Shown: one piece after another, positions 1 through 43,147 of the stretch | Layout of the letters: each line of letters opens with the position of its first letter | How positions within the stretch are numbered: position 1 is the stretch's first letter | Source: an uncultured Verrucomicrobiales bacterium | Lineage (GTDB): Bacteria; Verrucomicrobiota; Verrucomicrobiia; Limisphaerales; UBA1100 | Direction of reading: 5' to 3' | Assembly (NCBI GenBank): GCA_913048135.1 | Contig: CAJWVY010000005.1 | Span: 1 to 43,147 of the forward strand | Length of the DNA stretch: 43,147 bases | Made by a program: the position numbers and the translations under genes | The notes under the pieces: generated by a model | Seen by the model: only the letters and a program-made list of their open reading frames with translations | Database searches by the model: none | Told to the model about the DNA's origin: nothing

Positions 1-127
1 GGGCGGGGACCTTCTTGATGTCGCGCTCGCCCACGGCCTTAAACTCGCGCGCGGTGTCGAGCACGGCGGTCAGTTCCTCGGCTGTGAGGCTTTCGATATC
101 CAGCAGATGTTTGCGATGCCAGCTCAT
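1..127 (-). CDS. pyrB: Aspartate carbamoyltransferase, N-terminal fragment (runs off window start)
   Basis: Minus-strand translation from ATG at 127: MSWHRKHLLDIESLTAEELTAVLDTAREFKAVGERDIKKVPA, a typical PyrB N-terminus; overlaps the pyrR stop (ATGA). Confidence 0.85.
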   Translation of the reverse strand, partial: MSWHRKHLLDIESLTAEELTAVLDTAREFKAVGERDIKKVPA

Positions 128-669
128 GGGGTTTGGATTACGACCGTCTCAGGCGCGCCGCGACCGTCGCAGCGCACTTCCACGCGTTCATCCGGGTGGG
201 TGGGTAAATTCTTGCCAACGAAATCCGGCCGGATGGGCAGCTCGCGATGGCCGCGATCAATCAACACGGCGAGACGGATGCACTTGGGCCGGCCGAACCC
301 GAGCAGGGCATCGATGGAGGCGCGCACCGTGCGACCGGTGGATAGCACGTCATCAACCAGCACAACCGTTTGGCCGGCCAGATCGCCGGGCAGCTCAGTG
401 GGGCGCAGCTCGCTCATGCCGCGCTGGGAAAGATCATCGCGATGCAGACCGGGCTCCACCGAGCCGGTGGCCACAGGATGACCGTACAAGCCGGCGAGCG
501 TTTCACTGAGTTGTTGCGCAAGCGCGACGCCGCCGCGTTGAATGCCCACGAGCATGAGCGAGGAACCCTCGGTGTGGGCTTCGGCAATCTCATGCGCCAC
601 CCGGCGCCAGGCGCGCCCGAGATCGGCAGCTTCCAGTACAATGCGTTCGTCAGTCATGGTGGCGGGCAC
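124..669 (-). CDS. pyrR: Bifunctional pyrimidine operon regulator / uracil phosphoribosyltransferase PyrR (real start possibly ATG at 657)
   Basis: PRTase motif VVLVDDVLSTGRTVRASIDAL, LIDRGHRELPIRPDFVGKNLPT; directly upstream of pyrB. Confidence 0.93.
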   Translation of the reverse strand: MPATMTDERIVLEAADLGRAWRRVAHEIAEAHTEGSSLMLVGIQRGGVALAQQLSETLAGLYGHPVATGSVEPGLHRDDLSQRGMSELRPTELPGDLAGQTVVLVDDVLSTGRTVRASIDALLGFGRPKCIRLAVLIDRGHRELPIRPDFVGKNLPTHPDERVEVRCDGRGAPETVVIQTP

Positions 670-757
670 AAAAAAAGCCGCGCGGCCGCGCTTGCGCGCG
701 AATCCAACGCGGAGTTGATCCGTTTCGTGTCATCGACCTTGGCGGCCTCGCAGGACC
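670..757 (-). promoter_or_regulatory. Candidate PyrR-responsive transcription attenuator (PyrR-binding loop plus intrinsic terminator)
   Basis: Minus strand: GCGGTC-CTGCGA-GGCCGC (hexaloop matches CNGNGA in ARUC-CNGNGA-GGYU) around 744-757, then AAGCGCGGCCGCGCGGC + TTTTTTT (670-693) just before pyrR. Confidence 0.7.
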
Positions 758-779
758 GCATTAAAGGGCGTTCAAAATA

Positions 780-992
780 TTACGCCGTGGCGCGTTCGGC
801 TTGGCGGCGTTTGCGCCACTGCGACCGGTGGTTCACCATCCAGTCCGTGAGCGCTTCCTCAAACCCAATATCTACGCCGGCTTTTTCGGATTCTAGCCAT
901 TTATGCCGCATGATTTCCTCACGCTCCGCCAGAAACTCCCGGTAAAGCGTGGAATTCTTTAGCAAATCACTAGATGTCGCCGAATCCGCCAT
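780..992 (-). CDS. Small conserved-looking hypothetical protein (70 aa)
   Basis: ORF with ATG; charged helical composition (REEIMRHKWLESEKAGVDIGFEEALTDWMVNHRSQWRKRR); no competing ORF on either strand. Confidence 0.65.
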   Translation of the reverse strand: MADSATSSDLLKNSTLYREFLAEREEIMRHKWLESEKAGVDIGFEEALTDWMVNHRSQWRKRRQAERATA

Positions 993-1127
993 AAGCGTGT
1001 TCCAATAGGACGTGTTGCGTACACGAACCCTTCATTGAAAACAATACATTATTGGCGAAAAAACGCAAATTGACGGCCGATTTTTCGGCAAACAGCCGTG
1101 AATAACCGGTGAATAGCGGGAATAATC

Positions 1128-2177
1128 CTAATCCAACACCTCGCGCAGAGTCGCCGCCACTTTCCCAAATGCCTCCGCCGGAGCACTTTCGGGCGCACTG
1201 ACTACCACCGGTACACCGGCATCGCCGCCTTCGCGGATTTCAGTGAAGATCGGCACCTCGCCCAGAAAGGTCGTGCCCTGATTCTGCGCCTCGGCCGCAC
1301 CACCGCCGTGGCCGAAAATCTCCACGCGCTCACCACCCGGGGCGGTGAAGTAGCTCATGTTTTCCACGATGCCCAGCAACGGCACGTTCACGCGCTCAAA
1401 CATCGCGATGCCTTTGCGCACCACGCCGAGCGACGCCTCCTGCGGTGTGGTGACCACCACGCCGCCATCGAGCGGCACCGTTTGGCAAAGGGACAACTGC
1501 GCGTCGCCTGTGCCCGGCGGCAGATCCACCAGCAAATAATCCAGCGTGCCCCAATCTACCTGCAGCACAAATTGCTGGATGGTTTTCATGATCATCGGCC
1601 CGCGCCAAATCACCGGCTGATCGCCCTCCAGCAGGAAGCCCATGCTCATCAGCTTCACGCCGTGGTTCATTAACGGGACGAGTTTTTCTTCCGGACTCAC
1701 CAAGGGCCGTTCGTTCACGCCCATCATCAGCGGCACGCTGGGGCCGTAGATGTCGCAATCGAGCAGGCCCACTTCGGCACCGGTTTGCGCTAGCGCGCAG
1801 GCGAGGTTTACCGAGCAGGTGCTCTTGCCCACGCCGCCTTTGCCGGAGGCTACGGCGATCACCTTGTTGATGCCGGGAATCCTGTTGGGCTTGGCCTGCC
1901 CCCCGCCTGCGGGTGCCTGACCGGCCGGCGGCATCTTCACCTGCACCATGGCGCGCTCGATGCCGTCCAACACTTTCACCGCCGCCTCGCACTCCGCCTT
2001 CAACTGCGCAGCCACCTCGGGATTGTGGGTCGTCAACTCAAGGTCAATGCCTGCCGATCCGTTGGCCGCCGCCACGCCTTTAACCAACCCGAACGACACA
2101 ATGTCGCGCGAGTAGCCTGGATAATTTACGCCCTTCAGCGTCTCTTTAATTTGCTCTTCGAGATTCATGTTACGCAT
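1128..2177 (-). CDS. Mrp/ApbC/NBP35-family P-loop ATPase with N-terminal DUF59/MIP18-like domain (likely start 2168)
   Basis: VIAVASGKGGVGKSTCSVNLACALA, DYLLVDLPPGTGDAQLSL, GIVENMSYF; N-terminus MNLEEQIKETLKGVNYPGYSRDIVSFG. CxxC absent. Confidence 0.92.
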   Translation of the reverse strand: MRNMNLEEQIKETLKGVNYPGYSRDIVSFGLVKGVAAANGSAGIDLELTTHNPEVAAQLKAECEAAVKVLDGIERAMVQVKMPPAGQAPAGGGQAKPNRIPGINKVIAVASGKGGVGKSTCSVNLACALAQTGAEVGLLDCDIYGPSVPLMMGVNERPLVSPEEKLVPLMNHGVKLMSMGFLLEGDQPVIWRGPMIMKTIQQFVLQVDWGTLDYLLVDLPPGTGDAQLSLCQTVPLDGGVVVTTPQEASLGVVRKGIAMFERVNVPLLGIVENMSYFTAPGGERVEIFGHGGGAAEAQNQGTTFLGEVPIFTEIREGGDAGVPVVVSAPESAPAEAFGKVAATLREVLD

Positions 2178-3318
2178 CCCACGTTGGCGACAGGGTGCGG
2201 AGTTTGTCGACCTGTTTGTCGATGATCTCTAGCACGTGGTCGACGTCCGCCGTAGTGGTGTCGCGGCCGAGGGAGAGGAGAACGTTGCCCTTGGCTTGGG
2301 CTGCGTCAAGCCCGATCGCCGCGAGCGCGGGGGGGATGGCGAGGTTTTGCATCACACACGCCGCGCCACTGGCGATCGCCACCCCCTGCATGTCCAACGC
2401 CAGTGCCAGTCCCTCGCCTTCCAGACCGGCCAATGAATAATTCAACTGCGTCGGCAACCGATCCGGACCGGGCTCCGGGCCGTTCAATGTCATCTGTTCA
2501 ATCCGCTCCAGCAAACCGCCATGCAGTTGCTGTTGGAGTGGAGTCACCTCGATCGCCGGCAAGGCCGAGGCCGCGCCCGCACCGACGATGGCCGCGAGAT
2601 TCTCCGTGCCGGCCCGCAATCCGCCCTGTTGTACGCCGCCATGCAATTGCGGGGCCAAGGGCACGCGCGGATTGCGGTATAACACCCCCACACCTTGCGG
2701 TCCGCCAAAACGGTGCGGGGCCAGAGTGAGCAGGGAGATGGAATGCGCCGTCACATCCACCGGCAACCACCCGCCGCTGGCAGTAGCATCGATCAGCAAC
2801 GGAATGCCACGTTCGCCCGCCAAGGCGCCAAGTGCGGGGAGGTTTTGCACGGCACCGAGATCATGATTGGCGTGGTGCGTGGCGATGAGGATGGTTTGCT
2901 TGGTGATCGCCTCCGTCACGGCTCCAACAGACAAACGTCCCTCGCGATCCACGGGCACGCGCGTGGCTGTGAAACCCTGTTGTTCGAGCCAGGCAACCGA
3001 TTGGTCAATCGAGGGATGTTCGATGTTCGAAAGAATCAGGTGCGTGCCGCGTTCGCGTTGGGCCTCGGCGACGCCTTTGACCGCGAGGTTATTGGCCTCC
3101 GTGCCGGAACTGGTGAATACCAGATCGTCCGCCGGCGCGCCGATCATCGCGGCGCATTGGGCGGCGGCTGTGTCGAGGGCTTCGCGAGCCTTGAGCCCGT
3201 GCCGATGCAGGGAGGCCGCATTACCGTGAATCTCCTCCAGCCACGGACGCATCGCCGCGCTCACTTCGGGAGCCAGCGGCCCGCCCGAGAGATGATCCAG
3301 ATACACGCGGCGTTTCAT
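2170..3318 (-). CDS. Cysteine desulfurase family (NifS/IscS-like) protein with non-canonical active site
   Basis: Fold-family landmarks: VYLDHLSGGPLAPEV, FTSSGTEANNLAVKG, NIEHPSID, HHANHDLGAVQ, IDATASGGWLPVDV, APHRFGGPQGVGVLY, ASGAACVMQ. Position of the PLP Lys is Arg. Confidence 0.85.
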   Translation of the reverse strand: MKRRVYLDHLSGGPLAPEVSAAMRPWLEEIHGNAASLHRHGLKAREALDTAAAQCAAMIGAPADDLVFTSSGTEANNLAVKGVAEAQRERGTHLILSNIEHPSIDQSVAWLEQQGFTATRVPVDREGRLSVGAVTEAITKQTILIATHHANHDLGAVQNLPALGALAGERGIPLLIDATASGGWLPVDVTAHSISLLTLAPHRFGGPQGVGVLYRNPRVPLAPQLHGGVQQGGLRAGTENLAAIVGAGAASALPAIEVTPLQQQLHGGLLERIEQMTLNGPEPGPDRLPTQLNYSLAGLEGEGLALALDMQGVAIASGAACVMQNLAIPPALAAIGLDAAQAKGNVLLSLGRDTTTADVDHVLEIIDKQVDKLRTLSPTWDA

Positions 3319-3342
3319 GCAGGGAGCGTGGACGGGGGAGGG

Positions 3343-4761
3343 TTACTTGAGCAACGACAAATATTTCGACAACACGCCGATGTGGTCGATGAATGTTCTG
3401 GTTTCCACACGATCCCCGAAGGTCATCCCGCGGGTTTCGAGTTTGGCTCGGGTGATCCAGCGGCCTTGAGCGTCCTGCGCAGCGATCACGGTTCGGACCT
3501 GTTTCTCCATGGACTCGGCGCGCGCGGCGCGTTGGGCGGCGGTGAGCGTCTTGGGTGTTTGTGCGGCGAGCCAGGCGGTGCGGCCTTGTTTACGCACAGC
3601 TTCGAAATAGCGAATCATACTCTCCACGCCATAGGAACTTTGGAAGCTGTAATGCGTGGGCATATCGTTGTCCCGATAGGTCAGCTGATATTCCTTCGTG
3701 AAATACAGCGGCCGGTTGGTTTGTAGTTCGTAAAACCGCGCCCACTTGCCCGGTGCGATGGCCGAGCGTCGGTACCAATGCACGGCGGGCGCCACGGCGT
3801 TCAGGTATTTGGCGTCGCCCGTGGCGAGATACAGATCGATCAAGGTGCGACAGGCGCCGACGCTTTCGCCGCCGGTGACCGAGGGAGGCTCAAACTTGCG
3901 CGCCCATGCTGGCTCCATGCGGGCGTTGTATTGCTGGGCCCACACCGGCTGCGGCTCGGGCATTTGCGCGCGCAAAATGAATTCGCCGCCGCGCCGTGCC
4001 GCCTGCAGGTATTCCGGTCTGGCGGTCACCCGATGCGCTTCCAGCGCGAGCAACACGCAGTCGCGATGGGAGTTGTCATTGAACGTGTAGTGGTTGATGT
4101 AGTTGGCCTTGGGATACACGCGCGACCACGTTTTGGGATAGCGCGCGGGCAGCACGGGAAAATCCTGCGGCTGTTTGGGCACGCCGTCGTACCGCTGCGG
4201 CCAGGCGCCGTTGGGGTACTGGGCCTCGAGCAATTTGCGCAGGCCCACATCGCGCGCGCGGCGGATGGCCTGTTCGCGCGGCGTGTTGCCCGTGGCCACC
4301 TCGCCGAGTGCCAGCAGAAAACGCAGGCAGCTTTGCGAGGTGTTGTCGTCGAAGGTCGAAATGTTTCGGCGCAGCGTCCTTTGTGGGTCGCGGAAGTCAT
4401 GTCGGTAATCCCAGCCGCCACTGGCCAGCTGCGCCTTGGCAAGCGCGCCGCCGGCGGCCAGCGCGTGGTCCAGCAGCGCGGGTTCGCCCGTGCGTTGGTA
4501 GGCTTCCAAAAAAGCCATACCCATCGAAGGCGTGCCCGGCGGCTGCAGCCACATCATCGATCGGCTCGCGCGGTTTTCGCCCGCGACCAGTTGCAGGTCT
4601 TTGGAGTAACGCCACAAATATCCGCCTTCCGCCGAGATCGACCGCATAAACGCCGCCCCCTTCAACAACGCCCCCCGCGCCTGACCTTGCGTGTCTGCGG
4701 CTCGCGCGGAGAACACGGCCAACACGCCCAGCATGGTGAGCATGAAAATCATTCGGTTCAT
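3343..4761 (-). CDS. Secreted pectate-lyase-like (Pec_lyase / PL10-like) protein
   Basis: Signal peptide MNRMIFMLTMLGVLAVFSARAAD; ASGGWDYRHDF, STFDDNTSQSCLRFL, PNGAWPQRYDG, YTFNDNSHRDCV pattern of alpha/alpha-barrel pectate lyases. Confidence 0.7.
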   Translation of the reverse strand: MNRMIFMLTMLGVLAVFSARAADTQGQARGALLKGAAFMRSISAEGGYLWRYSKDLQLVAGENRASRSMMWLQPPGTPSMGMAFLEAYQRTGEPALLDHALAAGGALAKAQLASGGWDYRHDFRDPQRTLRRNISTFDDNTSQSCLRFLLALGEVATGNTPREQAIRRARDVGLRKLLEAQYPNGAWPQRYDGVPKQPQDFPVLPARYPKTWSRVYPKANYINHYTFNDNSHRDCVLLALEAHRVTARPEYLQAARRGGEFILRAQMPEPQPVWAQQYNARMEPAWARKFEPPSVTGGESVGACRTLIDLYLATGDAKYLNAVAPAVHWYRRSAIAPGKWARFYELQTNRPLYFTKEYQLTYRDNDMPTHYSFQSSYGVESMIRYFEAVRKQGRTAWLAAQTPKTLTAAQRAARAESMEKQVRTVIAAQDAQGRWITRAKLETRGMTFGDRVETRTFIDHIGVLSKYLSLLK

Positions 4762-4842
4762 GCGGCGAGCCTACCACCCCTCGCGCCACGGAACAATTGC
4801 GCCTTGCGCGGTCGGTCAGTTTTCCGTAGGGCTGGCGGGGTC

Positions 4843-5616
4843 ATGGGCATTTTATCCGGCAAAAAAGGTGTGGTGTTTGGCGTGGCCAACAAGCGTTCGA
4901 TCGCGTGGGCAATTGCGCAGGCGTGGAAGGACGAAGGCGCGGAGCTGGCGTTCACCTATCAGGGCGAGCGACTGAAGGATAACGTGACTCAACTGGCCGA
5001 GACATTTGGCCAGGACACATTGATCACCGAGTGTGACGTGACACAGGATGATCATATTGATCGGGTGTTCAACGAGGTGGGGGAGAAGTTTGATGGTAAA
5101 CTGGATTTGATGCTGCACTCGGTGGCCTTTGCGCCAAAGGAGGCATTAGAAGGCACGTTTGTTGGTACCACGCGCGAGGCGTTTCGGCTGGCCCATGATG
5201 TGAGTGCGTATTCGCTGGTGGCGTTGAGTCGCGCGGCGGCGCCTTTGATGACCGATGGTGGCAGCATCGTGGCGATGAGTTATCTTGGCGCAGAACGGGT
5301 AGTGCCGCATTACAATGTAATGGGCGTGGCCAAGGCGTCGCTGGAAGCCAGCACACGGTATCTGGCTAGTGATTTGGGCGAACAAAAAATCCGTGTGAAC
5401 TGTATCAGCGCCGGCCCGGTTAATACGTTGGCCGCCCGCGGCATCGCCGGATTCACCAGCATGCTCAAGCATAACGCCGAGCACGCGCCGCTGAAGCGTA
5501 ATGTGCTACCTGAGGAATTGGGGGCCACGGGCGCGTTTCTCGCCAGTGACGGCGGCGCGGCGATCACCGGGCAGGTGTTGTACGTTGATTGCGGGTACCA
5601 GATCATGGGGATGTAG
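4843..5616 (+). CDS. fabI: Enoyl-[acyl-carrier-protein] reductase (NADH), FabI
   Basis: MGILSGKKGVVFGVANKRSIAWAIAQ; YNVMGVAKASLEASTRYLASDLG; VNCISAGPVNTLAARGI. Start inside the longer 3778..5616 ORF. Confidence 0.93.
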   Translation: MGILSGKKGVVFGVANKRSIAWAIAQAWKDEGAELAFTYQGERLKDNVTQLAETFGQDTLITECDVTQDDHIDRVFNEVGEKFDGKLDLMLHSVAFAPKEALEGTFVGTTREAFRLAHDVSAYSLVALSRAAAPLMTDGGSIVAMSYLGAERVVPHYNVMGVAKASLEASTRYLASDLGEQKIRVNCISAGPVNTLAARGIAGFTSMLKHNAEHAPLKRNVLPEELGATGAFLASDGGAAITGQVLYVDCGYQIMGM

Positions 5617-5655
5617 GCCGGGCAGATTTCTGCTTGGAATTAAAACCGCTTCATT

Positions 5656-7140
5656 GTGTCATGGCACTTCGCCATGGCGATCTTCTCCCATATGGCTCCG
5701 GTTCCGCCGGGGTTTAAACCTAAGTGGCGTGATTACCTGGAGGAACACGTGGCTTTGTACCGTCGAATGCCGGAGGAGCTGACTCTGTGCGTCGAGGAAC
5801 TAGTGCCATGGTTCATTAAAAAGGTGACATGGAAGTGGGAGCCTTGGGTTGGCCCCAAGCCGGACGAGGAGATGGCCAAAGTGTGCGTGTCTTTTCTGGC
5901 ATGTCTATTAATTGTAAACCGGTCAAAAAAAGATTTAGAGCACTTCCACACCTTCGTATTTCACCCCGCAACGCTTAAAGACGATAATGGTAAAACATGG
6001 GCAGGCCATGCAAGTCCACGGGGCCAGATCGAGCAAAGTTGGCCTTCAACCCTTAGGGGAATGCAGGATGGTGAGGATAATTATTGTGTGACCATTCATG
6101 AGTTTGTGCACATGATCGATTACCGTGACCGGTCCTTCGAAAGCGTTCCTCATTTCGATTCAAGTAGTGCCATCAGGGAGTACAGGGCGTTTTTAAAATC
6201 TGAATATAAAGACCTTTGTAAAGCTTGGGAAAAAGTGAGTGGATGTGCGGCGATTCGCAAATATGCTACGTCAGACAAAGCAGAATTTCTTACCTGCGCA
6301 ACCGAATCTTTTTTTGAAAACTCTGAAAGACTAAAGTTTTTGAGGCCCCAGGTTTATAGGTGGATGCAGCGAATTTATAAAATGGACCCCCACCAATGGG
6401 CGGAACGCCGCCAATGGGCGGAACGTGTGAGTCTCGGCGAACTCAAAAATATAAGAAATTATCAGTGGGACCAATGGGATTTTAAAACGACTTGGGACAG
6501 CAAAAGAAGCCACGCTGAATTATTGTGGCCACATGGAATCTCGGCAAAGGATTATCCTGCTTGGAATGCTGTTCAAGTAGAGCGGCGCCAGGGTGAAGAG
6601 CGAGCAAGAATTGAACGTGAAGCAAGAGAAGCGGCAGAAAGAGCGGCAAGAGAGAGAAAGGAAAAAAAAGAACGGGAGCGCAAGGAAAGAGAAGCGCGAG
6701 AAAAGAGGCTGGAAAAAGAAGAGCGTGAACGTAGAGAAGAAGCAGAGCGAAAGCAGCGAGAGCGTTATTTATTGAACAACAGAACTGTGATCGTTGAATA
6801 TCCCAATGGAATGCCACAGCTGAAATACAAGCTGGTGGACGGCCACCGCGAGGGCCTGATGCAGCGATGGGACGAGCAAGGTAACTTGCGCGAGGAGACC
6901 GAATACAGTCGCGGGCGAAAACAAGGCATGGTCACCTATTACTATCCCGATGGGCAAAAGGAGATGGTAGGGTTTTACATCTTGGACGAGCGAGCGGGTT
7001 TATGGCGTGGCTGGCATGAGGACGGGACAAAAAGTTTTCAGAGCCGATATCGTGATGGACAATTGCACCAGTGGAAGCAATATCGGCACGATGGTACGGA
7101 TCAAACCTACAGCCGCGCGAAAAACCGTTTTGGCCGGTGA
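5656..7140 (+). CDS. MtfA-like (M90) zinc peptidase domain fused to charged coiled-coil and MORN/YwqK-type repeats
   Basis: HEFVHMIDYRDRSFESVPHF and DKAEFLTCATESFFENSERLKFLRPQVYRWMQRIYKMDP resemble MtfA motifs; ERK-rich segment; C-term NGMPQLKYKLVDGHREGLMQRWDEQGNLREETEYSRGRKQGMVTYYYPDGQKE. GTG at 5656; ATG 5674 also possible. Confidence 0.75.
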   Translation: MSWHFAMAIFSHMAPVPPGFKPKWRDYLEEHVALYRRMPEELTLCVEELVPWFIKKVTWKWEPWVGPKPDEEMAKVCVSFLACLLIVNRSKKDLEHFHTFVFHPATLKDDNGKTWAGHASPRGQIEQSWPSTLRGMQDGEDNYCVTIHEFVHMIDYRDRSFESVPHFDSSSAIREYRAFLKSEYKDLCKAWEKVSGCAAIRKYATSDKAEFLTCATESFFENSERLKFLRPQVYRWMQRIYKMDPHQWAERRQWAERVSLGELKNIRNYQWDQWDFKTTWDSKRSHAELLWPHGISAKDYPAWNAVQVERRQGEERARIEREAREAAERAARERKEKKERERKEREAREKRLEKEERERREEAERKQRERYLLNNRTVIVEYPNGMPQLKYKLVDGHREGLMQRWDEQGNLREETEYSRGRKQGMVTYYYPDGQKEMVGFYILDERAGLWRGWHEDGTKSFQSRYRDGQLHQWKQYRHDGTDQTYSRAKNRFGR

Positions 7141-7189
7141 CACGCTTGGGCGTTGGCAAGGACGCGGCACGAGCGTACGGTAGGGGCCG

Positions 7190-8062
7190 GTGAGCGACGG
7201 CGAAATTAAATCTACATGGGCAGCGGTGCAGGATCACACGCGCCATTTTTCGGATTTTACCTTCGTCTACCCGGTCATCTCCCGTCGTAGCAAAGGCCTC
7301 TCTATCGGAGTGAACCTTAACCCTGACAAGGTCTGCAATTTCGACTGCATCTATTGCGAGGTGGACCGCCGTATTCCCGGCGCCGTGACCGAGGTGGACC
7401 TGTGTCAGATGAAGGATGAGCTCACCGCTATGGTGCGATTTGCAAAGGATGGCGGGCTGGCCAAGGAACCTAAGTTTAACGAAGTGCCGTGGCTCACGCG
7501 GGAGGTGAAGGACATCGCTTTCAGCGGCGACGGCGAGCCAACCATGATCCAAAACTTTGCCGAATGTGTGGAAACGGTGGTAGAGGTGCAACAACTCGAA
7601 GGCCTCGACGAGGCGAAGATTGTGCTCATCACCGACGCCGCCGGCCTAGACAAGACGGAGGTGAAGCGTGGCCTCGAAACGATGGATGCCCACAACGGCG
7701 AAATTTGGGGCAAACTCGATGCGGGCACAGAGGAATACTACCGGCAAGTAAACCGCTCCAATGTGAAGTTCGAGCGCATCTTGAATAACCTGCTCGAAAC
7801 ATCGCGCACGCGACCGATCATCATCCAAAGCCTGTTTCTGAAAGTGCACGGGGAAGCTATGAGCGCGGCCGAGCTTGAGGCTTACTGTGGCCGTCTGCGC
7901 GACCTCACCGCGGCGGGTGGGCAAATCAGCGAAGTGCATCTCTACACCGTGGCGCGCCCTACGCCCGAGGCCTTTGCCACCAAGCTGGAAGTGCCAGAAC
8001 TCGAAACGATGGCCTCGGCGGTTCGGGAACAGACGGAGCTGAAGGTTTCCATTTTTCCTTAA
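7190..8062 (+). CDS. Radical SAM protein (COG0731-like)
   Basis: CNFDCIYCEVDRR cluster motif, IAFSGDGEPTM, LDAGTEEYYRQVNR; GTG start. Confidence 0.88.
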   Translation: MSDGEIKSTWAAVQDHTRHFSDFTFVYPVISRRSKGLSIGVNLNPDKVCNFDCIYCEVDRRIPGAVTEVDLCQMKDELTAMVRFAKDGGLAKEPKFNEVPWLTREVKDIAFSGDGEPTMIQNFAECVETVVEVQQLEGLDEAKIVLITDAAGLDKTEVKRGLETMDAHNGEIWGKLDAGTEEYYRQVNRSNVKFERILNNLLETSRTRPIIIQSLFLKVHGEAMSAAELEAYCGRLRDLTAAGGQISEVHLYTVARPTPEAFATKLEVPELETMASAVREQTELKVSIFP

Positions 8063-8064
8063 CC

Positions 8065-8883
8065 ATGAGTGGAGCCGAACTCAATACGCGGGGCCGTCAG
8101 TGGGCGTTGGGCGCGCTGGTATTTTTAGGAGGCTTCGAGGTGATGGTCTTGGAGATTGTCGGCGCGCGGTTTTTGCAGCCATTCTTCGGCGGATCCTTTT
8201 ACATTTGGACGAGCCAAATTGGCGTGGTCATGTTGGCCTTGGCTTTGGGTTACGCGGTTGGCGGCCGGCTGGCGGATCGCTGGCAGCAGGCACGCCCCTT
8301 GGGGATGATGTTGGTCCCGGCGGGCATTTTTATTTTACTTATCCCCAATTTCGCCGGCGGCATGCTGGATATGATTGTGGATCGCTACGCGGTTGCCGTG
8401 CCGGTGGAAGCACTCGCAGATACGGAGAACGAACCGGCCAGTGAATTGATAGCCGAATTGCCGGCAGATTTTTTGCAAGGCGCCGAACCCGAAGCGGCCA
8501 GTGAGACACCCACGGAAACGGCACCGGAGGAGGCCTGGACGGAGGTGCCGCCGTTTTGGCAGAAAATGGCGCCGGCATTAGGCAGTGCCGTTGTGTTCTT
8601 GTTGCCGTGTTTTTTGTTGGCCATGATCTCGCCGTACATTATTCGGTTGGCCACTCATCAGGTGGAGGAGGTGGGCACTCTGAGCGGTACGGTGTATGCG
8701 GCCAGCACGGTGGGAAGCATTGCTGGGGTGTTCATCACGGCGTATGTCTTGCTGGATCATTATTCCAGTACGACCCTGTTTCGAGCAACCGGATGGTTGA
8801 CGTTCGGCCTTGCAGGTTTATGTTTTGCCTTGGATATTTTATGGCCGGAATCTTCCCAAAACAAATCGGACTCAGCGGAGTAG
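8065..8883 (+). CDS. Polytopic membrane protein equivalent to the TM half of fused MFS/spermidine-synthase-type proteins
   Basis: LVFLGGFEVMVLEIVGARFLQPFFGGSFYIWTSQIGVVMLALALGYAVGGRLADR; GTLSGTVYAASTVGSIAGVFITAYVLL. Confidence 0.8.
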   Translation: MSGAELNTRGRQWALGALVFLGGFEVMVLEIVGARFLQPFFGGSFYIWTSQIGVVMLALALGYAVGGRLADRWQQARPLGMMLVPAGIFILLIPNFAGGMLDMIVDRYAVAVPVEALADTENEPASELIAELPADFLQGAEPEAASETPTETAPEEAWTEVPPFWQKMAPALGSAVVFLLPCFLLAMISPYIIRLATHQVEEVGTLSGTVYAASTVGSIAGVFITAYVLLDHYSSTTLFRATGWLTFGLAGLCFALDILWPESSQNKSDSAE

Positions 8884-9767
8884 TTTTACTGCTCGCGTTG
8901 GCGTGGAGTGTTCAGGGGCAGGTGCGCTTGCGTACGAGCTCGGCGTACAACCAGATCACGGTGGAGGACGCCGGCGGCTATAGGCTGCTGCGGTTTAATG
9001 GCTCGATGGAGACGCGCATGTGGCTGCCGAACCCGCTCTTTGGTCACTTTGAGTACACCGAATATTTTCAGATGCCACTGCTCTTCAACCCCAAGCCTCA
9101 ACGGGTACTGTTGATGGGGCTGGGCGGCGGCAGCATGGTGCGGGCGTTCCAGCATTATTATCCGGACATCCACCTGGATACCGTGGAGCTCGATGCCAAA
9201 GTGGCGCAGGTGGCTAAGCAGTTTTTTCATGTGAAGGAAACGGCGAAGCACAAGATTCACTTTAGCGATGGCCGGCAGTTTTTGCGGCTCAACAAAACGC
9301 GCAAGTACGACGCCATTTTGATGGACGCTTATACTTCCAATCAGTTTGGCACCCACATCCCGTTTCATTTGGCCACCAAGGAATTCTTTGCCTTGGCGTC
9401 CGAAGACCTCACGAAGGAAGGCGTGTTGGTCTTCAATGTGATCGGCACCTATGACGATTGGCGGTCCGATATCGTGGGGTCCATGTATCAAACACTGAAG
9501 TCGGTTTTCCCGCACGTGTACCACTTTCAGGCGAGCGATACGCGGAACATCGTGATGCTGGCGGTGAAATCCAAGGAGCCGCTCACCAGCACCACGCTCA
9601 AAAACAAGGTCGCCGCCCTGCGGGCCGCGCGGCCGAAGTTGCCGAAATTTTTTGGGCCTCGTGTGGCCCGTATCCGGGCGCAGGCTCCGAAGAGCGCGGC
9701 GAATGCGGGGGTGTTGACCGATGATTTCGCGCCCCCCGGCGGTTTGTTGAAAAGCAAGAAGCGTTAG
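8841..9767 (+). CDS. Spermidine-synthase-like methyltransferase-fold protein
   Basis: VLLMGLGGGSMVRAFQHYYPDIHLDTVELDAKV ... FSDGRQFLRLNKTRKYDAILMDAYTS; hydrophobic N-terminus; ATG at 8841 overlaps previous gene by 43 nt. Confidence 0.8.
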   Translation: MAGIFPKQIGLSGVVLLLALAWSVQGQVRLRTSSAYNQITVEDAGGYRLLRFNGSMETRMWLPNPLFGHFEYTEYFQMPLLFNPKPQRVLLMGLGGGSMVRAFQHYYPDIHLDTVELDAKVAQVAKQFFHVKETAKHKIHFSDGRQFLRLNKTRKYDAILMDAYTSNQFGTHIPFHLATKEFFALASEDLTKEGVLVFNVIGTYDDWRSDIVGSMYQTLKSVFPHVYHFQASDTRNIVMLAVKSKEPLTSTTLKNKVAALRAARPKLPKFFGPRVARIRAQAPKSAANAGVLTDDFAPPGGLLKSKKR

Positions 9768-11134
9768 TCTTCAGTCGCCTCCGCCTCCGGCAGGCGTAGG
9801 CGGGAGATAAATGCTCCATCGGTTCCGTCCTTCATGGGTGTCAAGGTGCGAGAATTCTCCTGCCGGAAATCGCGATGCTTGTGCAGGAACGCCGCAATGA
9901 CCTCTTCGTTTTCCTCTGGCTCAATGCTGCACGTGCTGTACACCAGCACGCCGCCGCGCTTGAGCAAGGGCGCGGCGCGTTTGAGCAAGTCCAACTGAGC
10001 GCGAGCCAGCGTGGGGAGCTCGCGGGCATTGAGACGCCAGCGCACGTCCACCCGCCGCCGCATCACGCCGGTGTTGGAACAGGGCGCATCGATCAAGATC
10101 CGGTCAAACGGCCCGGCGTTTTTGAGATCAATTTGTGCCAGCGCCTTGGGCTGAATGCAGGTGATGCCCAGGCGTTCGGCATTTTCGCGCAGGCGATCCA
10201 GCCGGCTTTCATCAATATCAATGGCCAGCACGGCGCCGTCATCCTGCATGCGCTGGGCGATGGCGGTGGTCTTGCCGCCTGGCGCGGCGCATAGATCAAG
10301 AATGTTTTCTCCCGGGCGCGGATCGAGTTCCTGCACGGAGGCCAATGTGCTGGGATCTTGAATGTAAAACAGGCCCTCAGCGAAACTGGGCAGCGCCGCC
10401 GGGGATCCATCCGCCTCGATCCGATACATCAACCCGGGACTGAGCCATGGAAGATTGCAGGGAGCGAACGAAACTTTTTCCTGCGTCCACTGCGTCTCAA
10501 GCTCCTCGGCCGTGGCGCGCAAGGTATTGCGCCGCGCATATATTGGGGCGGGCTGGTTGTTCCACTCCAGCAGGGCATCGGTGTCATCCGGCCAACGATG
10601 TTGCCAGCGGTGCACGAGCCATTGCGGATGGGAATGGCCGACCGCCGGCTGGCGTTGGCGCAGCTCCGCAAGGCGCTCGAGCCACTGGGGCTTTTCCCGC
10701 AGGGCATTGCGGAGGACGGCATTGATGAAGCCGGCCTGATTGCCGAGATCATGCCGTCGGGCGAGGTTGACCGTTTCATTCACTGCGGCATGATCTGGCA
10801 CGCGATCGAGCTGGAAAATCTGGTATAAACCGAGGCGCAAAAGGATCTGCGCCAGCGGTTGCTGGCGGCGGCCATCGGTTTTTTGATCCACTAACCAATC
10901 CAGCCAGGCGCGATGGCGAATGACGCCCAGCACGAGTTCCTGGCACAGTCCGCGGTCCGGACCGCTCAATTGTGGCAAAGCCTCCGCCAGAAGCGTTTCG
11001 GCGGGAATAGGTTCCCGCTCCCATTCCCGCAATAATCGGGCGGCGATTTCTCTTGGTTTTTGCCTCGGCACGCGCGTATTATCGATCCACACGCAGTTCC
11101 ACGCGAGCCCTTTCGCGGGGCGGAGCATTGTCAC
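9764..11134 (-). CDS. rsmB: 16S rRNA (cytosine-C5)-methyltransferase RsmB (Sun/Fmu); GTG at 11071 is an alternative start
   Basis: NusB-like N-terminal domain; ILDLCAAPGGKTTAIAQ, ILIDAPCSNTGVMRRR, VYSTCSIEPEENEEV. Confidence 0.93.
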   Translation of the reverse strand: MTMLRPAKGLAWNCVWIDNTRVPRQKPREIAARLLREWEREPIPAETLLAEALPQLSGPDRGLCQELVLGVIRHRAWLDWLVDQKTDGRRQQPLAQILLRLGLYQIFQLDRVPDHAAVNETVNLARRHDLGNQAGFINAVLRNALREKPQWLERLAELRQRQPAVGHSHPQWLVHRWQHRWPDDTDALLEWNNQPAPIYARRNTLRATAEELETQWTQEKVSFAPCNLPWLSPGLMYRIEADGSPAALPSFAEGLFYIQDPSTLASVQELDPRPGENILDLCAAPGGKTTAIAQRMQDDGAVLAIDIDESRLDRLRENAERLGITCIQPKALAQIDLKNAGPFDRILIDAPCSNTGVMRRRVDVRWRLNARELPTLARAQLDLLKRAAPLLKRGGVLVYSTCSIEPEENEEVIAAFLHKHRDFRQENSRTLTPMKDGTDGAFISRLRLPEAEATED

Positions 11135-11138
11135 AGGT

Positions 11139-12974
11139 ATGAAAGAAGAATTTGAGAAATTGGCGGCCAGCGGAAAGATACGCGCCGCCGATGTGGATAC
11201 CCTCGTTCAATTGGCCACCGAGGGTTTTTGTATGCACAAAAGCTGGGGCTTCGGTCAGATCAAAACCGTGGACGTGGTGCTCGGCAAAATGTCCGTGGAT
11301 TTCGACGGCCGCCCCGGTCACGCTATTGACCTCGCCTTCGCGCCGAAAATCCTCGCCCCCATCGCCAAGGACCATATCGAAGCGCGCAAGGCCACGGACA
11401 TGGATGGCCTGAAAGAGATGGCGGCCCTGCATCACGATGAAGTGATTAAAGTGATCGTGGACAGCTACGGCAACCTCGCAACCACGGACAAGGTGAAAGA
11501 CGTGCTTGTGCCCGACGTGGTGGAGGCGGATGACTACAAGAAATGGTGGGAGACCGCGCGCCGCGAAATGAAAAAAGGCGGCCACTTTAAAGTGCCCACC
11601 AAAAAGACCGAGGCCATCGGGTATCAGTCTGAGGACATTCCGTTGCAGGAACGACTGCTGAGAGACTTCACCGGCGCCCGCGGATTGAAAGCGCGTTTGC
11701 CCATCGCCGTGGATTTAGGCAAGAGCGCCGGTGATTTGGATGACAAGGCGGCAACGGCAGATGTGACGCTGACCAAGCTGAACGAGGAAATAAACAGCCA
11801 CGCCCGCACCCAGCCCGCACTCGCATTGGAGGCTGTCATGGTGCGTGATGATCTGGCCCAAGCACTGGGCGCCGAAGTGACCGAAGGTTCTCCGGCTGAA
11901 TCCGCCGTGTGGGCCGGTGAACCGAAGCTGTCGGAAATCATTCCCGCCATGCCGGTGGCCCGCCAACATCGGGCATTGGAATCTTATCAAGGCACCACGG
12001 AAAATTGGCCGCAGGATTTTCTGAATCTCATAACCCAAGTGCCTGCTCGCTTGGTGGGCGATTGCGTCACGCTGCTGTCCGAAGGCGGTCACAAGGATGA
12101 GTTCAAGGAAGAATTAAATTCCCTCATCAACCATCACGGTGCCACGGGCGAATTGCTCCTGTGGCTGGCCAAGGAAAAGAGCGGGGATTACGCCGCGCTG
12201 CTTACGCCGGAGGCGTTTGGCGCGATGCTCTCGGCGATTGAACGGGAGACCAGCGATGAAAAACGCGCCAGCAAACTGCGTGATTTCCTCCTGACGGATG
12301 CCAAGTTTTTCGATCTCATTACTAGCGGCGTGGATGTCGAGGTGGTGAAAGATGTCGTTCGCGCGATCCAGATGTCCACCTGCTTTGAGGGTATGGACAA
12401 GCGCTCAGTGCTCGGCAAAATCGTCAAAGCCCACCCCGAGATCCAGTCGTTCATCACCCATGGCGACAAGGACAAGGAAGAGAAGAAATCAGTCGATTCC
12501 TCGCTCATTGTTTCGTGGGACAGCCTCGAGCGGAAGAAGAACGATCTCGAGGAACTCATGCAAAAACGTATTCCGGCCAACTCGAAGGAAATCGAAATCG
12601 CCCGCGAGTACGGCGATTTGCGTGAGAACGCCGAGTTTAAGGCCGCCAAGGAGCAACAGAAGGTGCTCATGGCCCTGCAGGCGGAGTGGGAAAGCGACAT
12701 TGATCGCGCGCGCGGCATCAACTACGCCGACGCCGATACCAGCACGGCCAACGTGGGCACGCGCGTGACCGTCACCAACCTGACGAACAATGAGCGCGAG
12801 GAATACTCCCTCATGGGCGCGTGGGACGGCGACCCCGACAACAACCGCATCAGTTACCTCACCCCGCTGGGCCAGGCCATTTTCGGCAGTGAACCCGGCG
12901 CGGAAGTGGAGGTGCAGCTGGGCGACGAGACCCGCCGGATGCGCGTGGATTCCATCGCGCCGCTGGCTTCCTGA
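11139..12974 (+). CDS. greA: GreA-type transcript cleavage factor with ~450 aa N-terminal extension
   Basis: C-terminal LEELMQKRIPANSKEIEIAREYGDLRENAEFKAAKEQQ and ...REEYSLMGAWDGDPDNNRISYLTPLGQAIFGSEPGAEVEV (GreA coiled coil and C-terminal domain). Confidence 0.88.
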   Translation: MKEEFEKLAASGKIRAADVDTLVQLATEGFCMHKSWGFGQIKTVDVVLGKMSVDFDGRPGHAIDLAFAPKILAPIAKDHIEARKATDMDGLKEMAALHHDEVIKVIVDSYGNLATTDKVKDVLVPDVVEADDYKKWWETARREMKKGGHFKVPTKKTEAIGYQSEDIPLQERLLRDFTGARGLKARLPIAVDLGKSAGDLDDKAATADVTLTKLNEEINSHARTQPALALEAVMVRDDLAQALGAEVTEGSPAESAVWAGEPKLSEIIPAMPVARQHRALESYQGTTENWPQDFLNLITQVPARLVGDCVTLLSEGGHKDEFKEELNSLINHHGATGELLLWLAKEKSGDYAALLTPEAFGAMLSAIERETSDEKRASKLRDFLLTDAKFFDLITSGVDVEVVKDVVRAIQMSTCFEGMDKRSVLGKIVKAHPEIQSFITHGDKDKEEKKSVDSSLIVSWDSLERKKNDLEELMQKRIPANSKEIEIAREYGDLRENAEFKAAKEQQKVLMALQAEWESDIDRARGINYADADTSTANVGTRVTVTNLTNNEREEYSLMGAWDGDPDNNRISYLTPLGQAIFGSEPGAEVEVQLGDETRRMRVDSIAPLAS

Positions 12975-12983
12975 CCTCAGACC

Positions 12984-14069
12984 ATGCGCACGGTCAAGGT
13001 ACCGCTGGCGGACCGCTCCTACCCGATTCGTATCGGGAGCGGATTGCTCGCGGACCTCGGCGCCCAATGCGCTCGACTTAAGCTCGGCCGCCGTTGCGCG
13101 GTGATTTCCGATGCCACGGTGGCCCGGCGATATCGCAAACCGGCGCTGGCCTCGCTCAAGGCCGCCGGCTTTGAGCCGATCTTCATTTCCCAACCGGCCG
13201 GCGAACAGGCCAAGACCCTGAAGAATGTGCAGGCCTGTTACGATCAACTGGCCAAACACCGGCTGGAGCGCGGCTCGTTTGTGGTCGCGTTGGGCGGTGG
13301 CGTGGTCGGTGATCTAGGCGGGTTTGTGGCCGCCACTTATTTGCGCGGGATTGATTTTGTGCAGGTGCCCACCACGCTGTTGGCGCAGGTGGATAGCTCG
13401 GTGGGCGGCAAGGTGGGAGTGAACCTGCCGGCGGGCAAGAATCTCGTCGGCGCGTTTTACCAGCCCAAGCTGGTGTTGTGTGATCTGGACACGCTCGGTA
13501 CGTTGCCTGCGCGCGAGTTCCGCGCCGGCCTGGCAGAGGTGATCAAGTACGGCATTATTTATGATGCCAAAATGTTCCGCAGATTGGAGCGCGATTTGCC
13601 CAAGCTGTTGGCGCAGGATCCAGCCACGCTCAGCACGGTGATTGCCCGATGCTGTCAGATCAAGGCCGAGGTGGTGGGGCAGGATGAAAAAGAGGCCGGT
13701 TTGCGTGCGATCCTCAACTTCGGCCACACCATCGGACACGGTCTGGAAGCGATTTCGCAGTACGGCAAATATCTGCACGGCGAAGCCATCAGCATCGGCC
13801 AAGTGGCGGCGGCTAAGATTTCCAGTGAATTGACCGGCCTGCCGGCCGCGAACGTGGACCGGATCGCGGCCATTTTTGCGGCGACGGGTCTGCCAACCGA
13901 GGTGAAACTCAACGCCACCCAGACCAAGCGCCTGTTTGCCGCGATGAAGTTGGACAAAAAAGTGAGCGGCGGCGAAATCAAGTTTGTGCTCGCCGAATCG
14001 ATCGGGCGGGTGAAAATCGGCCAATCCGTGCCGGACGCAGCCGTGCGTCGCGCGCTCAGGAAATCCTAG
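12984..14069 (+). CDS. aroB: 3-dehydroquinate synthase
   Basis: GGGVVGDLGGFVAATYLRGIDFVQVPTTLLAQVDSSVGGKVGVNLPAGKNLVGAFYQP; NFGHTIGHGLEA; HGEAISIG. Confidence 0.96.
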   Translation: MRTVKVPLADRSYPIRIGSGLLADLGAQCARLKLGRRCAVISDATVARRYRKPALASLKAAGFEPIFISQPAGEQAKTLKNVQACYDQLAKHRLERGSFVVALGGGVVGDLGGFVAATYLRGIDFVQVPTTLLAQVDSSVGGKVGVNLPAGKNLVGAFYQPKLVLCDLDTLGTLPAREFRAGLAEVIKYGIIYDAKMFRRLERDLPKLLAQDPATLSTVIARCCQIKAEVVGQDEKEAGLRAILNFGHTIGHGLEAISQYGKYLHGEAISIGQVAAAKISSELTGLPAANVDRIAAIFAATGLPTEVKLNATQTKRLFAAMKLDKKVSGGEIKFVLAESIGRVKIGQSVPDAAVRRALRKS

Positions 14070-14070
14070 C

Positions 14071-14673
14071 ATGGCCGTCAGCGAAACCATTGTCCGCGAG
14101 TATTTTGAGCTGCACGATTTTTTCGTGCGCCAAAACCGCAAACACATCGCGCCCAAGCGCGAGGATGATGAGATCGATTTTTACGTGCACAACCCCAACG
14201 GCCCAACTGATGGCGGAGAGGTGCCGTTCGTGCTGGAGAACGCACGCGATCTCGAGACGCTCACTCGTGCGGTGGTGGTAGTCAAGGCATGGCATACGGA
14301 AGTGTTTACCCAGGCCGTGCTGGCGCATGCGCCGGAGATGTTTCGCTTTGCGGGGCCGGAAACGTTTGCCCGTGCGACGAATGCCTTTGGCGGTCCGGGG
14401 CCGCTCACGAAAATTCTCGTGATCCCCGCGCTCCCCACCAGCGGCGAAGCGCGCCAACAGAGCATTGATCTGCTCCACAGCAAGGGCATCGATGCGGTGA
14501 TCCCGTTCCGCACAATGCTGTCCGACCTCATCGAGCACATCGAGGTGAACCGAAATTATCAGAAAAGCGATCTGCTGCAGGTGATCCGCATTTTGAAAAA
14601 CTACGATCTCTTTGCGCCGCCGCAGTTGGAGCTCTTTGACTTGCCCAAGCCCAAGCGCAAAGCCAAGGTCTGA
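14071..14673 (+). CDS. Conserved-looking hypothetical protein (200 aa) between aroB and trpG
   Basis: Starts 1 nt after the aroB stop, ends 5 nt before trpG; GC-rich coding pattern. No family recognised. Confidence 0.75.
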
Positions 14674-14678
14674 CCGCC

Positions 14679-15245
14679 ATGCTCCTCGTCATCGACAACT
14701 ACGATTCGTTTACGTTTAACCTCGTGCAATATCTTGGCGAGGAAAACGTGGACATGCAGGTGCATCGCAATGACGAAATCACGCTCGATCAAGTGGAGGC
14801 CTTGAAGCCCGAGCGCATCCTCATCTCGCCCGGCCCCTGTACGCCGCGCGAGGCGGGCTTGTCCAATGAGATCATCCAGACCTTCGGCCCGAAGCTGCCG
14901 TTAATGGGCGTGTGCCTCGGACACCAGTGCATTGCGCATTCGTTTGGCGCGGAGGTGGTGGTGAACGACGTGATGATGCACGGTAAGACCTCGCCGATTA
15001 CCCATGACGGCAAGGATTTGTTCGAGGGTATCCCGAGCCCGTTTACCGCCACGCGATATCATTCGCTCGTAGTGAAGCGGGACACCGTGCCGGATTGCCT
15101 GGAGATCACCTCCGAAACGGAGGCAGGCGAGATCATGGGCCTGCGCCACAAGGATCACCCCATCTGGGGCGTGCAGTTCCATCCCGAAAGCATCCTGACC
15201 GATCACGGCCGGGTGTTGCTGCGGAATTTTCTGAAGCTGGGTTAA
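14679..15245 (+). CDS. trpG: Anthranilate / aminodeoxychorismate synthase component II (glutamine amidotransferase)
   Basis: [52 protein letters not shown]. Confidence 0.93.
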
Positions 15246-15247
15246 AG

Positions 15248-15315
15248 AGGGACAGAGGCAGAAGGCACAAAGCGAATGAATCGTTGCCCCTCTCTGCCTT
15301 CTGCCTCTGCCCCTT
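15248..15315. repeat. Intergenic inverted repeat between convergent genes (possible bidirectional terminator or REP-like element)
   Basis: agagggacagaggcagaaggca ... tgccttctgcctctgcccctt: ~20 bp arms with one mismatch, ~27 nt loop. Confidence 0.75.
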
Positions 15316-15321
15316 ATAAAA

Positions 15322-16284
15322 CTACTGCCGCGCGGCGGCGATAATGTCCGCCAGTTTCACGGGCTTACCGTCCTGCCGTTTGCTTTCGTCGGCCGCTTCC
15401 ATGAACGCGAACAGCTCGATGGTTTCCTGCGGATCCACGGGCACTTTGCCGGTTTGAAACATCCGCACGGCCTCCACGACCAGCGGGGCGTAGCCGTCGT
15501 ATTTGCCGACCTCGCCCTCGCCCTTGGTGCCCTTGGCGTGGCCGCCGTAGCCTTTGCCTTCGCGGAAAATGCCGGTGCGGCCGCCTTTCCATTTGCCGAT
15601 CACCTCGATCTTGCCATCGGCCGTGGTGCGGCGTTCCACCGTCTCGCAGCCGGGGCCCATCACCGTGAAGAGCGATTCGCAGCCGTGCACGCCGTACCAG
15701 AAGAGATCCGGATGCCTCACCTCAATGGACGCGGGGCTGAACGTTTCGGCGTGCATGATCTTGCCCAGCGCGCCGGCCCGCGCGGCCTGCGTGGTTTTGC
15801 CGTAACGTAGCGAGGAGGAGCTGAAGATGGGCACACCCTTTTTCTTGGCGTAATCAAAAATGAACAGCACATCCGCGAGCGAGCCGGCCATCGGTTTGTC
15901 GATGTACAACGGCAGCCCGGCATCGATCACCGGAATGGCCTGGCGCACCTTGGGCCGGCCATCGACGCTCTCGAGCATGATGGCATCCACATTTTTGCAC
16001 AGCTCGGCAATGGTCGGGTAGAGCTTCACGCCGTATTGCTGGGTGAGCGTGTCGGTAAACTTATCAATGCGTCCGGAGCTGGAAGGAATATCCGGACTGC
16101 CACCGCGAAAGGCGGCCGTGACCCGTGCATTGGCCAGCGGTCCCTCGGCTTTGGGATCGTTAATGATCTTGGTGAAGGCGGTGACGTGGGAAGTATCCAG
16201 CCCGATCAGGCCAATGCGGATTTCCTTGGCGCCGGCAATGGCCACCAAGGCAAACGTGAGGACGAAGTAAAACAGACGTGTCAT
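15322..16284 (-). CDS. Exported Gfo/Idh/MocA-family oxidoreductase
   Basis: Signal-like N-terminus; IRIGLIGLDTSHVTAFTKIIND; LPLYIDKPMAGSLADVLFIFDYAKKKGVPIFSSSSLRY. Confidence 0.8.
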   Translation of the reverse strand: MTRLFYFVLTFALVAIAGAKEIRIGLIGLDTSHVTAFTKIINDPKAEGPLANARVTAAFRGGSPDIPSSSGRIDKFTDTLTQQYGVKLYPTIAELCKNVDAIMLESVDGRPKVRQAIPVIDAGLPLYIDKPMAGSLADVLFIFDYAKKKGVPIFSSSSLRYGKTTQAARAGALGKIMHAETFSPASIEVRHPDLFWYGVHGCESLFTVMGPGCETVERRTTADGKIEVIGKWKGGRTGIFREGKGYGGHAKGTKGEGEVGKYDGYAPLVVEAVRMFQTGKVPVDPQETIELFAFMEAADESKRQDGKPVKLADIIAAARQ

Positions 16285-16334
16285 GTCCCAAGGCTACTGC
16301 CACAGGGAGGTTTGTAAACGGGAAAGCGAGGGGC

Positions 16335-16739
16335 CTAGGCCTCGGTGGTGACTTCGGCGAAGTCGAGGCCGTGGCGTTTGCAGTATTCGCTGAGGGCCTT
16401 TTCGTTCTCGATCATCACGGTGCGCACCACGGCGGATTCATCGGCAAACCCAATGTCAGCCACGTGATCGGGAATGAGGTGCGTTTGATTGTGCGCGTAG
16501 GCGAGGGCGAAGGCAGCCTCGGCGATCACGAAATAGGGAATCTCCTGATCGGCGCCTTCGGCGTAGTCCTCGATCACGTCGGCCAACAGCTCGAGCTGAT
16601 CCACCAGATGCGGATACTTGGGCGCGTGAATCTCGGCAAACTCCAGCTTCAACTGCGGCAGCCGATGATGCACGCCCTGCAAAATGGCAGGCGTGACTTT
16701 TGCGGCGTTGTGATGAACGAAGTCTGCGATCTCGGACAT
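16335..16739 (-). CDS. DUF1232/YkvA-like small protein
   Basis: IAEAAFALAYAHNQTHLIPDHVADIGFADESAVVRTVM resembles the ALaYxxxPxDLIPDxxpxxGyxDDxxVv motif. Confidence 0.65.
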   Translation of the reverse strand: MSEIADFVHHNAAKVTPAILQGVHHRLPQLKLEFAEIHAPKYPHLVDQLELLADVIEDYAEGADQEIPYFVIAEAAFALAYAHNQTHLIPDHVADIGFADESAVVRTVMIENEKALSEYCKRHGLDFAEVTTEA

Positions 16740-16789
16740 GCGTCGAGTCTAGCAGGCCAAGCCGCAGAATCAAGCTCGGCGGCGGGGGC

Positions 16790-18916
16790 TCAGACCGTTT
16801 GTATCTCCATCTGAGGGAGCGAGTTGAGAAAATGCTCGCCGTATCGCTTGGTGAGCACGCGGTTGTCCAGCACGGCGACGATGCCACTATCGTCGCGGGT
16901 CCGGATGAGGCGGCCAACGCCTTGGCGGAATTTCAAAATCGCCTCGGGCAGATTAAATTCCATAAACGCGTTCCCGCCGCGGGCCTCGATGGATTCCACG
17001 CGGGCCTCGATGAGCGGATGATCCGGCACGGCAAACGGCAGGCGCGTGAGGATCACATTACTGAGCGCTTCGCCCGGCACATCCACGCCCTGCCAAAAGC
17101 TGTCCAGACCGAACAGCACGGAGTCTGTGTCGCGCTTGAATTCCTCCAGCATCGCGGCGCGCGGCGTGCCGGTGCCCTGCACCAGTGCGCGAATGCCGAG
17201 GTCGTCAAACACCGGCTCCAGTTCGGCGGCCACATCGCGCATGAGTTTGCCGTTGGTGAACAGCACAAACGCCTTGCCGTGGGTCATGCGCACAAAATGC
17301 TCGATCCAATGCACCAGAGCGTCGCCGTATTCGTCATCGCGTGGATCCGGCATGCGGCCGGCCACGTAGAGTTTCACCTGTTGTTGGTAATCAAACGGTG
17401 ACCCCAACTGCGCGCGGCGTGCGGTCTCGGCGCCGACTTGTTTCATGAAATATTCCAGACCGGGACACAGCGCCTTTTGTTCGGGCGGCAGATCGCTGCG
17501 TTCGGGATCAGCAATGGACAGCGTGGCGCTGGTGCAAACCACCGGCACACCGCGGCCAAACAGATGTCGGCGTAGAAATTCCGCCGTATCAATCGGTGCG
17601 GCATTGAGCGCGAGGCTTTGGCCTTGGCGGCCGGTGCGTTCAACCCAGTACACGTGTTTCTCGGCCGATTGCCCTATGAACGTGGAGACGGCCTCGCGAA
17701 TCTCACCGATGCGCCGGTTGCACTCGATCAGTTCAGCGGTGGATTCCTCATCTTCACTGGCCTCGATCAAATCGCCAAGCGATTCGCGCACGCGCTGGAG
17801 CGGTAGCGACACAGTGTCGTTCACCAGCTCGGCCTCACGAATGCGCAGTTCACTCCAGTCGCGCTGGCGGCGCGGTGACTTGTCGTGCACGGCGTCGCAG
17901 GCGGTTTCCACATCGCCAAACAACTTGTCGGCTTCGTCTATCGCATCGGCCACCTGCCGCACCATGGCGCCTTTGCGCAGGGTGGAGAGCAGGCCTTTTT
18001 CCGTGCGCGGATTCCACAGGCGCTGCAGGTTAAACCGGATTTGGCCGCTGGATACGTTGAGGCCGATGTGGCGCGAGGCCACGCGGTCGAGGTGCTGGGC
18101 CTCGTCGAAAATGGCAAAATCGTTCCGAAAGATCAGCCCTTCGCCGGGATCCTCCTCTTCGTCCATGTACCCGGCCAGACCGAGGGTGAGGTTGGAAAAA
18201 AAGAGCGCGTGATTCAGCACCAACACATCGGCGGCCATGAAACGCCGGCGCGCCTTCTGGAAAAAACACTCGCCATGCAACGAAGCCGACTCGCTCCCGC
18301 GACCGCATAATTTCGGAGAACACAAGCCGCGCTCGGACGCCACGGCCTCCCACACCTTGGGGTCGGGTTCCACATCGAAGTCGGACAAACTACCGTCGGT
18401 CGTTTCCTTGGCCCACGCCTCCACGCGTTTCAGCTCGGCAATTTCCGGCGAGGTAAACAGCCCGTCGGCCTGTTGTAGTGCGCGCGCTAGCCGCCGGGTG
18501 CACAGGTAATTGCCGCGGCCTTTGAGCAGGGTGTACGTGAAATCCACCGGCAAAATGCGCTGCAACATCGGCAGATCCTTTTCCGCCAGCTGTTCCTGCA
18601 GGTTGATGGTGTGCGTGCAAATGAGCGCCTTGCGATGATGCGCCTGGCCGAACAGGATTGCGGGAATGAGATAGGCGAGGCTCTTGCCCACGCCGGTGCC
18701 GGCCTCGACCACGCAGTTTTTCCCCGCCTCCAACGCGCGAATTACGCCGGTGGCCATGGCCTGCTGGGGTTGGCGGTATTCGAAATTGCTGGCCTGCGAG
18801 AGGAGGCCGTCCGGCCCGAAGAGTTCCTTCACCTGCGCCTCCAAGCTAGGCACCTCGGCTATGGCCTCGGATTCCAGATTGGAATCGGCGGGCTGATAAT
18901 CGGTTGGCAGGATCAT
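16790..18916 (-). CDS. DinG/YoaA-like XPD-family Fe-S helicase
   Basis: VVEAGTGVGKSLAYLIPAI; Cys set NYLC...GLCSPKLCG...GECFFQKAR; LFGLDSFWQGVDVPGEALSNVILTRLPF; FRQGVGRLIRTRDDSGIVAVLDNRVLTKRYG. Confidence 0.92.
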   Translation of the reverse strand: MILPTDYQPADSNLESEAIAEVPSLEAQVKELFGPDGLLSQASNFEYRQPQQAMATGVIRALEAGKNCVVEAGTGVGKSLAYLIPAILFGQAHHRKALICTHTINLQEQLAEKDLPMLQRILPVDFTYTLLKGRGNYLCTRRLARALQQADGLFTSPEIAELKRVEAWAKETTDGSLSDFDVEPDPKVWEAVASERGLCSPKLCGRGSESASLHGECFFQKARRRFMAADVLVLNHALFFSNLTLGLAGYMDEEEDPGEGLIFRNDFAIFDEAQHLDRVASRHIGLNVSSGQIRFNLQRLWNPRTEKGLLSTLRKGAMVRQVADAIDEADKLFGDVETACDAVHDKSPRRQRDWSELRIREAELVNDTVSLPLQRVRESLGDLIEASEDEESTAELIECNRRIGEIREAVSTFIGQSAEKHVYWVERTGRQGQSLALNAAPIDTAEFLRRHLFGRGVPVVCTSATLSIADPERSDLPPEQKALCPGLEYFMKQVGAETARRAQLGSPFDYQQQVKLYVAGRMPDPRDDEYGDALVHWIEHFVRMTHGKAFVLFTNGKLMRDVAAELEPVFDDLGIRALVQGTGTPRAAMLEEFKRDTDSVLFGLDSFWQGVDVPGEALSNVILTRLPFAVPDHPLIEARVESIEARGGNAFMEFNLPEAILKFRQGVGRLIRTRDDSGIVAVLDNRVLTKRYGEHFLNSLPQMEIQTV

Positions 18917-19599
18917 TGCGCCGGGTTGCGCTCCACTACTTCCTGTTGTGCGCGATTCTTGACGATCCGGTTGGCGGGCAGGACGCCACGCCAGTTGGTG
19001 TTCGGGTACACCACGCTGTCCCGGCCGATGATACTGCCGGGGTTGAGTACGCTGTTGCAGCCGAGCTCCGCACGGTCGCCAATCAAGGCGCCAAACTTGC
19101 GCAGGCCCGTGTCGTGCGCGTCCTCGGCGTGGCCCACGGTTACGTTGCCCGGCACGGATTTTAGATTGGAGAGCACCACGCCTGCTCCCAGATGCGCGTG
19201 ATGGCCAAGGATGGAATCGCCCACGTAATTAAAATGCGGCACCTGGCAGTCGTTAAAGAGCAGGCTGTTTTTCAACTCGCTCGAATTGCCGATCACACAG
19301 CCGTCGCCCACGATCACATTGGCGCGCACATACGCGCCGTGCCGGATTTGACAGTTTCGCCCCATGATCGCCGGGCCCTCGATGTACGCGCCGGGCTCCA
19401 CCACGGTGCCTTCCCCAAGAAACACGTTGTTTCCTATCACCGCGTGAGGCGACACACTGGCGTGATTGGCCGGTTGCAGTTCGGTGGCGAGATATTCGGC
19501 GAGGCGCGGCAAGGCCTCCCAGGCTGGCGCTTCGGCGTCAAACACCGCCGCGTGCTCCGTCTGGCTGAGATCGAACAGTTCCGCCGGCGTGAACATCAT
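18913..19599 (-). CDS. Left-handed beta-helix (hexapeptide) acyl/nucleotidyltransferase-like protein
   Basis: Hexapeptide repeats: VSPHAVIGNNVFLGEGTVVEPGAYIEGPAIMGRNCQIRHGAYVRANVIVGDGCVIGNSSELKNSLLF. Confidence 0.85.
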   Translation of the reverse strand: MMFTPAELFDLSQTEHAAVFDAEAPAWEALPRLAEYLATELQPANHASVSPHAVIGNNVFLGEGTVVEPGAYIEGPAIMGRNCQIRHGAYVRANVIVGDGCVIGNSSELKNSLLFNDCQVPHFNYVGDSILGHHAHLGAGVVLSNLKSVPGNVTVGHAEDAHDTGLRKFGALIGDRAELGCNSVLNPGSIIGRDSVVYPNTNWRGVLPANRIVKNRAQQEVVERNPAQ

Positions 19600-19673
19600 C
19601 CGAGCCTAGGCGAAGGGCCTCGGGCCGGAAACGTTTTTCCGTTCACAACTGTAGCGTTGAAAAAACCCTGTTT

Positions 19674-20828
19674 TTGCGTATGCTCCCTTCGATGGATTTG
19701 ACGCGCACAGCATTCGGCGTGTGGGGCGGTGGCCGCTACATGCACTTTGGTGAAAAGCTGGAGGAAGAGCGGTTTCTTGCGCTCATCAAACGTTCGTATG
19801 ACGAGGGCGTGCGCACGTTTATGACGGCCGACGTGTACGGCCAGGGCGCGGCCGACGAAATGCTCGGACGTGGCCTCGCTGGCAAGGACCGCGACAGCTA
19901 CTGCCTCGTAGGCGCGGTAGGGCATGATTTTTACGAGGGCGAACGCGCAGGCGCCCGTGGATTTCCGCGCTTTACCGATGCCAGCCTGCGCGGACCCGAG
20001 AGCTACGCCGATTATCTGCGCGCGGCCACCGAGAAAAGCCTCTCGCGCTGCGGCACTGAGAAATTTGACCTGCTGCTTCTACATAATCCGGATGTGATTG
20101 GGTACACCCACGAAGCAGTGTGGGAAGGCATGGCGGCCTTGAAGGACGCCGGCCTCACCGATCGCATCGGCATCGCGCCCGGCCCGGCCAATGGGTTTAC
20201 GTTGGATATGTTGGCGTGCATGGAAAAATTCGCCGACCAAATCGATTGGGCCATGGTGATTCTGAATCCGCTCGAGCCGTGGCCCGGCGGATTGCTTCTG
20301 CCGGCGGCAGAAAAATTTGGCATCAAGGTAATCACGCGCGTGGTGGATTATGGTGGATTATTCCATGGCGACGTGCGCCCCGGCCACGCGTTTGCCGAGG
20401 GCGATCACCGCGTGTACCGTCCGGCCGGCTGGGTGGAGGTCGGGAATGAAAAGATGGAGCGCATGCGCGCGATTGCCGAGGAGCACGGCGTGTCCCTGCT
20501 GCAGTTGGCCTGTCTTTGGAATCTCGCACATCCGGCCGTGGAGAGCGTGATCCCCACCTTGATTCAGGAAGCAGGCGACGACGCGAAGACCATCGAGGCC
20601 AAGCTGGATGATTTGGCCGCGCTGCCGGCCATGACGCTCACCGACGAGCAACGCGATTTCATCACCGACATCGGCAATAACAAGGGCTGTATGGACCTGA
20701 AAGGGGCCAATCCGAATTTCGATGGCCCGGAGCCGTTGCCGGACCGCTGGGGCTTGCAGCCCGGGCACAAGGAGGTTGGAGACCGCTGGGGCATCGTGCC
20801 CGAGCGCGACTTGGTTTGCACCATGTAA
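19674..20828 (+). CDS. Aldo/keto reductase family protein
   Basis: TRTAFGVWGGGRYMHFG...AADEMLGRGLAG; EKSLSRCGTEKFDLLLLHNPD; LLQLACLWNLAHPAVESVIPTL. Confidence 0.82.
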   Translation: MRMLPSMDLTRTAFGVWGGGRYMHFGEKLEEERFLALIKRSYDEGVRTFMTADVYGQGAADEMLGRGLAGKDRDSYCLVGAVGHDFYEGERAGARGFPRFTDASLRGPESYADYLRAATEKSLSRCGTEKFDLLLLHNPDVIGYTHEAVWEGMAALKDAGLTDRIGIAPGPANGFTLDMLACMEKFADQIDWAMVILNPLEPWPGGLLLPAAEKFGIKVITRVVDYGGLFHGDVRPGHAFAEGDHRVYRPAGWVEVGNEKMERMRAIAEEHGVSLLQLACLWNLAHPAVESVIPTLIQEAGDDAKTIEAKLDDLAALPAMTLTDEQRDFITDIGNNKGCMDLKGANPNFDGPEPLPDRWGLQPGHKEVGDRWGIVPERDLVCTM

Positions 20829-21259
20829 CACGCATCGCGCGCCGCGGTGTGTTCGGTTTGCTGTTGCTGGCTCTGCTGGCGGCGGTGGGCTGTAAATCTG
20901 CGGCGGGACATACGGTCAACGCCGTGGGGCGTTTTGCCGTGGGCACGCTTACGTCCGGCGGCAACCCCGTCGCCGGCGCCCAGAGTGCAGCCCTCGGCAC
21001 CGCGATCGATGTGGCGCGCGATCCCAAGGGTGAACAGTTCGAGGATCAACGCCCGAAGATCGTGACCGTCTATTCCGAAAATCGTGGCGTGCAAAAGGTT
21101 ATTCCGTGGAAGGAAAATCTCACCGTCTATTCCGCCCGCCGCGCTGCCCGCCTGGCCGGCCCGGTCGGCCGATGCCTCATCGAACGCGGCGACGAGACCG
21201 TGGAGGCCAATTTCAAAACCGTCCTCGAACGCGGCGATGTGCTGCGCTTTCAGCGATGA
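20816..21259 (+). CDS. Lipoprotein with SLBB-like C-terminal segment
   Basis: Lipobox LLALLAAVGCKS; GVQKVIPWKENLTVYSARRAARLAG...VLERGDVLRFQR. Overlaps the upstream AKR gene. Confidence 0.7.
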   Translation: MHHVTRIARRGVFGLLLLALLAAVGCKSAAGHTVNAVGRFAVGTLTSGGNPVAGAQSAALGTAIDVARDPKGEQFEDQRPKIVTVYSENRGVQKVIPWKENLTVYSARRAARLAGPVGRCLIERGDETVEANFKTVLERGDVLRFQR

Positions 21260-21612
21260 AACACCTCGCTCTCATCGTACTGGGCGCGCTGTGTGGCTGC
21301 ACCACTGTGGCCAAGAAAACCATCCAAGCCACCGGCACCATAGCCGAAACCACGCTTAAGGTAACCGGGCAAGTCACCAAAACAGCCGTCAACACCACGC
21401 TCGATGTCGCCAGCTCGGCGTTTAAGAAAGGGGCGGTGACCGTGATCGACACTGGCACCGGCGTCAGCCGCAAGGTGCCGTGGGAAGAGGGTCTGCGCGT
21501 GTCCAAGCTGAACACCACCGGCCGCGCCGTGGAAATAGTCCGGGGCGCCCGAAAGATAAAAGCCACCACCACTACCGTCCTGCGCGCCGGCGATGTGGTG
21601 CGGTTGAACTAG
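21256..21612 (+). CDS. Lipoprotein, diverged tandem paralogue of the previous gene
   Basis: MKHLALIVLGALCGCTTVAKK lipobox; GVSRKVPWEEGLRVSKLNTTGRAVEIVRGARKIKATTTTVLRAGDVVRLN; ATGA overlap with previous stop. Confidence 0.72.
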   Translation: MKHLALIVLGALCGCTTVAKKTIQATGTIAETTLKVTGQVTKTAVNTTLDVASSAFKKGAVTVIDTGTGVSRKVPWEEGLRVSKLNTTGRAVEIVRGARKIKATTTTVLRAGDVVRLN

Positions 21613-21615
21613 GCC

Positions 21616-22248
21616 ATGAACGAAAAATACATCGCCGCCAAGGAACGTATTGCCGCCAAGCGCGCGGGGCAACCGCGGCCGGCCGAACGCTCCGGCGAAC
21701 GCCTGCCGCCGGGGCAGCGCGAGGTCGATAATTTTCCCGTGCTAGATATGGGCGTCCATCCCCAAGTGCCGCGTGCGCAATGGAGCCTGAAGATTCACGG
21801 TCTGGTGGAGAATCCGATCACGCTAGATTGGGAGCAGTTCATGGCGCTGGAGCAGTTTCAGGACACCAGCGATTTTCACTGCGTCACCACCTGGAGCCAG
21901 TTCGATATGGATTGGGAAGGGGTGTCGATGCTCACGTTGATTGACCTCGTGCAGCCAAAGCCCGAGGCGCGCCATGTGTTTTACAAGAGCTACGACGGCT
22001 ATTCCACCAACACCACGCTGGACGCCGTGCTGGATGACGACACGCTGGTGGCTCACACATGGAACAGCGCGCCAATCACCGTGGAGCACGGCGGCCCCGC
22101 GCGCGTGATCATCCCCAAACTCTACGCCTGGAAAGGCGCCAAGTGGGTCAACGAAATCATCTTCCTCGACCGCGACATCCTCGGCTTCTGGGAAGTCCGC
22201 GGCTACTCCAACACCGCCGACCCTTGGCGGGATGATCGTTATTCGTAA
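21616..22248 (+). CDS. Sulfite-oxidase-like molybdopterin-dependent oxidoreductase
   Basis: RLPPGQ; WSLKIHGLVENPITLDWEQF; TSDFHCVTTWSQFDMDWEGVSM (Moco Cys); VIIPKLYAWKGAKWVNEIIFLDRDILGFWEVRGYSNTADPW. Confidence 0.88.
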   Translation: MNEKYIAAKERIAAKRAGQPRPAERSGERLPPGQREVDNFPVLDMGVHPQVPRAQWSLKIHGLVENPITLDWEQFMALEQFQDTSDFHCVTTWSQFDMDWEGVSMLTLIDLVQPKPEARHVFYKSYDGYSTNTTLDAVLDDDTLVAHTWNSAPITVEHGGPARVIIPKLYAWKGAKWVNEIIFLDRDILGFWEVRGYSNTADPWRDDRYS

Positions 22249-22473
22249 CCAACAGCCGGCGAATTTGCTTCAAAAACTGCGTTTTCACCATCGTGTACAT
22301 TCCGTTATCCAAACACCGGCCTTGAAGAGGGCTAACCGAAATCGTCAGTTAGGAGGATTGGGGAAAAAGTGTGAAAAAAAGCCGATGACACAAAAATGCC
22401 ACCTTAAACCCCTAGAAAAACGAGCGTTTCCGCGCAAACCTCCAAATGTGAATAACCTGAGAATAAACGTAAA

Positions 22474-23991
22474 TCACTCGTACTTCCACTTCATGACCCA
22501 CGGGTCTTGCGTAGCGTTCTGGAAGGATTTGAGCTTGGTTTTGTACTCTTCCAGTACCTCGGCGTATTTTTCGTCGCCAGCCAGATTCACGCCCTCATTC
22601 GGATCGGCGCTGATGTCGAACAGTTCAAACTGCGGCCGCTGGATGTACTCGCGTACGGTTTTTTTGCCGTAAGGCGCAGTGGGACCTTTCTTCCATTGCG
22701 CCTGCCAACTGGGCGCCGCCCACAGGTCACTGGCAAAGGGGTACGGCAGCGGGTGCGCGATGTTCCAGATGAGCTTGTACTTGCGGTCGCGCACGACGCG
22801 CATGGGGTAGTACATTTGAATTTCGTGGAAAGTGTGGCTGGCGCCGATTTGATCCCAGCCTTCCGGATTTTTCTCGGCGAGAATGGGCATGAACGAGCGG
22901 CCGTGAAATTTGTACGGACCTTTCTTCGTGCGCCGGCCGGCGGCCATGGTGGCCAGTTCGGGTTTGGCGGCCTGAGTCTCGGCGTCGTAACCGCCGGCGA
23001 AGTCCAGCAGCGTGGGGGTGATGTCCACGAACGAGAGCATGGCGTTGTTCGTGTTGCCGCGTTCTTTTTGATACGGGTTGCGCACGATGAACGGCACACG
23101 CAGGCCGCCTTCGTACACGGTGGTTTTGCCGCCGGCAAAGGCCATGCCGTGATCGCTGGTAAAGAGAATCAGCGTGTTCTCCCACTTGCCGTTTTTCTTG
23201 AGGATCTCCATCAACCGTCCGAGCCCTTGGTCCACGCGCGAGGTGCTCTGGTAATACTGCGCGAGTTCGGCGCGCGTCTCCGGCGTGTCAGGCAGGAACG
23301 GCGGCACGGTCACTTTGGCCGGATCATAGAACACCTCCTGCACACCGGGGTACGCGCCTTTGTTGGGCTTGTTGCCAAATCGGTCGGGTTGATGCTCCAG
23401 CTCATTGGCGCGTCCGCCGCCGCGGTGCGGATCGCTGGTGGCGTAGTACAGAAAGAACGGCTTGTCCGAATCGGTCTTGATGAACTCTTCACAGTTGTTG
23501 GCCATCTCCACGGTGCTGCGGCTGTTGCCGGGGATTTTCGTTTCAAAAAAGTAGATATCCTCCGGTCCGTTGTGATGTTTGCCAATGCGCGCCGTGCGAT
23601 ACCCGGCCTTGGCCAACAACACCGGCAATGTTTTCACCCACGGAAAACTGCTGAACTTGTGGTAGCTGTGTAGATGCCCGTAATGGCCGTTGCGATGATT
23701 GTGCAGGCCGGAAAGCACCACGCTGCGGCTGGCGCTGCAACTGGCTGTGGTGGCAAAGGCGTAGCGGAAGAGCGTGCCGTCGGCCGCCAGCCGGTCAATA
23801 TTCGGCGTCACCGCCGTCATGTCCCCATAACACCCCATCGTGGGGCTGAGATCATCGGCGATGACCACCACGATGTTCTTCTCCGCCGCCCAACCGACCA
23901 GCGCCCAAAGCGCCGCCGCCACTAATCCGAGTCGTTTCCCCAAAAGCATCAAGAGACAATTTTCCGTAAAATGAAAATGCGTATGGGCCAA
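22474..23991 (-). CDS. Secreted sulfatase (N-sulfoglucosamine sulfohydrolase-like); likely start ATG 23949
   Basis: IVVVIADDLSPTMGCYG; ATTASCSASRSVVLSGLHNHRNGHYGH; LILFTSDHGMAFAGGKTTVYEGGLRVPFIVR. Confidence 0.9.
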   Translation of the reverse strand: MAHTHFHFTENCLLMLLGKRLGLVAAALWALVGWAAEKNIVVVIADDLSPTMGCYGDMTAVTPNIDRLAADGTLFRYAFATTASCSASRSVVLSGLHNHRNGHYGHLHSYHKFSSFPWVKTLPVLLAKAGYRTARIGKHHNGPEDIYFFETKIPGNSRSTVEMANNCEEFIKTDSDKPFFLYYATSDPHRGGGRANELEHQPDRFGNKPNKGAYPGVQEVFYDPAKVTVPPFLPDTPETRAELAQYYQSTSRVDQGLGRLMEILKKNGKWENTLILFTSDHGMAFAGGKTTVYEGGLRVPFIVRNPYQKERGNTNNAMLSFVDITPTLLDFAGGYDAETQAAKPELATMAAGRRTKKGPYKFHGRSFMPILAEKNPEGWDQIGASHTFHEIQMYYPMRVVRDRKYKLIWNIAHPLPYPFASDLWAAPSWQAQWKKGPTAPYGKKTVREYIQRPQFELFDISADPNEGVNLAGDEKYAEVLEEYKTKLKSFQNATQDPWVMKWKYE

Positions 23992-24049
23992 ACGTGCCTC
24001 AAAAAGAGGCTGAACGCAAGGGAAGCCGGTGTTGCGTGCTCGGTGGGCG

Positions 24050-26830
24050 TCACTTTTTCAGAAACGCCAGCAGATCGGCCAGCTCCTGCTGGGACATCGT
24101 TTTCTCGAGCTGATCGGGCATGAGGGAGTTGGCGGAGGCGCGGACGGATTTGATCGTCTTGCGGGGGATGGTTTTGGTGAGGCCGAGGGGCAACTTAAGG
24201 GTGAGTTGCTCGGGCGTATCCGCGGCGAGGAGGCCGGCGAAGTTTTCATCATCCTGTGTGTCCACTTCGTACATTGCGTATTGGCCGTAGACTTCTTTGT
24301 TCGGCACGATGATGTGCAGTAGCAGAGCTTCGGCGGGCTGGTTGCGCAGACCCGTGAGGTCCGGCCCCACGGCGTGGCCTTGGCCGCCGTGGGTGTGGCA
24401 GGTGGCGCAGGCGCGGGTGAATATCTTGGCGCCGTTTGCGGCGTTGCTCTTCATTTTCAAGACGGCCTTGGCGGCTTCAAAAGCTTTCATACGATCACCG
24501 CCGGCGTGTTGGGTAAAGAGTTTCTTGGCGCGGTCGCCAACCGTTTTGCTGCGCTCCAACACTTTGCGTCGAGCGGGCGTAATGGCATGGACAGGGACTG
24601 TGCCTTTTTCGAGGGCGTCCATGAGAGGCGGGTGGTGCAGGGCGCGGCTGGCGACCATGCTCAATACGGATTCCCGAACCGATGGATGGTAACTGGCCCA
24701 CGCTTTCGGTTCGAGGAGGATGGGGCTGACACGAGCATCATTTAAATTGCCCAGAGCTTGGATGGCAGCGGATTGGATATCGGGTGTGCGAAGGCCGATA
24801 TCGGTTTGATCATTGCGGGGTCTCAGCAAGCGGAGCAACGTATCTCCGGCAAAGCCGTAGTCTGTGTTGCCCATCAACTCGATGGCGGCCAAGCGGCGCG
24901 GCAACGAGATGCCGGCCACGACGGAATTCCGGGCTGAGCCAAGGGTGGATTTAATGGTAAAGTCGGCCACCACGTCCATAGGCAGTTCTTTGCGCTCATA
25001 CTGGGTCTTGATTTCGGCTGGTGTGAGGTTGGATTTCAGCGGGATGAAGTTTCGCAGGGGATGTGCATCGGGGTGGGTGGCGGTCAGCTTCACGCCTTTC
25101 TTTTTGGCTCCGAGAATCAGTCCGTTGAGAAAGGCGACACGTTCCCAAACCGAAATATTGATGGGCTCCTTCTTGAGTTCCGGTTGGGCCATTTGTGTGC
25201 CGAGGTTCCAAAAGAATATCATTTGGTCCGGCGTGCAGTCTTGCGCGACAATCTCACCCAATTCCTTCAGGGCCGTGATTAAACTGGGCCGGGCCGTGCC
25301 ATCCACTCGATACGGCTGTGACCGGATGAAATCCATAACGGCCATGGATCCTCCCTTGGAAAGCGCATTGTAAACGGCGGGGCGCATCCACTTATCGCGC
25401 GGGTCTTGCATGAGCGAAGCGGCTAAAACATTGGCCTTGCGAGAATGTTCCTGTTTGCCCAATTGCAACACCGCCAGAAACCGCTCATTCGCGTCCTTCG
25501 ACTGGGCTTGTTTCAACAAATCCTTCATTGAAGCATCAGGAAATTTGCCTTGGCGAATGGCGAGATTTTGACGGGCGGCAGCTTGGTGGGTGGCGGTGGG
25601 CTTGGGAGGGGCGGGGGTAGCCAGCTGGATGCGCCAAATGCGGCCGTGGTTTGTGCCGGCCTTGAAGGGGAGTTGACCGCGGATGGCTTCAGGCAGGTAA
25701 CGAGGGTGATCGATGTATTGGCGGACCATGTCGCACAGGTACAACGCGCCGTCGGGGCCGACAGTGGTGTGGACTGGACGAAACCATTGGTCGGGCGTGG
25801 CAAGAAAATCGCGGCCGGGCGAGGGGTGCGCGGCGGAGAATGTGGCGCCGGTGGCGGTGAGCACCTGGCGTTGCACGAGGTTTTGCGCGGGCTCGCAGAT
25901 GAAGGCGTCGCGTCCGCGGATGACGATGCCGCTGGCGCTGGTGTAGGTGCCGGCGTGTTGGCGGCTGATGAGGCTGGGGATGTAGCTCGCGGCGGTAGTG
26001 TCGGGGCTGAGCGGATAGACCTTGGCCGCGACGGGGATGAGGTTTTCAACTGTGTCAGTAAAGGGGTAATGCGGATTGCGCCGGAGCAGTCCGGGGGCGA
26101 CCACGACGTGCATCAGCGGGTTGCGGTTGCTGGAGACGAAACGATTGCCGGCGGCATCAAAGCATTGGCCGAACTGGCCCGTGCCGGCGAGGGGTTCGTA
26201 CACAAAGGTCTCCGGATGAAATCGGCCGTCCTGTCTTTTGGAAACGACCGGCTTGCGCTTGGGATGCAACGGGCTGGTCACGCTGGCATCGGTGAGTCCG
26301 CTGGTGACGTACACCCAGCCATCGGGCCCGAGCGTGGGGCTGGCGACACGGAGCTGTTCGCTGCTGCTCTTGGTGCCGAACCCGGTCAGGACAACCTGCC
26401 GCACATCCGCGCGCCCATCGCCGTTGGTGTCCTTCAGATACCAAATATCCGGCGCGCACGTGACGAACACGCCGCCTTTCCACGGCAGGATGCCATTGGG
26501 AAACGTGAAACCCTCGGCAAAAGTGGAGCGCTTTTCGAACTGCCCGTCGCCATCGGTATCCTGCAGCAACGCAACCCGGCCAAGTTTAGGGACCTCCTTG
26601 CCGTCGCCGGGCAGAAACGGGTACCCCGGGCTTTCGACCACCAGCATTCGTCCTTTCACGTCAAAACACATCGCCACCGGATCGCGCAGCTGCGGCTCGG
26701 CTGCGGCAATTTCGATGCGCGCCCCTTTCTCGATCTGGAACAACTTCAACGCCTGCGCCACGGACGGCGGCCCTTCGGCGGCCAACACGCCAAAGCCAAG
26801 CGAAAGAATCCAAACGCAAAGACAACGCAT
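24050..26830 (-). CDS. PVC-type secreted membrane-bound dehydrogenase / beta-propeller-HEAT-cytochrome c (heme-binding) protein
   Basis: Signal peptide; FDVKGRMLVVESPGYP, NGILPWKGGVFVTCAPDIWYLKDTNGDGRADVR; C-terminal ARACATCHTHGGQGHAVGPDLTGL (CxxCH). Confidence 0.88.
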   Translation of the reverse strand: MRCLCVWILSLGFGVLAAEGPPSVAQALKLFQIEKGARIEIAAAEPQLRDPVAMCFDVKGRMLVVESPGYPFLPGDGKEVPKLGRVALLQDTDGDGQFEKRSTFAEGFTFPNGILPWKGGVFVTCAPDIWYLKDTNGDGRADVRQVVLTGFGTKSSSEQLRVASPTLGPDGWVYVTSGLTDASVTSPLHPKRKPVVSKRQDGRFHPETFVYEPLAGTGQFGQCFDAAGNRFVSSNRNPLMHVVVAPGLLRRNPHYPFTDTVENLIPVAAKVYPLSPDTTAASYIPSLISRQHAGTYTSASGIVIRGRDAFICEPAQNLVQRQVLTATGATFSAAHPSPGRDFLATPDQWFRPVHTTVGPDGALYLCDMVRQYIDHPRYLPEAIRGQLPFKAGTNHGRIWRIQLATPAPPKPTATHQAAARQNLAIRQGKFPDASMKDLLKQAQSKDANERFLAVLQLGKQEHSRKANVLAASLMQDPRDKWMRPAVYNALSKGGSMAVMDFIRSQPYRVDGTARPSLITALKELGEIVAQDCTPDQMIFFWNLGTQMAQPELKKEPINISVWERVAFLNGLILGAKKKGVKLTATHPDAHPLRNFIPLKSNLTPAEIKTQYERKELPMDVVADFTIKSTLGSARNSVVAGISLPRRLAAIELMGNTDYGFAGDTLLRLLRPRNDQTDIGLRTPDIQSAAIQALGNLNDARVSPILLEPKAWASYHPSVRESVLSMVASRALHHPPLMDALEKGTVPVHAITPARRKVLERSKTVGDRAKKLFTQHAGGDRMKAFEAAKAVLKMKSNAANGAKIFTRACATCHTHGGQGHAVGPDLTGLRNQPAEALLLHIIVPNKEVYGQYAMYEVDTQDDENFAGLLAADTPEQLTLKLPLGLTKTIPRKTIKSVRASANSLMPDQLEKTMSQQELADLLAFLKK

Positions 26831-26900
26831 GACCCGATGGTATCCGGTGCGCCCCCAAACGCAAGCGCGCCGGGAGGGGCGAGCTCCATCTCGCCTTTTT

Positions 26901-26956
26901 TAATCACAGAGGCACAGAGAACACAGAGGGGAAATAATTTCTGTACCTCTGTGGTT
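26901..26956. repeat. Intergenic inverted repeat built from CACAGAGG units
   Basis: taatcacagaggcacagagaacacagagggg ... ttctgtacctctgtggtt; imperfect arms plus three CACAGAG direct copies. Confidence 0.7.
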
Positions 26957-26987
26957 GAAAAAATACTTTCGTCATACAAACTGCGGC

Positions 26988-28901
26988 ATGCATTTTTTGA
27001 AACTGGCGGCGGCGGCTTTCTTATTGATGGGGTCCACTCATGCGACTGATCTGGAGCGGATCAAGTACAACAATCCCGGGTTGAAGGTGGATCTTGGCGT
27101 GGGGCTGTGGGCGTGGCCGATGCCGGTGGATTGGGATGGGGATGGCGATCTCGATTTGGTGGTCGATAGTCCGTGCAAGCCATACAATGGGATTTGGTTT
27201 TTCGAGAACCCGGGCGGTAGCAAGACGCCGGTGTTCAAGGCGGGCAAACGTTTGCGCGGCTCAATGCGCAACATTCAGGTTAGTTGGGTGGACGGCAAAC
27301 CACGCTTTTTGATTCCCGGCAAGGAAGTGTCGGCCGATCTGCAGGAGCAGACGCGTGTGTATCCGGTCGATCGCGTGGAACGGCATCGGAAGATTCGCGC
27401 GAACCAATGGAAGTACGTGGATTACAACGGCGATGGCGCGCTCGACCTGCTGGCTGCCGTGGGCATTTGGGATGATTACGGCTGGGACAATGCTTACAAC
27501 GCAGAGGGCGAATGGACCAACGGCCCGTTGCACGGTTACCTCTATCTGATGCTCAACGAGGGGACCACCGCCGCGCCGAAGTACGCCGCGCCGGCCAAGG
27601 TGCAGGCGGCTGGCAAGCCGGTGGATGTGTACGGGCGGCCGTCGCCGAACTTTGCGGACTTCGATGGGGACGGCGATCTCGATCTGTTGTGCGGCGAGTT
27701 TGTGGACAGCTTCACGTATTTTGAAAACACCGGCTCGCGCAAGGCGCCGAAATATGCCGCCGGCCGCAAGCTCACGCATCAGGGTAAAACGTTGACCATG
27801 GATTTGGAAATGATTTTGCCGAGCGCGGTGGATTGGGATGGCGATGGCGACATCGACCTCATTGTGGGCGATGAAGACGGCCGCGTGGCGCTGGTCGAAC
27901 ATACCGGCAAGGTGCGTGATGGACTGCCGCAGTTTTTGCCGCCGGTTTATTTTCAACAGGAAGCCGACGAGGTGAAGTTCGGCGCGTTGTCTACGCCGGT
28001 GGGGTTTGATTGGGATGGAGACGGTGATGAGGACATCATCTGCGGCAACACCGCCGGCCACATTGCGTTCATCGAAAATCTCAGCGGCCCAAAAGTTGAA
28101 CGGCCACGGTGGGCCGCGCCGCAGTTGCTGGAAGCCGGCAGCCAGACGCTTCGCATCATGGCCGGCCCGAACGGCTCCATTCAGGGCCCGTGCGAACGCA
28201 AGTGGGGCTACACCACGCAGACGGTGGCTGATTGGGATCACGATGGGCTGCCGGATTTGATCGTCAATTCTATCCTCGGCAAGGTCGTGTGGTATCGCAA
28301 CATCGGCACGCGACGCGCGCCCAAGCTTGCTGGCGCTCAGCCAGTGGTAGTGGAATGGCGTGAACCCCAACCCAGCTTGAACTGGGGCTGGATGAAGCCG
28401 GAAGGGAAGGGTCTGCTTACCCAATGGCGCACTACGCCGGTGGTGGTGGACTGGAACGGGGATGATCTGAACGATCTGATCATGCTCGATCACGAAGGAT
28501 ACCTCGCATATTTCCGCCGTGAACGACGCAATGGCCGAGAGGTGCTCGCCCCGCCTCGCCGCATTTTTGAAACCCAAAAATCCGGATACGTGCGCCTCAA
28601 CACCCGAACCGCTGGTGGGAGTGGACGTCGTAAGCTTTGTGTGGTGGATTGGGATGGTGACGGGGCCTTAGACGTACTCGCCAATAGTCCTAACGCCGAA
28701 CTCTGGAAAAATGTTGGATCCCGTGAAGGTATGACTCGACTCGTTAATAAAGGAACACTCTTCGAACGCAATATTTCTAGCCACACCACCAGCCCTACCG
28801 TAGTGGATTGGAACGGTGACAACAGGCCTGATCTATTAGTAGGAGCTGAAGACGGGTTCTTATACTACGGACGGAATCCGCACACGCCGGAGGGACGCTA
28901 G
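26988..28901 (+). CDS. Secreted FG-GAP/VCBS-repeat protein (nine DxDxDG-type repeats)
   Basis: DWDGDGDLDLVV, DYNGDGALDLLA, DFDGDGDLDLLC, DWDGDGDIDLIV, DWDGDGDEDIIC, DWDHDGLPDLIV, DWNGDDLNDLIM, DWDGDGALDVLA, DWNGDNRPDLLV; signal peptide. Confidence 0.9.
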   Translation: MHFLKLAAAAFLLMGSTHATDLERIKYNNPGLKVDLGVGLWAWPMPVDWDGDGDLDLVVDSPCKPYNGIWFFENPGGSKTPVFKAGKRLRGSMRNIQVSWVDGKPRFLIPGKEVSADLQEQTRVYPVDRVERHRKIRANQWKYVDYNGDGALDLLAAVGIWDDYGWDNAYNAEGEWTNGPLHGYLYLMLNEGTTAAPKYAAPAKVQAAGKPVDVYGRPSPNFADFDGDGDLDLLCGEFVDSFTYFENTGSRKAPKYAAGRKLTHQGKTLTMDLEMILPSAVDWDGDGDIDLIVGDEDGRVALVEHTGKVRDGLPQFLPPVYFQQEADEVKFGALSTPVGFDWDGDGDEDIICGNTAGHIAFIENLSGPKVERPRWAAPQLLEAGSQTLRIMAGPNGSIQGPCERKWGYTTQTVADWDHDGLPDLIVNSILGKVVWYRNIGTRRAPKLAGAQPVVVEWREPQPSLNWGWMKPEGKGLLTQWRTTPVVVDWNGDDLNDLIMLDHEGYLAYFRRERRNGREVLAPPRRIFETQKSGYVRLNTRTAGGSGRRKLCVVDWDGDGALDVLANSPNAELWKNVGSREGMTRLVNKGTLFERNISSHTTSPTVVDWNGDNRPDLLVGAEDGFLYYGRNPHTPEGR

Positions 28902-30133
28902 GAATCTTTGTCGTCCTTTTTATCAACGTCCGAGTCCAAATCCATACTGAAGAGCTCCTTGTAGGCATCCACACCGGCAGCATCAAGTGGTTCGCCGCAG
29001 TTGTGACAGAATTGTGCTTCAAGCCGATGGCCTTCTGCACCGCAGTTAATGCAACTCCGAGCAGTATTAATGTCGCGTTGCCCCCCACCGGGAACAGGTA
29101 GTTCTGCCCCACAAACATAGCATCGCCGTGCTCCGTAGGCATGACCTTTGGCATCACACTCAAGGCATTTAATTTCGAAGGGATCCGTCTGGGAGCCGGC
29201 TCCAGACATCTCTGTTGATACAATTCCGCCAATAGCCACGCCCAAAATACTATAACCTAAAATCATTACCATGGCGGCAATGAATTGCCCTTGCGGTGTG
29301 ATTGGCGAAATGTCGCCGTACCCTACAGTGGTTAATGTGACGATGGCCCAGTAAACGCCTTTTGGGATGCTGTCAAACTGCTCATTAAATGGTCGATAAA
29401 CCTCTTCATCGTCGGCGAGCCGGTTCGCTTCGCTCTCGCCACTTAACGTTACCATTACTTCGACCTCACTTGCTGTCGTGACACGGGCATCTTTTGAATC
29501 AGGGTATTTCCCAATCCAGATACGATCATCCACTTTAAGCTCTTGCCGATCCTTTACTTTCACCGGCTGTCCCTCGATTACAAACATGAGGGAGCCAAAA
29601 ATAGTTACGAGAATTAGGATTGCTGTGAGAAAAACACTGATCTTCTTAGAGTTACGCTTCAGGGCTTCAGCAATTTTGTTTAGGCCGGTAACATAAGAGT
29701 TCATCCCTAAAATACGGAATACTCTTAAAACGCGGACAAAACGGATCATCAACATCACTTCGGCCCCTTGAAAAACCAGGCCGAGGTAACTGGGCAGAAT
29801 AGCTAATAGATCGATCACTCCCCAAAAGCTTGTGGCGTACATGCGAGGGGATTTCACACACCAAAGGCGGACAAAATATTCCAGCGTGAACCCGATCGTG
29901 AAAGCCCATTCCAAGGTGTTCAACAGATCGCGCTGATTAGGGTGAATCCCCGGAATAGTCTCGATCATCGTGGCCCCTACGCTGAGTAGGATACAAATGA
30001 TCAATAACACATCGAATTGCTTGCCCGCCGGGGTATCGGCTTCGAAGATTATTTCATGAACCCGCTTTTGCAGGTCAGTTGGCTCGTTCCCTCCTCCGGA
30101 CATATCCGTGGGATTCCTATAACCGAAACTCAC
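28898..30133 (-). CDS. Voltage-gated-type potassium channel with two C-terminal zinc ribbons
   Basis: S4-like MIRFVRVLRVFRILGM; selectivity filter TLTTVGYGDISP; CLECDAKGHAYGARRCYVC and CINCGAEGHRLEAQFCHNC. Confidence 0.9.
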   Translation of the reverse strand: MSFGYRNPTDMSGGGNEPTDLQKRVHEIIFEADTPAGKQFDVLLIICILLSVGATMIETIPGIHPNQRDLLNTLEWAFTIGFTLEYFVRLWCVKSPRMYATSFWGVIDLLAILPSYLGLVFQGAEVMLMIRFVRVLRVFRILGMNSYVTGLNKIAEALKRNSKKISVFLTAILILVTIFGSLMFVIEGQPVKVKDRQELKVDDRIWIGKYPDSKDARVTTASEVEVMVTLSGESEANRLADDEEVYRPFNEQFDSIPKGVYWAIVTLTTVGYGDISPITPQGQFIAAMVMILGYSILGVAIGGIVSTEMSGAGSQTDPFEIKCLECDAKGHAYGARRCYVCGAELPVPGGGQRDINTARSCINCGAEGHRLEAQFCHNCGEPLDAAGVDAYKELFSMDLDSDVDKKDDKDS

Positions 30134-30186
30134 CGAAAAAACAATGTGATTTGCTATGACTCCCGCGCAATGGCACAGTTTGGCGC

Positions 30187-31620
30187 ATGCGTAGCGTTTT
30201 GGTTTTGGCGTGGGTTTGGGGTGCGATGACCTTATGGTCGGCCCCGCAAAAACGCCCCAACGTGCTCTTCATCATGGCCGACGATCTGCGGTCAGAACTG
30301 GGCTGCATGGGGGCGAAACACGTGATCAGCCCACACGTCGATGCCCTCGCCAAGCGCGGGCGACTCTTCACGCGGGCGTATTGCCAGCAGGCGGTCTGCA
30401 ACCCATCGCGCGCCTCGATGATGACCGGTCTGCGGCCGGACACCTTGCGTATTTGGGATCTGCCCACGCATCTGCGCGATCGCCGACCGGAGGTCATCAC
30501 TTTGCCGCAGCATTTCAAAAACCACGGCTACTTCACTCAGGGCATCGGCAAGCTCTTCCACAATTGGCGGCAGGAAATTGAGGGAGACCCAAAGTCCTGG
30601 AGCGTGCCGCAAGTGATGCACTTTGCGCGGCACGGCGATGACAAGCCGGTATCGCCTGATCCCGGCCAATTGCCGCCCAACCTCAGCCGCAACCCCAAGT
30701 GCGACCGGCGCGCCGTGCCGGACAGCGCCTACTTCGACGGCCGCATTGCCGACCTCGCCATCGATGCATTGGAGCAGTTGAAAAAGAAGCAACAGCCATT
30801 TTTTCTTGGCGTGGGATTCTGGAAGCCGCATTTGCCGTTCAACGCGCCGAAGAAATACTGGGACCTTTACGATCCCGCAAAGCTGCCGCCGCTCGCCAAT
30901 CCACAACAACCCACCAACGCGCCGGACATCGCCTTTCACGATGCCCGCGAAATGCTTCGATCTTTCGGCGGCAAACAACCAACACCCGCCCAACGCCGCG
31001 AACTACGCCACGGTTACTATGCCACCATCAGTTATATGGATGCCCAAATAGGCCGCGTGCTTGCCGAACTTGACCGTCTCGGCCTGCGGGAAAACACTAT
31101 CATCGCCTTTGCCTCCGACCACGGCTTTCACCTTGGCGAACACGGGCTCTGGGCCAAGACCTCCTGCTTCGAGTGGGACGCCGGCGTGCCCATGATCATT
31201 GCTAAGCCCAAGCAAAACCATCCCGGCCAATCCACCGCCGCCCTTGCGGAATTGCTCGACCTCTATCCGACTCTCACCGAGCTCGCCAGCTTGCCCGAGC
31301 CCAAGCATCTCGAAGGCAAAAGTCTCGTCCCCGTCCTGCGCAATCCCAAGGCCACCATCAAGCCTGCCGCCTATACCCAACACCCGCGTCCGGCCTATTT
31401 CAAAGGGGAACCGGAGGCCATGGGCTACTCCATGCGCACTGGCACCGCCCGTTATACCGAATGGCGCGATTGGAAAACCGGCCAGCTCTTGGCCCGCGAA
31501 CTCTACGATCACGCAGTCGACCCCGGCGAAAACCACAATGTCGCCGCCAAAAACCCCAAACGCACCCACACCCTCGCCGAACAACTCCGGCGTCAATTCC
31601 CCGTGCGGACGCATGAGTAG
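30187..31620 (+). CDS. Secreted sulfatase (iduronate-2-sulfatase-like)
   Basis: [79 protein letters not shown]. Confidence 0.92.
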
Positions 31621-31622
31621 AT

Positions 31623-33092
31623 ATGCAAACCCTCCCCGCCACCGATATTCTCGTTCTGATCCTCTACCTCGCCGCGGTGGTGGGGTTGGGATGCTGGCTG
31701 TCGCGACGAAATCGGACGACGAACGATTTCATGGCGGCCGGCGGCACGTTGCCCGGCTGGGCGGTGGGGCTCTCGATCTTTGGCACGTACCTGTCCAGCA
31801 ACACCTTTATCGGCGTGCCGGGCAAGGCGTATGACGGAAACTGGAATGGGTTTGTGTTCAGCCTCTCGTTGCCATTGGCGGCGTGGGTGGCGGTGAAATG
31901 GTTCGTGCCGTTTTACCGGCGCACGGGAGAGATCTCTGCCTATCATCATTTGGAAAAACGGTTCGGGCCCTGGGCGCGCACGTATGCCTTGGGGTGTTAT
32001 TTACTCACGCAACTGGCGCGGGTGGGCACGATTCTGTTTGGTGTCTCGCTGGGGCTGAGCGCGCTCACGGGTTGGAGTGTGCCGGTGATCATTGTTGCTG
32101 GCGGCATTGCAGTGACGGTCTATACGTTGGTCGGTGGCATTGCGGCGGTGATCTGGACGGATGTCATCCAGAGTTTGGTGTTGTTGATCGGCGCGTTGGT
32201 GATTGCCGGTCTGTTACTGGCCAATCATCCCCACGGTCCGGGTGAGGCTCTGCACTTGGCCGCGAATGAAGGGAAATTTAGTCTGGGCAGTTTCGGGTTG
32301 GATTTGACGCAGTCCACGTTCTGGGTGGTGTTTCTGTATGGCGTCTTTATCAACCTGAACAACTTCGGCATCGACCAGAGCTTTGTGCAGCGCTACCACG
32401 CCGCGCGCGATGAAAAGGCGGCGGCGCGTTCGGTCTGGACGGGCGCCCTGCTGTATGTGCCGGTAGCCGCATTGTTTTTCCTGATCGGTTCGCTGCTGTT
32501 CAGTTTCTACCACGCCAGCCCGGAATTATTGGAAACGTTGGTGGCGCAATATCCTGATGACCATGCGGACAAGGTGCTGCCGCACTTCATCGCCACCCAG
32601 CTGCCTTCTGGGGCGGCGGGGCTGTTGATTGCGGCCATTTTTGCCGCTGCCATGAGCAGCATCGACACCAGCTTGAACAGTGCCGCCACGGTCACGCTTA
32701 AGGACTTTGTGCAGCGGCACTTGAATCGCGGCAAAACGGAAGCCGACGCGCTGCGCATTCTCCGGAACGCCACGCTGACGTGGGGCGTATTGGGCACGGG
32801 CGTCGCCTTGGCGATGATCGGACAAAAGAGTTTGCTCGATGCGTGGTGGAAACTGTCCGGGATCTTTGCCGGCGGCATGCTCGGCCTGTTTCTGCTGGGG
32901 TTGATTTCGCGCCGAGCCAACAACGCGGGTGCCCTCGCGGGCGTGATCGTGGGGGTATTGGTGATTTGTTGGATGACCTTTCCAGCCCACCTGCCTGAAG
33001 CGTTGCGCAGTCCCTTTCACGCCCACATGATCACGGTGATCGGCACGCTCACCATCTTCGGCGTTGGCGTGGCGTGCAGCCGGGCGCGATGA
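31623..33092 (+). CDS. Sodium:solute symporter (SSS) family transporter
   Basis: Polytopic; RTTNDFMAAGGTLPGWAVGLSIFGTYLSSNTFIGVPGKAY; FAAAMSSIDTSLNSAATVTLKDF. Confidence 0.9.
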   Translation: MQTLPATDILVLILYLAAVVGLGCWLSRRNRTTNDFMAAGGTLPGWAVGLSIFGTYLSSNTFIGVPGKAYDGNWNGFVFSLSLPLAAWVAVKWFVPFYRRTGEISAYHHLEKRFGPWARTYALGCYLLTQLARVGTILFGVSLGLSALTGWSVPVIIVAGGIAVTVYTLVGGIAAVIWTDVIQSLVLLIGALVIAGLLLANHPHGPGEALHLAANEGKFSLGSFGLDLTQSTFWVVFLYGVFINLNNFGIDQSFVQRYHAARDEKAAARSVWTGALLYVPVAALFFLIGSLLFSFYHASPELLETLVAQYPDDHADKVLPHFIATQLPSGAAGLLIAAIFAAAMSSIDTSLNSAATVTLKDFVQRHLNRGKTEADALRILRNATLTWGVLGTGVALAMIGQKSLLDAWWKLSGIFAGGMLGLFLLGLISRRANNAGALAGVIVGVLVICWMTFPAHLPEALRSPFHAHMITVIGTLTIFGVGVACSRAR

Positions 33093-33377
33093 TTGGCATT
33101 ACTAACCCTCCGGGTCGGTTCATACTTCAGGTTGCTCATGATGTAGTGTTCGTTGATTTGTTGTGGTGCGCGGACTCAGTCGTTACAGGCGGCGCGGGTA
33201 TGCCTGATGCCGACGAAGTTCAGGGGTCTGCTCGCGTTTCTCTAATCGAAAAAAAGCCTATACGGTTTCGTTGCCGAAGCGTTTTACGAAGAAGCTCCAA
33301 TGTGCGAGCGTTGTTAAGTGAAAAGTAATGCCTTTTTCTTCTCGATTCACTCCAAAATCGATACCCTCGGTCCTTCA

Positions 33378-36300
33378 ATGATGAAGACTTTGTTTTCTGT
33401 ATTCAGCGTGCTCGTGGCCGCTTCGGTGATGGCCGCGGATTTGCAACCGCCCAAGAGCGTGGAGGTGAAGCCTGCCTCCAACGAGGGCGCCGTTGCCATG
33501 AAAGGCTTCGAGGTGGCGCCGGGGTTGAAGCTCAGTCTGGTGGCCGCCGAACCATTGCTGGCTAATCCGGTGGCGTTCGATATCGACGAGCAGGGCCGCT
33601 TTTATGTAGTGGAAAGTTTCCGCCTGCACAAGGGCGTGATGGATATCCGCGGTCACATGAACTGGCTGGACGAAGAGCTCGCCTCGCAAAGCACCGAGGA
33701 TATGCGCGCGATGTTTCGCCGCTACAAGGTGCCCGGTCTGACGGATTATTCCGATCGCGTCCGGCAATTGGTTGATCGCGATGGTGACGGCGTGATGGAT
33801 CACGCGACGGTGTTTGCCGATGGATTCAATGACGAGGTGGACGGCCTGGCCGCCGGCGTGCTCGCGCGCAATGGCAAGGTGTGGTTCACCAACATTCCCC
33901 ACTTGTGGCTTTTGGAGGATAAGAACGGTGACGGCAAGGCGGATACGAAACAAAGCTTGGCCAGCGGCTTTGGGGTGCGCGTCGGTTTTCTGGGGCACGA
34001 TCTGCATGGCCTTCGGCAGGGACCTGATGGCCGCATTTATTTCAGCATCGGCGACCGGGCGGCATCGGTCACCACGAAAGACGGGCGCAAATTGCACACG
34101 CCGGAGTACGGCACCATTTACCGCTGTGAACCCGATGGATCCGATCTGGAGTTGTACCACATCGGATTGCGCAATCCGCAGGAGTTGGCCTTTGACGCGC
34201 ACGGCAACCTGTTTACCGGCGACAACAATTCCGACGGCGGCGATCCCGCGCGCTGGGTCAACGCCGTGGAAGGCGGCGACAGCGGCTGGCGCATTGGCTG
34301 GCAGTTTCTTGAGGGAGCCCCGTGGACCACGCGCCGCGGCCCGTGGCTGGATGAGCGCATGTGTTTCCCCGACGGCAAAGCCGCCCATCGCATTCCGCCC
34401 GTAGCCAATATCGGCAATGGCCCATCGGGGCTGACCTATTATCCCGGCGTCGGCTTGGGCGATCAGTACGCCAATATGTTTTTCATGTGCGATTTCAAAG
34501 GCAGCCCCGCGCGCAGCGGCGTTCACACCATTCGCAACACGCCGGTGGGCGCGCACTTTAAGGTGGGGCAAACCGGTCGGCTGGTATGGAAGACGCTGGT
34601 GACCGATGTGGAGTTCGGCTTCGATGGGCACGCCTATATTTCTGACTGGGTCAACGGCTGGGCCATGACTGGCAAGGGCCGCATTTATCGTATCGCTAAT
34701 CCCAAGCAAACCTTGAGCAATGCGCCCTCGGTGCAGGAGCTGTTCCGCAAGGGCTTCGACAAGATCAACGCCAACGGCCTGCGCAATCTCCTGAGTCATC
34801 CGGATATGCGCGTGAGACAGGCCGCCCAATTCCAACTGGTGGCCAAAGCCGACACCAAATCGCTGGGAGGCATTGCCCGGCAAGGCAAAGGGCTGGCGCG
34901 GCTGCACGCGGTCTGGGGTCTCGGCCAACTGGCGCGCGACGGGCAAAATCAAGACGGCGCGCTGGTACCGCTGCTGAGTGATGCGGACGGCGAAGTGCAA
35001 ACGCAGGCGGCCAAGATGCTCGGTGAAGCCAAGTCCAAGGCCGCTGTGCCCGGCTTGATTAAGCTGCTCGGCAGCGACAACGCCCGCGCTCAGGCGCAGG
35101 CGGCGATTGCGCTCAGTAAAAATGGCGGCAACTACACGGACGCCGTGGTGGCCATGCTGCGGCGTAACGATGATAGTGACCCGATCGTGCGCCATGGCGG
35201 TATCATGGCGTTGCAGGCTTTGGGCAAGGCCTTGCCGGTGGTGCAATTGAGCCGGGACAAATCGGCGGCCGTGCGGTTGGCGACCTTGATCGCGTTGCGG
35301 CGTGAGGGCAATCCGGCCGTGACCACGTTCCTGGCCGACGCCCAACCGCACATCGTGCTGGAAGCCGCACGCGCGATTGCCGATGAACACATTGACGTGG
35401 CCATGCCGAAGCTGGCGAAGCTGGCGGCGCAGCCGAAGCTCGGCAAGTCCGTGATGCGTCGGGCGCTCAACGCCAATTATCGCCTCGGCCAAGCCGACGC
35501 CTTGGCGGCGGTGGCCGCGGAGGATCAACACGCGGATTTGGCCCGGGGAGAAGCCTTGAACCTGCTGGGCGCCTGGGCCAAGCCGTCCGGGCGCGACCGC
35601 ATCAGCGGTCTTTGGCGCCCGGTGGCGGATCGGGATAACAAGGGCGCTGCAGCGGCCTTGCGCGACAAGATCGATGGACTCCTCCGCAATGCCACCGGCG
35701 TGGTGCAAATGGAAGCCATCGGCGCGGCTCGTCGGTTGCGTCTGGAGGAAGCCGGTCCGGCGCTGTTGGCGATTGTGAAAAACAAACAGGGCGGCCGCGC
35801 GCGGACTGAGGCGCTGAAGGCGCTGGGCGAACTGGAGACAGATCAACTGGCCGAAGCGGTGGAGATTGCCAGTGCCTCACGGGACGGCCGTTTGCGGCAG
35901 GAAGCCACGCGGCTGGCGCCCAAGGTGAAGCCGGCCGATGCCATGGGGCGTTTGGTGAAGGTGCTGCAAACCGGCAGCATAGGCGAAAAGCAAAGCGCGA
36001 TTTTGGCCATGGGCGATCTGAAGGACGGTTCGGCGGACAAGGTGTTGGCCGGGCTGCTCGATGATCTGTTGGCCAAGAAGGTGTCCGCCCCGTTGCAGCT
36101 GGAAGTGCTGGAGGCGGCGGCGAAGCGGAAGGACAAAACAGTGGCGGCGAAGCTGGCGAAGTTTGAGGCCAGCCGGCCAACCCCGGCGGAGAATTTCTTC
36201 GCGCTGGAACCATATCTGGAAACGCTGGAAGGCGGCGATGTGGCCAAGGGGAAGAAATCCTTTTTCGAAAACGTGGCCATCAGCTGCGCGCGTTGCCATC

Positions 36301-36662
36301 AGGTGGGCAACCAGGGTGGTGAAGTGGGGCCGCGGCTCGACGGCATTGGCGCGAAGGTGGATCGCAAGCATCTGCTGGAATCCATCGTGAACCCCGGCGC
36401 GCAGATCGCTGAGGGATTTGATTTCTTTCTCGTGACACTCAAGAACGGCAAGGCCGTGGCGGGTATCACGCGTAAGGAAACCAAAACGGACATCACCCTG
36501 ATCTCACCGGAGGATGGGTTGGTGACGATCAAGAAGGTGGACATCAAGACGAAGCAAAAAGGCCCGAGCGGCATGCCGCCGGGATTACAGGCGGTGATTT
36601 CCAAACGCGAATTGCGCGACGTGATCGAGTATCTAGCGAGCCTGAAACAGGCACCAAAGTAG
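33378..36662 (+). CDS. PVC-type secreted membrane-bound dehydrogenase / HEAT-repeat / heme-binding protein
   Basis: Signal peptide MMKTLFSVFSVLVAASVMAAD; FDIDEQGRFYVVESFR; HEAT-rich middle; VAISCARCHQVGNQGGEVGPRLDGIG (CxxCH). Confidence 0.9.
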   Translation: MMKTLFSVFSVLVAASVMAADLQPPKSVEVKPASNEGAVAMKGFEVAPGLKLSLVAAEPLLANPVAFDIDEQGRFYVVESFRLHKGVMDIRGHMNWLDEELASQSTEDMRAMFRRYKVPGLTDYSDRVRQLVDRDGDGVMDHATVFADGFNDEVDGLAAGVLARNGKVWFTNIPHLWLLEDKNGDGKADTKQSLASGFGVRVGFLGHDLHGLRQGPDGRIYFSIGDRAASVTTKDGRKLHTPEYGTIYRCEPDGSDLELYHIGLRNPQELAFDAHGNLFTGDNNSDGGDPARWVNAVEGGDSGWRIGWQFLEGAPWTTRRGPWLDERMCFPDGKAAHRIPPVANIGNGPSGLTYYPGVGLGDQYANMFFMCDFKGSPARSGVHTIRNTPVGAHFKVGQTGRLVWKTLVTDVEFGFDGHAYISDWVNGWAMTGKGRIYRIANPKQTLSNAPSVQELFRKGFDKINANGLRNLLSHPDMRVRQAAQFQLVAKADTKSLGGIARQGKGLARLHAVWGLGQLARDGQNQDGALVPLLSDADGEVQTQAAKMLGEAKSKAAVPGLIKLLGSDNARAQAQAAIALSKNGGNYTDAVVAMLRRNDDSDPIVRHGGIMALQALGKALPVVQLSRDKSAAVRLATLIALRREGNPAVTTFLADAQPHIVLEAARAIADEHIDVAMPKLAKLAAQPKLGKSVMRRALNANYRLGQADALAAVAAEDQHADLARGEALNLLGAWAKPSGRDRISGLWRPVADRDNKGAAAALRDKIDGLLRNATGVVQMEAIGAARRLRLEEAGPALLAIVKNKQGGRARTEALKALGELETDQLAEAVEIASASRDGRLRQEATRLAPKVKPADAMGRLVKVLQTGSIGEKQSAILAMGDLKDGSADKVLAGLLDDLLAKKVSAPLQLEVLEAAAKRKDKTVAAKLAKFEASRPTPAENFFALEPYLETLEGGDVAKGKKSFFENVAISCARCHQVGNQGGEVGPRLDGIGAKVDRKHLLESIVNPGAQIAEGFDFFLVTLKNGKAVAGITRKETKTDITLISPEDGLVTIKKVDIKTKQKGPSGMPPGLQAVISKRELRDVIEYLASLKQAPK

Positions 36663-36667
36663 GCGGC

Positions 36668-37222
36668 TTATTTCTCCGCCACGAGAAAGACGCGGCGGTT
36701 TTCCGCGTCGATCATGAAGACCTTGCCGAGAGGCGCCATCGGGAGCATGGGCAGAAACTGTTCGCCGACCAACTCGCTGACGCGCTCAGGCAACGTGCCC
36801 TTCTCCGCGAGCCACCGTTCGAGGGCTTCATTCAGCACTTCCAGATTATCGTTGGGATCGGTGCTGATCAGCTTGCGGGCAATGAGCTCGGCCTCGGATA
36901 ATTCCGACTGACCGGGAGCCGGCACACGGGGCGTGGGGGGCTGCACCACTTCCTCGGGTTGTTCGGGTTGGGACGGTTTCACCTCCGTTGGCGGCACCAC
37001 TTCCGGTTGAACCGGTTGATTGGGCGCTCCCCCTTCAGGCGTCGTGGGCGGCTCGGTGATGGGCTTGAGCGTTTGCGGGCCCGGATCGGCCTCCTCCACA
37101 TTAGACTGTTCGGGCTGTGTCGGTTGAGTCGGCTGGGTGCTGGGGGCTTGGGCAACCTTCTGAGGGCCTTGACCACAAGAAGCCAAGATGGCGGCAACCA
37201 TTGCTATACCCAGTTTTTTCAT
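36668..37222 (-). CDS. Proline-rich lipoprotein with pseudopilin-tail-like C-terminal domain
   Basis: MKKLGIAMVAAILASCGQG lipobox; Pro/Glu/Gln linker; NDNLEVLNEALERWLAEKGTLPERVSELVGEQFLPMLPMAPLGKVFMIDAENRRVFLV. Confidence 0.78.
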   Translation of the reverse strand: MKKLGIAMVAAILASCGQGPQKVAQAPSTQPTQPTQPEQSNVEEADPGPQTLKPITEPPTTPEGGAPNQPVQPEVVPPTEVKPSQPEQPEEVVQPPTPRVPAPGQSELSEAELIARKLISTDPNDNLEVLNEALERWLAEKGTLPERVSELVGEQFLPMLPMAPLGKVFMIDAENRRVFLVAEK

Positions 37223-37425
37223 TAGACAACAGACAGGCCGAAGCCAATCTCACTGTACACCATCACGGCTGAAAGTCAATCTACAGACCCCAGCCAGTTC
37301 GATTAGACGACATTTTGGACCGGAATGCGCCTCCGTGAAGGGCAATTTGTTCAAGGTTATTCCAACCTTTTTCACAATCCAGAACTCCGCTGGACGAGGC
37401 GGGTTTTGCCTTTTAGGCTGTTGCC

Positions 37426-38484
37426 GTGCCGCTGGCCGACTTTCATGCCCAACAGGACGTGGTCACCCTGCTCCAACGTAGTCTGGAGCGTGGGCGCTTA
37501 GGCCACGCTTATCTCTTTACCGGTCATGATCTTGCCGAGCTGGAATCTGTGGGCTTAGCCCTCGCGCAGACCCTGAACTGCGCGCAGCCTCCGCAGTCCG
37601 CGCCGGATGGGACGCCGATGGATTCCTGCGGCACCTGCGTGAGCTGCCAAAAGATCATGTCCGCCAGTCATCCGGATGTGATGGTGGTGAAGCCGGAATC
37701 CAAACTACGCCAGATCAAGATCGGGCAGATTGTGCGCCGGCCCAGCAGTCCGCCGCGGGTCTTGCATGATCTGATCAACAACAAGCCTGTGGAAGGCGGC
37801 TACAAGGTGGCCCTGTTGGTTGCCGCTGATAGGCTCAATGAAGACGCCGCCAACTCTTTGCTCAAGACGCTGGAGGAACCGCCGGCGCGCACGGTGTTCG
37901 TGCTGCTGTCCACCGAGCCGGGACGTTTACTGGACACCATTCGCTCACGGTGTCTGCGTTTGAACTTTGCCGGCGACGGCCAGCGCGCCTTTGGTGAGGA
38001 CGAACTGGCGTGGCTGCGCGAATTCGCAGCTATGGCCGCCCAGGGCGATAAGGATTTGTTTGGCCGGTACCGTCTGCTCGATACCTTGATGGTGCGCCTC
38101 AAGGCGCTCGAAGCCACCATCGATGAGGAAGTGGAGGCGGCCTCTCCGTTGAGCCAGCACGAGGAGATTCCGCCTGAGTTGCGTGATCAATGGGAGGAGG
38201 AAAGCAAGGCGGCCGTCATGGCCGAGTACCGACATCGGCGGGCAGGGTTCTTGACAGCATTGCAGGGTTGGCTGCGGGATGTATGGCTGCACGCGCGCGG
38301 CCTAGGGGCGGAGCGCGCGCGCTTTCCGGATTTGGCCGACAGCGCTGCTTCGGTGGGCGGTCGGATTACGGCGCGCGACGCCGAAGCCAATCTTCGGTTG
38401 GTGGAACAAACCCAGCGCACACTGCACACCAATGTCGGCGAATTATTGGTGCTGGAGATGGGCCTGTTGAAATTGAAGTTGTGA
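37426..38484 (+). CDS. holB: DNA polymerase III subunit delta' (clamp-loader AAA+ family)
   Basis: [86 protein letters not shown] start. Confidence 0.87.
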
Positions 38485-38515
38485 GGCGCGCGCCCACCCG
38501 TTAGCTTCGTGCCCG

Positions 38516-38941
38516 ATGAAGATTCTCTTCCTCAACGGCCCCAACCTCAATCTGCTGGGGCAACGGCAGCCGGAGATTTACGGCACCACGACGTTGGCCG
38601 ACATCGAAGACGCCGTGCGTGAACAGGCCGAGGGCCGCGCGGACATTGAGTTTCGCCAAAGCAACGACGAAGGCGCGTTGGTGACGTGGATTCAGGACGC
38701 TTTGGGGCAGGCCGATGTGGTGGTGATCAATGCCGCCGGCTACACCCACACCAGCGTGGCGCTGCGCGATGCCATCGCCGCCACCGAGGTGCCGGTCGTG
38801 GAAATCCATCTCTCCAACATCCATGCCCGTGAAGAATTCCGCCATAACTCGCTGATCGCCCCGGTGTGTCAGGGGCAAATTTGCGGATTCGGCCCCACTT
38901 CCTACATTCTGGGATTAGAGGCCGCATTATCGATAAAGTAA
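38516..38941 (+). CDS. aroQ: 3-dehydroquinate dehydratase, type II
   Basis: [76 protein letters not shown]. Confidence 0.96.
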
Positions 38942-39044
38942 TGCGATTGTGCGCGGTTTTTCTGGGGTGTTTTGATCTTAAACCGAGGATGAGTGGATAA
39001 TCCTCACTTGACGATTTCGCTAATTTGCCCACCCTTGCCCGTGT

Positions 39045-39058
39045 TGTTCACGTGAACA
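39045..39058. promoter_or_regulatory. Perfect 14-bp palindrome upstream of accB (candidate operator)
   Basis: TGTTCACGTGAACA at 39045-39058, in the ~195 bp aroQ-accB gap. Confidence 0.4.
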
Positions 39059-39137
39059 CCGCCTGTCTCAACCAAAACAATTGCGGTTGCCATCGCCGGT
39101 CGATGTCGGCAACGGCGTGCCGCTGATCCCACTTTCC

Positions 39138-39644
39138 ATGGACCTCAAAGACATTAAAGTCATTGTCGACCTTATGAAGAAGAACGCCGTCTCGGAATTC
39201 GAGATGGAAGAAGGCGACTTCAAGATCAAGCTCAAGCGCGATTCCGGCAAACCCCGCAAGGGCGAAACCGTGGTGGTGCAGGAAGCGGCCCCCATGATCC
39301 TACCGGCGGCCGCAGCGGCTCCGGTCGCGGCGCCCGTGGCGACAGCCGCTCCGGCTCCTGCGACCCCGGCGGCCGCAGCCCCAGCCCCAGCCCCAGTAGC
39401 GGAAGGGCCGGAGGTGAAGTCGCCGATGATTGGGACGTTTTATCGGAAGCCCTCGCCGGATGCCGATTCGTATGTGGAGGTCGGCTCGGTGGTGGAGCCG
39501 GACACCGTGGTGTGCATCATCGAGGCGATGAAGGTGATGAACGAAATCAAGGCCGAGGTCAAAGGCACCATTGCCGAGGTGCTGGTGGAGGATGGCAAGC
39601 CGGTCGAATACGGCCAGGCGCTCTTCCGGATCGAACCGAACTAA
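39138..39644 (+). CDS. accB: Acetyl-CoA carboxylase biotin carboxyl carrier protein
   Basis: [34 protein letters not shown]; Ala/Pro linker; [14 protein letters not shown] biotinylation motif. Confidence 0.94.
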
Positions 39645-39665
39645 CCGCAGCTGCCCGCGCTTTTC

Positions 39666-41042
39666 ATGTTTGAGAAAATTCTTGTAGCCAATCGTGGTGA
39701 AATTGCCGTCCGCATTATACGCGCCTGTCGCGAGCTGGATATTCGGACCGTCGCCGTGTATTCGGAAGCCGATGCAAACTCTATGCACGTGCAGATGGCC
39801 GATGAAGCCATCTGCATTGGCCCCAGTCCGAGTAATGAAAGTTACCTGAAACGCGACCGCATCATCGGTGCCGCGGAGATTGCCGATGTGGATGCCATTC
39901 ATCCCGGCTATGGGTTTCTCTCGGAGGATGCCCGTTTTGCCGAGGTATGTGAGAGCTGCAATATCGCCTTTATCGGCCCGGGCGCTCAGGTGATGAACAC
40001 CTTTGGCGATAAGCAAACCAGCCGCGAGCTTGCCACACGAGCCAATGTGGCCGTGCCACCGGGGTCCGATGGCATGGTGGAGGATGAGGATACTGCCCGC
40101 CGAGTGGCCAAGGAGATTGGTTACCCCGTGATGATCAAGGCGGTGGCCGGTGGTGGCGGGCGCGGCATGCGCGTAGCGCATAATGATGTGTCCCTGCTAA
40201 AGGGCTTTCACACCGCGCGCACGGAGGCGGAGAAAGCCTTCGGCAATGGCGGGGTGTACATCGAGAAATTCATCGAGAACCCGCGCCATATTGAGTACCA
40301 GATTTTGGGCGACACCAAAGGCAACATCATTCATCTCGGCGAACGCGATTGCTCCATCCAGCGCCGCAATCAAAAGTTGATTGAGGAAACGCCTTCGCCC
40401 TTGATGGCTGAGATGCCGGATCTACGGCAGGAGATGGGGGAGGCCGCCCTGCGTATTGCGCATGAGTCCGGCTACGTGAATGCGGGAACGGTGGAGTTCG
40501 TGGCCGATGACAAGGGCAACTATTATTTCCTCGAGGTCAACAAACGCATCCAGGTCGAACACCCAATCACCGAGGAGGTGACCGGCGTGGATCTGGTGAA
40601 GGCCCAGATCGCCGTGGCCATGGGCGAGCCCCTGCGTATTTCGCAGGAGGAAGTCACCTTCACCGGCCACGCCATCGAGTGCCGCATTAATGCGGAGAAT
40701 CCCTATGCCGATTTTGCGCCGTCTCCCGGCCGTGTGGAAATGTATTACGCGCCTGGTGGCAAGGGCGTGCGGTTGGACAGCCACGTGTACGCCGGCTACA
40801 CCGTGCCTCCGCATTATGATTCCATGGTGGCCAAACTGATCACCGTGGGCAAAGACCGCCGCGAAGCCATCGCTCGCATGAGCCGGGCGCTCAGCGAATA
40901 CATGATCACCGGTATCAAGACCACGATCCCCTTCGAGCTGGCTATTATGCGCGATCCCAATTTCCGGCGCGGCGTGTATGCCACCAACTTCATCGAGAAC
41001 ATGCTCGCCAACCGGCGCGAGTTGATCGAGCGGGATGCCTAA
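39666..41042 (+). CDS. accC: Acetyl-CoA carboxylase biotin carboxylase subunit
   Basis: [67 protein letters not shown]. Confidence 0.97.
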
Positions 41043-41045
41043 CCC

Positions 41046-41696
41046 GTGAAGCCCCTCGCCGACTGCCGCCTTTACGCGTTTGTCGACAGCGCCTATCTGC
41101 ACGGGCGCGAACCCGCTGAGCTCGCGCAACAACTGTGCGAAGGTGGCGCGGATATCCTGCAGCTGCGCGCCAAGGATTGGACCGAGCCGGAAATCCGCGA
41201 AGCCGCCGAGGCGATTCTGCCCATCACCCGCGCCGCCGAAGTGCCGCTGGTCATCAATGACCACTGGGCCCTCGCCAGTAAGCTGGGCGCGGAGTTTTGT
41301 CATCTCGGCCAGGAGGATTTCTTTGAGCCGGAAGATGACCCCACGCCGGAGCTGGCTTTTCCCGGGCCGCAACTCGGCCTTAGCTCCCATGCGCCCGAAC
41401 AGGCTGAGGCGGCGCTGGCGGAGGATGCCGATTACATCGCCGTGGGGCCCGTTTTCCCCACGCCCACCAAGCCCGGCCGCGCGGGTGTGACGCTCGAGTA
41501 CGTACGCTGGGCCGCCGAGCATCTGCGGGATTGCCCGTGGTTCGCCATCGGCGGCATCACGCTTGAGAATGTTGATGAAGTTCTCGCCGCCGGTGCCCGC
41601 CGCATTTGCGTGGTTTCGGCCATCCTCAATGCCCCCGACGTCGCTCACGCTTGCCAACAATTTCAAGAGCGCCTAGCCTCCGTGCCTTTGGATTAA
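41046..41696 (+). CDS. thiE: Thiamine-phosphate synthase-like protein
   Basis: GADILQLRAKDWTEPEI; VPLVINDHWALASKLGAEFCHLGQED; DYIAVGPVFPTPTKPGR; FAIGGITLENVDEVLAAGARRICVVSAI; GTG start. Confidence 0.85.
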   Translation: MKPLADCRLYAFVDSAYLHGREPAELAQQLCEGGADILQLRAKDWTEPEIREAAEAILPITRAAEVPLVINDHWALASKLGAEFCHLGQEDFFEPEDDPTPELAFPGPQLGLSSHAPEQAEAALAEDADYIAVGPVFPTPTKPGRAGVTLEYVRWAAEHLRDCPWFAIGGITLENVDEVLAAGARRICVVSAILNAPDVAHACQQFQERLASVPLD

Positions 41697-41717
41697 GGAG
41701 AACACCCCAAACAATTT

Positions 41718-42617
41718 ATGAGCCTCTTAGTAGTCGGCACCACCGCCCTCGATTCCATCAAAACCCCTTACGCGGAAAACCCACGCCTCTTGGGCGGTTC
41801 CGCCAGTCATGCGGCCGTGGCGGCCAGCTTCTTTGCCCCGACCCATCTGGTCGGCGCCGTGGGCGAAGATTTCCCGCGCAAATACCTGAACCTGTACCGT
41901 CGGCACGGCCTTTGCCTTGAAGGCCTCGATCAGTTGCCCGGCCAAACCTTTCACTGGTCCGGCGAGTATGAAGTGAACATGAACAACCGTCGCACGCTCG
42001 ATACCGTGCTCGGCGTGATCGAAAACTACAGCCCCACCTTGCCCGCCGCCTACACGCGGCTGCCCTACGTGTTGCTCGCCAACATCGCCCCCGATCTGCA
42101 GGGCCATGTGCTCGATCAAATGAAGCGACCGAAATTCATCGTGGCCGACACCATGGATCTCTGGCTCAACATCGCTCGGCCTGCCGTCCTAAAATTATTG
42201 AAGCGCATCGACTGCCTTGTCCTCAACGACAGCGAAGCGGCGCAGCTGGTTGAGGAAGACAACGTCGTCGCCGCCTTACCGCGCATCCACAAGCTCGGTC
42301 CCAAATATGTGATCGTGAAAAAAGGCGAACATGGCGCCATTCTCTCCGGCCCGAAAGGCCTGTTTGTGGCGCCCGCTTACCCGCTAAAGAAAGTCGTGGA
42401 CCCCACCGGGGCCGGTGACAGCTTTGTCGGCGGCCTCATGGGCTATCTTGCCAGTCAGAAAGGGAGCCTTGATAAAAACCTGCGCGCCGCCATCATTCAC
42501 GGCACCGTCACCGCCAGCTACTGCTGCGAAGATTTTGGCCTCAAGAAAACCACCAAGGTTAAGAAAACGGATATTTCCAAGCGCGTGCGTGAATTGACCA
42601 AAATGGTCAGCTGGTAA
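41718..42617 (+). CDS. PfkB-family carbohydrate/nucleoside kinase
   Basis: LLGGSASHAAVAASFFAPTHLVGAVGEDF; VVDPTGAGDSFVGGLMGYLA. Confidence 0.92.
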   Translation: MSLLVVGTTALDSIKTPYAENPRLLGGSASHAAVAASFFAPTHLVGAVGEDFPRKYLNLYRRHGLCLEGLDQLPGQTFHWSGEYEVNMNNRRTLDTVLGVIENYSPTLPAAYTRLPYVLLANIAPDLQGHVLDQMKRPKFIVADTMDLWLNIARPAVLKLLKRIDCLVLNDSEAAQLVEEDNVVAALPRIHKLGPKYVIVKKGEHGAILSGPKGLFVAPAYPLKKVVDPTGAGDSFVGGLMGYLASQKGSLDKNLRAAIIHGTVTASYCCEDFGLKKTTKVKKTDISKRVRELTKMVSW

Positions 42618-42664
42618 ACAGTTGCCTTCGGTCATACCCTTTGCCAGAATAGCCACCTTCAAAC

Positions 42665-42738
42665 GCGGGTGTCGTACAATGGTAGTACGTGAGCTTCCCA
42701 AGCTTGAGACGTGGGTTCGATTCCCATCACCCGCTCCA
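42665..42738 (+). tRNA. tRNA-Gly (anticodon CCC), CCA encoded
   Basis: Acceptor GCGGGTG/CACCCGC, D arm GTAC..GTAC, anticodon loop TTCCCAA, T arm GTGGG-TTCGATT-CCCAT, discriminator T, CCA. Confidence 0.93.
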
Positions 42739-42767
42739 CCTTCAAGCGCACTAAGTGCGGCGATGCT

Positions 42768-43147
42768 CTATCGTTTGGTGAAGCTCTCTGCCGAAACAAT
42801 CGCCAGCAGAATGTCTCGCAGTCTGAAGTCATTCTTCGCGGACTGCTCATAGAGCTGGTTGATATTCTTGCGGTCGCTAAATGTGAGCTCGCGCGCCATG
42901 GCATAGGAGAGAATGTTTTCGATGAATGCTCTGGAGAAAATTTCCTTATCTTCCATCAGGATATTTTTCAGGCCTTGAGGGCCCTCGAAGGCTCTGCCGT
43001 CCATGTGGGCCGTTCTCGTGTCGACGGGAAAACGTTGGCCCTTATTTTTGTTGGCGGTGTAGTTGCTCACGTCTGTGTACTGGTCTCGCCAGCGTCCCAT
43101 TACATCAAAATTTTCCAGTGCGATTCCGAGGGGGTCCATCTTCTTGT
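42768..43147 (-). CDS. C-terminal fragment of a PVC DUF1588/DUF1585-type (PSD1-associated) protein; 5' end outside window
   Basis: KMDPLGIALENFDVMGRWRDQY...GRAFEGPQGLKNILMEDKEIFSRAFIENILSYAMARELTFSDRKNINQL...DFRLRDILLAIVSAESF. Confidence 0.85.
   Translation of the reverse strand, partial: KKMDPLGIALENFDVMGRWRDQYTDVSNYTANKNKGQRFPVDTRTAHMDGRAFEGPQGLKNILMEDKEIFSRAFIENILSYAMARELTFSDRKNINQLYEQSAKNDFRLRDILLAIVSAESFTKR

Follow-up and report, generated by a model that had tools for sequence, protein, structure and literature searches.

The window, by which we mean the whole stretch of 43,147 nucleotides that was analysed, carries a gene whose product combines an M90 peptidase domain, a long charged helix and a sheet of MORN_2 repeats. 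The first-pass annotation had placed an open reading frame on the forward strand at 5656-7140 and had read these three parts from it. The frame is present, and the architecture was borne out by Pfam, AlphaFold2 and Foldseek. In genus g3 the orthologues have an in-frame stop shortly upstream of a conserved MAI[FV]SH start, therefore the ATG at 5674 is the likely start and not the GTG at 5656; all residue numbers are counted from this ATG. A chance motif or frame artefact was ruled out by the 130-bit domain match, the orthologues and the selection on the gene. Where it could be estimated, dN/dS stayed far under 1 in the peptidase part, in the helix and in the MORN part, which indicates that the gene is under purifying selection.

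In genera g1 and g3 the gene has fabI on one side and, on the other, a conserved block that usually starts with a radical SAM gene. Other genes fill the same interval in genera g2 and g4. No pathway can be read from the neighbouring genes that are conserved (for fabI, a radical SAM protein, an MFS protein and spermidine synthase), since synteny extends over the entire block. A pectic acid lyase-like protein (PF09492) is encoded next to fabI at 3343-4761 on the reverse strand; it is kept in the g1 loci and was unmatched in the g3 loci examined. Elsewhere in the window, at 24053-26830 (reverse strand) and 33318-36659 (forward strand), two large proteins of the DUF7133 / PVC-type heme-binding CxxCH kind are encoded, which have HEAT repeats and cytochrome c domains. 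The product of a second AT-rich stretch, at 28901-30133 (reverse strand), is a voltage-gated ion channel (Ion_trans) whose C-terminus carries a double zinc ribbon.

Table 1. Features of the M90-helix-MORN_2 gene in the window, and two tandem M90 proteins of the host family.
Feature	Position	Strand	Basis or remark
M90-helix-MORN_2 gene	5674..7140	+	488 aa; ORF, conserved start region; likely ATG 5674, not GTG 5656
Peptidase M90 (MtfA) domain, residues 14-236	5713..6381	+	PF06167, 130.3 bits; Foldseek 3dl1/3khi
HExxH zinc motif (H142, E143, H146)	6097..6111	+	invariant in 45 M90 sequences
Yx6E motif (Y197, E204)	6262..6285	+	invariant in 45 M90 sequences
Single continuous charged helix, residues 294-368, ~11 nm (predicted)	6553..6777	+	AlphaFold2; i/i+4 test
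MORN_2 sheet, residues 370-480, ~4.5 repeats of 23-24 aa, ten strands	6781..7113	+	Pfam, AlphaFold2, Foldseek
Mosaic block, catalytic region	6000..6240	+	diverges from nearest relative G018; separates G000 from G018
Mosaic block, MORN region	6840..7080	+	common to G011, a more distant relative; replaced in G014, which it separates from the rest
Tandem M90 protein L106	G015:C249 4712-9502		1597 aa; six domains, four with HExxH, two degenerate
Tandem M90 protein L107	G017:C87 1723-5127		1135 aa; four domains, three with HExxH, one degenerate

The N-terminal part of the protein matched PF06167 (Peptidase_M90) far above the Pfam cut-off of 26.2 bits and over profile positions 15-243 of 243. The zinc motif reads HEFVHMID (residues 142-149) and is followed further downstream by Tyr197 and Glu204, so that both the MtfA-like zinc motif and the downstream signature proposed from the sequence were found intact. 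This arrangement of HExxH and Yx6E has been described for MtfA (PMC6356308), and by analogy with MtfA Tyr197 would be the catalytic tyrosine and Glu204 the third zinc ligand. All five residues occurred without exception in the 45-sequence M90 alignment, which included 11 members of the window's own class (class A). One orthologue of the class outside this alignment, from a 61%-complete MAG, has a Yx6E motif that is one residue shorter, and in the orthologue L012 (G008) the motif reads HEFGHMLE, with Glu at the position of the usually invariant Asp after HExxH. AlphaFold2, run on the M90 alignment, predicted the peptidase domain confidently (most 10-residue blocks at pLDDT 83-98). Foldseek matched it to Klebsiella MtfA (3dl1, target TM-score 0.86; 3khi, 0.85), and the MtfA-like fold for which a structure prediction had been suggested was thus found. 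The MtfA equivalog model, NCBIfam NF011939 (DgsA anti-repressor), gave 41.6 bits, under its cut-off of 400. With the zinc site intact a peptidase is expected from knowledge of the family, and we infer that the window protein probably has zinc-dependent peptidase activity.

Between the peptidase domain and the repeats the first-pass annotation had noted a charged stretch of about 55 residues. The stretch is present and longer than stated, 75 residues, predicted as one unbroken helix (block pLDDT mostly 83-95, and 76 near both ends). At 1.5 Å per residue, about 75 helical residues span roughly 11 nm. The region is 70% charged; its excess of opposite charges at i/i+4 was equalled by none of 2000 shuffles, and no heptad pattern was detected, the best a/d hydrophobic fraction (with Ala) being 0.35. 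Of the two forms suggested earlier, a single alpha helix or a coiled coil, the charge pattern points to the single alpha helix, and the coiled coil was ruled out for the window protein and its near relatives by the missing heptad and the strong i/i+4 pattern. Most orthologues hold the i/i+4 pattern. L014 and L015 show it more weakly, and L017 of genus g5, the most distant orthologue, lacks it and may form a coiled coil.

MORN_2-like repeats had been claimed for the C-terminus. AlphaFold2 predicted a ten-strand MORN-like sheet there, which Foldseek matched to SET7/9 and MORN1 proteins, and the claim holds on structure, while the PF07661 score of the window protein (25.8 bits) stays under the Pfam cut-off of 29.6. 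MORN_2 was matched at E<=0.01 in all 13 members of class A, and a class B relative of the same layout with an acidic linker, L109, scored 39.1 bits, over the cut-off. The hinge at residues 246-290 and both ends of the protein were poorly predicted and pTM was 0.57; the model therefore does not fix how the parts are placed towards one another.

Orthologues with the M90-helix-MORN layout were present in 16 of the 20 genomes of the host family, which comprise five genera, including two fragments at contig edges (G007 and G013). The layout was found in 8/9 genomes of g1, 7/7 of g3 and 1/1 of g5, and in 0/1 of g2 and 0/2 of g4. The survey, which among the PVC phyla covered Verrucomicrobiota, took in 320 genomes of the order and a sample of 388 from the whole phylum, and no M90-MORN fusion was detected in the 300 other genomes of the order, nor in 387 of those sampled from the phylum. 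In all M90 loci that were fetched from outside the host family, the protein ends no more than about 27 residues past the domain; the unfetched ones were judged only by the length of the frame and by whether MORN was matched in it, which was never the case. One scan of genome contigs returned close relatives only. Plasmid records gave only domain-length partial M90 matches, none spanning 80% of the query, and no relative was found among viral contigs. A literature search gave no account of M90-MORN proteins. It had been considered that the architecture might already be catalogued as common in PVC bacteria; in this phylum it was found in one family only. We concluded that M90-helix-MORN is an architecture, apparently not described before, within a known peptidase family, and that in the searched phylum it is restricted to one bacterial family.

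The sequences indicate that M90 has radiated within the host family. The genome of the window encodes, in addition, a separate canonical M90 protein of 276 aa. Other members of the family carry M90 joined to MORN_2 by an acidic, E/P-rich linker (class B; L023/L108 and L026/L109), M90 with C-terminal membrane helices (L019, L025, L111) or M90 with N-terminal membrane helices (L027, L028, L030, L110), and in the order survey these membrane-helix paralogues occurred in the host family only. Two proteins, L106 and L107, hold tandem M90 domains behind a hydrophobic N-terminal region (Table 1); for L107 Pfam counts five M90 stretches. In the tree, where some joins involving tandem domains were flagged as long-branch risks, the canonical M90 proteins formed one clade (100/100) with the window gene outside it. 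Both MORN classes, with ER/K or acidic linker, formed one clade as well (98/94), the acidic-linker class being sister to the window class, and a single origin of M90-MORN followed by a change of linker is therefore the simplest account.

By hydropathy, classes A and B have no membrane segment and the window protein has no signal peptide. The canonical copies of the family have N-terminal hydrophobic segments and class C has C-terminal ones. N-terminal segments were detected in part of class D, and in the rest they were seen by eye further upstream. Because the hydropathy test covered only about 60 residues ahead of the domain, for the tandem proteins and two class D proteins the N-terminal segments were assigned by inspection of the sequence. 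The divergent soluble paralogue L112 has no MORN, so a rule of "membrane anchor or MORN" is not absolute.

From these observations we propose that the window protein is a cytoplasmic MtfA-type zinc peptidase, which a rigid helix of about 11 nm would space from a MORN_2 sheet that docks onto a partner, and we hold this reading to be evenly balanced between right and wrong. It is in line with the regulated or targeted protease suggested in the first-pass annotation, which likewise has the rank of a proposal. A cytoplasmic location is suggested since neither a signal peptide nor a membrane helix was detected by hydropathy. The rigid charged helix would hold the catalytic domain about 11 nm away from the sheet; single alpha helices are known to act as rigid connectors (PMC5812594), hence the spacer role. 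The sheet would bind a partner, which may be a protein, possibly membrane-associated, or the substrate itself, and this binding would set where and on what the peptidase acts, presumably a regulatory substrate. Most other M90 members of the family are predicted to be membrane-anchored, and the MORN sheet may be a replacement targeting device. It is taken as the targeting part because both MORN classes lack the membrane helices of most family paralogues, and because the MORN repeat has been shown to be a protein-protein interaction module and the eukaryotic TbMORN1 did not bind membranes (PMC7725318); the latter finding also makes a membrane role of the sheet weak.

The proposed protein can be compared with three known systems. 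With MtfA (PF06167; structures 3dl1, 3khi and 9srw) it shares the fold, the HExxH and Yx6E motifs and a cytoplasmic location without signal peptide. However, MtfA stops after the peptidase domain, whereas the window protein adds the charged helix and the sheet, lies outside the canonical verrucomicrobial M90 clade and comes from a genome in which the Mlc/PtsG partners were not found. With MORN_2 proteins (PF07661; YwqK-type, LIC20035-type; MORN1 6t4d, 6t6q and 6t68) it has in common the repeat of 23-24 residues, the beta-hairpin sheet and the MORN-like fold. Bacterial MORN_2 proteins are known as stand-alone or secreted proteins, whereas in the window protein a zinc peptidase carries the sheet as its C-terminal module. 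The helix resembles the ER/K single-alpha-helix linkers of myosins and INCENP in being rich in charge, with i/i+4 E-K/R pairs, few hydrophobic residues and one long predicted helix, but it joins a bacterial peptidase to MORN repeats and is known here from sequence and model.

It was also considered that the sheet folds back by way of a semi-rigid helix and gates the active site of its own protein, no partner being involved. The high confidence of the helix in the AlphaFold2 model agrees with such regulation in cis, and single helices of this charged type govern the effective concentration of the domains that they connect. On the other hand, with a pTM of 0.57 and low confidence at 246-290 the model gives no support for a contact between the domains, and class B has its MORN part on an acidic, probably unstructured linker. 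We regard regulation in cis as rather unlikely.

The gene is AT-richer than its neighbours, as noted in the first-pass annotation (GC3 0.50 vs 0.66-0.78 in the neighbouring genes). The separate acquisition at which this was taken to hint was borne out in part. A recent foreign insertion was ruled out, since genera g1 and g3 share the site and its synteny, but alleles have been exchanged in place between species. Phage or plasmid cargo was rejected as well, no viral-contig relative having been found and the plasmid M90 matches being partial only. Identity to G018 is 91-98% over most of the contig around the gene, while the block at 6121 is 73% identical, the lowest of 239 blocks of 120 bp over the aligned contig; other stretches of the window, for example at 26-28 kb, diverge from G018 too. 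Against G018, dS was 0.35 in the gene and 0.11-0.23 in the flanking genes; against G011 it was 0.47 in the gene and 0.6-1.5 in the flanks. Trees of the flanks grouped G000 with G018 (99/98) and these two with G014 (100/100), whereas the tree of the MORN part grouped G000, G018 and G011 (96/95). The flanks rejected the latter group (p 1e-4) and the M90 part rejected G000 with G018 (p 2e-5), both p-values being indicative because the tested clades were picked after the identity profile was seen. The gene is retained vertically at one locus, with allele exchange of the catalytic and MORN segments. The simplest reading of the mosaic is recombination between species at a fixed locus, and part of it could stem from chimeric assembly of the MAGs. 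The coincidence of the exchanged blocks with the catalytic and MORN segments was counted in favour of the docking proposal.

The same mosaic, in conflict with the trees of the flanks, would also be expected if the gene encoded a fast-recombining conflict or recognition protein, such as a sensor, an immunity protein or an anti-phage protease, with allele exchange diversifying its catalytic and MORN parts; the AT-rich composition and the family-specific burst of M90 architectures are in line with this. It is improbable nevertheless: every part of the gene has a dN/dS far under 1, the gene has housekeeping synteny and no mobile context, divergence from G018 is also seen in other stretches of the window, and assembly chimeras could mimic part of the mosaic. 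Membership in a defence family was rejected, as no match to defence families was obtained, and a viral-contig relative was likewise not found. A wider view, in which the catalytic domain has been repeatedly refitted with membrane helices, with MORN on a rod and in tandem active and dead copies, and in which recombination reshuffles catalytic and docking segments as in a recognition or conflict system, may apply but seems unlikely to us.

A non-catalytic scaffold or binding protein with a retained M90 fold would have a precedent in the degenerate M90 domains without HExxH of the tandem paralogues, but the invariance of the five active-site residues over 45 sequences, 11 of the window's class, makes this quite doubtful. 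That the protein is an MtfA orthologue titrating an Mlc-like ROK repressor for PTS sugar uptake, the MORN part being decoration, is very improbable in spite of the shared catalytic fold and motifs, because neither a PTS EIIC nor an HTH-bearing ROK protein was found in the 95.5%-complete host genome, its only two ROK proteins have frames of 332 and 303 aa which the ROK domain fills, so that no room is left for a DNA-binding domain, and the canonical M90 is a separate gene in another clade; the E. coli MtfA role (Mlc/PtsG) is thus unlikely for the window protein.

MtfA is known almost only as an Mlc-titrating, peptidase-like factor of enteric bacteria, although M90 is widespread. A family without the E. 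coli partners, in which M90 occurs in soluble, membrane-anchored, MORN-tethered and tandem forms, provides a natural set on what M90 peptidases cleave and how they are directed. If the sheet docks the peptidase as proposed, the MORN classes would offer a bacterial case for testing a MORN sheet as a docking module on an enzyme with measurable output.
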